From Ignavibacteriae bacterium HGW-Ignavibacteriae-4 (GTDB taxonomy: Bacteria > Bacteroidota > Ignavibacteria > Kapaibacteriales > UBA2268): 59,997 nucleotides of DNA. Below the pieces are notes generated by a model, which made no database searches, was not told where the DNA came from, and saw only the letters and a program-made list of their open reading frames with translations. The stretch's first letter is position 1, and each line of letters begins with the position of its first letter. The translations under genes and the position numbers were made by a program. Positions 1 to 59,997 of this stretch are shown piece after piece. The stretch is from positions 1 through 59,997 of the forward strand of contig PGYR01000022.1 in the NCBI GenBank assembly GCA_002839765.1. Direction: 5' to 3'.

Positions 1-1192
1 TAGGCAATTTCTCACCTCTCGTATGTGCTTGAGCAAGTGCTACGTGCGACAAGAATTGATTAGCGAATGACATATCCATAACTTCTGAAGGATGACCCTC
101 AGCAGCAGCTAAGTTGATCAATCTACCTTGAGCTAGTAAATATAATCTATTGCCATTTGCCAAAGTATATTCTTCACAGTTGTCACGGATTGTACGTTTT
201 GAAACTGCGATTGATTCTAATTCTGGAATGTTGATTTCACTATCATAGTGACCTGTATTACAGATTATAGCTCCGTCACGCATTGACTCAAAGTGATTTT
301 TTCTTATGATGTCTTTAACACCAGTTGTAGTACAGAATATATCACCAATTTTAGCAGCTTCGTCCATAGTTAGTACTTCGTGTCCGTTTAGAACACCTTT
401 CATAGCAGCAGTTGGCTTAACTTCTGTAATTATTACATTAGAACCCATGCCTTTAGCACGAAGTGAAACACCCGAACCGCAGTGACCATGACCAGCTACT
501 ACGAAGTTTTTACCAGCTAATAATACAGAAGTAGCACGGATAATACCGTCCAAAGTAGATTGACCTGTACCATATACATTGTCAAAATCCCACTTAGTTT
601 CTGCATCGTTTACCGCATAAACTGGGTAGTATAACTCACCTGCTTTCTCACGAGAGCGAAGTCTATGGATACCAGTTGTAGTTTCTTCAGTACCACCTAC
701 TACGTGATTTTGAGCCATTTCTTTATATTTTTCGTGCATAGTATTTATCAAATCACAACCATCATCTAATGTTAGATGCGGCTTAGGGTCGATAGTTCTC
801 TCAATACACCAGTAAAAATCAGGACCGTTATCATGCCATGCGAAAATACCAATTCCTTCTTCTGCAAGTGCTGCAGCAACTGCGTCGTTAGTTGATAGTG
901 GGTTACAACCCGACCACCAAACTTCTGCACCAGCTTCTTTCAAAGTTCTGATAAGAATACCAGTTTCTTTTGTAACATGCAGGCATCCTGCTATTACGTA
1001 TCCTTCTAAAGGCTTAGTTTTAGAATATTCTTCTCTTAGCTTTCTCATAACGGGCATACGTGATTCTGCCCAATCCATTAATAATCTTCCTTTTGCAGCT
1101 AAAGTAATATCACGAACGCAATATTTACCTGGAACTTCTGATAGTTGTCCTTTTTCAGCTTTTGCTGGTATATTTTCTGTCATTGTTGCCAT
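1..1192 (-). CDS. ahcY: Adenosylhomocysteinase, C-terminus cut by window edge
   Basis: Cytosolic NAD-dependent enzyme that splits S-adenosylhomocysteine into adenosine and homocysteine, completing the activated-methyl cycle. About 397 residues are visible, reading leftward from the ATG at 1192 (a second in-frame Met lies at 1183). The frame stays open to base 1, so the C-terminal tail is outside the window. Diagnostic blocks are GCLHVTKETG, the substrate block TTTGIHRL, and the NAD fold VAGHGHCGSGVS followed by the acidic strand end VIITEV. The glycine loop reads GHGHCGSG rather than the common GYGDVGKG or GYGWCGRG, which is a mild oddity. The gene is divergent from the large secreted protein at 1447 across a 254-bp AT-rich spacer. 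Family identity is certain. Confidence 0.96.
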   Translation of the reverse strand, partial: MATMTENIPAKAEKGQLSEVPGKYCVRDITLAAKGRLLMDWAESRMPVMRKLREEYSKTKPLEGYVIAGCLHVTKETGILIRTLKEAGAEVWWSGCNPLSTNDAVAAALAEEGIGIFAWHDNGPDFYWCIERTIDPKPHLTLDDGCDLINTMHEKYKEMAQNHVVGGTEETTTGIHRLRSREKAGELYYPVYAVNDAETKWDFDNVYGTGQSTLDGIIRATSVLLAGKNFVVAGHGHCGSGVSLRAKGMGSNVIITEVKPTAAMKGVLNGHEVLTMDEAAKIGDIFCTTTGVKDIIRKNHFESMRDGAIICNTGHYDSEINIPELESIAVSKRTIRDNCEEYTLANGNRLYLLAQGRLINLAAAEGHPSEVMDMSFANQFLSHVALAQAHTRGEKLP

Positions 1193-1446
1193 TTAATAAG
1201 CACCTAATTTATTTAAAACAATTATTTACATTTATCAAGTTTCAAATATACGGATATAAATATAATTTATTAGAATGGGTTGCAAATTATAAGACTTATC
1301 AGCTAATAAAAGATAGTATTAGTTAAAAAAAAATATTATATTGAGTCCTTGTAAAAAAAGTTTATGAAAAAAAGTAACAAATCGAATGTTCATCTGTTTG
1401 TTAGTTAAATAAGAAAACAAAATTCAATATTATAATAGGATAAATT

Positions 1447-4400
1447 ATGAAGCGTATATTACTACATCTTATCTACCCGCTGATAGCAATACTGCTATTG
1501 AGTACAGTAGATACACAAGCTCAAAGCTATGAGCAAATGAAGCAAAAGTTTAGACATGCCATGACTCAAGATAGAAATTCTAGCGGGCGTGAATTTTATG
1601 TTGGTTTTCCTTACAATGATAGCAAAAACCAACCAGGTCAAAACCTAGCGATCTATATCACTTCCAGTGTTGATACGAAAGCAACAATATTTAATGCTGC
1701 TTTAGGTATTAATGAGACAAAGAATGTACCAGCTCACGAAATAGTGGAGTTCTCCTCCGTGAAAGGTGGTATTGGCTGGGACGTTGAAGTCTATGACGTA
1801 GAGAAGAAAGTGGATGCGGGTCTTAGAATAACTTCACCTGATCCAATTTCAGTTTATTGTATGAATTCAAAATATGTAACTTCTGAAGGTTATTTGGCTA
1901 TCCCTACTAATTATTGGGGTACTGACTATATTCATAATAGCTTCTTTGATTTTGATGAATATTTAGAATGGGCTGGTGGATTCATGGTTCTTGCTAAAGA
2001 AGCAGCAACAACTGTTACCATACGTATTCGCGATGGTGCTAATAAAGTAGCTGGTTTTGGTACTACTGTAAAAGGTAAAAAACACGGTGACGTTGTACAG
2101 GTTGTATTGAACGAAGGTGAAGTATATATGGTGCAAGGTACTGGTACTACAAGAGGTATATTTGACCTAAGTGGTACATTAATAAATTCTGATAAACCAA
2201 TTGGTTTAATTTCTTACCACAATAGATGTATGATTCCCGCAACCATAGTAAATAATGGTCGTGACCATTTAATTGAGATGCCTCCTCCTGTATCGGCTTG
2301 GGGTACTGAGTATGCGACAGTAGAGTATGATAGAAAATCTGACAAAGGTGACTATTTCAGGGTTGTAGCTGGTGCAGACAATGTAACATTTAATATTAAT
2401 TGGTACGAAAAAGCCGGTGGTGGTAATAATAAAAAGATTAGTAGTTTAGGCCCTATCAAGCTAACTCAAAAAGGAGATTGGTTTGAATATAATGGCTCAG
2501 GTGCTACAGCACCCCACACTCTAGAATCAATAAGGGGTGTTTCAAGATTCAAAGCCGATGGACCTATCCAAGTAATGCAATACTCATATTCTGCTAACTA
2601 TGATGGCGCAGCTGCTTATGATCCGTTTATGATATTAGTAACTGCAGTAGAGCAATACACGAAAGAAACAACTTTCCAAACTCCTGCTAACTATGGTAAT
2701 AATGAGTATCGCGAGAACTTTTTTAATATAATAGCAATTGGTGATACTACTGACCCAATACGTCACCAAGCATTAATGAATTCAATTACAATTGATGATG
2801 AAAGAGTAGTTGATATACAGCCTGCTTTTTCTGGTGCTCGAATACCAGGTACAAACTTGTATTGGGCATTTATTAATTCACTTAAACAAGGTACACATAA
2901 GCTAAAAGGTGATACACCTTTTGGTGGATATATTTATGGCTTCGCAAACTTCGATTCTTATGGATGGCCAGCAGCTACTGCTTTTGGTAATCTAAGCGAG
3001 ATCGATACTTTGCCTCCTATCGTAACTTTCCCTCCGGGTTGTTTCGAATGGTTAGTTAAAAATGTTGATGATCCTGCTAACAAGAGAAATGGTAAAGAAG
3101 GCGACAACCCTCGTCAGATAGACGTTGGAGTAAGTGTTCTACCTACATTACAAGCGGGAAGTTTCAACTTTGATGAACCCGTAGCTGTTGATAAAAATGG
3201 TAAAGAGATTAAATGGAATAGTTTTAATCCAAATTATGAGTTCTACTACAAAGTTAAAGTTACAAACCCTTATGAAAATGCACAAGCTAATCTGAGAGTA
3301 ATAGATGACGTAGGAAACTATACTGATACTACTATAATTTATAAAGTAGATAAAATTACTTCTGACCCTGACCCTATCGTGTTTGGTAGAGTAAGAGTGA
3401 AAACAGCAAAAACTCTAGATGTGAAGATACAGAGTCAGTCACCAGCTGAAATTTCTATTTCAGCTATAAAATTAAGACAAAACAAAACATATAAAATACT
3501 TACGGACCTTAGTTTTGTACCGTTTACTTTAGCTCCTATGGGTGATACTACTATCACTGTAGAGTATAAACCAATAAAAGAATATGTAGATTTGAGTACT
3601 AATCCCGATTTACAATTCGATTTCGATACTCTAGTAGTTACTACTGGTTGTCTTGAATGGGAATATGCTATTAATGGAAAAGGTGTTCAACCTAAAATTA
3701 TAGTTGAAGACTACTTTGCGGAGACAGCTAAAATAGGTGAGAAAACTACTTCTAAAACAACTGCCCAAGATGGTATATTTATCACTAATAGAGGTACTGC
3801 ACCTCTAGAAGTATATGGTTTGAAATTTGTAAAAGCTCCATTCAGTGTACTTAAAGGTGCTCCTGATGCAAATAATGAAATTATTTTCACTGCTCCAATT
3901 ATAGTTCCTGTTGGAGGAGCTGCGACTCAAGTTAAATTTACATATAAGACTAATCCTAATCATCAAATTACTTTTGAACCAACATCAACAGTAAATGCTG
4001 ATAATTCTATTGATGTAACTTTCCTTAGTAATGCTGGAGAAGATGTAACTAATGATAGTATCTCTAGATGGTACGGTTATGCTACATCATCAGGACCAGT
4101 TGTATTAGGTGCAAGTTACCCTGATACTAGAGTAGGTGGGGTTTCTGGTGTTCAATATGCAACGGTTAAAAATCTATTACCTCCAGGTGAAACTGATCCT
4201 ACTAAAGGTACTCCTGTTGATGTGAAGACTAGTACAATCAAAATAGAATCAGCTGATGGGACTTACGAGTTACACCCTACATTAAAAATACAAGGGTTGA
4301 ATACAGCAGGTGACGTAGTCTCTGCTAATTTGAGTAATACAACTTCTACAAAACTTTATCCGGAGTTAACTCCAGATAATGACAAGATTACTCTTATCAA

Positions 4401-6102
4401 AATTCCAGTATTATTCACACCAACAGCTAGAGGTACTCAGACTAATAACGTAATTGTAGAGTTTGTAGATAATAATTTTCCACCTCAACCTGGTGCATTG
4501 AAAGGAAATGGATTTATTCCAGAGGTATCAGTAACTAATAAAACATTTGCAGATGTACTAATCAATTCTGGTGTTTCCTCTGAAAAAGGTATTATAGTAA
4601 TTGAGAACACATCTCAACCCAAAAACAATGAATATAGTGATTTATTAATTCGCTCTATTGAGGTAGATGCTACATCACCTAATAGTGCTCAGTTTACAAA
4701 TTTCACTTTAGCATCAACTGGTCAAACTATAGATCAAGTAAAAGATGTGAAATTGCTTATAGGTGAAAATCTAACTGTCAATTTTGATATGACTTCAGAC
4801 GGCGGAGCAGTAGGTCCACAATACGCAAGATTAAAAGTACTAACGGATGCTGGTCCAGCAAACACTGACAGAACTGATCCAACTGCTGATAACAAATACG
4901 ATGTTATATTTGATGGTAACTATACTGACGTAGATTTGAATGCAACTGCCAAAGAAGACGGTGGATACATACAAACTAGATTTTTCAGTGAAGGTGTATC
5001 AGCAAGTAATGTTCCTTTTGGTGAAGTTTCATTATGTGAATCTCCAATATTAGAAACTACTATAACTAATTCTGCTAGTGGCGATTCTGCTATAGTTGAA
5101 GTAATAAGTGACATAGTTCCTGACATATCTACTAGCCCAGCAGATGATGTTTTTGAGTTCAATAAATATCTTGGTGTCGTAGTAGATAAAAATGCTGGAA
5201 CTGCTCAAGTAGAAGTTAAATTTAAATATGGTACACCAGTTGGAACTTATAGTGCAATTTATAATGCCGTATTTGAGTCTGGTAAAAAGGCAAGTTTCAG
5301 AGTAACTGGTACTTTAACTAGCGATGTCTTCAAATTTGATTTGGAAGATTATAACCTAACACCGGGTGACGTATTTGGTATGAATGTAATAATGAGACCT
5401 GAACCAGGTAGCTCATTCCAAAATGCACAAATCGAGAATATGATTGTTAGTATAAGATACAAGGCAGAATGGTTAGCTTACCAGAATGATGCTACAACTG
5501 GCATTATACCAGGCTGGAGAATCGATAAGTTAGACGAAAAGCCAGTACTAGTTGGTGGTGAAACGTATAACGTAATTCGATTTAGTTTGTCTGGGAATGG
5601 CTCAGTAATACCGAACGGACCTGGTGGAATATTATTTACACCTAAGTTTATGTATTTACTACACGAAGTGCCAATTGAAGACAAAGGTAAATCTGAAATC
5701 AAACCAGTTATCCATGAAGTTTCTTATGGCAGATTAATCGGTAATGCTGATGATTGTATAGACGCTATACTAGACACAGGTTCAATTAAATCAGAATTCT
5801 GTGTTCAGATTTATAGATCTCTTGATCAGATACTAATACCTGATAAACAAATAGCACCAGTTAGTCCTAACCCTGTGAATGGTATTATGAACCTAGAATA
5901 CACAGTAAGTTCAGAATCTAATGTAACGCTAGAATTAACTAACTTAGATGGTGTAGTAGTAAAACAACTAGCAAATACTAGAATGGCGGCAGGTCAATAT
6001 GATGCAACAGCTGATGTATCTGACTTACCTTCAGGAACATATTTCTTAACATTCAAGTATCTAGGCGTTAACGAATCTCAAAAAATAATTATTGCAAAAT
6101 AA
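1447..6102 (+). CDS. Giant secreted multidomain protein with T9SS sorting domain
   Basis: A 1551-residue exported surface or extracellular protein. A Sec signal peptide (residues about 1-25, ending TQAQS) is followed by a region with GREFYVGFPYND near residue 48 that resembles the N-terminal domain of IgGFc-binding-type proteins. From about residue 640 come several Ig-like blocks of the choice-of-anchor-D/ASH type (for example PIVFGRVRVKTAKTLDVKIQ). Near residues 1295-1420 there is a cohesin-like beta domain. The C-terminus (about 1470-1551; APVSPNPVNG...SGTYFL...KIIIAK) is a type A T9SS sorting domain, so the protein should cross the outer membrane by T9SS and be anchored or released. AGGA lies 7 nt before the ATG. 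The gene stands alone and ends at a strong terminator. An adhesive or structural role is inference; no catalytic motif was seen. Confidence 0.85.
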   Translation: MKRILLHLIYPLIAILLLSTVDTQAQSYEQMKQKFRHAMTQDRNSSGREFYVGFPYNDSKNQPGQNLAIYITSSVDTKATIFNAALGINETKNVPAHEIVEFSSVKGGIGWDVEVYDVEKKVDAGLRITSPDPISVYCMNSKYVTSEGYLAIPTNYWGTDYIHNSFFDFDEYLEWAGGFMVLAKEAATTVTIRIRDGANKVAGFGTTVKGKKHGDVVQVVLNEGEVYMVQGTGTTRGIFDLSGTLINSDKPIGLISYHNRCMIPATIVNNGRDHLIEMPPPVSAWGTEYATVEYDRKSDKGDYFRVVAGADNVTFNINWYEKAGGGNNKKISSLGPIKLTQKGDWFEYNGSGATAPHTLESIRGVSRFKADGPIQVMQYSYSANYDGAAAYDPFMILVTAVEQYTKETTFQTPANYGNNEYRENFFNIIAIGDTTDPIRHQALMNSITIDDERVVDIQPAFSGARIPGTNLYWAFINSLKQGTHKLKGDTPFGGYIYGFANFDSYGWPAATAFGNLSEIDTLPPIVTFPPGCFEWLVKNVDDPANKRNGKEGDNPRQIDVGVSVLPTLQAGSFNFDEPVAVDKNGKEIKWNSFNPNYEFYYKVKVTNPYENAQANLRVIDDVGNYTDTTIIYKVDKITSDPDPIVFGRVRVKTAKTLDVKIQSQSPAEISISAIKLRQNKTYKILTDLSFVPFTLAPMGDTTITVEYKPIKEYVDLSTNPDLQFDFDTLVVTTGCLEWEYAINGKGVQPKIIVEDYFAETAKIGEKTTSKTTAQDGIFITNRGTAPLEVYGLKFVKAPFSVLKGAPDANNEIIFTAPIIVPVGGAATQVKFTYKTNPNHQITFEPTSTVNADNSIDVTFLSNAGEDVTNDSISRWYGYATSSGPVVLGASYPDTRVGGVSGVQYATVKNLLPPGETDPTKGTPVDVKTSTIKIESADGTYELHPTLKIQGLNTAGDVVSANLSNTTSTKLYPELTPDNDKITLIKIPVLFTPTARGTQTNNVIVEFVDNNFPPQPGALKGNGFIPEVSVTNKTFADVLINSGVSSEKGIIVIENTSQPKNNEYSDLLIRSIEVDATSPNSAQFTNFTLASTGQTIDQVKDVKLLIGENLTVNFDMTSDGGAVGPQYARLKVLTDAGPANTDRTDPTADNKYDVIFDGNYTDVDLNATAKEDGGYIQTRFFSEGVSASNVPFGEVSLCESPILETTITNSASGDSAIVEVISDIVPDISTSPADDVFEFNKYLGVVVDKNAGTAQVEVKFKYGTPVGTYSAIYNAVFESGKKASFRVTGTLTSDVFKFDLEDYNLTPGDVFGMNVIMRPEPGSSFQNAQIENMIVSIRYKAEWLAYQNDATTGIIPGWRIDKLDEKPVLVGGETYNVIRFSLSGNGSVIPNGPGGILFTPKFMYLLHEVPIEDKGKSEIKPVIHEVSYGRLIGNADDCIDAILDTGSIKSEFCVQIYRSLDQILIPDKQIAPVSPNPVNGIMNLEYTVSSESNVTLELTNLDGVVVKQLANTRMAAGQYDATADVSDLPSGTYFLTFKYLGVNESQKIIIAK

Positions 6103-6125
6103 TTTATTCAGAGAAGTATTTTTCA

Positions 6126-6161
6126 AAAGGGCAGTGTCGAATAGACATTGCCCTTTTTTTT
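6126..6161 (+). terminator. Intrinsic terminator after the giant T9SS protein
   Basis: A 13-bp stem (AAAGGGCAGTGTC paired with GACATTGCCCTTT, one G-U pair) with a GAATA loop is followed by a run of T to 6161. It lies 23 bp after the stop at 6102. Confidence 0.9.
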
Positions 6162-6397
6162 GTCTTTAAAACAGTTCGATATTTTTATCAGAATGAAGTT
6201 AGTATTTGTTGTTGAGTATCACTGAAGTAAAGTATCCAGGACAATAATAGTATATTATGAAATCCATATTTGGTTTGTATAAGAGTAGTTAAATAATCTA
6301 ATAACACTAATCCTCCAAGTCATAGGTGTTGGATAGAAAAAGAGCTTACGCTAATTCTAACTTTCTATTATTCCTAACTATATTCCTATTAATTCGT

Positions 6398-6405
6398 TAA
6401 ATTTG
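6398..6405 (+). promoter_or_regulatory. TAnnTTTG -7 promoter element upstream of leuS
   Basis: TAAATTTG matches the Bacteroidota primary-sigma -7 consensus TAnnTTTG, 33 bp before the leuS ATG. No clear TTG -33 element was found at normal spacing. The rest of the 6162-6397 stretch is AT-rich and holds no gene or RNA that I can recognise. Confidence 0.5.
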
Positions 6406-6438
6406 TGGTTATATGAATTATAAATTACTAGAAAAAGA

Positions 6439-8985
6439 ATGAATTACGATTTTAGCAAAATAGAGCCGAAATGGCAAGCGAAATGGGTTAAAGATAATGT
6501 TTACACAGTAAGTGATGACACTAGCAAACCGAAGTACTATGTCCTTGATATGTTTCCATACCCTAGTGGTGCTGGACTGCATATTGGGCATCCGGAAGGC
6601 TACACAGCTACTGATATAATCGGTAGATATAAAACTATGAATGGCTTCAATGTTCTACACCCTATGGGATTCGATGCTTTTGGTTTACCTACCGAAAGAT
6701 ATAGTATGCAAACAGGTGTTCACCCTGCAGTCGCAACTGAGAAAAATGTAATTACATTCAAGCGACAGTTAAATCTATTAGGATTTGCTTATGATTGGTC
6801 TAGAGAGATAAACACGACTGACCCGAGCTACTACAAGTGGACTCAGTGGATGTTTTTGATTATGTATAACTCATGGTATGACCAAGCTGAGCAGATAGCT
6901 AAGGATATAAGCGAATTAGAAATTCCTGCTGAGATAACTGATGAAAAAGCGAAACAAGAATACATAGATAGCAAGCGATTGGCTTATATTTCTATGCAAC
7001 CTGTGAATTGGTGCGAGGAATTGGGAACAGTTTTGGCAAACGAAGAAGTTGAAGAATGGCGTGGCAAAGGATACGAAGTAGAACGCAAACCAATGCGTCA
7101 GTGGATGCTAAGGATTACCGAGTATGCCGAGAGACTATTAACTGATTTGGATTCGGTGGATTGGCCTAGCTCTACTATGGAAATGCAGAAGCATTGGATA
7201 GGTAAGAGCAAAGGCGCAGAAGTTGATTTTGCACTAGTTGGAATCGAAGACAAGATCAGGATTTACACGACTAGACCCGATACTTTATTCGGTGCAACTT
7301 ATATGGTAATAGCTCCTGAGCACCCATTAGTTGATAAAATAACAACAGTTGACCAAAGAGAGAAAGTTGATACATTTATCAAAGATACATCACTAAAAAC
7401 AGACTTAGAAAGAACAGAATTAAACAAAGATAAGAAGGGTGTTTTCACTGGTTCTTATGCTATCAATCCTGTAAACGGAAAAGAAATTCCTGTACTTATT
7501 TCAGACTATGTGCTGATGGGCTATGGTACTGGTGCTATCATGGCAGTACCCGGTCACGATGAGCGAGACAATGAATTTGCACTTAAATACAACATGGAAA
7601 TAGTCCAAGTTGTGAAGTCAGAAAAAGGTGAACATAATCCTGAAGATGGTGCATTGACTGATGAAGGAATCTCTATTAATTCAGCTAATGAAAGTATCTC
7701 GCTTGATGGTCTGAAAACAACAGATGCAAAAGTTAAGATGATAGAATGGTTAGAAAGTAATGGTTTAGGTGAAGGGAAAATTCAGTTCAGATTGAGAGAT
7801 TGGCTGTTCTCGCGCCAGAGATATTGGGGCGAACCAATACCAATTATCCTATTCGAAGATGGTAGTAAGCGCGCTATGAACTTGGACGAATTACCATTAG
7901 AATTGCCAGTTGTACAAGAATACAAACCAGCTGGAACAGGGGAATCACCTTTGGCGACAGTTGAATCATGGGTAAACTATGATGACCCTGTAACTGGCAA
8001 AAGAGGTAAAATCGAGACTAATACTATGCCGCAATGGTCGGGTTCATGTTGGTACTACTTACGATTTACAGACCCAAATAATGACGAAGTTTTCGCTGAT
8101 AAAGCGAAGCAAGAATATTGGATGGGTGACGAAGGTGTTGACCTATACGTAGGTGGGGCAGAGCACGCTGTATTGCACTTGCTATATGCTAGATTTTGGC
8201 ATAAGGTGTTATATGACTATGGTTATGTGACTAGCAAAGAGCCATTTAAAAAGCTATTCCACCAAGGGCTGATAATGGGAACTGATGGTCGTAAAATGTC
8301 CAAATCATTAGGTAACGTAGTAAACCCAGACGATGTAGTTAAAGATTACGGAGCAGATTCATTACGTATGTTCGAGATGTTCTTGGGTCCATTGGAACAA
8401 GCAAAACCATGGTCAGAGACAGGAATTGACGGTGTATTTAGATTCCTGAATAGACTATGGCGACTAGTTGTTTCAGAAGAAGGTGGCTTGAGCGATAAAG
8501 TACAAGACACAGTACCTAACGAAGATTTGGATTATGTACTAAATGAAACAATCAAGAAAGTCGGTGAAGATATAGAGAGTCTGAAATTCAATACAGCAAT
8601 ATCACAGATGATGATTTTGGTCAATGAATTTTACAAAAATGAGATTGTACCAAAGGCTGCAATTACTGATTTCATTAAAGTTTTATCTCCATTTGCTCCG
8701 CACATAGCAGAAGAGCTGTGGGAAGTATTAGGGAATAAAACGACTATAGTACACGCTGAGTGGCCTACTTACGACGAATCAAAAATGCAGAAATCTTCTG
8801 TAGAAATGGTTGTACAGGTATTGAGCAAAATCAGGGCTAAGATTGTAGTGCCAACAGGATTGAGTCAAGACGAAGTATTGGAATTAGCAAAACAAGATGC
8901 TAATGTCCAGAAGTATCTAGAAGGTACACAAATAAGAAAAATTATATTTATACAAGATAAATTGATTAATTTGATTGCAAACTAA
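6439..8985 (+). CDS. leuS: Leucyl-tRNA synthetase
   Basis: Class I aminoacyl-tRNA synthetase that charges tRNA-Leu in the cytosol. At 848 residues it has normal bacterial length. The HIGH signature is at about residues 46-56 (SGAGLHIGHPEGY). The CP1 editing domain spans roughly 220-420, including TTRPDTLFGATY and GTGAIMAVPGHDERD. KMSKS appears as DGRKMSKS at about 617-624, followed by the anticodon-binding helical domain. The gene is preceded by an A-rich Shine-Dalgarno region (AAAAAGA) and a -7 element at 6398. It stands apart from rlmN by 127 bp. Nothing unusual was seen. Confidence 0.98.
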   Translation: MNYDFSKIEPKWQAKWVKDNVYTVSDDTSKPKYYVLDMFPYPSGAGLHIGHPEGYTATDIIGRYKTMNGFNVLHPMGFDAFGLPTERYSMQTGVHPAVATEKNVITFKRQLNLLGFAYDWSREINTTDPSYYKWTQWMFLIMYNSWYDQAEQIAKDISELEIPAEITDEKAKQEYIDSKRLAYISMQPVNWCEELGTVLANEEVEEWRGKGYEVERKPMRQWMLRITEYAERLLTDLDSVDWPSSTMEMQKHWIGKSKGAEVDFALVGIEDKIRIYTTRPDTLFGATYMVIAPEHPLVDKITTVDQREKVDTFIKDTSLKTDLERTELNKDKKGVFTGSYAINPVNGKEIPVLISDYVLMGYGTGAIMAVPGHDERDNEFALKYNMEIVQVVKSEKGEHNPEDGALTDEGISINSANESISLDGLKTTDAKVKMIEWLESNGLGEGKIQFRLRDWLFSRQRYWGEPIPIILFEDGSKRAMNLDELPLELPVVQEYKPAGTGESPLATVESWVNYDDPVTGKRGKIETNTMPQWSGSCWYYLRFTDPNNDEVFADKAKQEYWMGDEGVDLYVGGAEHAVLHLLYARFWHKVLYDYGYVTSKEPFKKLFHQGLIMGTDGRKMSKSLGNVVNPDDVVKDYGADSLRMFEMFLGPLEQAKPWSETGIDGVFRFLNRLWRLVVSEEGGLSDKVQDTVPNEDLDYVLNETIKKVGEDIESLKFNTAISQMMILVNEFYKNEIVPKAAITDFIKVLSPFAPHIAEELWEVLGNKTTIVHAEWPTYDESKMQKSSVEMVVQVLSKIRAKIVVPTGLSQDEVLELAKQDANVQKYLEGTQIRKIIFIQDKLINLIAN

Positions 8986-9112
8986 TCGATTAAATAAATT
9001 GCAAATTTTTGCTGATTGTTGGACCTTAGGATTCAATAATAATAATGAGAAATAACAATTATTTTGTTACAAAACAGTAACTGAACTGTTATTCCCATAT
9101 AAAGAGAAACAA

Positions 9113-10192
9113 ATGAATTTAAGAAATTTCGATTACGACGAATTAGTCCAATTATTCAACAATAATGATTTGCCTGCTTACCGAGCAGAGCAATTATTCA
9201 CAGCGCTTTATTCGAACAAAGTAGATAGCTTAGACAAAATCACGACTTTCCCAAAAGAGCTGAGAGCCGATTTGATGGCACATCATACGATCAAGTCTTT
9301 CAAAGCTATGAAAAAACAAGTATCGGTTGATGGTTCTATAAAATACCTCTTCACTATGGAAGATGGAAAGAGTATAGAAGCAGTTTTTATGCCTTGGTAT
9401 GACGATGCTGAGAAGACTAATATACGTAATACACTATGTATTTCGAGTCAAGTTGGGTGTAGTTTGGATTGCAAGTTTTGTGCAACTGGGACTATGGATT
9501 TGGAGCGTAACTTAGAAACTCATGAGATAATTTCTCAGATATTAGATATAGAACATGATTTGAATACCAAAATCACCAATGTGGTATTTATGGGAATGGG
9601 CGAGCCATTACTAAACTACAAAAATGTTGCAAGAGCGGTGAACATACTAACTCATCCACTTACGGATCTGATGTCGAGAAGAAAGATAACGGTCTCTACT
9701 TCTGGAGTAGTACCGAGTATCAAGAAAATGGCAAATCTGAGCAGACCTCCGAAACTGGCTATCTCTCTTCATGGCACTACTAATGGTTTCCGTGATAAGA
9801 TAATGCCAATCAATCTAAAAGCTGATATAACTGTTCTTATGAATGCCGTCGAAGATTATTACAGAAAAACTAAGCTGAATATAACTTACGAATATATCCC
9901 ATTCGATGGAATGAACGACACAATAGAAGATGCAAAAAGATTAGCTAAGATTTGTAAACGTGTTCCATCTAGGATAAATCTGATTCCATTCAATGATATA
10001 TCTTTCACTGAACCGACTGGAATAGCAGAAACTCTAAAACCATCGAGCAGTGAGAGAATAATCGAATTTGCGAACGAAATTCGTAAATTTGGAGGTATAG
10101 TCACTATAAGAGATACTTTCGGTAGTGATATAGATGCTGCTTGCGGTCAGCTTGCACTTTCCACGAGAAATTCAACGAGCGAAGAAGTTTGA
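9113..10192 (+). CDS. rlmN: Dual-specificity 23S rRNA/tRNA adenine C2-methyltransferase RlmN
   Basis: Radical-SAM methyltransferase that puts a methyl on C2 of A2503 in 23S rRNA and, in known homologs, A37 of some tRNAs. It is 359 residues long. The 4Fe-4S motif CxxxCxxC is in GCSLDCKFCATG (about residues 116-127). The GMGEPLLN block follows at about 161-168. The C-terminal methyl-carrying Cys lies in DIDAACGQLA (about 346). Its stop overlaps the likely TTG start of the next gene (TTGA), which implies translational coupling. Confidence 0.97.
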   Translation: MNLRNFDYDELVQLFNNNDLPAYRAEQLFTALYSNKVDSLDKITTFPKELRADLMAHHTIKSFKAMKKQVSVDGSIKYLFTMEDGKSIEAVFMPWYDDAEKTNIRNTLCISSQVGCSLDCKFCATGTMDLERNLETHEIISQILDIEHDLNTKITNVVFMGMGEPLLNYKNVARAVNILTHPLTDLMSRRKITVSTSGVVPSIKKMANLSRPPKLAISLHGTTNGFRDKIMPINLKADITVLMNAVEDYYRKTKLNITYEYIPFDGMNDTIEDAKRLAKICKRVPSRINLIPFNDISFTEPTGIAETLKPSSSERIIEFANEIRKFGGIVTIRDTFGSDIDAACGQLALSTRNSTSEEV

Positions 10193-11082
10193 GATATAGT
10201 ATTATCATAATATTTTTCATTGCTTTTTCTCTTTGCTTATCGGCAAAGGAAATAGATTTGAAATATGGTGAAACTTATATTTTTAAATTGAAAAATGGCG
10301 ATTTGGTAACTGGATTAGTTAACAATGAAGTCGAAGTAAAAGACTTTGGAAAGGGGATTTCTGTTGAGACTCAGCTTGGCGAAGCTGTGATATTCTACGA
10401 CCAGATAGAAGAGTATAGATTAGAAGAAGAGCAATACAGACACGCACATAGAGTTTACTTTATGCCGACTGCTGTACCAATAGGTGATAACCACTTCATA
10501 GGTGATTTCGAATTACTTTTCCTATATGGTGGATTTGGGATTATGGATAAGATTTCCATAACTGCTGGTAGGAGTATAATACCGACTATCCGTAGTGAAG
10601 AACAAATAACGGATTTGAACGTCAAATTTACAATCATAGAAGAAGAGTATGAAGATTTCGAAGGTAAGCTACATGTAGCACTCGGGGGCAATCTATCCTT
10701 CGTGAATAATGATAATAGATTAATCCATGCCTATGGGGTAGCGACATTCCAGAAAAAACGCTCTAGATTGTCACTGGCACTATTCTCCAAACTAGGCTCA
10801 AAAGATTTCTATAGACCAAGTTTCAAAGATAATTTCTTTGATATCAACTATGCTAATGGAGCTATGGGAATAGCTATTGGTTTAGACACAAAGTTCACGA
10901 GCTGGCACGATATACACTTCATAGGTGAGATGTGGAATGCAAACATAGCAAAGCCACAAGACACGGGTGTACTACTCGGTTTTAGACTAGCGAATACGAA
11001 ATTTGGTGCTGATTTTGGATTAGCATTTTTCACTACTCCAGTCGTTGCTCCATTTTTTAGCTTTGTTTGGACACCTTTTTAA
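10189..11082 (+). CDS. Exported protein of unknown function
   Basis: No family recognised. I chose the TTG at 10189, which overlaps the rlmN stop as TTGA, because it gives a clean 297-residue precursor starting RYSIIIIFFIAFSLCLSAKE, a Sec signal peptide. The ATG at 10141 would add 16 residues buried in rlmN. The mature part starts with a small beta-rich module (YGETYIFKLKNGDLVTG). It continues with alternating hydrophobic/polar strands and ends in aromatic Phe (FFSFVWTPF), which fits a small outer-membrane or periplasmic beta protein. A C-terminal Phe is typical of BAM substrates. The envelope location is inference from the signal peptide and composition. Confidence 0.6.
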   Translation: MRYSIIIIFFIAFSLCLSAKEIDLKYGETYIFKLKNGDLVTGLVNNEVEVKDFGKGISVETQLGEAVIFYDQIEEYRLEEEQYRHAHRVYFMPTAVPIGDNHFIGDFELLFLYGGFGIMDKISITAGRSIIPTIRSEEQITDLNVKFTIIEEEYEDFEGKLHVALGGNLSFVNNDNRLIHAYGVATFQKKRSRLSLALFSKLGSKDFYRPSFKDNFFDINYANGAMGIAIGLDTKFTSWHDIHFIGEMWNANIAKPQDTGVLLGFRLANTKFGADFGLAFFTTPVVAPFFSFVWTPF

Positions 11083-11093
11083 TTGGATTTACT

Positions 11094-11101
11094 TATATTT
11101 G
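11094..11101 (+). promoter_or_regulatory. TAnnTTTG -7 element for gatC-kdsB
   Basis: TATATTTG lies 25 bp before the gatC start, with TTTG 24 bp further upstream (11066-11069) as a loose -33 element. The sequence match is good; activity is inferred. Confidence 0.5.
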
Positions 11102-11126
11102 TAGATAATAAAAAACAGAAATAGAA

Positions 11127-11414
11127 ATGGAAAATACTAAAGAAATAATAGATAACGTTTCTAAGCTAGCTCACCTAGAGTTCAGCGAAGATGAACTAAA
11201 AGCTATAACTCCTCAATTCAGCAAAATCTTGGATTATATAGATGAGCTGAGTAAAATAGACCTAGAAGGAGTAGAGCCAATGACTCATGTATTAGAAGAT
11301 ACTAATGTAATGAGAGAAGATATAGTAAAAGAATCTATCTCCGTGAAAGATGCACTTAAAAATGCGCCAAAACACAATGACATATTCTTCAAAGTACCTA
11401 AGGTATTCGATTGA
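11127..11414 (+). CDS. gatC: Asp/Glu-tRNA amidotransferase subunit C
   Basis: A 95-residue small subunit of the GatCAB transamidosome, which converts misacylated Glu-tRNA-Gln (or Asp-tRNA-Asn) to the amide form. The family pattern is clear: VSKLAHLEFSEDELK at the start, then the linker GVEPMTHVLE and the C-terminal VPKVFD. gatA and gatB are not in the window, which is common in this group. asnS is present at 39171, so the complex is probably needed mainly for Gln-tRNA. The stop TGA overlaps a TTG of the kdsB frame, so the two genes are probably co-transcribed. Confidence 0.95.
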   Translation: MENTKEIIDNVSKLAHLEFSEDELKAITPQFSKILDYIDELSKIDLEGVEPMTHVLEDTNVMREDIVKESISVKDALKNAPKHNDIFFKVPKVFD

Positions 11415-11431
11415 ACCCTTATGAACGACAG

Positions 11432-12172
11432 ATGACAGCTGTGGGAGTTATCCCTGCAAGGCTATCTTCTACCCGATTCCCTGGTAAACTATTAGAACGG
11501 ATAAATGGCAAATCGCTCATAGCTATGGTATATGAGAATGCTCAAAAAGCAACATCATTAGAGAAAGTTGTTATAGCTACTGAAGATGAAGCTATAGCGG
11601 CAGAAGCCGAGGCAATAGGAGCTGATTATATATTGACCCCTAATACTTTTGCTACGGGTACTGATAGAATAGCATGGGCTTGCAGAAGACTAGACCTTCA
11701 CCACGATATAGTATTCAATATACAAGGTGATGAGCCACTTCTATCCCCAAAATTGATAGATGATTTATTCGTTGGGTTTTCTACCTCATTGTGTCAAGTA
11801 GGTACTTTAGTAAAAAGAATAGAAACTGAAGAAGAATTGGGCAATCCAAATGTTGTTAAAGTCGTTAGAAATATGGACGGAGAAGCCTTGTATTTCTCTC
11901 GTAGTCCTATCCCATATTACAGAAATAAACCACAAGACCACCTAAAGCAAAACCACTATTGGAAACATATTGGTCTATACGCATACCGTTCTGATGCATT
12001 AGAGTTATTTTCTAGATTGGAGCAAACTGATCTTGAGATAGCAGAGAGTTTGGAGCAGTTACGATTGTTGCAAAACAACTCGAAATACTTCTGTATGGAA
12101 ACCAAGGAAGAAATAATGGGAATTGATACACCTGAGGATTTCGAAAAGCTAAAGAGCTTAATCCAAAACTAA
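11432..12172 (+). CDS. kdsB: 3-deoxy-manno-octulosonate cytidylyltransferase
   Basis: Cytosolic enzyme that activates Kdo with CTP to CMP-Kdo for the LPS inner core. The nucleotide-binding N-terminus VIPARLSSTRFPGK and the block NIQGDEPLL (about residue 100) are diagnostic. The ATG at 11432 puts 6 residues before IPAR, as in known KdsB proteins. An upstream in-frame TTG at 11411, overlapping the gatC stop, would add 7 residues and cannot be excluded. The gene ends convergently with the next gene: its TAA (12170-12172) overlaps the opposing stop at 12169. Confidence 0.95.
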   Translation: MTAVGVIPARLSSTRFPGKLLERINGKSLIAMVYENAQKATSLEKVVIATEDEAIAAEAEAIGADYILTPNTFATGTDRIAWACRRLDLHHDIVFNIQGDEPLLSPKLIDDLFVGFSTSLCQVGTLVKRIETEEELGNPNVVKVVRNMDGEALYFSRSPIPYYRNKPQDHLKQNHYWKHIGLYAYRSDALELFSRLEQTDLEIAESLEQLRLLQNNSKYFCMETKEEIMGIDTPEDFEKLKSLIQN

Positions 12173-12864
12173 TGCTTTTTCTTTTGTAAAGCATCATCTC
12201 TATTCAATCCACGAGGGATATCATAGTAATCATCTTTCTTTTTTTCAGGAGTTGGTACTTCTGATTTCTCATCTTTTAGAGCTTCTTTTATCAGATCTAA
12301 AGTCTTATCACCTTCTACTTTTTTAGCAACTCTCTTTCTTACTTTAGGTAGCGGAGACAATCTTGAGTTGTTTACTTCATTATATACTTGCTCGTAATAA
12401 GCTAAATTGTATTTATTAGCGAAATTAGAAATTTTAGGAGCAAACTTAAGTATTCTATAATCATCTACTTTATAAAAATCATTTGTTGAAGATATGACTT
12501 TGCAAATACCAAGTGAATCGAGGGCATAGAAATAATCTTTGATTGGAATACAGATTCTATTACTTAGGTTTAGTACTGGCATACCCATTGTCAGTAAGAT
12601 ACGTTGCTTAGCGACTATATAGGTAAGTAAATTACTGTTTGGAGCTAACTGAAGCTCTTTTCCATCGAAGCTAATACCAGCAGAATCTTTCTTATATTCA
12701 TCTATTATGCACGAAGTAGTGTATTCGAAATCAGAGTATTCGTAACCCATATTATTGATTACGTTCACGCTCTTTAACCGACCGCTTTGGTTAGCCACAG
12801 TAATAGTCTTCGATACAAGACCGAATGGGAACAATAATAATAATATAAAAAATGCCGACTTCAT
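12169..12864 (-). CDS. Exported protein with stalk-like (copper amine oxidase N-terminal-like) domain
   Basis: A 231-residue precursor with a signal peptide (MKSAFFILLLLFPFGLVSK). The central part (about residues 70-120: APNSNLLTYIVAKQRI, then RICIPIKDYFYALDS) resembles the stalk module found before N-acetylmuramoyl-L-alanine amidase domains in related bacteria. Here no amidase follows; the C-terminus is a charged, Lys-rich tail (KKKDDYYDIPRG...QKKKH). It may be a periplasmic wall-binding protein or a truncated amidase relative. The domain match is tentative. The start codon sits in the loop of a hairpin (12851-12882). The 3' end overlaps kdsB convergently by 4 bp. Confidence 0.6.
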   Translation of the reverse strand: MKSAFFILLLLFPFGLVSKTITVANQSGRLKSVNVINNMGYEYSDFEYTTSCIIDEYKKDSAGISFDGKELQLAPNSNLLTYIVAKQRILLTMGMPVLNLSNRICIPIKDYFYALDSLGICKVISSTNDFYKVDDYRILKFAPKISNFANKYNLAYYEQVYNEVNNSRLSPLPKVRKRVAKKVEGDKTLDLIKEALKDEKSEVPTPEKKKDDYYDIPRGLNRDDALQKKKH

Positions 12865-12882
12865 ATATTATAAATCGGCATT
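12851..12882 (-). promoter_or_regulatory. Terminator-like hairpin that encloses the next gene's start codon
   Basis: On the minus strand AATGCCGA pairs perfectly with TCGGCATT across a 16-nt loop and is followed by TTTTT. It lies 25 bp past the FKBP stop and looks like that gene's intrinsic terminator. However, the loop contains the ATG (12864-12862) of the stalk-like protein, and codons 3-4 of that gene form the 3' arm. It could be a terminator, a translation-control hairpin, or both. Confidence 0.55.
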
Positions 12883-12906
12883 AAGTTCTATAACTTTAGT
12901 TTTATC

Positions 12907-13710
12907 TTATAATCCGGGGGGACGTTGCATTTTCTGTCTGTATTCTTCAACAGTAGATATTATCTGTACTAACTCTATTTTCAAGATAACTACAGAATTA
13001 GGTGGGATTTTCGAACCACTACCATCCGTACCGAAAGCAAGTTTAGGAGGGATTACAAACTCATAAACATCACCAACACCCATCATCATTAGAGCTTCAC
13101 GGAATCCAACTACTAAACCTTCTATTGGCATATCAATTGGTTTTCCTTTCTCAAATGTGTTTTCAAATTCATCACCATTAAGTAATGTTCCCTTTATATG
13201 GGCAGCTACTACCATATTCTCTGCAGGCTTAGCCCCACTTCCAACTTTAATTGGTTTGTATTGCAGTCCAGTAGGTGTTTCTTTCCAACCTTCTTTCTTA
13301 ATATTCTCAGCTAAATACTTAGGACCAAGTTCTATAAATGATTTACCTACCTCTTTCATATCTTCCATTTTCTTGTTGTATCTTAGTCTCTCGGCCTCAG
13401 TCTGTATTTTTTGAATTTCGGTAATTAATTTGAATCTTTCTTCTTCTCCAAGTAGTGGAGTTCTCTTCTCTATGCCGTCTATGATACCTGCTATTAGATA
13501 ATCGAAGTTAATCGTGCTATTAGCACTATCCATCATATTTATACCTTTCGATATATCATACCCAAATGTATAACTCATCCTATCTACAACCGTCGCCGGC
13601 TTAGCTAAGTCTTCTTTTCTTTCATATCCATCATACTTTTCGGGGCCATCATTTTTACTGCAAGCAGAAAATATAGCAGACAAAAAGACAATTAAAATTA
13701 TTTTTTTCAT
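12907..13710 (-). CDS. FKBP-type peptidyl-prolyl cis-trans isomerase lipoprotein
   Basis: Envelope protein-folding catalyst of the Mip/FkpA class. The signal peptide ends in a lipobox (AIFSAC, Cys at residue 17), so it should be lipid-anchored. The N-terminal helical dimerisation domain is at about 40-145 (MSYTFGYDISKGINMM...). The FKBP domain is at about 150-255, with the usual landmarks GTLLNGDEFENTF, GFREALMMMGVGD and IPPKLAFG, then IPPNSVVILKIELV. It is 267 residues, close to other Mip-like proteins. It is the upstream neighbour of the stalk-like gene on the minus strand, with the hairpin at 12851 between them. Confidence 0.93.
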   Translation of the reverse strand: MKKIILIVFLSAIFSACSKNDGPEKYDGYERKEDLAKPATVVDRMSYTFGYDISKGINMMDSANSTINFDYLIAGIIDGIEKRTPLLGEEERFKLITEIQKIQTEAERLRYNKKMEDMKEVGKSFIELGPKYLAENIKKEGWKETPTGLQYKPIKVGSGAKPAENMVVAAHIKGTLLNGDEFENTFEKGKPIDMPIEGLVVGFREALMMMGVGDVYEFVIPPKLAFGTDGSGSKIPPNSVVILKIELVQIISTVEEYRQKMQRPPGL

Positions 13711-13749
13711 ACTTGTTCCTTGTTTTCTTTTAATAACAGTTGAAATAGA

Positions 13750-14709
13750 TTATTGTTTCAAATCTTCGTTATCTAAATTGTAAACGATTGTAAATAAATT
13801 TATTTTTCTGTATTGATCGCATACCATTTCGGCGTATTTTTTCGAGTAATATGAGCCAATAGAATATGCTACCCCGCCGGAAGTATTCACCCTCACCGTG
13901 TTAGGGATAATAGTCTCTACGACCTCGTGGTGTTCTGGATTCTGAGGGACTATAAGTACACTATATTTGTTTTCCTGTGCTTTACCATCGGTAGTATATT
14001 CTACTATCAAACCTATTAATTCAGTTTGTATTAGTTCTTCTTCTACACTAACTACATTGTCTGCTGTAATCAAGGCTTCTATCATGCTTTGCATGTGAAG
14101 CGCCTGCTCTTTGGGAGGATTTGTTATCAGATAATTAGTCATAGAATCTCGTAATAGAATGAAATTATAACTATCCCCAACTTTTCTATTCTTATTCATC
14201 TCATCTACTGAATAATTGATATTCCATTCCTTTGCGAAAGCCTCGATAATCTCTCTTTCCTTAGGATCAAGATCATCATCTATCATTGCAATCTGATGTA
14301 GAATACTAATTATAATTTCTGCATTAGATGGCTTGAACATTTTCTTTAATAAATAAGTAGATTCTTTTTTCTCTAACTTTAAAGCAGATTTAGCGAGTTG
14401 CCATAGATTTCGAGTACTCTTCCCTTTCACCCATAGCCCCGTGGATATTAGCAGGAAGACAAATGATTCGACCAAGTAGAGGGAAGTATCTACTATGGAG
14501 AGTACATCCGTTTCTACCCATACATAATAGAATATCCAAAGTATACAATTACCGATTAGTAAAAGAATACCTGTAATAGACTGCGAAGCAGCTACTTCTT
14601 CTTCATGCTTTCTTTTCCAAATCTTATTTATACGTAGATATACTTGCACAGTAGTTACGAAAACTGAGACTTGAGTAAGCACTAATATTATGGAAATAAA
14701 ATCTTTCAT
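13750..14709 (-). CDS. Membrane protein with TerB-like domain
   Basis: A 319-residue protein with three predicted membrane segments near the N-terminus (residues about 3-25, 43-66 and 74-92). A cytosolic helical domain at about 125-240 contains IISILHQIAMIDDDLDPKER, which is characteristic of TerB-like (tellurite-resistance B / co-chaperone-like) acidic helical repeats. The last 60 residues (SGGVAYSIGSYYSKKYAEMV) recall a SPOR-type fold, but weakly. No function can be assigned; TerB-like domains often act as metal-linked scaffolds. It lies 39 bp upstream of the FKBP gene on the same strand and may share its transcript. Confidence 0.65.
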   Translation of the reverse strand: MKDFISIILVLTQVSVFVTTVQVYLRINKIWKRKHEEEVAASQSITGILLLIGNCILWIFYYVWVETDVLSIVDTSLYLVESFVFLLISTGLWVKGKSTRNLWQLAKSALKLEKKESTYLLKKMFKPSNAEIIISILHQIAMIDDDLDPKEREIIEAFAKEWNINYSVDEMNKNRKVGDSYNFILLRDSMTNYLITNPPKEQALHMQSMIEALITADNVVSVEEELIQTELIGLIVEYTTDGKAQENKYSVLIVPQNPEHHEVVETIIPNTVRVNTSGGVAYSIGSYYSKKYAEMVCDQYRKINLFTIVYNLDNEDLKQ

Positions 14710-14861
14710 TCAATTCTGTTGCAATTTATTTTATAAAGATAAAAAAAGGCAGTGTCAAATAAAACAAAGTCTGTAAATTAAATCTATATTTTTTATCTAG
14801 CTATAATAACAAATCAATCGTTTTGTTGAAATATATTAATCTACAATTAACAAAAAATTGT

Positions 14862-14869
14862 TAAATTTG
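14862..14869 (+). promoter_or_regulatory. TAnnTTTG -7 promoter element
   Basis: TAAATTTG lies 31 bp before the ATG of the OmpA/PD40 gene at 14901. This is the Bacteroidota-type -7 consensus at a normal leader distance. Confidence 0.5.
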
Positions 14870-14900
14870 TCTTATAAATTCTATAAATACATGGACAAAT

Positions 14901-17009
14901 ATGAAAAAGTACTTTTTTATCTTATTTCTAGTTATTACAGCACCCTTATTCTCTCAAAAGTTAATATACAATCAGAATTTCGATGGCAAATTAGAGCCCA
15001 AAAATCTGACATTAGATGAACGTGAGGATAAGAAAGGTGAAATAGACGATGGTTATTATACTTTTAGCTACGTTTCTGGAGACAATACTAAATTCAGTAT
15101 CGAGCTATTGGATATCAAAGATCTTGCTACCAGCAACTATACTATAGAAACAAAAATGGAGTATCAAGACGGTTCAGAAGATATGCCTTTCGGATTAGTC
15201 TTGAATTCGAATAATGATGCGGATGATTTTTACTTGTTCTCTATATCTGACAATGGTTTTTTTAGAATTCAATCTTATTATAATGATGAATATCATGAAC
15301 AGGTGGGATGGACTAAGACAGATGCTGTGAATCAAGGAGGCTCAAATGTGTTACGAGTAGAGCGTATCAACTACATAGCAAGATATTATATAAACGGTGT
15401 AAATGTATATAATGATGAATACTTTATACCAAATGGTTATTGGTGTGGATTCTTTCTTACGGAGGAAGGTCAAGAAATAGAAGTTGATTATCTCAAATTT
15501 TGGGAGTCTGAAAAAACTATTGATCTGATTGATAATCCATTGACTGATATAGAGAAGATTGTACTAACAGAACTAAATAGCGAGACTGATGAACTATCTC
15601 CAAGAATAGCGCCAGACGGAAAGACAATATTTTTCACGAGGGATGACCACCCTGAGCATTTCGGTTCTAACAATAACCAAGATATATGGTTTTCAGAATT
15701 AAAAGATGGCAAATGGGGCAAACCGAAAATAATGCCTAAGCCTATTAATAATAGTGGTTCTAATTCCCTGATAACAATAACTCCTGATTACAACACTGTA
15801 TATTTGTCAAATCTATATGATAAAAATGGTGAGCCAGACGGTTCTGGTATGTCAATTTCTAAGAGGAACTCAATGGGTTGGGAAGTACCAACTAAAGTAG
15901 AAATTGATAATTTTCACAATAGTAATCAATATGTATCATACTTTATGTCTCAAGATAAAAAAATACTTTTCACTGCTATAGAAACAGAAAGTAGCAGAGG
16001 AAGTATGGATTTATATTTAAGTAAATTAGAAGATGATGGTAGCTACACAGAGCCAGTTAATTTGGGAGATAATATCAATACTTTTGCTGATGATTTTAAT
16101 CCATTTCTTGCTGCCGATAATACGACGCTTTACTATATTTCTGCTGGTTTACCCGGTTATGGTAGAGAAGATGTTTGGGTTACGAAAAGACTAGATGACA
16201 CATGGATGAATTGGTCAAAACCTAAAAACTTAGGTCCTGCAATAAATAGTAGTGGTAGAGAATTCGCTTTCACCCTTACTGCGAAAGGCGATGAAGCATA
16301 CATGATTTCTTATGAGAAATTAGAGGGTTCAAAGGGCGCTGGCGATATAGTAAAAGTACAACTTTCCAAATCGGCTCAACCTGACCCAGTCGTATTAGTA
16401 TATGGGAAAGTGCTGAACAAGAAAACTAATGAGCCAATAGCTGCTAGTATTGAGTATTTCGGATTGAAAGATGATAAAAATTACGGTAATGCTACTTCAA
16501 ATCCAGAAACAGGAGAATACAAGATTATCTTACCTCGAGGAGTGAACTATGGCTTCAAATCTAGTGCTAAAGGGTTTATCTCAGTTTCAGAGAACTTAGA
16601 TTTGACTGAATTAAAAGAGTACAAAGAGATAGAAAAGAATCTTTACTTAGTGCCTGTCGAAATAGGGCAAACTATCCGATTGAATAATATATTCTTCGAT
16701 ACTGGTCTTGCTATATTGAGAGAAGAATCTGAAAACGAGCTAGAGAACTTGAAGAAATTGCTTTCGGATAATTCTAAGATGACTATTGAAGTATCAGGTC
16801 ATACGGACAATGTAGGTAATGATGCTAATAATATGAAGCTATCTTCAGATAGAGCGCAAGCCGTAGTACAGTGGCTATTAGACAAGGGAATAAACACTAG
16901 TAGATTAACATCTAAAGGATACGGCGAAACTAAGCCAATTGGTAGTAACTCAACTGAAGAAGGCAAACAATTGAACAGAAGAGTAGAATTTACGATTATT
17001 ACTCAGTAA
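14901..17009 (+). CDS. OmpA-family outer-membrane protein with PD40 repeats
   Basis: A 702-residue exported protein. A signal peptide (MKKYFFILFLVITAPLFSQ) precedes a lectin-like beta-sandwich (about 20-205). WD40-like PD40 beta-propeller repeats follow (about 225-470; pattern ELSPRIAPDGKTIFFTRDD). A carboxypeptidase-regulatory-like domain comes next (about 495-580), and the C-terminal OmpA peptidoglycan-binding domain is at about 595-702 (VSGHTDNVGNDANN, LSSDRAQAVVQWL, GYGETKPIGSN...NRRVEF). The OmpA domain should tether it to peptidoglycan. In related bacteria this architecture accompanies T9SS components and gliding or outer-membrane stability proteins, but a specific role here is inference. 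The 3' end overlaps the convergent gene at 16999 by 11 bp. Confidence 0.88.
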   Translation: MKKYFFILFLVITAPLFSQKLIYNQNFDGKLEPKNLTLDEREDKKGEIDDGYYTFSYVSGDNTKFSIELLDIKDLATSNYTIETKMEYQDGSEDMPFGLVLNSNNDADDFYLFSISDNGFFRIQSYYNDEYHEQVGWTKTDAVNQGGSNVLRVERINYIARYYINGVNVYNDEYFIPNGYWCGFFLTEEGQEIEVDYLKFWESEKTIDLIDNPLTDIEKIVLTELNSETDELSPRIAPDGKTIFFTRDDHPEHFGSNNNQDIWFSELKDGKWGKPKIMPKPINNSGSNSLITITPDYNTVYLSNLYDKNGEPDGSGMSISKRNSMGWEVPTKVEIDNFHNSNQYVSYFMSQDKKILFTAIETESSRGSMDLYLSKLEDDGSYTEPVNLGDNINTFADDFNPFLAADNTTLYYISAGLPGYGREDVWVTKRLDDTWMNWSKPKNLGPAINSSGREFAFTLTAKGDEAYMISYEKLEGSKGAGDIVKVQLSKSAQPDPVVLVYGKVLNKKTNEPIAASIEYFGLKDDKNYGNATSNPETGEYKIILPRGVNYGFKSSAKGFISVSENLDLTELKEYKEIEKNLYLVPVEIGQTIRLNNIFFDTGLAILREESENELENLKKLLSDNSKMTIEVSGHTDNVGNDANNMKLSSDRAQAVVQWLLDKGINTSRLTSKGYGETKPIGSNSTEEGKQLNRRVEFTIITQ

Positions 17010-17430
17010 GTTTTTGTTTGAATTTTTTCAAGTCGTTTAGTAGATAAATAATACCGAACGCTTGGTAAATAGCTACTATGAACACAACATTGTTGTTCTT
17101 GAGTGAAAAAGAACTAACGAAAAGAAATGCTATCAGGTATCCCACCAGGGATACCATAGTATGATTGACTAGTGCTATTACTTTCGATTCGCCTTGATTT
17201 ATCTTAGAGTGAACGAAAGTATAAATAGCTAAAGGAATAAACGAGCCAAATAAAGCACCCAAAGTTGCTAATACAAACGCAAATAGTAAACTCAAAGGTA
17301 ATGAACTATCGAAGCTCATACTGTCACTAAACATAATTGGCAACCCAATAATAAGCACAATATTAGCAGTTAAGATAGACTGAATCCATACCTTAGTGAA
17401 CCTCTTTATATAAGTAGATATGCTAATCAT
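16999..17430 (-). CDS. Small integral membrane protein, unknown
   Basis: A 143-residue protein with four hydrophobic segments (about 18-35, 46-72, 85-106 and 111-131) and short charged loops. It looks like an inner-membrane protein of the DUF-type four-helix class. No family was recognised and no catalytic residue stands out. It begins one base after the stop of the upstream gene at 17432, so the two are surely co-transcribed. It overlaps the OmpA gene convergently. Confidence 0.6.
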   Translation of the reverse strand: MISISTYIKRFTKVWIQSILTANIVLIIGLPIMFSDSMSFDSSLPLSLLFAFVLATLGALFGSFIPLAIYTFVHSKINQGESKVIALVNHTMVSLVGYLIAFLFVSSFSLKNNNVVFIVAIYQAFGIIYLLNDLKKFKQKLTE

Positions 17431-17431
17431 A

Positions 17432-18352
17432 TTAATCTTTGTAAGTGGTTATAACTTTGAATTCCATTTCAACTTTCTTTGGATTTTCAGTGCCGATTTC
17501 TGCTTTTAGCATAGAGTACCCATTCATTTCTTGTTTTACTCTTGCTTCTTTTATCCAGCCCGTAGTCTTATCTAATTTGATTTCTGAACCAACAATGCCA
17601 GTTAACTGGTATGTATATGGAGTTTGGTTATTATATTCCTCTTCTTTCGATTTATAAGAGATTAGTGTTCCTACACCAGTTATAATATAATTTTCATCTG
17701 TTTCATTTTCAAATTTGTACAAAGTATTAATACGAATAGGCATATTTTTATTTAAAACTGACTCTGCTTTCCATTGTCTGCCAATATCTACTGGCTCTGG
17801 AGGGAATATAGCAGTGATAGTCTCGAAGCTAGATTTGAAATTTTCTTTACCAAATGAGCTTCTAAGATTGGCTTCTAGTTGTTTTCTTACTATTGGATCT
17901 AATTGTTGAATTGTTTCGAAAGCTTTAGAAAATAATCCTTCGAAATTTGATATATCAACTATTTTCCCCCTTTCCGTCATTGTAATTCCGAATTTAGTAT
18001 CTCTTAATGCTGCTAGGAGGATAGAAATATAATCATTAGTGTCTTTTGGATTCTCTGAGTTATAAGTCATATCATACCCTTGGGCAGAAACACCCATACT
18101 CAAACTGTCGTAAACGACATCCATTGTATAGATATTCTCTTCTTTGCTCGTCACAGTATATGTCATACTACCACTCATAGACATAAGCAAATCTATTTCC
18201 TCACTACTCAAAACCTGGTTAATTATAGTTTTGGTATTCATAGTCTGATGATAAGATTCACCTACCTTCAAATTGAATTTGAGGTCTGTTTTTGCAAATG
18301 TAGATTGTGAAAGAAAAATAAATGAAGCTATTATAATCAGTATTCTTGACAT
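17432..18352 (-). CDS. Exported DUF6263-like protein
   Basis: A 306-residue precursor with a signal peptide (SRILIIIASFIFLSQSTFAK). The mature protein begins FNLKVGESYHQTMNTKTIIN and contains the block MTERGKIVDISNFEG and IGRQWKAES. This beta-rich pattern is typical of the DUF6263 family of secreted proteins in Bacteroidota and relatives, whose function is unknown. It is the first gene of a two-gene unit with the membrane protein at 16999, and it is divergent from queA across 145 bp. Confidence 0.65.
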   Translation of the reverse strand: MSRILIIIASFIFLSQSTFAKTDLKFNLKVGESYHQTMNTKTIINQVLSSEEIDLLMSMSGSMTYTVTSKEENIYTMDVVYDSLSMGVSAQGYDMTYNSENPKDTNDYISILLAALRDTKFGITMTERGKIVDISNFEGLFSKAFETIQQLDPIVRKQLEANLRSSFGKENFKSSFETITAIFPPEPVDIGRQWKAESVLNKNMPIRINTLYKFENETDENYIITGVGTLISYKSKEEEYNNQTPYTYQLTGIVGSEIKLDKTTGWIKEARVKQEMNGYSMLKAEIGTENPKKVEMEFKVITTYKD

Positions 18353-18497
18353 ATTAATATTAGTATTTTAAATGATTTGAGATTTATTGAATTCACAATT
18401 TACGAAATATTGGGATGTTATTAAATGGAGGTATTCTAATTACAAATAATATTTCTCTTAAATTGCACTAATTAGAAAACGAAAAACATCAGAAATT

Positions 18498-19682
18498 ATG
18501 CTTCCAAATATAAATATTAACGATTTCAACTACGAGTTACCAGAAAATAGAATAGCTAAATATCCTCTGGAGAATAGATCCAAATCAAAGCTGTTGGTAG
18601 CTAATTCGGTTGCTAATACTATAGTTCACCATACTTTCGAAGATGTGGTGGATATATTGCCAGAGAACACTTCACTATACATAAACAAGACGAAAGTAAT
18701 TTCTGGGCGATTCTATATGGTAAAAGAAACAGGGGGTAGAGCCGAGTTACTATTAGTAGAGCCGATTGTGCCTTCGAATGACCCTCAAATTGCTTTGCAG
18801 GCGTCGAAAACAGCCGTATGGAAAGCTATTATAGGTGGTAAAAGGATAAAAGTCGGGGCAATATTAGAAGACATAAACGGGCAATTAACAGCAGAAGTTT
18901 TAGAAAAAGAAGCTAACGAAGTAAAAGTTAGACTCACTTGGGAGTATGGTACTTTCTCCGAATTATTACTAAATTCAGGAGTTCTGCCACTTCCTCCATA
19001 TCTGAATAGAGAGTCAGAGGAAGCAGACAAAGAGAGTTACCAAACCGTTTTCGCAAAAGATGATGGTTCGATAGCAGCTCCAACTGCTGGACTGCACTTC
19101 ACTGACGAGATATTATCTAAGCTAAAAGATAAAGGAATAAAGATAAGAGAATTAACTCTACACGTAGGCCCCGGGACTTTCTTGCCAGTGAGTACAGATA
19201 ATGTGAATGAACATAAAATGCATTCAGAAATGTTCTCGATTAACAAATCACTTCTCGAAGATTTGAAGCAAGACTTAGAAGAAAAAAGAATAATTGTGTG
19301 CGTTGGTACTACAAGTATAAGAACTTTGGAATCGCTTTTTTGGGCAGGGAATTATATTACAGAATTCACCGAGACATCTTTGGTCAATCAATGGTCGCCT
19401 TATGGTAGTGATAAAGTAATATCACCAATTGAATCCTTGAATAATCTCATAAATTCCACGAAAGATGGTGTACTACAAGGGAAAACGGAACTAATTATAG
19501 TTCCGGGATATGAATTCAGATTCGTAAATGGATTATTCACAAACTACCACGTACCTAAAAGCACATTGCTTCTTCTAGTTTCGGCATTCGTAGGTGATAT
19601 GTGGACTGATATATACAAGTCCGCTTTGGATAATAATTATAGATTTTTGAGCTATGGCGATTCGAGTTTACTTTGGAGATAG
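18498..19682 (+). CDS. queA: S-adenosylmethionine:tRNA ribosyltransferase-isomerase
   Basis: Cytosolic enzyme of queuosine synthesis that transfers and isomerises the ribosyl moiety of SAM onto preQ1 at the tRNA wobble base. It is 394 residues, slightly longer than the usual ~345 owing to extra residues around VEPIVPSNDPQIALQAS. The N-terminus FNYELPENRIAKYPLENR, the block APTAGLHFT (about 190) and LHVGPGTFLPV are family hallmarks. Its stop (TAG to 19682) abuts the stop of the convergent M16 peptidase at 19683 with no spacer. Confidence 0.96.
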   Translation: MLPNININDFNYELPENRIAKYPLENRSKSKLLVANSVANTIVHHTFEDVVDILPENTSLYINKTKVISGRFYMVKETGGRAELLLVEPIVPSNDPQIALQASKTAVWKAIIGGKRIKVGAILEDINGQLTAEVLEKEANEVKVRLTWEYGTFSELLLNSGVLPLPPYLNRESEEADKESYQTVFAKDDGSIAAPTAGLHFTDEILSKLKDKGIKIRELTLHVGPGTFLPVSTDNVNEHKMHSEMFSINKSLLEDLKQDLEEKRIIVCVGTTSIRTLESLFWAGNYITEFTETSLVNQWSPYGSDKVISPIESLNNLINSTKDGVLQGKTELIIVPGYEFRFVNGLFTNYHVPKSTLLLLVSAFVGDMWTDIYKSALDNNYRFLSYGDSSLLWR

Positions 19683-20954
19683 TTATTCTTCTTCGGCTTC
19701 TTCTGGCTTAGGCACTACATCGACTCGGATTACTTTATCTTCAAGTATTCTCATTTCCATGAATTGCTCTATGTCTTCCATAGTTATAGCGTCGTATTTA
19801 TCTATGAGGTTGAATGCCGCTTCAGGGTCATTTTCGAACATTTCTTTAGTAGAAACTAGATCCGCAATTCCACCTGTTTTTAGGAAATTACCACTGAGAA
19901 CAGTCTTCAGATAGTTTTTAGAGCGTTCCAAATCAGACGCGAAAAACGAAGATTTTTTGGCACTTATTATCTCTTCCATCATAGCATTGTATAAGTCATC
20001 ACATGTAGTTGAATTCTCATTTGCTATTATGAAGAATGTAAGCAGTGATGAATTCTCTCTTTTATCAAAAAACACACCCGCATGAGATGCAATTTCTTTT
20101 TCATAGACTAAAGAATTGTAAAGTTTGGAGCTTCGCCCACGAGCCATGATATCAGTATAAACTTTAGCTACATAGTCCTCTCTACCCTCGGCGAATCCAG
20201 CACAATGAAATGAAACAAATACAGCACTATGTGGCACATTATCTTCATAACTTGCAACTCCGCCTGTTAGTCTCATTTCAGGTGCGAAATTGTTTCTCTC
20301 TATATCATCAGGAGTTCCATTTCCTTCGTTGAAGTACTTCTCAATCAAGGCAAAAGTAGATTCAACTTCTACGTCACCGCATATAGTAAGTACAGCATTT
20401 TTTGGCTTGTAATATTTATTGCGGAAATTATTCGCATCTTCCAAAGTAACACTACGGACATCGTCTATTAGTCCTTGCACTTCCCAAGAGTACGAGCAAT
20501 CACTACGGAAAGCCACAGTAGAAAGGTGATCTCTCCATTGACCATAAGGTCTATCTATTACTGTTTGGTATATTTCTTCTGTTACTACGTCTTTTTGTAC
20601 ATCGAGCACGCTTTGTTGCAACTCAAAATTGTAAAGTCTATCTGCTTCTAACCACAAAGCTAACTCTAGCTGTGTATTCGGAACTGTCATATAGAAAGTA
20701 GTCCAATCGTAAGTAGTATAAGCGTTATTAGTACCGCCTGCTTCGGAGCAAATCTGGTCGAATTTTCCTTTAGGAACATTCGGAGTCCCCTCGAACATAA
20801 GATGTTCGAATAGGTGAGCCAATCCTGTCTTGCCTACTTTTTCATCCTTAGAGCCAACTTGGTACGATATATTAACCGTAACAATTGGTGTAGTTGTTTT
20901 AGGAATTATGACTGCTCTTAGTCCGGACTTGAATTGACGCTTGTAAACTTTCAT
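19683..20954 (-). CDS. M16B zinc metallopeptidase, catalytic subunit
   Basis: A 423-residue pitrilysin-family peptidase. The inverted zinc motif HxxEH is intact in GLAHLFEHLMFEGT (about residues 43-56), with the more distal Glu in the following helix region. No signal peptide is visible, so it is probably cytosolic. M16B enzymes generally pair with an inactive homolog in a clamshell heterodimer. The likely partner in this window is the HxxEH-less gene at 52187, about 31 kb away, rather than the usual adjacent gene. The 3' end is directly convergent with queA. Confidence 0.92.
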   Translation of the reverse strand: MKVYKRQFKSGLRAVIIPKTTTPIVTVNISYQVGSKDEKVGKTGLAHLFEHLMFEGTPNVPKGKFDQICSEAGGTNNAYTTYDWTTFYMTVPNTQLELALWLEADRLYNFELQQSVLDVQKDVVTEEIYQTVIDRPYGQWRDHLSTVAFRSDCSYSWEVQGLIDDVRSVTLEDANNFRNKYYKPKNAVLTICGDVEVESTFALIEKYFNEGNGTPDDIERNNFAPEMRLTGGVASYEDNVPHSAVFVSFHCAGFAEGREDYVAKVYTDIMARGRSSKLYNSLVYEKEIASHAGVFFDKRENSSLLTFFIIANENSTTCDDLYNAMMEEIISAKKSSFFASDLERSKNYLKTVLSGNFLKTGGIADLVSTKEMFENDPEAAFNLIDKYDAITMEDIEQFMEMRILEDKVIRVDVVPKPEEAEEE

Positions 20955-21039
20955 TAGAGAAATATATAATAATGTTCAAAAATTGAGTTCAAATTTAGGT
21001 AATAATTAGAGAATAATTGATTCTAAAGCACTTAAATAT

Positions 21040-22050
21040 CTATCTTCCTCTGGCTCTTTTGTATTTAGCCACATTGCGTGAGTGCTCTAAGTTTGTTTTT
21101 GCAAAGTAGTGTGCACCAGAACCATCGCCGTAAGCTACCATATACAAGAGGTCATGAACTTCGGGGTCTAGGCAAGCTTTGATTGCATCTTTCCCAGGAT
21201 TATTAATTGGTCCAGGGGGAATTCCAACATATTTGTATGTATTGTATGGACTATCTATTTCCAAATCCTTGTGTAGTAATCGCTTTTTCTCTCCAACTGC
21301 GAATTGCACAGTAGGGTCAGCTTGAAGAAGCATCCCGATTTTAACTCTATTTATGTAAAGTCCCGCAACTGTCGGCAACTCTGATTTAAGAGGTGTTTCT
21401 GCTTGAACTATAGACGCAATAGAAAGTAGCTGATGTTTAGTCAGCTTAGTTGCTTTTAAGTCCTGCTCTCTATCATCAGTCCAAAAATCGAAGTGATATC
21501 TCAGTAATTTATCAATAACTACTTGCTCAGATTCATCACCAAAGAACTCATAAGTCTCTGGGAGAAGATACCCTATGCTTGATTTAGCAGGAATATTCCA
21601 AGCTTTGAGTAAGCTATCTGAATTCGATAATTCTAAGAATTTCTCTGCATCCAAATTGAGTTTCTCGGCTATAATCTCGGCTGTTTCTTTATTGCTCAAT
21701 CCCTCAGGTATAGTCACTTTTATAGTTTTAGCATAACCTCCAGTGAAGAGCTTTTCGATTATATCTTCGTTAGCTGTACTCGGAGCTATATCGTAATAGC
21801 CTGCGAATACAGACTTACCACCTAACTTCATTTTTATTTTTATATAGTTCGAGAATAACCAAGCTGGCTGTAGCATATCTTGTTTATTGAATTGCTCAAC
21901 TATTGTATTCACAGACGAGTTCTTTGGTACGAATACAGTTACCGTATCGCTGAAAGAAGGAAGCTCGCTGAGTTTAGAGTTAGAATAGCTAATAAAAAGC
22001 AGTATAAGTATAAGTATAGATATTACAATTGTATAGAGTATTTTTTTCAA
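21040..22050 (-). CDS. mltG: Endolytic peptidoglycan transglycosylase MltG
   Basis: Inner-membrane lytic transglycosylase that cleaves nascent glycan strands and is thought to set their length. It is 336 residues, with one N-terminal membrane helix (ILYTIVISILILILLFIS), a LysM-like region and the YceG catalytic domain. The catalytic Glu is in SIVQAETPLKSELPTVAGLY (about 220). The block GMLLQADPTVQFA follows, then a C-terminal ISNPG-type segment (GPINNPGKDAIKA). Its start overlaps the rarA stop by 4 bp (ATGA), so the two form an operon with rarA first. Confidence 0.95.
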   Translation of the reverse strand: MKKILYTIVISILILILLFISYSNSKLSELPSFSDTVTVFVPKNSSVNTIVEQFNKQDMLQPAWLFSNYIKIKMKLGGKSVFAGYYDIAPSTANEDIIEKLFTGGYAKTIKVTIPEGLSNKETAEIIAEKLNLDAEKFLELSNSDSLLKAWNIPAKSSIGYLLPETYEFFGDESEQVVIDKLLRYHFDFWTDDREQDLKATKLTKHQLLSIASIVQAETPLKSELPTVAGLYINRVKIGMLLQADPTVQFAVGEKKRLLHKDLEIDSPYNTYKYVGIPPGPINNPGKDAIKACLDPEVHDLLYMVAYGDGSGAHYFAKTNLEHSRNVAKYKRARGR

Positions 22051-23369
22051 TTAATGTCGTCTTTTTTGTTCCACAAGAAATCCAATCGTTCCTTAATTTT
22101 CTTTTCCAAACCAGAATTTTTAGGATTGTAAAAATAGCGTTTTTTTACATTAATTGGGAAATAATTCTGATCAACAAACCCACCATGATCATGTGGGTAC
22201 TTGTATTCTTTGCCGTAACCTTCTTCTTTCATTAGCTTTGTTGGTGCATTTCGGAGAGGTAAAGGGACTTGCAGTTCACCAGACTTTCTCACGAAATCAA
22301 GAGCATCTTTATATGCAGTATAGGAAGCATTTGACTTGGGTGCAGAAGACAAGTATGTAACACCTTGTGCGAGATTAATCCCAGCTTCGGGCATTCCGAT
22401 TAGATTTACTGCCTCGAATACTGAAGTAGCAATACGCAAGGCGTTAGTATCAGCATTTCCTATGTCTTCACTTGCGAAAATAACTAATCTACGTGCTATG
22501 AATTTCGGATCTTCACCTGCTTCAATCATCTTAGCAAGCCAAATCAATGCAGCATCAGGATCAGAGCCACGCATTGATTTTATGAAAGCCGAAATAGTAT
22601 CATAGTGATTGTCGCCTTTTTTGTCATATTTTACGACTCTGCGTAGGAGTGAACTCTCGAAAAGCTTAGTATCAAGAACAATAGTTCCATTCTCATCGGG
22701 TTTGCTAAACTTAATTGCCGTTTCTAATACATTAATAGCAGTTCGTCCATCACCTCCCGATAGAGTGATGAGTGTATCCCAATCTTTTATATCTATATCT
22801 AACCCGGAAAGAATAATATCTGTATCTAGCACCCTGTCTATCAATCCACGAACGTCTTCATCTTCGAGATGATTTAGCTTATATACATTGCATCGGCTAA
22901 GTAAGGCACCATTGACTTCGAATGAAGGATTCTCTGTAGTCGCTCCAATTAACGTGAGTATTCCAGTTTCTACAGCGTGGAGTAGAGCATCTTGCTGCGA
23001 TTTATTGAATCTATGTATCTCGTCAATGAATAGTAGGTTTTTCTTTCCACTCTCGAAGTTAATCTTTGACCGAGCTATAATCTCTCTGATTTCCTTAACA
23101 CCAGACTCAATGGCAGAAATTCGAGTATAAGTAAAATCACCGGCCTCGGCTATTAAACTCGCAAAAGTAGTCTTACCTACACCCGGAGGCCCCCAAAAAA
23201 TAATAGAGGGGAAATTACCAGTTTCGAAGAACATACGAAGTGGACCATTTTCACCGATTAGATGCTTTTGACCAGCAACTTCGTCTATGGATTGGGGTCT
23301 AGATCTTTCAGCTAATGGTGTATTACGTAGCTGTTTCGCTTTATTTATATCGTTGAAAAGACCATCCAT
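22047..23369 (-). CDS. rarA: Replication-associated recombination protein A (AAA+ ATPase)
   Basis: Cytosolic AAA+ ATPase of the RarA/MgsA/WRNIP1 family that acts at stalled replication forks. It is 440 residues. Walker A is GPPGVGKTTFASLIA (about 59-73), Walker B is LLFIDEIHRFNKSQQDALL, and sensor 1 is GATTENPSF. The C-terminal MgsA tetramerisation region includes SMRGSDPDAALIWLAKM and YKYPHDHGGF. It leads the two-gene unit with mltG and is divergent from the gene at 23599. Confidence 0.97.
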   Translation of the reverse strand: MDGLFNDINKAKQLRNTPLAERSRPQSIDEVAGQKHLIGENGPLRMFFETGNFPSIIFWGPPGVGKTTFASLIAEAGDFTYTRISAIESGVKEIREIIARSKINFESGKKNLLFIDEIHRFNKSQQDALLHAVETGILTLIGATTENPSFEVNGALLSRCNVYKLNHLEDEDVRGLIDRVLDTDIILSGLDIDIKDWDTLITLSGGDGRTAINVLETAIKFSKPDENGTIVLDTKLFESSLLRRVVKYDKKGDNHYDTISAFIKSMRGSDPDAALIWLAKMIEAGEDPKFIARRLVIFASEDIGNADTNALRIATSVFEAVNLIGMPEAGINLAQGVTYLSSAPKSNASYTAYKDALDFVRKSGELQVPLPLRNAPTKLMKEEGYGKEYKYPHDHGGFVDQNYFPINVKKRYFYNPKNSGLEKKIKERLDFLWNKKDDIN

Positions 23370-23439
23370 AAGGAATAAAATTAGTTAGATTTATAATAAT
23401 TCAAATTAATAATAGTTTTATAAAAAAATGAAATTTGTT

Positions 23440-23469
23440 ATTAATTCGGCAAGTTTATTGCTAATTAAT
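23440..23469. promoter_or_regulatory. Interrupted inverted repeat in the rarA / 23599 divergent spacer
   Basis: ATTAATT-cg-GCAA-gttta-TTGC-t-AATTAAT: two nested arms (7 and 4 bp) around a 5-nt loop. It lies 44 bp upstream of the -7 element at 23513 and 71 bp from the rarA start, so it could be an operator for either gene. No regulator family is recognised. Confidence 0.35.
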
Positions 23470-23512
23470 AGAAACTTAACGCATTATTTACAGTATTATT
23501 AGAAGTTATACT

Positions 23513-23520
23513 TAAATTTG
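23513..23520 (+). promoter_or_regulatory. TAnnTTTG -7 promoter element
   Basis: TAAATTTG lies 78 bp before the ATG at 23599. It probably drives 23599 and possibly the operon from 24073 onward. Confidence 0.45.
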
Positions 23521-23598
23521 TAACTAAAAATCTATTATAAGTGTTATATCGTATAAGAAGTAGTTTTAAAATTGAAATTAATTAATTAAATTACGGCG

Positions 23599-24018
23599 AT
23601 GAATAAAATTATTTACATATCTTTTTTCTTTATTGCGGCAGTTACGCTACTGGCTAGTTCGTTGGATTTCTCTCGTATCAATGCGAGACCAGAGGGAGAC
23701 AATGTATTAGTAGAATGGATATTGGGCTCGGAAACAAAAGTAAAAAGCTACGAACTATATCGCGCTAATAATGGAATTTTCACCAAAATAGCTGAAAAAG
23801 AAGCTAAGGGCGATAACTCTAGCTACAAGCATGTGGACGTAGAAGCATTCATTAAAAATACTAAAAACACCCAAGTTCAAGAAAAAATTGAATTGAAATA
23901 CAAGATAAAAGTTCGTTATGAAAATGGCACTTCCGAAGATTCTGAAGAAATTCAAATTAGCCACAACGTGAGTTCTGTGAAAAGAACTTGGGGTATGATC
24001 AAAGAACTTTTCCGTTAA
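23599..24018 (+). CDS. Small exported protein with fibronectin type III-like domain
   Basis: A 139-residue protein with an N-terminal signal peptide or membrane anchor (IIYISFFFIAAVTLLASS). One FN3-like beta-sandwich follows at about residues 24-118. The marker is RPEGDNVLVEWILGSETKVK, followed by SYELYRA, as in FN3 domains of secreted FCB proteins. The short basic tail SVKRTWGMIKELFR is unusual. No catalytic function is expected; binding or scaffolding is inference. It sits 54 bp upstream of the secreted metalloprotease-like gene and may be the first cistron of the unit. Confidence 0.6.
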   Translation: MNKIIYISFFFIAAVTLLASSLDFSRINARPEGDNVLVEWILGSETKVKSYELYRANNGIFTKIAEKEAKGDNSSYKHVDVEAFIKNTKNTQVQEKIELKYKIKVRYENGTSEDSEEIQISHNVSSVKRTWGMIKELFR

Positions 24019-24072
24019 TTCGTTTAATCTGATTAACTATCACGAGCTAATACAACCTGGTAATATACTTTT

Positions 24073-25647
24073 ATGAAAAAGTACCTACTCTTATTATTAA
24101 TTATGTTTTCCTATTCTAATGCTAGTAGCCACAAATGTTATTACCCTGAGGCATTGGATAATCTTCATAATGGAAAAATAAATAAAGTAATGGCTGAAGT
24201 TATTTCTCGTGAGGTAATGCAGCACATTCTAGTAACTGAAGACAAACATTTCGCAATTCATTATAACGTGACAGGTTTCAACGCTGTTGATACCAAAGAT
24301 GCAAACAACAATAATATTCCTGATTATATAGATTCAGTCGCGTACTATGCAGAACTAGCATACCAAAAAGAAGTAGTCGAACTTGGTTTCCCTTTTTCTG
24401 AAATTGATAGTATGTCTAGCGGAACCCCAATGTATGATATATTTATAAAAGAACTAAAAAACACTCCGTATTACGGAGCTATGCAGCCTGAATCCAGCTC
24501 ATTTCCAAATAACTCGAATTTCAGAACTTCATTTATGGTTTTAGAAAATGACTATGCAGAAGTTCCAAAATTCAGAACTACTGGAATTGATGGGTTGAAA
24601 ATCACAATTTTCCATGAGTTTCATCACGCTATTCAGTACTATATGACTGATAATAGTGCAAGAGTTTTAGCTGAAATGACCTCTACGTTTATGGAATATC
24701 GTTTTTTCCCAGAGATATTAGATTATATGCAATGGGTAAAAAACTGGTTCGAATCACCAATGGATATGTCGTTAACAAATGAGGAAAGTGCAGATGCCGG
24801 TTATGCTATGGCGATATTTTTCCAATATACACATAGAAAACATGGAGATGGTATTCAGTTAGCACTTTGGAAAGAATTGACTAAGAATAGAAATCCTGTT
24901 GACGCACTTAATAATGCTCTTATCTCGAAGTCGAGTAATCTGCAAGATGCTTTTTGTGAATTTAGCACTTGGATGTACTTCACAGGTGATTATTCCAGTA
25001 GTAATGATTACTTCCTTCACTCTACTGAATTACCAGAAATCACATTCACAGATGATGTGAAATTCGATCAGAATGAATTAGAAATTACAGCTGATTTGAT
25101 ACCATTTACTTTCAGTCCTACTAGAGTATTAGTCCAAAGTAATGAGAAATCTACAAATGATACTATCATAGTAATACTTACAAATACTGACTTAGATAAT
25201 GCGAGAAACGGACAGTCCTTAAGAAAGAAAGCAACATACACTTTGTCGAAGAATCAACTACCTTCATCGCAACAACTAGGCAAGTTGTCACTTTATTACA
25301 TAGATGTTTCTGATGCGGTTTACTGCAATTCGGCTCTAGATTTCGAAGGCGAGAGGGGATTGAGATATGCTGATGCTTATCCAAATCCTTACAGATTAAA
25401 TATAAATGAATCACTACATATACCAGCTCCTGAAAAATCAGCTGTATATGATAAAATAAATCTAGAAATCTACACACCTGATATGAAAGTAGTTTTCACA
25501 GGATTGAAAAAAGTAGCAGTCCACAAAGGACAATTAGTATTAAATTTGGAAGAAAATGAATTATCAGGTTTTGGTGATGGTGTCTATATATTCAAAGCAT
25601 ATAATGATGATGATTCTAAGATTGGGAAATTCATGGTGAAAAAATGA
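24073..25647 (+). CDS. Secreted MXAN_6640-type putative metalloprotease with T9SS domain
   Basis: A 524-residue exported protein. The signal peptide KKYLLLLLIMFSYSNASS is followed by a DANNNNIPDYID calcium-loop-like segment (about 76). The zinc-protease motif HEFHH is in KITIFHEFHHAIQYY (about 176-190), with a downstream Glu-containing helix (LAEMTSTFMEYRFF), as in the MXAN_6640 family. The C-terminus (YPNPYRLNINES...GVYIFKAYNDDDSKIGKFMV) is a T9SS sorting domain. The substrate is unknown. Its stop overlaps the ATG of the ABC ATPase (ATGA), so it is co-translated with envelope-building genes. Confidence 0.8.
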   Translation: MKKYLLLLLIMFSYSNASSHKCYYPEALDNLHNGKINKVMAEVISREVMQHILVTEDKHFAIHYNVTGFNAVDTKDANNNNIPDYIDSVAYYAELAYQKEVVELGFPFSEIDSMSSGTPMYDIFIKELKNTPYYGAMQPESSSFPNNSNFRTSFMVLENDYAEVPKFRTTGIDGLKITIFHEFHHAIQYYMTDNSARVLAEMTSTFMEYRFFPEILDYMQWVKNWFESPMDMSLTNEESADAGYAMAIFFQYTHRKHGDGIQLALWKELTKNRNPVDALNNALISKSSNLQDAFCEFSTWMYFTGDYSSSNDYFLHSTELPEITFTDDVKFDQNELEITADLIPFTFSPTRVLVQSNEKSTNDTIIVILTNTDLDNARNGQSLRKKATYTLSKNQLPSSQQLGKLSLYYIDVSDAVYCNSALDFEGERGLRYADAYPNPYRLNINESLHIPAPEKSAVYDKINLEIYTPDMKVVFTGLKKVAVHKGQLVLNLEENELSGFGDGVYIFKAYNDDDSKIGKFMVKK

Positions 25648-26252
25648 GCTTGACCATAGAAGTAGATAAATTAGCCAAATCTTATGATTATATAGAGTAT
25701 ATATTCCGAGATTTAGATTGTATTTTAACTTCGGGTGAAGTAACAGCAATCACTGGGAAAAATGGCTCTGGCAAATCAACTTTGCTTAAGATAATAGCAG
25801 GGCAATCGGACCCGACAAAAGGGAAAGTCCGATATATAGAAAACCAGAATGAAATAACTCTGAAGAATATATCTTACATTGCCCCATACTATAATCTATA
25901 CGAAGATTATACCCCACTTGAAATTTATAAGCTAGTAATAAAGCTTAGAAATACTGAAGAAAACGTAGCTGGATTTGAAAATTATTTAGATAAATTCGAG
26001 CTACTAAAAAAGAAAAATGTACCTATTAAAAACTTCTCATCGGGTATGAAACAACGGCTAAAAATCATCTTGAATCTGATAGGAGACTATCAGGCATACT
26101 TTTTTGATGAGCCATCATCCAATCTTGATGTATTTGGAATAGAAACATTAAAAAAAGAGATTGAAAATCTAAAAAATAACGGTAAATTAGTCGCGATAGC
26201 AACTAACGAAAGCAATGAAATGAGTTGGTGCAATAACTTTATCAGATTATAA
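25644..26252 (+). CDS. Orphan ABC transporter ATP-binding protein
   Basis: A 202-residue nucleotide-binding domain. Walker A is TGKNGSGKSTLLKIIAG (about 37-53), the signature is FSSGMKQRLK (LSGGQ equivalent), and Walker B and D-loop are AYFFDEPSSNLD. The switch His is replaced by Asn (AIATNES), and the Q-loop region reads YIAPYYNLYEDYT, a form I associate with CcmA-like ATPases of this phylum. No permease gene is adjacent; the neighbours are a secreted protease and a lytic transglycosylase. It may serve a membrane partner encoded elsewhere. It overlaps the upstream gene by 4 bp and is followed 2 bp later by the next ATG. Confidence 0.85.
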   Translation: MSLTIEVDKLAKSYDYIEYIFRDLDCILTSGEVTAITGKNGSGKSTLLKIIAGQSDPTKGKVRYIENQNEITLKNISYIAPYYNLYEDYTPLEIYKLVIKLRNTEENVAGFENYLDKFELLKKKNVPIKNFSSGMKQRLKIILNLIGDYQAYFFDEPSSNLDVFGIETLKKEIENLKNNGKLVAIATNESNEMSWCNNFIRL

Positions 26253-26254
26253 CT

Positions 26255-27130
26255 ATGGAACTGCTATTATTCATATTATTTCTTCTGACACCTTTAGTTC
26301 AGACAGACTCTTCTCGTGCCATTGTAAAGTACAAGAACTACAATACTTATGTCTCACAAGCAGGGTTGCCCGATACTTTGTCACTTTGTGGTGAAGTCGT
26401 AGATTTATCAGATCCAGAGTTACGAGAAAGAGCCGAAAGAGAATTTCTATTGCTAATGCAGCAATCAGGTCAGGTTATACTTTACTTAAAAAGAGCCGAA
26501 AGATACTTCCCCCTATACGATACTTACTTAGAGAGATTCAATTTACCAAGCGATTTGAAATATGTCTCTGTAGCTGAAAGCGCATTATATATGTCACGTT
26601 CATCAGCGGGTGCTGAAGGTCTATGGCAGATTATGCCTGAGACAGCGCGCTCACTGGGATTACGAGTAGATGATTATGTAGATGAGAGAAGACATCCTGA
26701 AAAAAGCACAATAGCCGGGCTACAATACCTTTCTGAAGGGCACAGCAAATTCAAAACTTGGGCGTTGGCAATTGCCGGATATAATAGAGGTAAAAACGGT
26801 ATAGCTAATGATCTTGAATTCCAGATGAAAGATAAATATACAGATTTATACCTTAATGAAGAGACTTCTAGATACTACTTCCGTATATTGATTATCAAAG
26901 AATTAATGCAGAATCCTGAAAAATACGGATACGATGTTAGTAATCTGAGAGGGTACAAAGACCCCGATACCAAAGAAATAAAGGTTGATTCGGCAATTAA
27001 AAATTTAGCTCAGTGGGCGAAAGATAACGGAACAGATTATAAAACTGTGAAATTACTAAACCCTTGGATAGTCAAAAGAGAGCTGAACTCACCTGGTAAA
27101 GAAAGTTATAATATAAGAGTGCCAGAATAG
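26255..27130 (+). CDS. Lytic murein transglycosylase (SLT, MltD-like)
   Basis: A 291-residue periplasmic enzyme that cleaves the MurNAc-GlcNAc bond with anhydro product. It has a short signal peptide (LLLFILFLLTPLVQTDS). The SLT domain is at about 95-215: catalytic Glu in SVAESALYMS, then SSAGAEGLWQIMPETARSLG and AGYNRGKNGI. The C-terminal segment (KNLAQWAKDNGTDYKTVKLL) resembles a partial LysM-type helper rather than full LysM repeats. It sits inside the overlapping operon upstream of murI, coupling wall cleavage to precursor supply. Its TAG stop overlaps the presumed ATA start of the SDR gene. Confidence 0.92.
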   Translation: MELLLFILFLLTPLVQTDSSRAIVKYKNYNTYVSQAGLPDTLSLCGEVVDLSDPELRERAEREFLLLMQQSGQVILYLKRAERYFPLYDTYLERFNLPSDLKYVSVAESALYMSRSSAGAEGLWQIMPETARSLGLRVDDYVDERRHPEKSTIAGLQYLSEGHSKFKTWALAIAGYNRGKNGIANDLEFQMKDKYTDLYLNEETSRYYFRILIIKELMQNPEKYGYDVSNLRGYKDPDTKEIKVDSAIKNLAQWAKDNGTDYKTVKLLNPWIVKRELNSPGKESYNIRVPE

Positions 27131-27894
27131 TACACAAAAAAAACATACTAATCACTGGTGCATCAGAAGGGATAGGTCGTGAACTTTGTAAACTAATAGC
27201 AAAAGACGGACACAATCTATATATGGTCGCAAGGAACTCTGAGCGACTTGCATCACTTAAAGAAGAAATAATTACTGCCGACAATAATATACACTACATC
27301 AGTTGTGATGTTTCTGATTATGACCAGTGCAAAGCTACATTTGACATTGCAAAAGAAGAATTCGGTAGTATCGATATGGCAATACTCAATGCAGGAGCTG
27401 GACTTAATAGCATTCTGTCAATTCCGCATTTAGAAACTGCTCAAAAAATTATGGGAATTAATTATTTCGGAATTGTTAATTTTGGAAATATTCTATTTCC
27501 TTATTTCAAAGGAAAAGGAAAAGGTGAATTCATAGGTGTCAGCTCAATGGCTGATGTACGTGGATTCGAAGGTTCAGGTATATATTGTAGTACCAAAGCC
27601 GCTGTTAGCTCTTATCTAGAATCCGCAAGAGCGGAGATGAGACATCACGGAGTTAGGGTGATGACTATAAAACCTGGATTTGTAGATACTAATATGACTA
27701 AGAAAAACAAACACCCAATGCCATTTATTATGGATTCACCTAAGGCAGCTAGATTGATGTACAAAGCGATTAATAGTCGCAAGAATAGTTATTCATTCCC
27801 TTGGCAAACACATCTTGGTTCGTATATATTAGATATTCTACCCGATCCAATTTATGAAATATTAGCTACAATGAGAGGGAAATTTGGACAATAG
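27127..27894 (+). CDS. Short-chain dehydrogenase/reductase, apparently ATA-initiated
   Basis: Classical SDR (NAD(P)-dependent oxidoreductase), 255 residues if started at ATA 27127. The cofactor motif TGASEGIG comes right after KKNILI, then NAGA (NNAG equivalent) and the catalytic S...YxxxK in SGIYCSTKAAVSS. The only ATG (27223) would delete the whole cofactor loop. Upstream of it the frame, open from a TAA at about 27110, holds no ATG, GTG or TTG. The ATA at 27127 overlaps the preceding TAG stop and yields the typical N-terminus (M)VHKKNILITGASEG. Its substrate is unknown. It overlaps murI by 11 bp. Confidence 0.85.
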   Translation: MVHKKNILITGASEGIGRELCKLIAKDGHNLYMVARNSERLASLKEEIITADNNIHYISCDVSDYDQCKATFDIAKEEFGSIDMAILNAGAGLNSILSIPHLETAQKIMGINYFGIVNFGNILFPYFKGKGKGEFIGVSSMADVRGFEGSGIYCSTKAAVSSYLESARAEMRHHGVRVMTIKPGFVDTNMTKKNKHPMPFIMDSPKAARLMYKAINSRKNSYSFPWQTHLGSYILDILPDPIYEILATMRGKFGQ

Positions 27895-28690
27895 ACCAAT
27901 AGGTGTATTTGATTCGGGAGTTGGTGGAGTATCAGTACTTAGAACACTGATAGAGCTGATGCCTAACGAAGAATTCATATATCTCGGCGACACTGAAAAA
28001 GTACCTTATGGTACTAAAAGCAGAGAAGAGATAGTACAATACTCACTCGATTGTGCTGAGTTTCTAAAATCTAAGAATGTAAAAATGACTGTCGTTGCTT
28101 GCAACACTGCTTCCAACAATGCTCGAGTAGAACTGAAAGAACGATTTGAGAATATTCGATTAGTCGATTTGGTAAAGCCAATCTTGGCAATCGAATTTGA
28201 AGAAGATGAGATATGCCATATCGGTATTATTGCTACCGAAGCCACTATCAACAATGCTCATTTCCGCAAATCACTGGAAGAACCAGAAGATTCGGGCAAA
28301 GTAAAGCTATTCAAAAAAGCTGGGCCTAAGTTCGTTGAGTTAGTAGAAAATAATGAAATACATACTGACAAAGCAGACCACATTATAGAAGAATATATGG
28401 CTCCACTTCTTCTAGAAAACATTGATGTGCTAGTTTTGGGCTGTACTCACTACCAATTTCTGAAAAAGAAAATCCAAACTTTTGCCCCTGACTTGCACAT
28501 AGTTGATCCTTCTGAATGGGCTGCTCATGACACTTACAAAGAGCTAAAGCATAGAGAAATGCTTACCGACAAAACTAATGATAAGAATGTGAAATTCTAT
28601 ATCTCAAAAGAGTCACCTGAATTCCGTGACTTAGCCTCTAGTCTATTAGAGTTCGAATGCTCTGAACCACAGATAGTAAGCATACACTAA
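27884..28690 (+). CDS. murI: Glutamate racemase
   Basis: Cofactor-independent cytosolic racemase that supplies D-Glu for peptidoglycan precursors. It is 268 residues from a TTG start inside the SDR 3' end (11-bp overlap). The N-terminus IGVFDSGVGGVSVL, the first catalytic Cys in VACNTASNNA and the second in LGCTHYQFL are all intact. It closes the + strand operon of envelope genes; a 141-bp gap to the likely start of the next gene (28832) follows. Confidence 0.97.
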   Translation: MDNRPIGVFDSGVGGVSVLRTLIELMPNEEFIYLGDTEKVPYGTKSREEIVQYSLDCAEFLKSKNVKMTVVACNTASNNARVELKERFENIRLVDLVKPILAIEFEEDEICHIGIIATEATINNAHFRKSLEEPEDSGKVKLFKKAGPKFVELVENNEIHTDKADHIIEEYMAPLLLENIDVLVLGCTHYQFLKKKIQTFAPDLHIVDPSEWAAHDTYKELKHREMLTDKTNDKNVKFYISKESPEFRDLASSLLEFECSEPQIVSIH

Positions 28691-28831
28691 TCTACTTTTC
28701 CTAGTATTCAATATAAAACTATATCTTTTTATGATTTAAGAGTATAATATCATTTATTCTTGTTATTTTGATTTGCTTTCATTAATTTCAGATATAGAAA
28801 AGTGAATATTTATTTAAAAAGAGAAAATAGT

Positions 28832-30208
28832 ATGAAGCACAAGACTATTATTGAACCATTTAGAATCAAATCAATTGAACAAATCACGATAACTACAGAA
28901 GAAGAGAGAGTAGAATATCTGAAAGAAGCTCATAATAATCTATTCTTACTAGACGCTGATAAAGTAATAATAGATTTGCTCACAGATAGTGGAACTTCGG
29001 CAATGAGTGCAAACCAGTGGGCTGGGATAATGCGTGGAGATGAATCTTATGCTGGTGCTAGAAGTTGGAAGCGAATGAAAGAAGCTATCGTCAGTCTAAC
29101 AACTTACGATAATGTAATCCCAACTCACCAAGGCAGAGCAGGAGAAAGTATACTATACACTCAAATAGGCGGCAAAGGGAAAGTCTTCTTGAGCAATACT
29201 CACTTTGATACGACTAGAGCGAACATAGAGTACTCTGGTGCTATGGCAATAGATTGCATAACTGAAGAAGGTAAAAAGCCATCCCTTATTCACCCATTCA
29301 AAGGGAATATGGACATAGAGCAATTAGAAGATAATATATTGAAATATGGTGCTGAAAATATAGGTGCTGTAATATTGACAGTTACGAATAATAGCGGTGG
29401 TGGTCAACCGGTGAGTATGCACAATGCTCGCGAAGTAAAACGCATCTGCGACAAATACGGAGTACTATATATACTCGATTGTTGTAGAATTGCTGAAAAT
29501 GCTTATTTCATTGCTGAAAGAGAAGTCGGATTCGAGGATTACACTTATCGTGATATTGCGAAGGAGATGTTCTCATTAGCCGATGGTGCAGTGATGAGTG
29601 CTAAGAAAGATGCACTTGTGAATATGGGTGGCTTCATAGCTCTGAAAGACAAAAAAATTGCAGATAGTTGTATAAACACACTTATCATCAAAGAAGGATT
29701 TGTCACTTATGGTGGACTATCAGGTCGGGATATGGAAGCAATTGCCATCGGATTAGATGAAGTATTTGACAAAGATTATCTGCACTATAGAATAAGAAGT
29801 ACTACATATTTGGGTGATAAACTAATAGAGCTAGGCGTTCCAGTCATGCGACCAATCGGAGGTCACGCCGTATATATAGATGCTAAGGAATTCTATAACC
29901 ATATACCTGTAGATCAATTCCCAGGTCAATCTCTCGCTTGTGATTTATATGTGAAAGGTGGAATAAGAGGTTGTGAAATAGGTTCAGTTATGTTTGGTAA
30001 ACGAGATGAAAAAGGTAAACTAATACCAGCACCTATGGAATTAGTCCGATTAGCTATTCCTAGAAGAGTATATACACAAAGTCATATAGACTATGTAATA
30101 GAAACTTTCGAAGAGATAATAGCTGAAAAATCACAGTCTAAAGGTATGAGAATTACTTATGAGCCAGAGTTTTTGAGACATTTCACTGCTCATTTTGAAA
30201 GGGTATAA
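28832..30208 (+). CDS. tnaA: Tryptophanase (beta-eliminating lyase), tyrosine phenol-lyase-like scaffold
   Basis: PLP enzyme that beta-eliminates an aromatic amino acid to pyruvate, ammonia and indole or phenol. It is 458 residues from the ATG at 28832 (the GTG at 28802 would add 10 residues); homologs begin just before EPFRIK. The PLP Lys lies in MSAKKDALVNMGG, and GGQPVSM and SGRDMEAIAIGL resemble tyrosine phenol-lyase. Two positions that discriminate substrate, compared from remembered sequences, look tryptophanase-like: Asp in HFDTTRAN (Thr in TPL) and Ile in CEIGS (Arg in TPL). So indole formation from Trp is the better call, though not proven. It appears to stand alone, with no adjacent permease. 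Confidence 0.8.
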   Translation: MKHKTIIEPFRIKSIEQITITTEEERVEYLKEAHNNLFLLDADKVIIDLLTDSGTSAMSANQWAGIMRGDESYAGARSWKRMKEAIVSLTTYDNVIPTHQGRAGESILYTQIGGKGKVFLSNTHFDTTRANIEYSGAMAIDCITEEGKKPSLIHPFKGNMDIEQLEDNILKYGAENIGAVILTVTNNSGGGQPVSMHNAREVKRICDKYGVLYILDCCRIAENAYFIAEREVGFEDYTYRDIAKEMFSLADGAVMSAKKDALVNMGGFIALKDKKIADSCINTLIIKEGFVTYGGLSGRDMEAIAIGLDEVFDKDYLHYRIRSTTYLGDKLIELGVPVMRPIGGHAVYIDAKEFYNHIPVDQFPGQSLACDLYVKGGIRGCEIGSVMFGKRDEKGKLIPAPMELVRLAIPRRVYTQSHIDYVIETFEEIIAEKSQSKGMRITYEPEFLRHFTAHFERV

Positions 30209-30253
30209 CTCCGATTAACGATTAAAATAATTAGGAATATGCACGATATTATT

Positions 30254-30324
30254 CCCCTTTTTAAGCAAAACTAAGTTTTGCAAAAGAGGGGTGGCAGTCA
30301 CGCAGAGCATGACTGACGGGGTGT
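30254..30324. repeat. Double-hairpin dispersed repeat
   Basis: The first hairpin (30254-30291) has outer arms CCCC/GGGG and a perfect inner stem GCAAAAC-TAA-GTTTTGC. The second (30295-30315) is CAGTCA...TGACTG with an inner GC/GC pair. It ends in ACGGGGTGT. The CCCC..GGGG plus CGGGGTGT ending is shared with the array at 59711-59997, so it looks like a divergent member of one repeat family. The rest of 30209-30531 is AT-rich spacer before sodA with no gene seen. Confidence 0.6.
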
Positions 30325-30531
30325 TTAAAAGAAGTAACAACTCTTCTGAAAATTCCTATTATAATTGATAAAAGACAAAGTAATGTTAATCAAATTTGAG
30401 AAAATTATTTTTTATACATCCTCGATTATTGATTCAAAAAATAGGAACTAAATATATCAAAGAATACAATTTTTTTGCTATTATGTAGTCCTATATTAAA
30501 ACATTTTTTGAATTAAAGTCAAGAGAAAATT

Positions 30532-31131
30532 ATGTCATTCGAACTACCGAAACTACCTTACGCTTACGACGCGTTAGAGCCACATATAGATGCAAGAACT
30601 ATGGAAATACACCATACTAAGCACCATGCTGGTTATACAACAAATTTAAATGCTGCTATTGCAGGTACAGATTTAGAAAACGAAAGTATAGAAAGCCTAT
30701 TAGCTAATCACACAGAAAACAAAGCTATCAGAAATAATGGTGGCGGATATTGGAACCACAAACTTTTCTGGGAAGTAATGTCTCCGAACGGTGGCGGAAA
30801 GCCAACTGGTAAACTTGCTGATGCAATTGATACTGCATTCGGCTCATTTGACAAATTCAAAGAAGAATTTGCAAAAGCGGGAGCAACACAATTCGGTTCT
30901 GGTTGGGCTTGGCTTTGCGTTACTGACAAAGGTACACTTGCAGTAAGTTCTACTCCAAACCAAGATAACCCACTAATGCCAGTAGCTGGCTGCTCAGGCA
31001 AACCAATATTAGCGTTAGATGTTTGGGAACATGCATACTATCTGAACTACCAAAACAAACGCCCTGACTATATCTCAGCATTCTGGAATGTTGTGAATTG
31101 GGACGAAGTATCTAAGCGATTTGAAAGCTAA
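30532..31131 (+). CDS. sodA: Superoxide dismutase (Mn/Fe family, Mn-type)
   Basis: Cytosolic enzyme that dismutates superoxide to peroxide and oxygen. It is 199 residues. The metal ligands are His in MEIHHTKHH, His in [10 protein letters not shown], and Asp and His in [14 protein letters not shown]. The GG before WNH and the Gln in STPNQDNP are the arrangement typical of Mn-type enzymes (Fe types carry Gln at the first site). It is a single-gene unit that ends at a bidirectional hairpin at 31157. Confidence 0.97.
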
Positions 31132-31156
31132 CTAGATATTAATATGATAAAAAAAA

Positions 31157-31171
31157 GGAGCCACTGGCTCC
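31157..31171. terminator. Bidirectional terminator between sodA and the S9 peptidase
   Basis: GGAGCCA-C-TGGCTCC is flanked by an A-run on the left and CTTTTCCGTTTT on the right, so it can stop both convergent transcripts. Confidence 0.85.
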
Positions 31172-31190
31172 TTTTCCGTTTTATATACAC

Positions 31191-33176
31191 TTATTTTGTC
31201 TCTTCTGTTTTCCCATCATCTTGGATGAAATCAAACCACGTTTTGTATAATCGGACGCTGCTCTCTAGTCCTTTTATGTGGTGTCCCATTCCCTCGAATT
31301 CTTGCAGGGTTACATCTTTCTTGTATTTTCGTAAACTGTCTGCCATAAATCGGCTACCCTCAATCGGTACTCTACTGTCGTTTATTCCATGGGTTAGGAG
31401 TAATCTACCTTCCATATCGTAAGCATTGTAAAGTGGAGAACGACTGTTTAGCTTTTCTTTCTCTGTTGCGGGGTCACCTGCTTCTAGTGTCACCCAATCC
31501 GGTATATTGCAATGTTCGTAGAAATGAATAATATCAGAGAAGCCAGCGTGTGCTATACCGAAACCAAAGCTAAAGTCGGCTTTGTGTCCATTAACTTCTC
31601 CAGGGAAAGTCATCAGTCTCATAACCGCATATCCGCCGTGGCTACCACCGTGTACTCCAACTCGTTCAGCAGGAATACCAAGTTTTTCCGAGATATATTT
31701 AGCTGCATAGATTATGTCCAATATCTCGTTTCCACCCAAATCCTTGTCGTTTAGTGCAAAAAAGTCCTTACCGAACCCACTACTACCACGAGGCGATGGA
31801 CTAAGTACATACATACCTGCGTTGGTTAGTATCTGCTCACGAACATTGTAAGTATTACTCCCACCATAGAAAGATTGGATCAGTACTCTCTGCTTGTCTT
31901 TAGGTAATGGGTCTTTTGGCTTGTACAAGAAGGCGTGTAACATTCTCTGTTTGCCAGTAGCTGGGTCGATATCGAAAGTTGGAAATTCTACTTTCTCTAC
32001 ATCAGCATTTATTATCTTGTCTTTTAGTTCTTTAGGCAAATCAGCTCTAGTAGTTTCTGTGAAACCATTTGGTGATAAAGTGATTTCATCTATTCTGAAC
32101 ATAGTCGTAGCACCATTCAACTGAGCCAATAGCTTCCCGTCTTCTATATCTTTGAATTCAAGGGTGAAAGGGTATTTCTTGCTAGTTACTACTTCACCAC
32201 TTATTGGGTCAACCATATAAAGAGTACTTTCAATTGGATTAGATGTATTCACAATTAGGTAATCTTTGCCCTCTACTGGTGCTATCTCGGCATTAACTAC
32301 ATCTTCTGTGAATTTGGTAACTTGCATTGTTTTACCTTTGTATATATCATAGCTATATACATTCTTGTAGCCATCTTCGTCAGAAGTGTAAAGTACTTTA
32401 CTTCCGTTGTCAATCCATGTTGAAAGTATGTCTGGGAAGAATCTACCTTTCTTAGTATCAGTTATTACAGTACTCTTCCCTTTTTCTACATCTACTAACA
32501 TAAGGTTTGCTTTAGTCCTATCTGTGTTTTTTAGTACTGAAGCCACTATAAACTTGTTGTCTGGTGAAATGGAAGGACTTGCCCATGTGAATCTGTATTC
32601 TGGACTATCTCTGATTATAGTAGAGCTAATACGATTCTCTAGATTCATTATTCTTAGTTCACTTAATCTGCCTTCCAAATCTCCTAATCGTACTATATAA
32701 GCAATCTGATTTTTATCTTTGTTGAAATTCCATCCGAATATATAGGGAACATCAGTCAATTTCTCAACTTTCTTCGTTTCCAAATTTAATCTGAATAGAT
32801 CAATCTTTTCATCATTAACCTCATCACCCATCCAATAAATAGAATTGTCGTTAGGGTTGTATCTGTTAGTCCATACATTTCTTAGTGAATAATCTATATC
32901 CGTAATCTGTTCTCCATTCTCGAAATCAGGATTATCTAAGCTAGTGTAGTTCAATGAAGTAATGTCGCCTGCTTTATAGTAGAAAATCTTTCCAGTTTTG
33001 TAATATGCTTGGAAATTCGAGTATGGAAACCCTTCAAAGAAAGGCTTTAGATCTACTTTTCTACCCTCGTATTCTACTACATATTCGCTTGTCTCTTCTT
33101 GAGTTAGTTCCTCTTTCTTCCCACAAGAGATAAGTAATAACAATGATATAGTCGTTATAATTAGTCTTAGTTTCAT
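31191..33176 (-). CDS. S9 prolyl-oligopeptidase-family lipoprotein
   Basis: A 661-residue envelope serine peptidase. The signal peptide ends in a lipobox (LLISC, Cys about 18). A beta-propeller of PD40/DPP-IV-like blades spans about 60-390, then the alpha/beta-hydrolase domain. The catalytic Ser is in HGGSHGGYAVM, Asp in GINDSRVPIEGS and His in GMGHHIKG, so the triad is complete. It probably trims peptides in the periplasm or at the outer membrane. It is monocistronic, convergent with sodA and divergent from the DUF971 gene. Confidence 0.93.
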   Translation of the reverse strand: MKLRLIITTISLLLLISCGKKEELTQEETSEYVVEYEGRKVDLKPFFEGFPYSNFQAYYKTGKIFYYKAGDITSLNYTSLDNPDFENGEQITDIDYSLRNVWTNRYNPNDNSIYWMGDEVNDEKIDLFRLNLETKKVEKLTDVPYIFGWNFNKDKNQIAYIVRLGDLEGRLSELRIMNLENRISSTIIRDSPEYRFTWASPSISPDNKFIVASVLKNTDRTKANLMLVDVEKGKSTVITDTKKGRFFPDILSTWIDNGSKVLYTSDEDGYKNVYSYDIYKGKTMQVTKFTEDVVNAEIAPVEGKDYLIVNTSNPIESTLYMVDPISGEVVTSKKYPFTLEFKDIEDGKLLAQLNGATTMFRIDEITLSPNGFTETTRADLPKELKDKIINADVEKVEFPTFDIDPATGKQRMLHAFLYKPKDPLPKDKQRVLIQSFYGGSNTYNVREQILTNAGMYVLSPSPRGSSGFGKDFFALNDKDLGGNEILDIIYAAKYISEKLGIPAERVGVHGGSHGGYAVMRLMTFPGEVNGHKADFSFGFGIAHAGFSDIIHFYEHCNIPDWVTLEAGDPATEKEKLNSRSPLYNAYDMEGRLLLTHGINDSRVPIEGSRFMADSLRKYKKDVTLQEFEGMGHHIKGLESSVRLYKTWFDFIQDDGKTEETK

Positions 33177-33349
33177 TTATTTCCTTTTAGTAAATTCGGT
33201 AAAATAACAAGTCTAAAAACTAAGGAAAGTTGAGGTTAAAAAAAAATACATTATAGCTAATTGTCTCGTTTTAGATAATTCGAGCAAAATAGAGTAATTT
33301 AATATTCGTTAATGAGCAAAAAACCAAAAGTATTGAGTTACAAAAGAAG

Positions 33350-33748
33350 ATGAGTAGAATCAACCCTATAAAAATAGATAGACCAGAACCTTATTTGCTA
33401 CAAGCTGAATGGGCCGATGGCAAAAAAGCAATTATTTCACTAGAGATGCTCCGCCGCGAATGCCCTTGTGCATACTGCAAAGGTGAGAAAGTGGGTAACA
33501 AAGTTTACTCTCACCCGATAGATGTAAAGGAAGAACCCGGTGCGTTTGATTTGAAAGATATGAAACCAATTGGTAATTACGCGTTAGCTATTATGTGGAA
33601 GAGTGGACATGATACTGGTATATATACTTGGGATTATTTCCGAGAAATATTAGTAAAGAATGATATCACGAATGACGAAGAAGCCCTAAAAATACAAGCC
33701 GAGAAATACGAAAAGTCAAAGAAAAAAATCAAGTTAGATGTACTTTAA
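33350..33748 (+). CDS. DUF971 (GBBH-like N-terminal domain) protein
   Basis: A 132-residue single-domain protein of the DUF971 family, which matches the N-terminal domain of gamma-butyrobetaine hydroxylases. The metal-binding-like Cys cluster ECPCAYCKG (about 37-45) and the block YALAIMWKSGHDTGIYTWDY are characteristic. In proteobacteria such proteins are linked to Fe-S or Mrp-associated functions, but the exact role is unknown. No hydroxylase domain follows, so it is the short form. Confidence 0.88.
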   Translation: MSRINPIKIDRPEPYLLQAEWADGKKAIISLEMLRRECPCAYCKGEKVGNKVYSHPIDVKEEPGAFDLKDMKPIGNYALAIMWKSGHDTGIYTWDYFREILVKNDITNDEEALKIQAEKYEKSKKKIKLDVL

Positions 33749-33808
33749 GACTTATTTATCCGAAATAGCAACACTAGAGATACAATCCGTACGTATTCTG
33801 ACTAGATA

Positions 33809-33839
33809 TTGCAAAATAATAGTAAAAGAGTTAATTTTG
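33809..33839 (+). promoter_or_regulatory. Bacteroidota-type promoter for the desaturase
   Basis: TTG (33809-33811), a 20-bp gap, then TAATTTTG (33832-33839). This is the best-spaced -33/-7 pair seen in the window, 66 bp before the ATG at 33906. Confidence 0.6.
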
Positions 33840-33855
33840 CAATTGTAAAAAAGTG

Positions 33856-33876
33856 AGCTATTAGTTGATAATAGCT
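33856..33876 (+). promoter_or_regulatory. Perfect hairpin in the 5' leader of the desaturase
   Basis: AGCTATTA-gttga-TAATAGCT, an 8-bp perfect stem with a 5-nt loop, starts about 16 nt after the -7 element and is followed by GTTTTG. It may be an operator dyad or an mRNA leader structure. The regulator is unknown. Confidence 0.45.
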
Positions 33877-33905
33877 GTTTTGAATTTATTATTAGATAAT
33901 TTTAT

Positions 33906-35021
33906 ATGAGCATAGAAGTAGTTAAGTTCAATACAAGAAATAGACCTGAGTTTGTGAAAGAATTAAGAATGAGGGTAAATTCATATTTTAAAGAGAAAGG
34001 CATATCCAAGTACGCTAATACAGAAATGAAAGTCAAAACAATAGTTATGATTTCATTGTATTTCGTTCCTTTTATATTGATGCTTACTGGTGTAGTGAGC
34101 GGCTTTTTACCAATTTTCCTGATGTGGGTTCTGATGAGCTTTGGTATGTCGGGTATAGGGCTATCTGTTATGCATGATGCCAATCACGGAGCCTATTCGC
34201 AGAACGCAAAGGTTAATAAGACTTTAGGCTTTTTGGTGAATTTCCTTGGTGGATATCATGTTAATTGGAAAATTCAACACAATGTGTTGCACCATTCTTT
34301 CACTAACGTTGTTGGTCACGACGACGATATAGAAAGTAATCTTATGCGATTATCTCCTAATCAAGACCGCAAGAAAATATTCAAATTCCAAGCTTATTAT
34401 GCCCCATTCCTATACGGATTATTAACTTTAAATTGGCTAATACTAAAAGACTTTATGCAAGTATATAAGTACAATAAGGAAAAACTATTAGCTGGTCAAA
34501 AATTATCAATAAAGAAAGCAACGACAGAAGTTATAATCAATAAAATCTGGTATTTGGCTATAACTCTTGTTTTGCCAATGCTAGTTGTAGATTTGCCATG
34601 GTGGCAAATACTAATTGGATTTGTTTCTATGCACTTCTTATCAGGAATTTTGCTTTCCTTCATCTTCCAATTAGCACATGTAATAGAAGAGACTGAATTC
34701 GTGAAACCAGATGAGAATCTAACAATCGAAAACAACTGGGCTATACACCAATTGCTTACCACAGCTAATTTCGCTAAGAAAAGCAAACTACTATCATGGT
34801 ACATAGGTGGATTGAACTACCAAGTAGAGCATCACCTATTTCCGAATATATGCCATGTACACTATAAGAATATATCTAATGTAATAAAAGCAACTGCGGA
34901 AGAGTATGGTGTCCCATACTACGAGCATAGGACTCTATTCGGAGCTATCAAAAGTCATTTCACTTTGCTGAACCAATTGGGTACAGGCAAGTATGATGAA
35001 AAAATGGCAGCAGCTTCTTAA
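33906..35021 (+). CDS. Membrane fatty-acid desaturase (front-end type, no cytochrome b5)
   Basis: A 371-residue di-iron desaturase in the inner membrane that introduces a cis double bond into acyl chains. The three His boxes are HDANHG (about 91), HNVLHH (about 127) and QVEHH (about 310). The Gln in box 3 marks the delta-5/6-like linoleoyl-CoA desaturase subgroup found in many Bacteroidota. Hydrophobic segments lie at about 42-75, 160-180 and 210-255. There is no fused cytochrome b5, so ferredoxin or another donor is needed. The strong promoter and leader hairpin suggest regulation, perhaps by temperature or lipid state (inference). Confidence 0.9.
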   Translation: MSIEVVKFNTRNRPEFVKELRMRVNSYFKEKGISKYANTEMKVKTIVMISLYFVPFILMLTGVVSGFLPIFLMWVLMSFGMSGIGLSVMHDANHGAYSQNAKVNKTLGFLVNFLGGYHVNWKIQHNVLHHSFTNVVGHDDDIESNLMRLSPNQDRKKIFKFQAYYAPFLYGLLTLNWLILKDFMQVYKYNKEKLLAGQKLSIKKATTEVIINKIWYLAITLVLPMLVVDLPWWQILIGFVSMHFLSGILLSFIFQLAHVIEETEFVKPDENLTIENNWAIHQLLTTANFAKKSKLLSWYIGGLNYQVEHHLFPNICHVHYKNISNVIKATAEEYGVPYYEHRTLFGAIKSHFTLLNQLGTGKYDEKMAAAS

Positions 35022-35096
35022 GTTAAAAGTGATTATGCCACAAAATCTTACAACCACAATGAAATCCAATCATTGCAGTAGCGGTTATATATTTTG

Positions 35097-35300
35097 AAAA
35101 TTGTGCCGAGATCCTCGAAGTAACTTCAATGAACTTGTTTTACTTAGGTTCTTCTTACGTCTGCGACGTCACTCAGGGCTAACGAAGTTAGCGCCTGTAC
35201 TTCGCATCGTCGAAGTAAAGGGTTTAGGTGTTGGTGCAGTCTTGCCTGCATTCTTCACTTCGCTACGCTGCGTTCAGAATGAACTGTGTTTAAATCCAAC
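35097..35300. repeat. Degenerate dispersed repeat between desaturase and pseudogene
   Basis: The 35022-35352 stretch has no intact gene. It has higher GC than its surroundings and many short palindromes, such as GGCTAACgaaGTTAGC and CTTCG/CGAAG pairs. It ends with CGTTCAGAATGA, which recurs as CGTTCAGGATGA near 49669. This looks like a REP-like intergenic element, not coding. Confidence 0.5.
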
Positions 35301-35352
35301 TAATATTCAAAAAATTTCGTATTCAGCTAAGTAATAATTGATACAAAACCCC

Positions 35353-35616
35353 ATGAAAATCATAGTAACTGGAAGCACAGGAATGGTTGGAAAAGTTGTC
35401 CTACTAGAAAGTATAGATGATACTAGGGTGACAGAAGTATTGCTTATAAATAGGAATGCTTTAGGTATATCTCATCCTAAAGTAAAAGAATTAATTTATA
35501 AAAGATTTCAAGGATTTTACGGCTATCCAAGATCAATTGGGTGGTTATGACCTATGCTGCAATTGTATGGGAGCTTCATCGGCGGGTATGAGTATAAGCT
35601 AGGTGTTTTCTCTTAA
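35353..35616 (+). pseudogene. Frameshifted, truncated NAD(P)-binding epimerase
   Basis: Reading from the ATG at 35353 gives MKIIVTGSTGMVGKVVLLES, a Rossmann start of the atypical SDR/epimerase class. At the A-run 35500-35503 one extra A breaks the frame. Continuing in the shifted frame restores KDFKDFTAIQDQLGGYD, then CNCMGASSAGMSEYKLG, the expected continuation of this family, before a TAA at 35614-35616. The remaining ~130 residues of a normal protein are missing, so the gene is both frameshifted and 3'-deleted. It sits next to dispersed repeats that may have mediated the loss. Confidence 0.8.
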
Positions 35617-35739
35617 CCAATTAATTACAACTTTATTCTAGTTAATCAATAAATAATAATTGGTCATATAAACTGGGTAATCATAAATCGTATGAATTCA
35701 AGATAGTTTTTGAGCTGTACCAATGGATATCAAAAAAAA

Positions 35740-35764
35740 AGAGCTACCCGTATAGGATAGCTCT
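35740..35764 (-). terminator. Terminator of the HMA-domain gene
   Basis: On the minus strand AGAGCTA pairs with TAGCTCT around an 11-nt loop and is followed by nine T. It lies 30 bp past the stop at 35794. Confidence 0.85.
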
Positions 35765-35793
35765 CATCGAACAACTTTAGTACAAGTTTATTC

Positions 35794-36231
35794 TTATTTT
35801 TTAGCCTTATCTTTGCAGCAGTTCCCTTCAGTGCCACATTCCTTAGAAGCGACTTTCTTATTAGTTGTGCTACATTCTTTGTCTCCAACTTTTCCAGTTG
35901 TAGAACACTCCTTGTCTGAAGTAGAGCATTTCTTAGTAGAAACCTCGGCAACATCATAACCTAACTTTGTTACTTTTGTTTTCAAATCTGCAACTGTTAT
36001 AACTTCAGGATCGTAGTCAAAGCTTACAGTTTTAGTCTCTACATCAACGCTAGTAGTGTTTACACCTTTTACATCTTTCATTTTCTTTTCTATCTTATTT
36101 TTGCAACCATCACAAGTGATTGATGCAGTGAAAGATGCCTTTTCAGATTTTGCTTCAGATTGATGCGGAAGCAAAAAGAATACAGTTAGAGCGATGGCTG
36201 TTAGAATAAACGGCACTATTACTTTCTTCAT
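35794..36231 (-). CDS. Exported heavy-metal-associated domain protein with Cys-rich tail
   Basis: A 145-residue periplasmic protein with a signal peptide (VIVPFILTAIALTVFFLLP). An HMA domain at about 30-95 carries the CxxC metal site as ITCDGCKNKIEKKM and ends LKTKVTKLGYDVAEV, like MerP and other soluble copper or mercury carriers. The last 45 residues form a low-complexity tail with repeated KECST/KKCST units and a final GNCCKDKAKK, seven Cys beyond the HMA pair. That tail may bind additional metal. It is monocistronic with its own terminator; no transporter is adjacent. The metal is unknown. Confidence 0.85.
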   Translation of the reverse strand: MKKVIVPFILTAIALTVFFLLPHQSEAKSEKASFTASITCDGCKNKIEKKMKDVKGVNTTSVDVETKTVSFDYDPEVITVADLKTKVTKLGYDVAEVSTKKCSTSDKECSTTGKVGDKECSTTNKKVASKECGTEGNCCKDKAKK

Positions 36232-36269
36232 ACTTATCTCCTAAATTGTTAATTATACTTTTGATTAAA

Positions 36270-38987
36270 CTAATATTTTTCTTTTAAAATGTCAAGTGCT
36301 TTTTTAATTTTTGGGTCATTAGGATAATTATCCTTGCCCTTAATTGTTATATCGGGTATGATTGGTTTATATTTTATCTGATCATCATTTTTAAATGACA
36401 TTGGGTATATATCGAACGAAATATTATAAAATGCAGGCAATTTGACCTCTTGCATCATATCATAAGAGCCGGCAGTTGATTCACCTATTATCTTACCTAT
36501 ACCGTTAGTTTTTACTATTTGCAATATAGTCTCAGATTTACCAACCGTTGTCTCATTTGTTAGAAATACGATATTCCTAGTAAAATCAGATTTCTTTGCT
36601 TTCACATAACCATCTATATTCCGTTTGATTGGGTCACTACAAGGACTAATATAAGTCTTCAAACTCCATATAAATGAAGGGACATTTTCGTCCATAAAAA
36701 AGCCGAGGAAATGTTCAGAGAGCAATGCATCGCCTCGCAAATCTATTATTATCCCTTTAGCTTTTGTGAAATTGCCCATCATTTCGCTCATCTCGAAGTC
36801 ATTCAATCTAGTACCGTCTATATAAATAGTATTACTATCCAACCATTCCAGTGTATAAGGTCGGACTATTACTACTTCTCTATTAGTTAGATTTCTTATA
36901 ATTGGGATTTCTAACTCGTCGCCATTTCTATTGATTTTGATTTTCTCTTCGGATTTGAAATCGCCAACAGCTAGATCATAGAATGCCTTTTTCTGATTCC
37001 AAATAGTCGAATTACCAGGATATTGTTCCAATTCTTTAGCAACAAAATCTTTTACATTTTTACCGCTGATACCTAATATTTTGTCGCCTTTCTCAATTTG
37101 CTTATCGAATGAACTAACTACGACAGCCTCACCATCCACGAAATCTACTATGAATGGGAGTGTGAAATCCTTCGATTGTGAGGTTAGCCAAACTGTTGAT
37201 CGTATATTATTAGTAATCTTCAATACTTTATTGAGCTCTCTTTCGAACTCGTCTGTGCTTGACGTTTGAGTTATATTAGATATGTTATCTAAGAATAATT
37301 TCTCCCACTCACTTTCTGTATAATTGACATTAGAGTAGTATCTCAGATAGTTCCACATCTCTATGAATACTGCTATTTTTGTGATTCTGTCATTAGAGTT
37401 CATCGTCACTTTTGGCTCTGGTTTACTGTCTGATTTTGGTAATGTAAAATTACCATCATCATATACTGTAAGAGGTAGAGCTAGCCACATACTATTTTCT
37501 ATTTTACTAATACAGATTTCCTCTGGTTTAGGCAAAGGGTTGTATAGCGATTTATCCGTAGAGATAAGCAATGAGTTACCATCTAAAGCTTCCTTGCTAT
37601 TATCTATTGTAAAAGCATATCCTGATTTAAGAATTGATTCTGGAATTCTCCAATATTCTATGCTGTTTGTCTGCCATTTCATGTCAAAAGAATTATTCTT
37701 AGGATTATATTCCAAATCTTTTCCTTGTCCTTTGACGGTCATTTTAACATTATCGAACCATCCCCTTCCTTCTCCAAAAAACACAAGGCCCGGTCTTATT
37801 TGTACAGCATCATTGGGTATTTCTACTTCTATGCTATACTCTTTCCAATCATTAGAATAAATGACTTCTGGAATTTTGATATTCAACGGTTCTTTTATTG
37901 GGTCTTCGAAATCAACTCTAAACCATAGTTCGGCATGAGCATCATTACCATAGGGGATTACCTTTGCCATTGCTGAGTATTTTATCTTTTTACCTGCAAG
38001 TTTCTTAGCTCCTATTATCTGGTAAGTCGCAGCTTCGCGAGGCATTCTAGAATCATAAATATTTAGTCTCTTAGTACCTATATTAAAATCACCCTTCTTA
38101 TGATATATATTATTTGTGATTTTAGCTATTGCTACTCTGTCCAGAGATTCTTTAGGTTTGACTAATTTGTGTTTCTTAGCACTTACCTCATCTTTATACA
38201 ATCCGGCAGATGGTGCAATTCTCTTGATTCGGTTTTGGATAGTAGAGAAGGCATCTGCACTGCCCATTAGCTCCTTTATGCTATGGTAGAGATAGGTCTC
38301 CAAATTAAGATTCTCGATTTCGTCTGATGGATGGAAGAACTTCGTCACCCCATAAGCCTTTGCAAAATCAAGATATTTTTTTGCCGTTTCAGCATTAGTG
38401 CTACCAGCGGCTACTATATCTTTAATTTCATCTATAACCTCTATGGTAATACCGTCTATCCAAGCCTTACCACTACCTTGTAGAAATAGTCCAAAGTTAA
38501 TAGAATATGCATTTTCAGAAATAGTATGTTCTATAGTATATTTTTCCCAAGTATTGAAAACAATAGGGTCATCTTCATTAGTGTTTATGAATGGATATTG
38601 GTTGTCGAAAGTTCGCTCCGAAATGTAGAATCCAGCGTGCCCTTTACCCTCAATTTCGGCACGTATATGAGCCGTGAATCTAACTTTCTTGCCAAGATAT
38701 TGACTTGCATCAAAACTCTGAACTGCTGTACCACTCACATTCTCAGTTCCAGTCGAATCCATAGGCCTTTCTAAACTCAAACAATACTTACCATCGTATG
38801 GCTTAGTAACTGTGGCTTCTGAATAGTATCCTTTTTCTTTTGCTTGTTCGGACAATGACCACTTCGAAGGCATAGCACCAACAACGGCATTTTCGAAGCT
38901 AAGATTATAAGGTTGGTAAGCTGGTGCAGACTCGAATTGGGCAAAAGCTGCGGTGCAAAACGATAAAAAGAGTATAAGATATTTCAT
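36270..38987 (-). CDS. S41-peptidase-like exported protein, probable pseudoenzyme
   Basis: About 905 residues from the Met at 38987 (signal KYLILFLSFCTAAFAQ); the longer frame to 39035 adds 16 non-signal residues. Two carbohydrate-binding-like beta-sandwiches (about 20-190 and 300-425, both with the G(Q/E)GxGWFDN or GSGKAWIDG pattern) precede a PDZ-like module (EKGDKILGISGKNVKDFV) and a tail-specific-protease fold. In the catalytic strand TNETTVGKSETI, aligned by eye to Prc VDRFSASASEI, the nucleophile Ser is Gly. The general-base Lys position in GESTAGSYD is Ser. It may therefore be a binding protein rather than a protease. It is monocistronic. Confidence 0.75.
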   Translation of the reverse strand: MKYLILFLSFCTAAFAQFESAPAYQPYNLSFENAVVGAMPSKWSLSEQAKEKGYYSEATVTKPYDGKYCLSLERPMDSTGTENVSGTAVQSFDASQYLGKKVRFTAHIRAEIEGKGHAGFYISERTFDNQYPFINTNEDDPIVFNTWEKYTIEHTISENAYSINFGLFLQGSGKAWIDGITIEVIDEIKDIVAAGSTNAETAKKYLDFAKAYGVTKFFHPSDEIENLNLETYLYHSIKELMGSADAFSTIQNRIKRIAPSAGLYKDEVSAKKHKLVKPKESLDRVAIAKITNNIYHKKGDFNIGTKRLNIYDSRMPREAATYQIIGAKKLAGKKIKYSAMAKVIPYGNDAHAELWFRVDFEDPIKEPLNIKIPEVIYSNDWKEYSIEVEIPNDAVQIRPGLVFFGEGRGWFDNVKMTVKGQGKDLEYNPKNNSFDMKWQTNSIEYWRIPESILKSGYAFTIDNSKEALDGNSLLISTDKSLYNPLPKPEEICISKIENSMWLALPLTVYDDGNFTLPKSDSKPEPKVTMNSNDRITKIAVFIEMWNYLRYYSNVNYTESEWEKLFLDNISNITQTSSTDEFERELNKVLKITNNIRSTVWLTSQSKDFTLPFIVDFVDGEAVVVSSFDKQIEKGDKILGISGKNVKDFVAKELEQYPGNSTIWNQKKAFYDLAVGDFKSEEKIKINRNGDELEIPIIRNLTNREVVIVRPYTLEWLDSNTIYIDGTRLNDFEMSEMMGNFTKAKGIIIDLRGDALLSEHFLGFFMDENVPSFIWSLKTYISPCSDPIKRNIDGYVKAKKSDFTRNIVFLTNETTVGKSETILQIVKTNGIGKIIGESTAGSYDMMQEVKLPAFYNISFDIYPMSFKNDDQIKYKPIIPDITIKGKDNYPNDPKIKKALDILKEKY

Positions 38988-39111
38988 GTTTTTTAAGAAT
39001 TTGTATATTGTATAACTATAATGACACTTGAACACGTAAAACGTCTCAATTGATTGAAAGTTTATGCAAATTAATGATTATTTGGGGAAGTAGCTGAGAG
39101 TCCTAAATAAT

Positions 39112-39140
39112 AAAAACCCCAACTTTGGTTAAGTCAGGGT
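39112..39140 (-). terminator. Terminator downstream of asnS
   Basis: On the minus strand ACCCTGACTT pairs imperfectly with AAGTTGGGGT (two internal mismatches) and is followed by TTTTTATTATTT, 31 bp past the asnS stop. Confidence 0.65.
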
Positions 39141-39170
39141 CTATATAATAAATCAATGTTTATGTTCTAC

Positions 39171-40523
39171 TTAAGGTACGATTCTATGAATAGTACGAGG
39201 CATAGGAATAGTCTCACGTATATGCTTTGCGCCAGTTATCCATTTCACTGTTCTCTCTAATCCCATACCGAAACCAGAGTGAGGTACACTACCATATTTA
39301 CGCAAATCCAAATACCATTGAAATTCTTCTAAAGGTAAATCTTCATGTTGGATTCTTTCCAATAAAAGATCGTGGTCATCTTCTCTTTGGCTACCACCGA
39401 TTAGCTCGCCTGCTTTCTCAGGGCCTAGCATATCCATAGCTTTTACTACTTTCGGGTTCTCAGGATCACGCTTCATATAGAATGCCTTTACCTCAGTCGG
39501 ATAGTCATAGATGAAACATGGCTGATCGAATTGCTCCATCAGTGCTTCTTCTTGTACAGTTCCGAAATCTTCTCCCCAAGGGAATGGAAGTATTTCTTTG
39601 TCCGCACCGTCCACTTTTTGAATAAGAGGTATTTTGTTTTCGTGCAACCACTCTACTGCCTCTGTGTATGACATACGAGGGAAACCGCCGACTACTTTTT
39701 TAAGCGGTTCTAAATCTCTTTCTAATGTTTCTAATTCTTTTTCACAGTTCGCCAAGACTTGTTTAACTATGTAAACAGTCATATCTTCAGCTAGCTGCAT
39801 ATCATCTTCCAAATCGAAGAATGCTGCTTCTGGCTCAACCATCCAAAATTCAGTCAAGTGCTTTCTTGTCTTAGATTTCTCAGCTCTGAAAGTCGGTCCA
39901 AATGTATATACTCTTCCTAATGCCATAGCAGAAGCTTCAGCATAAAGTTGACCAGATTGTGACAAATATGCATTACCTAAGTCGAAATACTTAGTCTCGA
40001 ATAGAGTAGAAGTACCCTCACAAGCATTCGGAGTCAATATAGGGGAATCCATAAGGCGGAAGCCACCATTGTCCAAGAAGTCGCGTATTGCCTTCACTAT
40101 TACAGAGCGGACTCTCATAATTGCGTGTTGACGAGAAGAACGTAACCACAAGTGGCGGTTCTCTATCAAAAATGCATCGCCGTGTTCTTTCGGGCTAATT
40201 GGATATTCATCAGCTATCTGATATACTTTCACTGAAGTTACATCTAACTCATAGCCACCGGGTGCTCTCTCGTTAGATTTCACAGTACCAGTTACACTGA
40301 CAGATGATTCTTGAGTAAGCGATTTCGCACTTTCGAAATCCTCTTCGCTAACATTGCCTTGGAATACAACGCATTGTGCAACTCCAGAGCCATCACGCAG
40401 CTGAATAAACTGTAATTTCCCTTTACCGGTTTTGTTGTAAACCCAACCGTTCAGAGTGATTTCTTGCCCATCGTATTTCGGCAAATCTTCTATGTATTTA
40501 TATGATTTATAACGTGCTGTCAT
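39171..40523 (-). CDS. asnS: Asparaginyl-tRNA synthetase
   Basis: Class IIb synthetase charging tRNA-Asn in the cytosol, 450 residues. The N-terminal OB-fold anticodon domain is at about 18-105 (TLNGWVYNKTGKGKLQF, LRDGSGVAQCVVF). The catalytic domain shows motif 1 around FRLMDSPILTPNACEGTST, motif 2 YTFGPTFRAEKSKTRKHLTE and motif 3 HSGFGMGLERTVKW. EKSKTRKHLTEFW and the phrase HLWLRSSRQHAIMRVR point to AsnRS rather than AspRS. It is monocistronic with its own terminator. Confidence 0.96.
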   Translation of the reverse strand: MTARYKSYKYIEDLPKYDGQEITLNGWVYNKTGKGKLQFIQLRDGSGVAQCVVFQGNVSEEDFESAKSLTQESSVSVTGTVKSNERAPGGYELDVTSVKVYQIADEYPISPKEHGDAFLIENRHLWLRSSRQHAIMRVRSVIVKAIRDFLDNGGFRLMDSPILTPNACEGTSTLFETKYFDLGNAYLSQSGQLYAEASAMALGRVYTFGPTFRAEKSKTRKHLTEFWMVEPEAAFFDLEDDMQLAEDMTVYIVKQVLANCEKELETLERDLEPLKKVVGGFPRMSYTEAVEWLHENKIPLIQKVDGADKEILPFPWGEDFGTVQEEALMEQFDQPCFIYDYPTEVKAFYMKRDPENPKVVKAMDMLGPEKAGELIGGSQREDDHDLLLERIQHEDLPLEEFQWYLDLRKYGSVPHSGFGMGLERTVKWITGAKHIRETIPMPRTIHRIVP

Positions 40524-40668
40524 TTTTCTTATTCTTTGAAATTATATAATTACAATAATACGAAGAAATTTGATAAAAGTTTGCATTTGTGAGAATGGGG
40601 GGAATTGTGTGGTTCTGATTCATATAATAATCTCATTTATCTGAACAAGATTGCAAGATGATTAATGT

Positions 40669-40692
40669 ATGTCACAGCGAGGACTGAGAGGA
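40669..40692 (+). repeat. Dispersed intergenic repeat, copy 1
   Basis: A 24-bp stretch starting ATGTCACAGCGAGG matches the reverse complement of 49801-49824 at 22 of 24 positions. The surrounding 40524-40882 stretch (359 bp) holds no gene that I can support; it looks like degraded repeat plus the AT-rich promoter region of the gene at 40883. Confidence 0.55.
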
Positions 40693-40882
40693 CGTGGCTG
40701 TCTCGTATTGAAAAGAATCACAGATTAATCGGATTTAAGGATTTCTCGTGTTATTTTGGTTTATGAAGTATAGGTATGAATCGTCTATAATTAGAGATGG
40801 CGAATTAAGAAAAACAAACCTATTTGTAAAACTACCTAGAAATTATTAAATTAATTCCTTTAAAATATAGGGAATTTTAAAA

Positions 40883-41587
40883 ATGTATAATATTTTCGTT
40901 TCAACACTACTTTCGATTATTATAATTGCATCTGCTATGGCATCGAATGCACAAAGCTTAGAGAAGCTAACACCTGTCTCAGACCCATTCGAATATCAGA
41001 ATAAGTACTATCCCGTTTCCGTTGGTAACTATTGGAAAATGTTATACCTGACTCCAATGGGTAATGATAAATATGGAACTCTAGGCCATTACGAGTATAG
41101 AATTATAGAATACACTTTTGAAGAAATTTACTTTGGTGATTCATTAGCCTATATTCCTGTTTATAAGAAAGAAAGCAAATACTTTAGACCAAATTACTCT
41201 GTTTATGAGAGTGTTTCTTATACTTATTTGATTAAAACCAATGAAGGTATAATTGAATTTAAAAAGCCTCCAAGAAATAATAAGATTAAGCCATTTATTT
41301 TCATCCCTTCCGATAGTAGTTATGATTACTTATCTTTAGAATTAACAGGTAAATCAATAGAAAGAGGAATTGAGTTAAAAACTAGATTTTGGGAAATGAA
41401 TACTCTAAGAATAAATTATAGAGATAAAGATAATCTAGGTGGATTTTACTATTCAATAGATAAAGGTCATGTATATACTCAATTCTTTTATAAAGATAAC
41501 AATTCTAACTATCAAACCAATTTCTCTGATAATGAGACTTTTGAGCCCAGTTCTGAATTTATACTTAGTGAATTAAAAATAGAGTAA
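40883..41587 (+). CDS. Exported protein, tandem paralog 1 of 3
   Basis: A 234-residue protein with a signal peptide (FVSTLLSIIIIASAMASNAQS). The mature N-terminus LTPVSDPFEYQNKYYPVSVG is shared with the next two genes and is the family's best marker. Later shared blocks are EEIYFGDSLAYIPV, TYLIKTNEGIIEF and ELKTRFWEMNTLRINY. No known domain was recognised. The Tyr- and charge-rich beta pattern suggests a periplasmic or surface lipocalin-like or other beta fold (inference). Its stop TAA overlaps the ATA start proposed for paralog 2. Confidence 0.65.
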   Translation: MYNIFVSTLLSIIIIASAMASNAQSLEKLTPVSDPFEYQNKYYPVSVGNYWKMLYLTPMGNDKYGTLGHYEYRIIEYTFEEIYFGDSLAYIPVYKKESKYFRPNYSVYESVSYTYLIKTNEGIIEFKKPPRNNKIKPFIFIPSDSSYDYLSLELTGKSIERGIELKTRFWEMNTLRINYRDKDNLGGFYYSIDKGHVYTQFFYKDNNSNYQTNFSDNETFEPSSEFILSELKIE

Positions 41588-42252
41588 TAAAAACTATAAT
41601 ATTCATATTTGGAATAACACTTGTTAGTTCATGTGTCAAATATGTAAAGCTGGATAGCAGGCTAACTCCTGTCGAAAACCCCTTCGAATTTCAGAATGAA
41701 TATTACCCTATTACTGTCGGTAACTATTGGAGAATGACATCTGTCGGGCCATTTAGAGATACAAATTATGCACTAAATGGATTTTTCGAGCACAGAATAA
41801 TCGAATTCAAATATGAAGACATATATTTCGGAGATTCACTGGTCAGAATCCCAGTATTCAAGAAAGAGAATAAATTTTTTAAGCTCCATGAGAAAGAATA
41901 CGATGAAGTTAAGTATAGTTACCTGATAAAGACTAAGGAAGGAGTTATAGAATGTATAAAGCCACCGAGCGAAAATAAAATCGCTGCCCATTTATTCATA
42001 CCGACTGATAGTAGTTATGATGAGTTATCATTTGCAGTTACTGGAAGGAATATAGTCAGAGGTGTCGAGTTAAAAACTAAATTATGGGATATGAATACTG
42101 TTAGAATAAACTACGATGATGAATATAATATAGGCGGGATGTATTATTCTAAAAATAGAGGTCACGTATATACTAAGTTTTATAAAAAACCATATATGAA
42201 AAATGAAAGACCATTCGTTGAATTTGTTTTAAGTAAAATTCAAATTGAATGA
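41587..42252 (+). CDS. Lipoprotein, tandem paralog 2 of 3, non-AUG start
   Basis: Closely related to the gene at 40883 along its whole length (LTPVENPFEFQNEYYPITVG, EDIYFGDSLVRIPVF, ELKTKLWDMNTVRINYDDE). The first ATG, 41734, falls after the conserved N-terminal block. Reading upstream in frame reveals a complete lipoprotein signal, KTIIFIFGITLVSSC, directly after the ATA at 41587, which shares its A with the upstream TAA stop. The frame is closed by TGA at 41569, and only ATT (41572) or ATA (41587) could start it. The mature protein is anchored at Cys16. Function is unknown. Confidence 0.65.
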   Translation: MKTIIFIFGITLVSSCVKYVKLDSRLTPVENPFEFQNEYYPITVGNYWRMTSVGPFRDTNYALNGFFEHRIIEFKYEDIYFGDSLVRIPVFKKENKFFKLHEKEYDEVKYSYLIKTKEGVIECIKPPSENKIAAHLFIPTDSSYDELSFAVTGRNIVRGVELKTKLWDMNTVRINYDDEYNIGGMYYSKNRGHVYTKFYKKPYMKNERPFVEFVLSKIQIE

Positions 42253-42315
42253 GTGCTTAAAAGTATTCGAAGAACCCACATAAAATTATAAGAAACAACA
42301 TAGATAGAGTTTAAT

Positions 42316-42996
42316 ATGAAATATAATAGAAAAGTAATTACCGTTTTATTCTTTATAGGAATATTGATATTAACATCATGTTCTGCTTATGACAAAGCAA
42401 CGGATAATCTTACACCGGTTGACAACCCTATGGAATATCAGAATGCGTATTACCCAGTTGAGATTGGCGAAATTAACAAATTCAACCATTATGTAATTGA
42501 AGATAGTGTGAAGAAATTTATAAAAAGGTCTGAAAGAGAAGTTGTAGATTATCGTGATTCTGATATAAGATTAGGTAGAAGGATATTAAATATACCGGTA
42601 TTTAGAATAAAAGAACGAAACTATATCAACGATTCTCTAGTTTCCGAACAGGAAGAATATCTGATAAAGACGAAAGAAGGGATAGTTTTTACTCAGTATC
42701 TAAATGATAAAAAAAATATTCGATTGTTTCAATTCATACCGTCTTTACCTTCATATACTGCTCTCGGAGCTGATTTAAGAGATGGAGAGGTAAGCTATAA
42801 TGTTACCAAAGTGCCTTATCTTAAGGCTGGGAAGTTTATGAGAATAAGAACAAAGTTGAATATAGTTCAGTATAGTACGGTTTATGCTACTCAATACTAT
42901 GCTGAAGGAGTAGGATTAGTAGCTTTATTTGTAGAAGAATATGGCAATATTTTTGGTGTTACAGTACATGAGGATTATGATTTATTGGATAATTGA
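42316..42996 (+). CDS. Lipoprotein, tandem paralog 3 of 3
   Basis: A 226-residue lipoprotein (signal VITVLFFIGILILTSC, lipobox LTSC). It retains the family marker LTPVDNPMEYQNAYYPVEIG right after the lipobox region, and EEYLIKTKEGIVF, but the C-terminal half has diverged. It lies 63 bp after paralog 2 with its own start region. With the two upstream genes it forms a tandem triplication, of which this is the oldest or fastest-changing copy. Function is unknown. Confidence 0.65.
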   Translation: MKYNRKVITVLFFIGILILTSCSAYDKATDNLTPVDNPMEYQNAYYPVEIGEINKFNHYVIEDSVKKFIKRSEREVVDYRDSDIRLGRRILNIPVFRIKERNYINDSLVSEQEEYLIKTKEGIVFTQYLNDKKNIRLFQFIPSLPSYTALGADLRDGEVSYNVTKVPYLKAGKFMRIRTKLNIVQYSTVYATQYYAEGVGLVALFVEEYGNIFGVTVHEDYDLLDN

Positions 42997-43182
42997 AAGT
43001 CACTCATTTAAGATTTTATATATCTTTTACTTCGATTTCGTTTATTACAATAATCAAAGATTATGTTTCTTTGTTTTAAAGCAGTACCAGTCCTAGATAC
43101 TTTCAGTTCATCCATTCGGAATCCAATTTTTTCAGTTCCATAACTGAAATCAAATCACCATTTTTTGTATCAAACTTACCCT

Positions 43183-43284
43183 CTTAACACTTTCTTAACA
43201 ATAGCTTCACTCTTACCAAACACTACTCATAACACAAGCCACATTTAACACAATCTTAACACAAGATTCAACATACCTTCAATC
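43183..43284 (+). promoter_or_regulatory. Two arrays of 11-bp-spaced TTAACA-type repeats (candidate Pho boxes)
   Basis: Array 1: CTTAACAC (43183), CTTAACAA (43194), CTTCACTC (43205). Array 2: TTTAACAC (43244), CTTAACAC (43255), ATTCAACA (43266), CTTCAATC (43277). Each octamer is followed by a 3-bp spacer, giving an exact 11-bp period. That is the geometry of PhoB/PhoP-family boxes, and TTAACA is the known PhoP half-site core. Array 2 ends 8 bp before a -7-like element, so it overlaps the -35 region as expected for PhoB-type activation. Regulator assignment is inference. Confidence 0.65.
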
Positions 43285-43292
43285 TAATATTA

Positions 43293-43300
43293 CAACTTTG
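43293..43300 (+). promoter_or_regulatory. -7-like element (CAACTTTG) before the TonB receptor operon
   Basis: CAACTTTG matches TAnnTTTG except at its first base. It sits just after the second repeat array. A transcript starting near 43307 would have a leader of about 258 nt before the receptor ATG at 43565. Confidence 0.45.
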
Positions 43301-43306
43301 CATTGT

Positions 43307-43564
43307 GTCAGAAAACGAAAACGATATTATTCAAGTGAAGCTCAAAAAGAATAAGATGTACTACTCAAATTCAGAAAAATTTTATGGTGGGAAGCAAACC
43401 CTGAACCGTCAGTATTGGTCTAGAAAAATTTCTAACAATATGCAATTCGGAGCTTCACAACTTAACGCGGATTTCGCGGTGAGCTTTCCTACCATCTTTA
43501 AATACGAAATTAATATAATTAATAATTCAAGTCAAACAAGTAATATAAAATGTGGAGCTCTAAA
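43307..43564 (+). other. Long 5' leader of the TonB receptor mRNA
   Basis: About 258 nt lie between the inferred transcription start and the receptor start. An 87-codon frame (GTG 43305) crosses it but has no ribosome site and its GTG would lie at the +1 position, so I do not call it a gene. The segment holds CGCGGATTTCGCGG near 43463. Its length alone suggests post-transcriptional control. The region 42997-43182 upstream is non-coding AT-rich DNA. Confidence 0.35.
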
Positions 43565-46420
43565 ATGAACTACTTGACTAAGATAATCTTACTATTCGGA
43601 GCTATGACGATAATGTCAATGTCTCTATTTTCACAAACGGGTACTCTATCTGGTAAAATAACAGACCAAGATTACGGCGACGCTATGATAGGCGCTACAG
43701 TACAAATCAAGGATACCAAGTTAGGTGCTATGACTAAAATAGATGGTAGCTATATCATCAAAAAAATCACTCCCGGGACTTACACGGTTACTTTCTCTTA
43801 TATCGGTTATGCAAAAACTGAAGTAAAAGATGTAATAATCAAAGCTGATGAAGTAACAAAAATAGATGTTGCACTGAAAACTGAATCTGGTATGAGCGAA
43901 GAGGTGTTAGTCACTGCTAAAGCTGTACAAGAAACAGGGGCAGCGCTTCTAAAAGAAAGACAAAAATCGCAATCATTCTCAGATGCAATTGGATCTAAAG
44001 AAATTTCTCGTGGTGGTGCTAGTGATGCTGCTTCTGCGATGAATAATGTAACTGGTGCATCGGTAGTGGACGGCAAGCACGTACTCATTCGTGGATTGGG
44101 AGACAGATATTCGAATACACAATTGAACGGTACAAGTTTACCAAGCTCTGATCCTGATAAAAAATCTGTTCAGCTAGATTTATTTCCTGCTGCTATGATA
44201 GAAAATATAGTAACAATCAAAACTGCTACTCCTGATAAACCTGGTGATTTCACGGGTGGTTCAGTTAATATTAAAACAAAATCTTTTCCCGATAAATTCA
44301 AAGCGGGATTATCTTTATCTTCAACTGCTAATTCAATAGTTACTGGGCAAGATGTATTAACTTACAACGGCTCTTCAACTGATTGGTTGGGTTTTGATAA
44401 TGGTAAAAGAAATGTCCCAGATGCGATTCAAAACTCTAATGGGATACCATCAGTAACTGAAGTCAGAAGCAAAAAGAAAGATACTGATGGATTGGGTGCT
44501 ACTAAGCTTAATGATTTATCAAATGCATTTGATTCGGAGATGGCACCAAGTATAACACAAGCTCCACTTAATGGGAAAATGTCACTTAATATGGGTGACC
44601 AATTCACAGTATTCGGCAATTCTATGGGTTATCTTGCTAGTTTGAGTTATGCAAACAATAACAACAACTATTCTGATGGGCAATTTGCAATTTACGAGCT
44701 GACTTCTGGCAGTGCTAATGAACTTAGATCAACTAAAATAATCAATGATTCTAAAAGCTCGTCAGAAGTAAACTGGGGAACTTTGGCTAATATAGCTTAT
44801 GACTTTACACCTACTGATCAAGTTAAATTCAACTTATTCTACAATCAATCTGGTGAAGCAGTTGCTCAAAGTATTTCTTACTATGATGAATACTACCCTG
44901 AGGCAAGTCAAATTCGCTCTAGCACATTAAAATATACTGAAAGAAATATACAATCATATCAACTATCTGGAGAACATAGCATAGCTTCTATTTCAAATGC
45001 AAAAGTTGAATGGAATGTTTCGACTGCAAATACTTTGCAAAATGAGCCAGATTTGCGTTTCTTTACTTACGAAATAAATAATATAGCAGGCACGGATACA
45101 ACATGGAGAATTGACGAAAATCACTATGACTTACCTACACGTTACTACAGAGATTTGCAAGAAAACTCTAACAATGCTAAACTTGATATTGAGATTCCTT
45201 TAACTGAAGCTATTGGTACTGCATTTAAACTAAAAACAGGATTTGCTTTCCAAGCGAAAGACAGAAATTTCAATCAGGATAGATATGTGATTGGTAAAGA
45301 CCATGATATGACATTCGACGGTAATGTAAATCAATTCGTCAAAGATAGTAGCGGTATTAGTGACTGGAAGTCAACCAATAACTTCAATTACTTTGGACTA
45401 TACATCGAAGATAGATTCGTACCAAAGGATGCTTACACAGGCAAAGAAGATATATCAGCTTTCTACGGAATGGTAGATGTGGAACTATTCACAGGAATGA
45501 GATTGATAGGTGGGGCTAGATTAGAAAGTACTGATATGTCTATCACGAGCAGAGATACATCACTACCAATAGCCGCAATCAACAAATCAGATTTATTACC
45601 TTCGATGAATGCTATATATAATCTTACTGAAAACCAGAACATCAGATTCGCTTATGGTAAGACATTAGCAAGACCTACTTTCAGGGAACTAGCTGATTTT
45701 GACTTCTTCGAATTTGTTGGTGGTTATACTTTCATCGGTAATCCGGATTTACAAAGAAGTTTGATTGACAACTTCGATATTCGTTGGGAATGGTTCATGA
45801 ATCCAGGTGAAATCTTATCAGTAAGTGGGTTTTACAAAGATTTCACGAACCCTATACAACGTGTTATAGTTAATGCAAATGGTAACGTACAGATGAGAAA
45901 TGTGGCTAGTGCAAGATTATACGGATTAGAGTTTGAAGCAAGAAAAAGTTTAGGATTTATATCTGCTCTCGAGAACTTCCAATTAGGTGTAAATGTAACT
46001 ATAGTTAATTCGATAGTTGATTTATCTGAAAGTGAATATCTCCTGAATAAATCTTATGACCCAAATGCTTCTCGTACAAGACAATTGCAAGGACAATCAC
46101 CTTATGTTATAAACTTAGATTTGGCTTATGTCAATTACGACCTAGGTTTAGATGCAGGACTTCACTTCAATGTATTCGGTGAGAGACTTTCTGATGTTAG
46201 TTTGGGTGGTACTCCAGACATTTTCGAACAACCACGTAATATGCTGAACTTTACTTTCAGCAAAAGATTAATAGACAATCTTAATCTTAAATTCACAGCT
46301 AGAAATTTACTTGATGCTCGAATGGAAAAACTATACCATTTCAAAGGCCAAGAATTTTACAATACACAATATGACTTAGGAACAACCCTTTCATTAGGCT
46401 TTTCTTATACATTTGAATAA
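43565..46420 (+). CDS. TonB-dependent outer-membrane receptor (SusC-type N-terminus)
   Basis: About 951 residues from the ATG at 43565, chosen because GGAG lies 7 nt before it; the ATG at 43550 adds five residues. The signal peptide (NYLTKIILLFGAMTIMSMSL) is followed by a carboxypeptidase-regulatory-like domain (about 28-110, GTLSGKITDQDYGDAMIGAT). The plug (about 130-240; VRIKG-type region HVLIRGLGDRYSNTQLNG) and a 22-strand barrel end in LSLGFSYTFE. It takes up a ligand across the outer membrane using TonB energy. There is no SusD partner; a secreted T9SS protein follows 39 bp downstream. The candidate Pho boxes upstream suggest a phosphorus-containing ligand (inference). Confidence 0.9.
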   Translation: MNYLTKIILLFGAMTIMSMSLFSQTGTLSGKITDQDYGDAMIGATVQIKDTKLGAMTKIDGSYIIKKITPGTYTVTFSYIGYAKTEVKDVIIKADEVTKIDVALKTESGMSEEVLVTAKAVQETGAALLKERQKSQSFSDAIGSKEISRGGASDAASAMNNVTGASVVDGKHVLIRGLGDRYSNTQLNGTSLPSSDPDKKSVQLDLFPAAMIENIVTIKTATPDKPGDFTGGSVNIKTKSFPDKFKAGLSLSSTANSIVTGQDVLTYNGSSTDWLGFDNGKRNVPDAIQNSNGIPSVTEVRSKKKDTDGLGATKLNDLSNAFDSEMAPSITQAPLNGKMSLNMGDQFTVFGNSMGYLASLSYANNNNNYSDGQFAIYELTSGSANELRSTKIINDSKSSSEVNWGTLANIAYDFTPTDQVKFNLFYNQSGEAVAQSISYYDEYYPEASQIRSSTLKYTERNIQSYQLSGEHSIASISNAKVEWNVSTANTLQNEPDLRFFTYEINNIAGTDTTWRIDENHYDLPTRYYRDLQENSNNAKLDIEIPLTEAIGTAFKLKTGFAFQAKDRNFNQDRYVIGKDHDMTFDGNVNQFVKDSSGISDWKSTNNFNYFGLYIEDRFVPKDAYTGKEDISAFYGMVDVELFTGMRLIGGARLESTDMSITSRDTSLPIAAINKSDLLPSMNAIYNLTENQNIRFAYGKTLARPTFRELADFDFFEFVGGYTFIGNPDLQRSLIDNFDIRWEWFMNPGEILSVSGFYKDFTNPIQRVIVNANGNVQMRNVASARLYGLEFEARKSLGFISALENFQLGVNVTIVNSIVDLSESEYLLNKSYDPNASRTRQLQGQSPYVINLDLAYVNYDLGLDAGLHFNVFGERLSDVSLGGTPDIFEQPRNMLNFTFSKRLIDNLNLKFTARNLLDARMEKLYHFKGQEFYNTQYDLGTTLSLGFSYTFE

Positions 46421-46459
46421 ATATTTTTATTATAATATACTTTATTAGGAGTTTATAGA

Positions 46460-49400
46460 ATGCAAAAGTTACTACAATTGATCATAGCAATGATGATAGT
46501 AGGATATACATCACAAGCAGCAACTATTACAGTTAATGATAGTTGGATAAATGCAGGTGAAAAGAAGACAATGACGGCAGATAACATCTATGTTCTTGAC
46601 CGCTTCGTTTTCGTAGAAGAAGGCGCAGAACTATGGATAGAACCAGGGACAGTAATACAAGGTAAACCAGGACAAGAATCAAACGCATCGGCTTTAATTA
46701 TCGCTCGTGGTGGTAAAATTTATGCTGAAGGAACTCCAGACAAACCGATCATCTTCACATTCGAGGGAGATGATCCTTATGATAATACAGATTATCCAAT
46801 GGAAGAATCAGGACTATGGGGGGGACTAATAATATTAGGTAATGCTCCTACTAATAATCCAGAAACGGTTAGAAATATCGAAGGTATTCCTGAGAATAAC
46901 GAATTGGGTAAATACGGTGGTAACGACCCAATGGATAATTCTGGTGTTCTTCGCTATGTATCTATTAGACATGGTGGTTCCGATATTGGTGAAGGTAATG
47001 AAATCAATGGCCTTTCTTTGGGTGCTGTTGGCGCTGGAACTACTATAGAATATGTAGAAGTAATTTACAACAAAGATGATGGTTTTGAATTCTTCGGTGG
47101 TACAGTTAATACTAAGTATTTAGTATCTGCATTTAACGGAGATGATGCTTTTGACTATGACGAAGGATTCAACGGTAAAGGACAATTTTGGTTTGCTATC
47201 CAAGCACCAAACAGAGGAAACATGGGCGGAGAACACGACGGTGGTAACAAGCCTGATGACTCTCAACCTTATGCTAGACCTGTTATTTCTAACGTAACCT
47301 ACATCGGTTCTGGTGCTAATTCTGGTAACTCTAAATCTGCTGGTCTTATCCTAAGAGATAACGCTGGTGGTAAGTACTATAATTCAATCTTCACTGGCTT
47401 CACTACTTGGGGTCTTAATATAGAAGATTTGGAAAATGGTGAAGATTCGGGTAATAGATTAACTACCGGCGACCTTGCCCTAAAAAACAATATATGGTGG
47501 GATATAAATAGTAAAACTACACCTAGTTTGACTGATATCGCTCCTGATGTACCGGATACAGAGTCTGGTGGAAAGGTAATCAAAGGATACTCAATGCAAC
47601 CTGCTCGTGATTATCTCGCTAACCCAACAAATAACAATTGGATTACTAACCCAGGATTGTCAAGTATTGATAGAGGACAGAATGAACTTTTGAACCCAAC
47701 TCCGTCTGCTTCATCAGCAGCTGTAACTAGTCCAACTCTCAAAATTGGAGATAGTTTCTTCGATAATGTAGATTACATAGGTGCGTTTGCTCCTGGTGAT
47801 TTATGGTTCTCTCGTTGGACTGCTCTTTATTCATTTGACGTAACTCGTAAAATTGGTAAAAACACAATTACTGTTACAGATGATTGGATAAAAGCTGGTG
47901 AGAAAAAATGGTTTACAAACGATAACATTTATCTTTTAGACAGATTTGTATTTGTTGAAGAAGGTGCGGAATTATGGATAGAGCCTGGAACAATAATCCA
48001 AGGTAAACCAGGACAAGAATCAAACGCATCTGCACTGATCATCGCGCGTGGTGGTAAAATATATGCTAACGGAACTCCTTCTCAACCTATCATCTTTACA
48101 TTCGAAGGAGATGATCCTTATGACAATACAGATTATCCAATGGAAGAATCAGGACTTTGGGGTGGTCTAATATTATTAGGTAATGCACCTACTAATAATC
48201 CTGAGACAGTTAGAAATATCGAAGGTATTCCTGAGAATAATGAATTGGGTAAATACGGTGGTAACGACCCAATGGATAACTCAGGTGTTGTTAGATATGT
48301 ATCTATTCGTCACGGTGGTACGGATATTGGTGAAGGAAATGAGATTAATGGTCTTACTTTTGGAGCAGTTGGCGCAGGTACTACTATTGAATTCGTAGAA
48401 GTTCTTTATAACACTGACGATGGCTTTGAATGGTTTGGTGGTACAGTAAATACGAAATACTTAATCTCTGCTTTTAACGGTGACGATTCTTTTGATTACG
48501 ACGAAGGATTCAATGGTAAGGGACAATTTTGGTTAGGATTACAAGCTGCAAACAGAGGTAATATGAGTGGTGAGCACGATGGTGGAAATAAGCCAGATGA
48601 TTCGGCTCCTTATGCGATACCTCAAATCTCAAATGCTACTTACATTGGATCAGGTGCTAACTCTGGTAATTCTAAATCAATGGGACTAATATTCCGTGAT
48701 AATGCTGGTGGTAAATACTTTAATTCTATCCTAACAGAACAAACTGGTAAAGGTTTAGATATCGAAGATCTAGAGAACGGTCAAGATTCTGAATCAAGAT
48801 TAGCTAATGGTGATTTACATTTGCAAAATGTAATCTGGTGGAATATAGATGGTAAAGAAATGCCAACAATCAACGATATAGCTCCTGATGTACCAGATAC
48901 AGAATCAGGTGGAAAAACAATCAAAGGTTACTCACTACAATCTACTAGAGATTACTTGAATAACACTACTAATGCTAATAGAGTTGTAAATCCAAATATC
49001 GCTTCTATAAGCAGATTGGCTGATAGTTGGGGATTAGACCCTCGTCCAGCACAAGGTCCAGCTTGGTCAGCTGTAAAAGAATTATCTAATGATGGTTTCT
49101 ATACTCAAACTGATTACATCGGTGCATTTGGTAAAGGAAACTGGGCTGTTGATTGGACTGGTCTTAATACATTCAATGTAATCAAAACAAGCGGTGCAAT
49201 GAATCCGAGTAAAGAAGTCTTAACTTCGGTTAGTTGGAATAGCACAACAACAAATAGCAATGTTAACAATAATATCAAATTATATCCTAATCCAGTTGAA
49301 AAGCAAACAAACATAGAATTTGAATTGACAAATTCAACTATGGTGACTATGGATGTATATGATGCTACTGGTAACAGAATAGAAGGTTTAGTATCTAAGT

Positions 49401-49519
49401 ATATGACACAGGGTAACTGGGGTATTACTTGGACACCTAATAACTTGGTATCAGGTGCATACTTCATCCAAATGACTACAAACTACGGAACATTTACTCA
49501 GAAAGTAATAGTAAAATAA
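46460..49519 (+). CDS. Secreted T9SS protein with two near-identical ~447-residue repeats
   Basis: A 1019-residue exported protein in the receptor's operon; AGGAG lies 8 nt before the ATG. After a signal peptide (to about 20) come two tandem copies of one long domain, starting ITVNDSWINAGEKK (about 23) and ITVTDDWIKAGEKK (about 470). Each contains ELWIEPGT(V/I)IQGKPGQ, SALIIARGGKIYA and acidic motifs (EGDDPYDNTDYP, DDGFE(F/W)FGG, DYDEGFNGKGQFW) that look suited to Ca2+ or other cation binding in a beta-helix-like fold. The C-terminus (KLYPNPVEKQTNIEF...SGAYFIQM...KVIVK) is a T9SS sorting domain. A surface partner of the receptor that captures or processes its ligand is inference. Confidence 0.85.
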   Translation: MQKLLQLIIAMMIVGYTSQAATITVNDSWINAGEKKTMTADNIYVLDRFVFVEEGAELWIEPGTVIQGKPGQESNASALIIARGGKIYAEGTPDKPIIFTFEGDDPYDNTDYPMEESGLWGGLIILGNAPTNNPETVRNIEGIPENNELGKYGGNDPMDNSGVLRYVSIRHGGSDIGEGNEINGLSLGAVGAGTTIEYVEVIYNKDDGFEFFGGTVNTKYLVSAFNGDDAFDYDEGFNGKGQFWFAIQAPNRGNMGGEHDGGNKPDDSQPYARPVISNVTYIGSGANSGNSKSAGLILRDNAGGKYYNSIFTGFTTWGLNIEDLENGEDSGNRLTTGDLALKNNIWWDINSKTTPSLTDIAPDVPDTESGGKVIKGYSMQPARDYLANPTNNNWITNPGLSSIDRGQNELLNPTPSASSAAVTSPTLKIGDSFFDNVDYIGAFAPGDLWFSRWTALYSFDVTRKIGKNTITVTDDWIKAGEKKWFTNDNIYLLDRFVFVEEGAELWIEPGTIIQGKPGQESNASALIIARGGKIYANGTPSQPIIFTFEGDDPYDNTDYPMEESGLWGGLILLGNAPTNNPETVRNIEGIPENNELGKYGGNDPMDNSGVVRYVSIRHGGTDIGEGNEINGLTFGAVGAGTTIEFVEVLYNTDDGFEWFGGTVNTKYLISAFNGDDSFDYDEGFNGKGQFWLGLQAANRGNMSGEHDGGNKPDDSAPYAIPQISNATYIGSGANSGNSKSMGLIFRDNAGGKYFNSILTEQTGKGLDIEDLENGQDSESRLANGDLHLQNVIWWNIDGKEMPTINDIAPDVPDTESGGKTIKGYSLQSTRDYLNNTTNANRVVNPNIASISRLADSWGLDPRPAQGPAWSAVKELSNDGFYTQTDYIGAFGKGNWAVDWTGLNTFNVIKTSGAMNPSKEVLTSVSWNSTTTNSNVNNNIKLYPNPVEKQTNIEFELTNSTMVTMDVYDATGNRIEGLVSKYMTQGNWGITWTPNNLVSGAYFIQMTTNYGTFTQKVIVK
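46526..49200 (+). repeat. 1341-bp internal direct duplication within the T9SS gene
   Basis: Copy 1 spans about 46526-47866 and copy 2 starts at about 47867, an offset of 447 codons. Many stretches are identical at DNA level, for example CCAGGACAAGAATCAAACGC in both, while third positions differ elsewhere. The boundaries are approximate. Confidence 0.8.
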
Positions 49520-49550
49520 TTTCCAAGCATACGCTACTACGATTTGAAAA

Positions 49551-49578
49551 AGGTCGCTTTCTTAACAGAGAGCGACCT
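49551..49578 (+). terminator. Terminator of the TonB receptor operon
   Basis: AGGTCGCT...AGCGACCT, an 8-bp perfect stem extended by TC/GA, is followed by seven T. It lies 31 bp after the stop at 49519. Confidence 0.9.
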
Positions 49579-49611
49579 TTTTTTATTTTAATCTCATTAT
49601 ATTGAACTACA

Positions 49612-49830
49612 CCGTAGTTCTCCTGGATCCTTCATAACCACCTCGCAAACTGCTCGGTGTCGTTCAGGATGACGCATTGTATCATCTGAGTGACGAGACC
49701 TTTATGTCCTCTGTGTAAAAAATAGGAAATCAAATCTTTGTGGCTTTGTGCTAAAATAATCAGTTTTGAGACATCCCATGTCTCCGGCTTGGTAAGCATA
49801 TCCTTTCAGTTCTCGCTGTGACATATAAAT
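49612..49830. repeat. Cluster of dispersed intergenic repeats
   Basis: No gene was found in 49579-49879. It contains a small hairpin GAACTAC..GTAGTTC, the motif CGTTCAGGATGACG also seen near 35270, a TTTGTGGCTTTGTG relic, and at 49801-49824 the reverse complement of the repeat at 40669. It reads as a mosaic of degraded repeats. Confidence 0.5.
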
Positions 49831-49879
49831 AGAAACATCTTGTTCTAATAATATTGATGTATGCAAGAACACCAAAAAA

Positions 49880-49911
49880 AAAGCAGAACATCTATTTAGA
49901 TATTCTGCTTT
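49880..49911 (-). terminator. Terminator of the serine palmitoyltransferase gene
   Basis: AAAGCAGAA-c-ATCT-attt-AGAT-a-TTCTGCTTT. On the minus strand it is followed by nine or more T. It lies about 20 bp past the stop at 49931. Confidence 0.85.
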
Positions 49912-49930
49912 ACTTTTTCTTTTTCAGCTA

Positions 49931-51124
49931 TTATTTAATCAAGCCAAACTCTTTTCCAACTTCACCAAATACTTCAAGTATTTTGTCTAGGTGATGTCTT
50001 TCATGAGTCGCCATATAGCTAGTACGCATCATACTCATAGTAGGAGGTACTCCTGGAGGTATGAACGCATTTACAAACACTCCTGCGTCGTATAGTCGTC
50101 TCCACATTAGTAGAGATTTTTCTACATCGCCAACGATTACAGGAACTATCGCCGTTAAGCTATCAAGCACTTCGAATCCAAGCTCATTGAATCCAGCTCG
50201 CATATAATCTGCATTTTCTTTCAATCGTGTTACTCTTTCAGGCTCTCTTTCCAATACATTAAGTGCTGCTAATGTAGCGGCACAAGACGATGGTGTAGGG
50301 CTAGCACTAAATATAAGTGCGGGAGAAGTGTGTTTTACAAAGTCTATTACTTTACTCGGGCCGGCTACGAAGCCACCCAAAGACGCAAAAGTCTTAGAGA
50401 ATGTACCCATTATCATATCAGTTTCTTCTACTAATCCGTAGTGGCTAGAAGTACCACGACCACCAACTCCTACAACTCCAGTAGCATGAGCATCATCTAT
50501 CAATACTCTTGCATTATATCTCTTCGCTAATTCTAATAATTCAGGTAAGTGAACTAGTTCTCCAGTAACTGAAAATACACCATCAGATACTAATAGTTTA
50601 CCAGCATCCTTAGGCAAATTACTAAGTACTCTTTCTAGGTCATTCATGTCGTTGTGCTTGTAGCGTACTAAGTCAACGAATGCACCTTTGGCCATCATAG
50701 CGCCATTTATAAGACAAGCGTGATTCTCCTTGTCCATTATTATATATTCACCTTTTACAGGCAAAGCAGAGATAGTACCAATACCAGTTTGGTATCCCGT
50801 ACTGAATAGCAATACTTCTTCGAACCCTAAGAATTTAGCTAATCTGTCCTCTAACTCAATATGTAAATCTAATGTACCCGTTAAGTATCTAGAACCCGAA
50901 CAGCCAGTACCGTATTTTTCTATTGCTTTTATTGCTGCTTCCCTTACTTCGGGATGCGCCGTTAGTCCGAGGTAGTTGTTGGAGCCAGCCATAATTACTT
51001 TACGGCCTTCCATACTTACAACTGGACCTTCATTCTCTTCTACAGCTCGAAAGTAGGGATATATCCCTTTCTCTTTTGCTTCATCTGCTACATGAAAACT
51101 ATACGCTTTGTCGAATAAATCCAC
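49931..51124 (-). CDS. spt: Serine palmitoyltransferase (alpha-oxoamine synthase family)
   Basis: A 397-residue PLP enzyme that condenses L-serine with a fatty acyl-CoA to 3-ketosphinganine, the first step of sphingolipid synthesis. The N-terminal block [13 protein letters not shown] is characteristic of bacterial SPT rather than KBL or BioF. The substrate block [34 protein letters not shown], the Asp in [13 protein letters not shown] and the PLP Lys in [15 protein letters not shown] are intact. Glycine C-acetyltransferase is the main alternative. A fatty-acid 2-hydroxylase-like gene lies 3.6 kb away (54681), which supports the sphingolipid reading. Confidence 0.85.
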
Positions 51125-51214
51125 TTTTACCTCTTTTCCTAATCTTCTGTTTCATTTTTAAAAAACAAATATAAACAAATATTAGTTCACAGAAAAAACA
51201 TTAGATATTCACAC

Positions 51215-51529
51215 CTAATTAATTAATGGTGGAACCCATAAATGTTTTTTCATATCTACGCTATCACCAATAAAGTCAACCCCCTCTGATTCCAACATTT
51301 CACGCATATAAGTTGGGGTTGGGAAGTGCATTTTGCCTGTTAACTCGCCCAATCTATTCACAACTCTATGTGCAGGTATATCAGATGACATTTTGGTACT
51401 ATTCAGTGCCCATCCTACATACCTTGCTGAAGATTGCAAACCAATTGCTTTGGCAATGGCACCATAAGTTGTTACTTTGCCAATTGGTATTTGCTTCACT
51501 ATTTTGAATATATTTTCGTTTACTGACAT
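51215..51529 (-). CDS. Alkyltransferase-like DNA-binding protein (ATL)
   Basis: A 104-residue protein of the O6-alkylguanine transferase C-terminal-domain family. IPIGKVTTYGAIAKAIG is the helix-turn-helix region. The active-site PCHR is replaced by IPAHRVVN, so the acceptor Cys is Ala. Such ATL proteins bind O6-alkylguanine and flag it for nucleotide excision repair without removing the alkyl group. The ATG at 51529 is chosen because upstream residues lack family similarity. Its start codon is only 4 bp from the start codon of the divergent Nudix gene. Confidence 0.88.
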   Translation of the reverse strand: MSVNENIFKIVKQIPIGKVTTYGAIAKAIGLQSSARYVGWALNSTKMSSDIPAHRVVNRLGELTGKMHFPTPTYMREMLESEGVDFIGDSVDMKKHLWVPPLIN

Positions 51530-51533
51530 AATT

Positions 51534-52175
51534 ATGATAACTGAACCAATAAAATTCCTCGATTTTCTGAATAATCGACTCAAATCTGATTTGCCGGGTG
51601 CGAAAGCTCACATCAAAATGGCACCCTTTGGCGATTTGGAACGATTGAACAATAATATACCTAGAACAGATGCAAAAAAGAGCGCTGTTCTGTTACTGAT
51701 AAACGAACAATTGGAACTTTTGTTCACTCTACGTAGCAGTAAGTTACGCAAACATAGTGGACAAATCTCTTTTCCAGGTGGTAGAGCTGATGAAGGCGAG
51801 ACATTCGAACAAACAGCTCTCCGTGAAACAGAAGAAGAAGTCGGGATTAGCAGTAGCAAAATTGAACTGATAGGGCGCATGTCGGGACTATATGTACCTC
51901 CTTCTAATAATATAATCCAACCATTAATTGGTCGAATACCAAATAATATTGATCTTCTGTTGAATCCAGATGAAGTAGAAGAGGCTTTCTACGTACCATT
52001 AGAGAGCTTCCTAACAGATGAAAAGCTGAAAACTAAAAATACGGTTTATAATGGGAAGCCATTCGCTTACCCATATTGGGATGTGCACCATAGTGTACCT
52101 CTATGGGGAGCTACAGCTATTATCATGAGCGAATTTATTTACTTAGTTAATGAGTTTAGGGAAAATAATTCGTAA
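51534..52175 (+). CDS. Nudix hydrolase, CoA pyrophosphatase (NudL-like)
   Basis: A 213-residue Nudix enzyme. The Nudix box is GRADEGETFEQTALRETEEE plus VGI. It is preceded by the NudL-specific block SSKLRKHSGQISFPGG, which marks coenzyme-A diphosphatases that cut CoA to 3',5'-ADP and phosphopantetheine. The ATG at 51534 gives the standard N-terminus (IKFLDFLNNRL...LPGAKAH); the longer frame to 51477 overlaps the ATL gene. It is followed 11 bp later by the M16 gene, so they probably form an operon with moxR. Confidence 0.9.
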   Translation: MITEPIKFLDFLNNRLKSDLPGAKAHIKMAPFGDLERLNNNIPRTDAKKSAVLLLINEQLELLFTLRSSKLRKHSGQISFPGGRADEGETFEQTALRETEEEVGISSSKIELIGRMSGLYVPPSNNIIQPLIGRIPNNIDLLLNPDEVEEAFYVPLESFLTDEKLKTKNTVYNGKPFAYPYWDVHHSVPLWGATAIIMSEFIYLVNEFRENNS

Positions 52176-52186
52176 TTTGTACCACT

Positions 52187-53581
52187 ATGAATGACTTAAA
52201 TAATAAAATAATTGATTGGTCTGTACCGCCTGCGAGTACGGATATTCCAGCTTTTTTAGCTCCAGATACAAAGAGAATAAACATAAGCAATGACTCACAG
52301 TTATTGCATTTCTATAGTAATAATCACCCATTGGTCTCTTTCAAGATTATATTCCACAAAGGAACTTCCGAGGAAGAATACTCTGGAATTTCGAAGATTA
52401 TGTTCGAGCTACTATCGGCAGGTACTGATAGTAAATCGGCACTTGATTTTGCAACTGAGTTGGATTATCTTGGTGCGTCGCTTAGTTTTACAGAGAGTAA
52501 AGATTATGCTGTTTGTAGATTAGATTGCCTAAAAGAAGTTTTCGATACGGCTTTTGAACTGCTAAAAGACGCTATTTTCAATCCGAAATTCGATGATCAA
52601 GAAATAGAAAAGACAATTCGTAAATTTAAATCAGCCAAAGAGCAAGAAGAAGCAGATTCCAACTATCTTAGCACTACTGCTATGATGGCGTCTCTTTTCC
52701 GTGAGCATCCTTACGGTAATCCCGAATACGGATTTAGCGAGGAGATGGATGAGTTCACACGCAAGAATATAAAGAACTGCTGGGAATCTTATGTGTTTGG
52801 TGCGAGGGTTTCTATAGTTGCAACTGGTAATATGCGCGAAGAAACTGCTCTGAAATATGCTAACGAATTGGTCAACAGAATGGCTGATGATATTGAAAAT
52901 GAAGAAGTCGATAATATACTTGTGCGTGAGCAAAACAAGCTAGTTATTGTTAATTTCAACTCAAGTTCGCAATCGGTAATTAGCGTTGGTAAACCAACTA
53001 TTAATATCAAACACGAGAACTATGCTGGTCTCAGCTTAATCAATGTGATATTCGGTGGCTACTTTCTTTCTAGATTGAATCACCTTATCCGTGAACAAAA
53101 AGGGCTAACCTATGGGGTTCATTCTTCTATTAGCTCGGCTGTTCATACAGGGTTACTTGGTGTTTCTACATCTGTTAATCTGGATAAAACTAGAGAAGTA
53201 GTAAGCGATATAATCGAAGAAATGTCAAAAATTTCTAATGAAATGTTAGAAGACGATGAGCTGCAACGTGCGAAAAACTATTATCTTGGTAGTTTTCTAC
53301 GAAGTGCAGAGAGTCACAAGCAAATCTCAAAAATGCTTACTACAATTGCACTAAATGATCTAGATGATGACTATTATAATGGTTTCTACAGAAAAATAAA
53401 GAACATTAGAAGTGACGAATTATTCAGTACTCAAATTGACCTCTTCAAACCTGAAGGACTATCAATAGCAATAGCTGGTAATGAAAAAAAGCTAGTTGAG
53501 CAATTCGATGGATACTTTGATAGATACGATATATTGGACAAAGAAGGCAAGATTTTAGGACGTTACGAAAACAATAACTGA
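52187..53581 (+). CDS. M16 peptidase-family protein, non-catalytic subunit
   Basis: A 464-residue pitrilysin-fold protein. At the place of HxxEH it reads GISKIMFELLSAGT, where the aligned HLFEH is KIMFE, so the zinc site is absent. The distal R/Y motif is present (HLIREQKGLTYGVHSS), as in the B subunits of M16B heterodimers, which help position substrate. No signal peptide is seen. The active partner is probably the gene at 19683. It lies 11 bp after the Nudix gene and 45 bp before moxR. Confidence 0.9.
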   Translation: MNDLNNKIIDWSVPPASTDIPAFLAPDTKRINISNDSQLLHFYSNNHPLVSFKIIFHKGTSEEEYSGISKIMFELLSAGTDSKSALDFATELDYLGASLSFTESKDYAVCRLDCLKEVFDTAFELLKDAIFNPKFDDQEIEKTIRKFKSAKEQEEADSNYLSTTAMMASLFREHPYGNPEYGFSEEMDEFTRKNIKNCWESYVFGARVSIVATGNMREETALKYANELVNRMADDIENEEVDNILVREQNKLVIVNFNSSSQSVISVGKPTINIKHENYAGLSLINVIFGGYFLSRLNHLIREQKGLTYGVHSSISSAVHTGLLGVSTSVNLDKTREVVSDIIEEMSKISNEMLEDDELQRAKNYYLGSFLRSAESHKQISKMLTTIALNDLDDDYYNGFYRKIKNIRSDELFSTQIDLFKPEGLSIAIAGNEKKLVEQFDGYFDRYDILDKEGKILGRYENNN

Positions 53582-53626
53582 GACCATTCGTAATATGTAT
53601 TTTAATATGATAATCAAGTAAAGAAT

Positions 53627-54598
53627 ATGGCAAATGATATCGAGCTTCTAAAAGAGCTTTCCGAATCGATAAATAAAATTAAAAGTGAAGTTTCAAAAGT
53701 AATAATTGGACAAGACAAAGTAGTCGAAGAGCTACTAATATCACTGTTTGCTAAGGGTAATTGCCTTTTAGTAGGTGTACCGGGATTAGCAAAAACTTTG
53801 CTTATCAGAACCCTAGCCGAATCTATGCACTTGGATTTCTCTCGTATCCAATTTACTCCAGACCTAATGCCTGGTGATATAACGGGGACAGAGGTGATAG
53901 AGGACGATATCTCTACTGGTAAAAAGACTTTTAGATTCGTCAAAGGGCCAATATTCTCGAATATAGTCCTAGCTGATGAGATAAATAGAACTCCACCGAA
54001 AACTCAAGCTGCTTTACTAGAGGCTATGCAAGAACACGAGGTGACAGCTGCTGGTAAAACTCTGAGCTTGCAGGAACCGTTTTTCGTATTAGCTACGCAA
54101 AATCCGATTGAGCAAGAGGGTACATACCCTTTACCAGAAGCACAGTTAGACAGATTTATGTTCAATATAATGCTTGACTACCCATCACTAAAAGAAGAAG
54201 TAGATATTGTAAAATCAACAACTGTTGAAACAAAAGCTACTATTAACCGAGTGATAAGCGCAGACAAAATCATCGAATTCCAAAACCTTATTCGCCGTAT
54301 TCCTGTGGCTGATAATGTAGTTGAGTATGCAGTTAATCTAGTGCGTAGTACTCGCCCAGATTATACTGATTCCGAATTAGTGAAGAAATACATTAGTTAT
54401 GGAGCTGGTCCAAGAGCAAGCCAATATCTAGTACTTGGTGCAAAATCAAGAGCTGGTATAAAAGGTAACTCATCACCAGAAATAGCTGACGTAAAAGAAG
54501 TTGCTGTATCTGTACTACAACATAGAATAGTGACTAACTTCAACGCAGAAGCAGAAGGTGTAGATTCAGTAAAGATAATAAATGAACTAATAAAGTAG
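53627..54598 (+). CDS. MoxR-family AAA+ ATPase
   Basis: A 323-residue chaperone-like ATPase that in other bacteria helps assemble or activate partner proteins, often VWA-domain proteins. Walker A is VGVPGLAKTLLIR (about 47-59), Walker B region VLADEINRTPPKTQAALLEA, sensor 1 LATQNPIEQEGTYPLPEAQ. The usual companions DUF58, VWA or TPR (Bat) genes are not in the window: the next gene is a lipid hydroxylase. It is probably transcribed with the Nudix and M16 genes. The function here is unknown. Confidence 0.93.
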   Translation: MANDIELLKELSESINKIKSEVSKVIIGQDKVVEELLISLFAKGNCLLVGVPGLAKTLLIRTLAESMHLDFSRIQFTPDLMPGDITGTEVIEDDISTGKKTFRFVKGPIFSNIVLADEINRTPPKTQAALLEAMQEHEVTAAGKTLSLQEPFFVLATQNPIEQEGTYPLPEAQLDRFMFNIMLDYPSLKEEVDIVKSTTVETKATINRVISADKIIEFQNLIRRIPVADNVVEYAVNLVRSTRPDYTDSELVKKYISYGAGPRASQYLVLGAKSRAGIKGNSSPEIADVKEVAVSVLQHRIVTNFNAEAEGVDSVKIINELIK

Positions 54599-54680
54599 CA
54601 TTAACTTGCACTTAAATTTGAACTAAATTCTAATATTTATTAGATTGCAATATTACCACGCTAATACGACTTAGTAGTCA

Positions 54681-55295
54681 ATGAAAGAAAAACACTTTAT
54701 ATCAAATAAGAACGAATCGGTTCGTATGTTCAAATGGAACATAATCGAGGCATTGTCTAAGACGCATTGGACTTTGCCGGTTATTGTTTATTTGCCTATT
54801 ATTTCTTACTTTTTTTACTTGGGATTTAGCAATGATATGAGCATAGTTGATTCTGGACTTATGCTAGTATTAGGCCTATTCGTGTGGACATTTGCGGAGT
54901 ATTTTTTGCATCGCTTTGTCTTTCACTACGAACCGAAAACGGATTGGGGCAAGCGATTACACTGGCTAATGCACGGAGTACATCACGATTACCCACAAGA
55001 CGCTAAAAGATTAGTACTACCACCAGGTTTGAGTCTTATCTTTTCTACTATACTTTTTCTATTTTTCTATTTACTTGTGCCAATACCGAGTTTATTCCCA
55101 TATTTCGGTGGGTTTCTATTAGGGTATTTGGTATATGATGTAGGGCATTATGCTATGCACCATTTCTCTTTCAAAAGCAGCATATTCAAGAAGATAAAAC
55201 TCCACCACATGAAGCACCACTACGTAAAACCACACGAGGGCTACGGCGTTAGCTCACCACTTTGGGATATTATATTCCGAACTAGAGGGAAGTGA
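54681..55295 (+). CDS. Fatty-acid 2-hydroxylase-like membrane enzyme
   Basis: A 204-residue integral membrane di-iron enzyme of the fatty-acid hydroxylase superfamily. Four hydrophobic segments are present. The His motifs follow the FA2H/SCS7 order: EYFLHRFVFH (about 76-85), HGVHHDYPQDAKRLVLPP, HYAMHH and LHHMKHHYVKPHEG then GYGVSSPLWD. FA2H hydroxylates C2 of the fatty acid amide-linked in sphingolipids. With the serine palmitoyltransferase nearby, a role in making 2-hydroxy sphingolipids is likely. Carotenoid or sterol hydroxylase is less likely, because RLVLPP and SSPLWD are FA2H hallmarks. Confidence 0.82.
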   Translation: MKEKHFISNKNESVRMFKWNIIEALSKTHWTLPVIVYLPIISYFFYLGFSNDMSIVDSGLMLVLGLFVWTFAEYFLHRFVFHYEPKTDWGKRLHWLMHGVHHDYPQDAKRLVLPPGLSLIFSTILFLFFYLLVPIPSLFPYFGGFLLGYLVYDVGHYAMHHFSFKSSIFKKIKLHHMKHHYVKPHEGYGVSSPLWDIIFRTRGK

Positions 55296-55318
55296 GGGGA
55301 TAGATAAGTTTATCTAAT

Positions 55319-55687
55319 CTAGTTATTTTTGATCCATTTTATTATAGAATCATTTATAACAAATTCAAAAGTATCTTTACTTGGGATTTCGATATTTCTA
55401 ATTAAGGAGTCCTCAATCCACACTGTAGGACAAACTATATCGGGATTATTTCTTCTCTCTACGCATTTTATTATATTTACAGTATAGCTAGAATCCGTTT
55501 GTAGCTCATCAATTGGTTTTAAATAGTCACACCCGCCTGTACCATAATAAACTCGAAGCTCTAAATTATTGTTAATAGTGTCAATGCTAATACTTTCTAT
55601 CAATGCAAATTCTTCTCTACATTCTTCATCATCTGAACATGACAATAATGCGAAAAATATTACAAAAATTAATATTATTTTTTTCAT
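55319..55687 (-). CDS. Small lipoprotein, unknown
   Basis: A 122-residue precursor with lipobox ALLSC (Cys about 17) followed by SDDEECREEF. The mature part is beta-rich with five further Cys (SC, EC, GC, KC, VC contexts), which may form disulfides in the periplasm. No family was recognised. It ends 23 bp from the convergent hydroxylase gene and precedes no downstream gene on its strand. Confidence 0.6.
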   Translation of the reverse strand: MKKIILIFVIFFALLSCSDDEECREEFALIESISIDTINNNLELRVYYGTGGCDYLKPIDELQTDSSYTVNIIKCVERRNNPDIVCPTVWIEDSLIRNIEIPSKDTFEFVINDSIIKWIKNN

Positions 55688-55740
55688 TGTTTCTTCCTAT
55701 GAACCTTGGTACTTTGTTAGTTTTTCAAAAATCATAATTG

Positions 55741-56286
55741 TCATTCACTTCTTTTCAAAAAAACTGTATCCGATACAAAAATATAGTCCGATGGCAATTT
55801 ATCAATAACAATAGCATCGCCATATACTATATATTCGAATGTGCCTGATGTTGGTTGTACACTTAAGTAATAATAAATAACTTTATACTTTTCGTTCTTA
55901 AATATTCTGCGAATAGTTATGGGGCCGCCGCCGCCAATACCACAGTTGAATAGAATAACATCTCTATTATCATAGTCAATATTATATAAATCTACATTCT
56001 TCTCACATAAATCATTCTTGTAAAAAACACTGGTAGTGTCATATAAAAGTATCAGCTTCTCTATACTTTCTTTGTCTTTAAACACTTTACCCATTTCATA
56101 TAGCTCCCAATCAATGCATGGAGATTTTATGGTATCTATATCGGTTATCTCTACCCAATTCGGGTCACTTTCAAGCTCCTCAATAGTATAGTCCTTATCA
56201 ATATAACCGTAGTGGTTTTCTGTTGGACTGTCTTCGTTGCAACCAATGAAAGTTATAAGTGCTAGTATTAGTATTAGGTTTTTCAT
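55741..56286 (-). CDS. Lipoprotein, tandem paralog A
   Basis: A 181-residue lipoprotein (NLILILALITFIGC, lipobox FIGC). It shares with its upstream neighbour the block EELESDPNWVEITDIDTI, then an LYEMGKV(F) region, DYDNRDVILF and IFKN. The ATG at 56286 overlaps the upstream stop as ATGA (the track frame from 56295 adds three residues). Function is unknown; the pair clearly arose by gene duplication. Confidence 0.65.
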   Translation of the reverse strand: MKNLILILALITFIGCNEDSPTENHYGYIDKDYTIEELESDPNWVEITDIDTIKSPCIDWELYEMGKVFKDKESIEKLILLYDTTSVFYKNDLCEKNVDLYNIDYDNRDVILFNCGIGGGGPITIRRIFKNEKYKVIYYYLSVQPTSGTFEYIVYGDAIVIDKLPSDYIFVSDTVFLKRSE

Positions 56287-56834
56287 TCTATCCACTCACC
56301 ATAATTTCTTAATGTGTCAAATATCATCTCCGTATCCTTAGAAATTTTAGGTAAAGAGATCGCTTCTGTAAAATTATAACCTACTTTTGATGCACTTCTA
56401 ATGGTTATTTCAAGTACATACCTAAATTGATTCAAATTCGAATTTTTAAAAATTTTCCTTTTGAACAATGGACTACCCCCAATTGGACCAAACTCGAATA
56501 GTATTAAACCCCTATTGGAATAATCCACATCCATATAATTAGTATCGTTTTCACATGGCAATTCAGAATGTTTCGTTAAAGCTTTTGACTCATTATACAA
56601 ATTTTTAAATTCGGCATCCGTACTGATTAGTTTACCCATTTTATACAAATCGTACCAGATACAAGGGATATCTAAAGTATCAATATCGGTAATCTCCACC
56701 CAATTTGGGTCGTTTTCGAGTTCTTCTATTGAGTATTTATTTTCAAGGTTTTCCTTGACATCGTTTTTAGTAGGTGCGTTTTCATCGCAACCCAAGAAAG
56801 CAATAAGAGCTAAAATTAGTATAAGGTTTTTCAT
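56283..56834 (-). CDS. Lipoprotein, tandem paralog B
   Basis: A 183-residue lipoprotein (NLILILALIAFLGC, lipobox FLGC), homologous to the gene downstream: EELENDPNWVEITDIDTL, DLYKMGKLI, DYSNRGLILFEFG and RKIFKN are shared. The signal peptides are nearly identical, which points to recent duplication. It overlaps the downstream copy by 4 bp (ATGA) and lies 16 bp after the T9SS protein gene, so all three are probably one transcript. Confidence 0.65.
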   Translation of the reverse strand: MKNLILILALIAFLGCDENAPTKNDVKENLENKYSIEELENDPNWVEITDIDTLDIPCIWYDLYKMGKLISTDAEFKNLYNESKALTKHSELPCENDTNYMDVDYSNRGLILFEFGPIGGSPLFKRKIFKNSNLNQFRYVLEITIRSASKVGYNFTEAISLPKISKDTEMIFDTLRNYGEWIE

Positions 56835-56850
56835 AGTTGTTTCCTCTGTG

Positions 56851-57600
56851 TTACTCTTTCACAAATCGCTTATACATTTTGTCATTTATTCTGATAAAGT
56901 AAGTACCCGCGTTCAAATAATCTATTTTAATACTCTGTTCCATCTGAGGAACTAGGCCTTCATTTGATAATATTTCCTTTCCATTTAGATCAAGTATTTC
57001 TATCGAATTAATCATTTTGTCGTAGTTGATATTAATCTCTCCTTTAGCTGGATTTGGGTAGATGCTAAGGTTGTGGTCTTCGGTTTCAATATTTGAAAGA
57101 ATTATAAACCAATGTGCAAACCCAACTGACGAAACAATATTAATATTGTCTATTGATTCATCAGCTGAACTAATATTCACGTAATTATTAAAGTTAATAA
57201 ATAATTTTCTTGGTAATAAAGTAGTTGTGTCACGGAGGTGAGGCTTTTGTTCAATAAATTTAAAAGAACCATATTGACTCTCAAGATTTTGGAATTCATT
57301 AATTGCGTCAGAATAAATTGTATCAATATCACTTATACTATACTCAATTAGAGTATCCTCAGGGAATAATCCAGATCTTGGTATAATATTGTATTTTAAT
57401 TTAATTGAAAAATATCCTTTAGCATAGAACTCACCAAATGTACCTGAGCCGTCACAACTATCTACTCTGACATCGTAAGGATTTGTAAATGTATCATCCT
57501 CAGGCATATCATAGATTTTTAGACATGAGTCAGGAGGTGGGTAAGAATAAGCACTTGATGCAAACAGCACCAAAAGTGAAAATAGTAAGATCCGTTTCAT
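56851..57600 (-). CDS. Small secreted protein with T9SS sorting domain
   Basis: About 249 residues from the ATG at 57600, which has GAGG 7 nt upstream (an in-frame TTG at 57606 is less likely). The signal peptide (KRILLFSLLVLFASSAYS) precedes an unknown beta-rich region (about 20-175) with DSCLKIYDMPEDD and DVRVDSCDGSG. The C-terminus NLSIYPNPAKGEININY...GTYFIRINDKMYKRFV is a T9SS type A domain. It heads the operon with the two paralogous lipoproteins, so these may be surface partners (inference). Confidence 0.75.
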   Translation of the reverse strand: MKRILLFSLLVLFASSAYSYPPPDSCLKIYDMPEDDTFTNPYDVRVDSCDGSGTFGEFYAKGYFSIKLKYNIIPRSGLFPEDTLIEYSISDIDTIYSDAINEFQNLESQYGSFKFIEQKPHLRDTTTLLPRKLFINFNNYVNISSADESIDNINIVSSVGFAHWFIILSNIETEDHNLSIYPNPAKGEININYDKMINSIEILDLNGKEILSNEGLVPQMEQSIKIDYLNAGTYFIRINDKMYKRFVKE

Positions 57601-57973
57601 AATCAATCCTCAAAAAATTAGTAATACTGCTTTTTTTGTAATCAAAAAGACATATAAATCTATTAACACATCAGCAGAAAGAAAGTTACACAACTATCGA
57701 ATAATTTTCTAATCTATACATTAGCTCATAATTGCCAACTATTGATTAAATTGCTTTTTTTATTCCAACAAGCTAAGATCTACTTATTTGAATATTAAAT
57801 CATATATAGAAAAACACCCATTTATGATATTGTAGAAAGCCATTTTACTAATCTATATAATATTATGGTGTATTTCCTCACCGATACACTAACCCACTCA
57901 ACTGCTGTGCTAGTTTGAATGCATCGGGGTCGTTACGGATTATATCCGCTAGTTCACCCCAGCTGTGGTGCTC

Positions 57974-58047
57974 TAGTTTATCCATATCCAAATCACGTTC
58001 GGCTTTTGCTTAGTTTATCCATATCCAAATCACGTTCGGCTTTTGCT
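57974..58047. repeat. 37-bp perfect tandem duplication
   Basis: 57974-58010 and 58011-58047 are identical 37-mers beginning TAGTTTATCCATATCC. 37 is not a multiple of 3, so the second copy shifts the frame of the minus-strand gene that crosses it. Distinct from the longer repeats at the right edge. Confidence 0.95.
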
Positions 58048-58409
58048 ATATCCATAATAGCTCGGCACGACAGGGAGACGAGCTTGACAAGGCTGTCCGC
58101 ACTTAGCGATTCCACCTCTCTCTTACTCTCTTTTATTTTCGCCGCAAGCATTCTTCTGAGTTCTATCAGAAGACCTTGAAGCTCGTCTTGTCCTGACTTT
58201 GTGTTTACTTTCCTTTTCTCTGCCACTACATCTATGAATTCCTCATATTGGTCGCGTCGTTCTTCCCATCCCCATTTACGCATCCAATCTTCTATCTGGT
58301 GTTGTCTTCTTGCTGATTCTGCACCGGGATTGCACTTGCCTTCTCTGTAGTCTATGAATGCTTCATACGCGGGTGATGTTTCACCTCTTAGTTTTTCGAA
58401 TTGGTACAT
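57993..58409 (-). CDS. Phage terminase small-subunit-like protein, C-terminus frameshifted
   Basis: 138 residues beginning MYQFEKLRGETSPAYEAFID, a start pattern I know from phage terminase small subunits and related packaging-associated proteins. The body is a charged helical, coiled-coil-like region, followed by the block DIAKAERDLDMDKL. The current frame ends SKSRT after the 37-bp duplication (57974-58047). With one copy removed, the frame continues DKLEHHSWGELADIIRND, then DPDAFKLAQQLSGLVYR, and stops at 57878. So the intact gene was about 36 residues longer and this copy is damaged. It lies 14 bp after umuC on the same strand and has higher GC than the host genes. No other phage gene is adjacent. 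Confidence 0.6.
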   Translation of the reverse strand: MYQFEKLRGETSPAYEAFIDYREGKCNPGAESARRQHQIEDWMRKWGWEERRDQYEEFIDVVAEKRKVNTKSGQDELQGLLIELRRMLAAKIKESKREVESLSADSLVKLVSLSCRAIMDIAKAERDLDMDKLSKSRT

Positions 58410-58423
58410 GATATACTCCTTTT

Positions 58424-59707
58424 TTATAAGAATCCGACGCTTCGTTTTATATCAATTGTTAGCTTATCGGAATCAATGAAATTTTGTGATTTATGATTCT
58501 GGTTTTGTTTCCACTCATTTTTCGTCCCCATCGCCGCGTATATAATCGTGTCCGTTCCGCTTTTCAAATTTATCCGATCTACGGCTTCGGTGACTCGTGA
58601 CATTTTGTATCTATCCACAGTATCGAGGAACGAAGTCTGTCTGTTGTTCGCTGGCTGCAATCCGCTAAGCAACACTCCCGCCTTATAGTAGAGTATCCCT
58701 TCTTCGAAGCACTCATTGACCGCTTTTAGCGTATGGCTGAGTATCTCGCACGTAGCATCAGTCGGTACGGGCAACCGCATCTCACATTTCTCGTAATACT
58801 TCTTCTCGGCATAGCGGCTAGTACTCAAGTAAACGGATATGTACTTAGCTGCTGATCCTTGCGAACGCATACGCTCAGCTGCACGGGCTGTAAACAGTGC
58901 CACTGCCTCTACTAAATCCTCTTTGTTCTTCAATTTCTTTCCAAATGAACGAGAGAACATAATCATCTTCTTCGCTGGCTGTTCGTACTTCATATCAATA
59001 CACGGCATTCCTCGCAGCTCCCACGCTGTACGCAATCCGACTACGGACATCCGCTTGCGAATCCAATGGTCTGGTGCTTGGGCGAAATCATAAGCCGTGT
59101 GGATATTGAACCCATTGAGCATTTTCTTGTATCGCCTACCAACTCCCCATACATCGCCTATATCAGTCATCTTCAGGTATTTTTCTGTATTCCCATCGCT
59201 ATATATATCCAACACTCCAACGCTATATCCGAACTGCTTTTTGCCAATTCTGTTCGCTATTTTTGCCAACGTTTTAGTCGGGGCGATACCAATAGTAGTG
59301 GGTATGCCTGTCTTCTCGATTATGTCTTCTCTTATCTTAGTAGCGTAATCCGTCAGATTAAATCGGCTGAACCCCGATAGATTGACGAATGCCTCATCTA
59401 TGGAATATGCTTCTACTTCTGGCGAATAGTTGCCCAGCAAATCCATAATCTGTTGCGATTTGTACGCATAAAGCCTGAAGTTCGCCGAACAGATTTTCAC
59501 ATCGTGTTGAGTAAGCAGATGCTTCACCTTGAACACAGGTGTGAACTTCTCTATCCCGAGGGCTTTCGCTTCGTTTGATAGAGCTATTATCACCCCATCG
59601 TTGTTGGAAAGCACTACTACTGGCTTCCCTGCTATTGCGGGATCTAACGACTGCTCGCACGATGCGTAGAAGTTGTTGCAATCTATTATGGCTATTGGTT
59701 GTGGCAT
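58424..59707 (-). CDS. umuC: UmuC-type Y-family DNA polymerase (Pol V catalytic subunit)
   Basis: 427 residues from the Met at 59707, chosen because MPQPIAIIDCNNFYASCEQ is the usual start; the track frame (59722) adds MGGLN. Catalytic acidic residues are in IIDCNNFYASC and YSIDEAFVNLSG. The helix-hairpin-helix region is at about 175-215, the little finger at about 240-350, and a degenerate DUF4113-like tail. It performs error-prone translesion synthesis, normally with UmuD', whose gene is not visible. GC is clearly higher than in the flanking genes, which suggests transfer. The 5' end is only 3 bp from a repeat unit whose G-run (GGGGGG, 7 nt before ATG) probably serves as ribosome site. Confidence 0.93.
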   Translation of the reverse strand: MPQPIAIIDCNNFYASCEQSLDPAIAGKPVVVLSNNDGVIIALSNEAKALGIEKFTPVFKVKHLLTQHDVKICSANFRLYAYKSQQIMDLLGNYSPEVEAYSIDEAFVNLSGFSRFNLTDYATKIREDIIEKTGIPTTIGIAPTKTLAKIANRIGKKQFGYSVGVLDIYSDGNTEKYLKMTDIGDVWGVGRRYKKMLNGFNIHTAYDFAQAPDHWIRKRMSVVGLRTAWELRGMPCIDMKYEQPAKKMIMFSRSFGKKLKNKEDLVEAVALFTARAAERMRSQGSAAKYISVYLSTSRYAEKKYYEKCEMRLPVPTDATCEILSHTLKAVNECFEEGILYYKAGVLLSGLQPANNRQTSFLDTVDRYKMSRVTEAVDRINLKSGTDTIIYAAMGTKNEWKQNQNHKSQNFIDSDKLTIDIKRSVGFL

Positions 59708-59710
59708 ATT

Positions 59711-59997
59711 TAATCCCCCCATCCCCCCTTTAACAAGGGAGGCTTTTACGTCGGGGTGTAACTCTATTTATCTACCTTTAAGTCCCTCCTTGAGGAGGGA
59801 TTTAGGGAGGTGTAAATACTGCTAAATGCTAAGCAATTGTCAATTCCTCCTAATCCCCCCAACCCCCCTTTGTCAAGGGGGGCTTTTCGGTCGGGGTGTA
59901 ACTCTATTTATCTATCTATAAGTCCCTCCTTGAGGAGGGATTTAGGGAGGTGTTAAGATTGTCGAATTTAAAGCAACTCTCGTCTCCTAATCCCCCC
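59711..59997. repeat. Tandem array of 103-bp C/G-rich palindromic repeats
   Basis: Unit A 59711-59813 and unit B 59851-59953 are each 103 bp, and a third unit begins at 59988 (TAATCCCCCC) and runs off the edge. Spacers are 37 and 34 bp and unrelated. Each unit holds CCCCCC..TTT..AAGGGRGG, then GTCGGGGTGTAACTCTATTT, and a hairpin CCCTCCTTGAGGAGGG followed by ATTTAGGGAGGTGT. The units differ by a few substitutions. The repeats are too long and the spacers too few for CRISPR. They look like a mobile or recombining dispersed repeat family. Confidence 0.85.

Follow-up and report, generated by a model that had tools for sequence, protein, structure and literature searches.

Expression of the two genes described here, which lie in a 59,997-nucleotide stretch of DNA (the window), is very probably governed by a PhoB-type low-phosphate switch that yields a TonB-dependent receptor and a β-helix protein of the type IX secretion system (T9SS), the latter proposed to capture or trim a phosphorus substrate and hand it to the receptor. 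Scarcity of phosphate would activate a PhoB-type response regulator, presumably PhoB itself and responsive to phosphate, which would bind head to tail along 11-bp repeats set in helical phase with a −7 element and so switch on the two-gene operon. The products would be a TonB-dependent outer-membrane receptor and a β-helix protein probably displayed on the cell surface by the type IX system, where it would capture or trim a putatively phosphorus-bearing substrate and may pass it to the receptor, replacing the SusD cap. Computation establishes the arrays of repeats, the phase between them and the −7 element, the occurrence of such arrays ahead of phosphate genes in relatives, the conservation of the pair and the predicted fold of the surface protein. 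Coordinates are presented in Table 1.

Table 1. Positions of the elements and genes of the pair in the window, with the PhoB-like regulator gene of the same genome
Feature	Position	Strand	Basis or remark
Array 1, three octamers, 11-bp steps	43184..43213	+	kept in 3 congeneric genomes
Array 2, four octamers, 11-bp steps; candidate PhoB-type operator	43245..43285	+	nearly invariant, 4 congeneric genomes
−7-like octamer CAACTTTG	43293-43300	+	48 bp (= 4 mod 11) from array 2 start
Small upstream open frame, 70 codons	43356..43568	+	stop overlaps ATG at 43565
Conserved leader element, possibly structured RNA	43384..43495	+	conservation, folding
GGAG, probable ribosome-binding site	43554..43557	+	inference
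TonB-dependent receptor: carboxypeptidase-like domain, plug, barrel	43565..46420	+	profile matches
T9SS surface protein, receptor partner, 1019 aa	46460..49519	+	profile matches
β-helix domain copy 1, 442 aa	46523..47848	+	predicted fold
Domain copy 2, 441 aa, 75% identical to copy 1	47864..49186	+	
T9SS type A sorting tail, residues 941-1019	49280..49516	+	
Terminator-like hairpin after second gene	49546..49583	+	consensus match only
PhoB-like regulator gene	G000 C62:145623-146354		

The receptor gene most likely starts at 43565, not 43550, as judged from the GGAG at 43554 and a signal-peptide-like start. Terminator-like sites in the region number 4, against 3.2 in shuffled sequences. The sequence-only reading had described a TonB receptor without SusD, and no SusD domain was found in the pair or in the 16 neighbouring window proteins scanned. 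SusCD and PusCD, the latter low-phosphate induced in Flavobacterium (PMC8115612), likewise couple an outer-membrane TonB receptor to a partner at the surface, but differ from the window in that the SusD domain is absent from the proteins scanned and the receptor scores 56.8 against the SusC/RagA family cut-off of 368; on both grounds a SusCD identity was rejected. In a tree, 18 pair receptors, including those adjoining type II secretion system (T2SS) genes in Sphingomonas and Indioceanicola, fall on one side of a 100/100 branch, opposite 7 further receptors from the own genome.

The proposed 1019-residue partner with two acidic, β-helix-like domain copies was recovered in full: the identity of the copies, their composition (61–62 Asp + Glu against 30 Lys + Arg in each) and the predicted fold all agree. 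The fold is predicted to be a parallel β-helix, the model (pTM 0.85) matching β-helix epimerases, lyases and hydrolases with a VIA Z of about 18–22; Foldseek alone gave no match at E≤0.001, and PDB sequence searches with the partner returned either nothing or matches to T9SS tails, to unrelated chains and to one uncharacterised protein. No lipobox cysteine was identified at the N-terminus, a T9SS tail taking the place of a lipoprotein anchor. Homologues comprise one to four domain copies. A phylum-wide scan matched the partner profile in 307 of 395 genomes, where weak matches (~1e-15) may represent the T9SS tail alone, and a TonB receptor adjoins 6 of the 7 plasmid homologues viewed, that of Marinobacter being without one.

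A two-gene unit of this kind is already known, ElpS/Cc0171 and Fjoh_0545/0546 being published low-phosphate counterparts. In Caulobacter crescentus, ElpS is made under phosphate starvation and is, like the window partner, a surface protein adjoining a TonB receptor, Cc0171 (PMC2996285). The likeness is drawn through gene order and locus homologues, ElpS being known here by description and not by sequence or fold: its locus holds T2SS genes, and the homologues of the window partner in Sphingomonas (38.7% over 204 aa) and Indioceanicola (38% over 318 aa) share that gene order, with partner homologue, TonB receptor and gsp genes in succession. Kinship to a T2SS-locus protein, a TonB-receptor neighbour and a predicted β-helix are features of the ElpS/FI/FII type present in the partner, while the lipoprotein anchor of ElpS, FI and FII is absent. 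ElpS is a lipoprotein released with the help of the T2SS, whereas the window partner carries a T9SS tail and a duplicated domain; the partner gene comes first in the ElpS locus and the receptor gene first in the window. The cc0171 receptor gene is reported to be constitutive rather than phosphate-regulated in Caulobacter, and its loss did not stop ElpS (PMC2996285), observations that were counted against reading the pair as a Pho uptake pair.

In F. johnsoniae, PUSIII and PUSIV, likened to the window by description, display the same order of TBDT followed by surface protein, and Fjoh_0545/0546 and FI–FIII are induced by low phosphate, as are two T9SS-domain proteins of PUSIII (PMC8115612). FI is the most abundant exoprotein of the phosphate-starved organism, and FII, tagged IPR011050, is encoded in the phoBR cluster (PMC8115612). 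FI–FIII are lipoproteins, in contrast with the window partner, which itself bears the T9SS tail and whose homologues have one to four copies. The pair would so belong to the known low-phosphate ElpS/FI/FII kind, as a variant displayed by the T9SS and with one to four domain copies. What sets this version apart is the probable T9SS route of surface anchoring and the repeated domain.

The same fold admits a second reading, a real if minority possibility, in which Pho control of the unit stands but its surface protein acts as an enzyme, either a phosphoesterase or a glycan-cutting β-helix, that frees phosphorus outside the cell and leaves the receptor to import the product. The matches to epimerases, lyases and hydrolases are consistent with such a role, as are invariant acids of the domain (DD..E and DD..D.D, about 22 residues apart), which could hold a metal, and the higher alkaline phosphatase activity of supernatants that accompanies ElpS secretion (PMC2996285). 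However, tailspikes and NosD have the same fold, the partner matches no known enzyme family, and the portion of PMC2996285 covered here reports no activity of the protein itself.

A leader of about 240–250 nt, overlooked in the sequence-only reading, separates the promoter from the receptor gene. Over 132 nt it is 94–96% identical between the window and three congeners, compared with 77–78% for the receptor gene; among the congeners the respective values are 90–99% and 85–98%. The conserved element folds with an MFE of −32.7 (z −2.8), while the whole 240-nt leader, at z −1.0, displays no unusually good folding. All 36 predicted base pairs are kept (36/36), with no covariation in the alignment of 4 genomes of the genus, and by eye 2 of 9 variable columns fall in paired columns (72/112 paired; p 0.01, with the structure taken from the same alignment). 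A covariance model found only its 4 source genomes under stricter filters with 26 candidates scored per genome. Rfam gave a chance match for the window leader (E 2, other strand) and none for the leaders of two congeners, and on this result and the lack of covariation a riboswitch of known class was rejected. The small upstream frame was also rejected as a conserved peptide, its third codon positions showing roughly the same conservation as the other two and its codon changes mostly amino-acid-changing (5–8 versus 0–3 synonymous in 60 codons); it is probably not the selected feature. An unlikely extension of the main reading holds that the Pho-promoter leader contains an undescribed cis-acting RNA (43384-43495) gating receptor translation, and that the Pho response has been reorganised, with outer-membrane capture by a tandem β-helix displayed through the T9SS at its centre. 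This reorganisation is proposed from the leader RNA and from the lack of any recognisable PhoU, and the odds are lowered in part because the excess conservation of the leader is smaller among congeners than against the window.

The case for a PhoB-type switch before the pair begins with the arrays. Seven octamers in two arrays of exact 11-bp period, as first read, were confirmed from window positions: TTAACACT, TTAACAAT and TTCACTCT start at 43184, 43195 and 43206 in array 1, and TTAACACA, TTAACACA, TTCAACAT and TTCAATCT at 43245, 43256, 43267 and 43278 in array 2, with 39 bp from the last octamer start of array 1 to the first of array 2. Scanning the window for TTAACA pairs at period 11 (≤1 mismatch) revealed two matches on the + strand, both at the arrays, and none on the − strand; periods 7–10 and 13–15 gave none and period 12 a single match, at 43256. 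Head-to-tail direct repeats of 11 nt are the arrangement of the PHO box of PhoB/PhoP (PMC4415409), the type to which the layout had been assigned, although arrays of the window type differ in their TTAACA/GTAACA core, in often having more than two repeats and in their fixed phase to a Bacteroidota-type −7 element. The 3.36-Mb genome contains 4 exact copies of TTAACANNNNNTTAACA, two of them in the arrays. Raw counts with one mismatch (47 versus 75 for the backward pattern in the own genome) and array-only counts in 30 genomes (29 versus 65 for the backward control) display no enrichment. Array presence was therefore not accepted as evidence by itself, and the tests turned to rank, period and phase; the argument rests on place and phase, not on presence.

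The −7 element claimed directly after the second array corresponds to CAACTTTG, one base off TANNTTTG, and stands in phase with the repeats. Among 39 promoters examined, 34 qualified, and 27 of these, the four of the window genus included, place the −7 octamer at a distance of 4 mod 11 bp from the repeats, a constant spacing between repeats and promoter element that is found in 7% of the shuffled control; the weights were set after the arrays had been seen, and the second array was hand-picked for the four window-genus genomes in both count and control. A blind scan of 123 genomes returned 66 rows versus 24 for the backward pattern, 38 of the 66 being in phase where 7.3 were expected. The window genus has no match in that scan, owing to its −7 element being CAACTTTG. 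In-phase matches also precede PPDK, S41 peptidase and proteins without family, which counts against the Pho reading.

With weights likewise chosen after the arrays had been seen, for receptor and pst loci alike, the receptor-upstream array takes first rank within its locus in 18 of 21 cases (20 relatives plus the window) and ranks ≤9 in 20. Plain TTAACA at period 11 ranks 1–3 in 19/21 loci (ties counted in favour), compared with just 2–6/21 at periods 7–10 and 12–15. Control hexamers at period 11 reach rank 1–3 in 6 (ACAATT), 2 (TACAAT), 4 (ATCAAT) and 8 (CATTAA) of 21 loci; the count is 14/21 for AACATT, a hexamer that overlaps the TTAACA repeats themselves. Hexamer scoring of 450-bp upstreams against single-base shuffles, two short-upstream loci being left out, gave p≤0.05 in 26/39 forward and 6/39 reverse, one of the 39 (L112) preceding another receptor fragment and not the pair. 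In some genomes the repeats are GTAACA in place of TTAACA. Conservation of the pair without boxes, named beforehand as a refutation, is seen in part: in G001, Marinimicrobia L083, G108, G015 and G046 the array of the pair is weak or missing.

Comparison across relatives makes a strong case for the putative Pho identity of the arrays. Scans before phosphate genes of the lineage gave a divided result: an array of rank ≤3 precedes PstS, or a gene in front of it, in 7/20 pst loci, while 13/20 have no strong array, which was counted against the Pho reading. A plain-hexamer scan of immediate pstS upstreams was mostly negative; some of the wider pst loci have arrays before the gene that precedes pstS. 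In G071 a phase-locked array directly precedes PstS; a PHO4 transporter gene lies behind an in-phase array in G075, and Na/Pi cotransporter and porin O/P genes behind arrays found by pattern in G085 and G060, respectively. In G090 the genes after the pair encode PstS, PstC, PstB, PhoU and a PnpS/PhoR-like kinase, and the pst cluster carries its own array; in G039 the receptor gene has a PstS gene immediately before it. These arrays and neighbourhoods argue for the Pho-regulated unit that had been suggested. Among the phosphate genes covered in the own genome, the PHO4 transporter alone has a box upstream, and that box is reversed. No PhoU was found there; one PstS-like gene scores 39 bits, above the Pfam cut-off, and 42.7 against an NCBIfam PstS cut-off of 206.6, far below it. 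The PhoB-like protein (225.3 bits, NCBIfam cut-off 296.2) and the PnpS/PhoR-like protein (365.6 bits, cut-off 400) also fall short, although PhoB and PnpS are the best-scoring families of this two-component pair despite these scores.

OmpR-type regulators generally use tandem repeats of about 10–11 bp, and the arrays might bind another member of this class that does not sense phosphate, their phosphate-gene neighbourhood then reflecting partial regulon overlap. The own genome encodes three OmpR-type regulators, the PhoB-like one below cut-off, and one flavobacterial PhoP binds a TTTAACA motif, with a motif located ahead of 583 candidate targets, for which the part of PMC9603813 covered here names no phosphate theme. 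This explanation is nevertheless quite improbable, as pattern-found arrays precede genes for PstS, PHO4, Na/Pi and porin O/P proteins and the G090 pair adjoins a pst-phoU-PhoR-like cluster. Chance repetition in AT-rich DNA, with which the raw counts at or below backward controls would agree, has a negligible probability in view of rank, period, gene context across genomes, some with GTAACA repeats, and the phase test, which already speaks against it.

For a PhoB-type switch acting on a receptor and its T9SS-displayed partner, the series of one to four domain copies, the pst neighbourhood of G090 and the promoter phase rule provide handles on the function of ElpS/FI/FII proteins. The phase rule (repeat register + 4 mod 11 to the −7 element) would allow prediction of the Pho regulon in uncultured Ignavibacteriota-type genomes, and such prediction would extend to genomes in which no PhoU is found.

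The sequence-only reading had placed seven TTAACA-type octamers in two arrays at 11-bp steps, and all seven were confirmed at those positions. They are followed by a TonB-dependent receptor, whose start is most likely 43565 rather than 43550, and by a 1019-residue protein bearing a T9SS sorting tail (the partner), which carries two acidic domain copies of 75% identity. None of the three ORFs immediately upstream of the promoter (40883-42996; 234, 172 and 226 aa) matches a Pfam or NCBIfam family at E ≤ 0.001. A serine-palmitoyltransferase-like enzyme (below cut-off; 49931-51124) adjoins the operon, and the window also encodes a fatty acid hydroxylase (54681-55295) and a desaturase (33906-35021). 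The window, contig C100, belongs to a 3.36 Mb assembly in 110 contigs; the three named relatives nearest to it are MAGs, two of which carry an Ignavibacteriota or Ignavibacteriae label.

Features of the promoter, the leader and the loci compared (window coordinates unless a locus or contig is named)
Feature	Position	Remark
Array 1	octamers at 43184/43195/43206	three repeats
Array 2	octamers at 43245/43256/43267/43278	four repeats
Upstream open frame	43356-43568	70 codons (85 in congeners); stop overlaps receptor ATG at 43565
Conserved leader element	43384-43495	highly conserved in four congeneric genomes
Terminator-like hairpin	49546-49583	after second gene; consensus match
Phosphate genes of the window's genome	contigs C62, C50	
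Arsenate-reductase-like genes behind the pair	L202 13199-13624; L204 13235-13660; L201 near 5391	three genomes

Partner homologues are present in 100 of the 123 genomes of the order. Examination of 44 loci, 41 of them distinct (L079-L081 duplicate L121, L120 and L122), showed that in 39 the partner is preceded by a related receptor encoded on the same strand, one of these cut by a contig end, with a spacing ranging from touching to about 460 bp. The contig of L082 ends too soon for a judgement, and no receptor adjoins the partner in the stretch taken from G098 (L112). In each of 20 loci taken at 20 kb, receptor and partner are neighbours; no other ORF cluster is common to more than four of these loci, and each partner comprises one to four domain copies. 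A fully supported branch separates 18 pair receptors from Bacteroidota, Marinimicrobia and Proteobacteria from seven other receptors of the window's genome, which were chosen among 19 matches in all and have long branches. In Aureibacter, a phosphatidylinositol-specific phospholipase C gene (L270 14391-15590) lies a few genes from a homologous pair.

A weighted three-repeat score placed the site ahead of the receptor first among some 40,000 positions (120,000 in the window) in 18 of the 21 loci, which include the window; in the remaining three it ranked 4, 9 and 269. The plain TTAACA hexamer at period 11 ranked 1-3 in 19 of the 21 (ties counted in favour), compared with 2-6 for the remaining periods between 7 and 15 and 7 on the opposite strand. 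The arrays are followed by a -7 octamer of Bacteroidota type, which in the main class lies 37, 48 or 59 bp away from the register of the repeats. Among the 34 promoters that passed score limits out of 39 examined, four of which belong to the window genus, 27 have this octamer at phase 4 (modulo 11), four at phase 5, two at phase 3 and one at phase 10, while shuffled downstream sequence gave 7% at phase 4. Arrays are weak or absent at G001, G108, G015, G046 and the Marinimicrobia loci L083 and L084.

A blind scan of the 123 genomes with the pattern TAACA-N6-TAACA-N(18-44)-TANNTTTG returned 66 rows in 37 genomes, four of them repeating a place already counted; the backward pattern returned 24. 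In-phase gaps of 20, 31 or 42 occur in 38 of the 66 rows, with 7.3 expected by a statistic that ignores kinship of the genomes. The window genus gave no match because its -7 element is CAACTTTG. Downstream ORFs were scanned for 11 rows plus one earlier, out of 30 rows with loci. In-phase rows precede PstS (G071), porin O/P (G060), pyruvate phosphate dikinase (PPDK; G083), an S41 peptidase (G095), a 373-aa gene that follows the partner in G092 (an arrangement shared with G090), three proteins without family and, judged by position, the pair receptors of G090 and G096 (contig C5). Near-phase rows (gap 21) precede PHO4 (G075) and the receptor of the G070 pair, and out-of-phase rows precede gyrB and an S49 peptidase. 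The three-repeat pattern gave 29 rows in 30 genomes versus 65 for its control, five of the 29 at pair receptors; of 23 other places, six have near ORFs that were scanned, namely a Na/Pi cotransporter, porin O/P, two TonB receptors, an Omp28-like protein and a phosphofructokinase divergent from pst.

Strong PstS matches (>115 bits), excluding one within the G039 pair locus, define 20 pst loci in 19 genomes. In seven of them an array ranked 3 or better precedes PstS or one of up to two genes ahead of PstS (rank 1 in G090, G010, G017 and G007; rank 2 in G029 and G043; rank 3 in G005), where by our own estimate about one is expected, and is missing in 13. Porin O/P is the gene ahead of PstS in G010 and G017. 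The order in G090 is array, receptor, partner, array, a 368-aa gene without family, PstS, PstC, an unscanned ORF at the PstA place, PstB, PhoU and a PnpS/PhoR-like kinase below cut-off; in G039 it is a porin-like gene (under Pfam's cut-off), PstS, a 97-aa ORF, receptor and partner. The window's own genome displays one PBP-like gene (39 bits, far under the PstS cut-off) and three OmpR-type regulators, one of which, with its kinase, is PhoB/PhoR-like yet below curated cut-offs; PhoU was not found there. The weak PstS-like gene is located near a contig end. The PHO4 phosphate transporter of this genome (745 aa) has an exact repeat pair 83 bp upstream; the 17 bases of this pair are identical to those that open array 1, but they run in the opposite direction with respect to the gene. 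Four such pairs occur in the genome, another one inside a coding stretch. The phosphate-starvation operon proposed earlier is well supported by computation, its putative ligand, hand-over and SusD-like role apart.

Between promoter and receptor, a 132-nt stretch of the leader is 94-96% identical between the window and three congeners, compared with 77-78% for the receptor gene; among the congeners themselves the values are 90-99% and 85-98%. Of 200 shuffles each, 198 fold less well than the 134-nt core and 168 less well than the whole 240-nt leader; the 36 predicted pairs all persist in four genomes, without covariation. No Rfam match beyond chance was obtained, and a leader model matched once in each of the four window-genus genomes and nowhere in the other 119. 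The element is a candidate cis-acting RNA. The open frame running through it probably does not encode a conserved peptide, since its changes are not of the type that such a peptide would show.

The partner matches a protein of a TonB receptor-T2SS locus on Sphingomonas and Indioceanicola plasmids, the arrangement published for Caulobacter ElpS/Cc0171 (PMC2996285). A TonB receptor adjoins six of the seven plasmid homologues viewed, the Marinobacter one being without. Flavobacterium johnsoniae FI/FII/FIII are reported to be related to ElpS and induced by low phosphate, FII lying beside a TBDT in a phoBR cluster (PMC8115612). PHO boxes are described as two 11-nt direct repeats (PMC4415409), a flavobacterial PhoP motif as TTTAACA (PMC9603813), and phosphate-responsive PhoB-regulon functions of Caulobacter as including TonB receptors and T2SS (PMC11208175). 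A search of the open-licence literature found no report of a Pho promoter in Ignavibacteriota or of a T9SS form of the ElpS kind. Domain 1 of the partner is modelled as a predicted β-helix (12 rows, mean pLDDT 77, pTM 0.85), with VIA-align Z of about 22 to alginate epimerases, tailspikes and NosD and about 19-20 to polygalacturonases, while Foldseek alone gave no match at E ≤ 0.001. A β-helix fold in common shows no function.

In G116 and G043 the pair is directly followed by an arsenate-reductase-like gene, an assignment under cut-off in the one gene scanned; in G119 one ORF intervenes. Such a gene would fit arsenate entry via a phosphate route. The PPDK gene behind a phase-locked array in one genome (L309), together with arrays before ORFs of PPDK size, known by size alone, in two relatives (L310, L311; G084, G085), suggests that Pi/PPi metabolism may be tied to this regulon.
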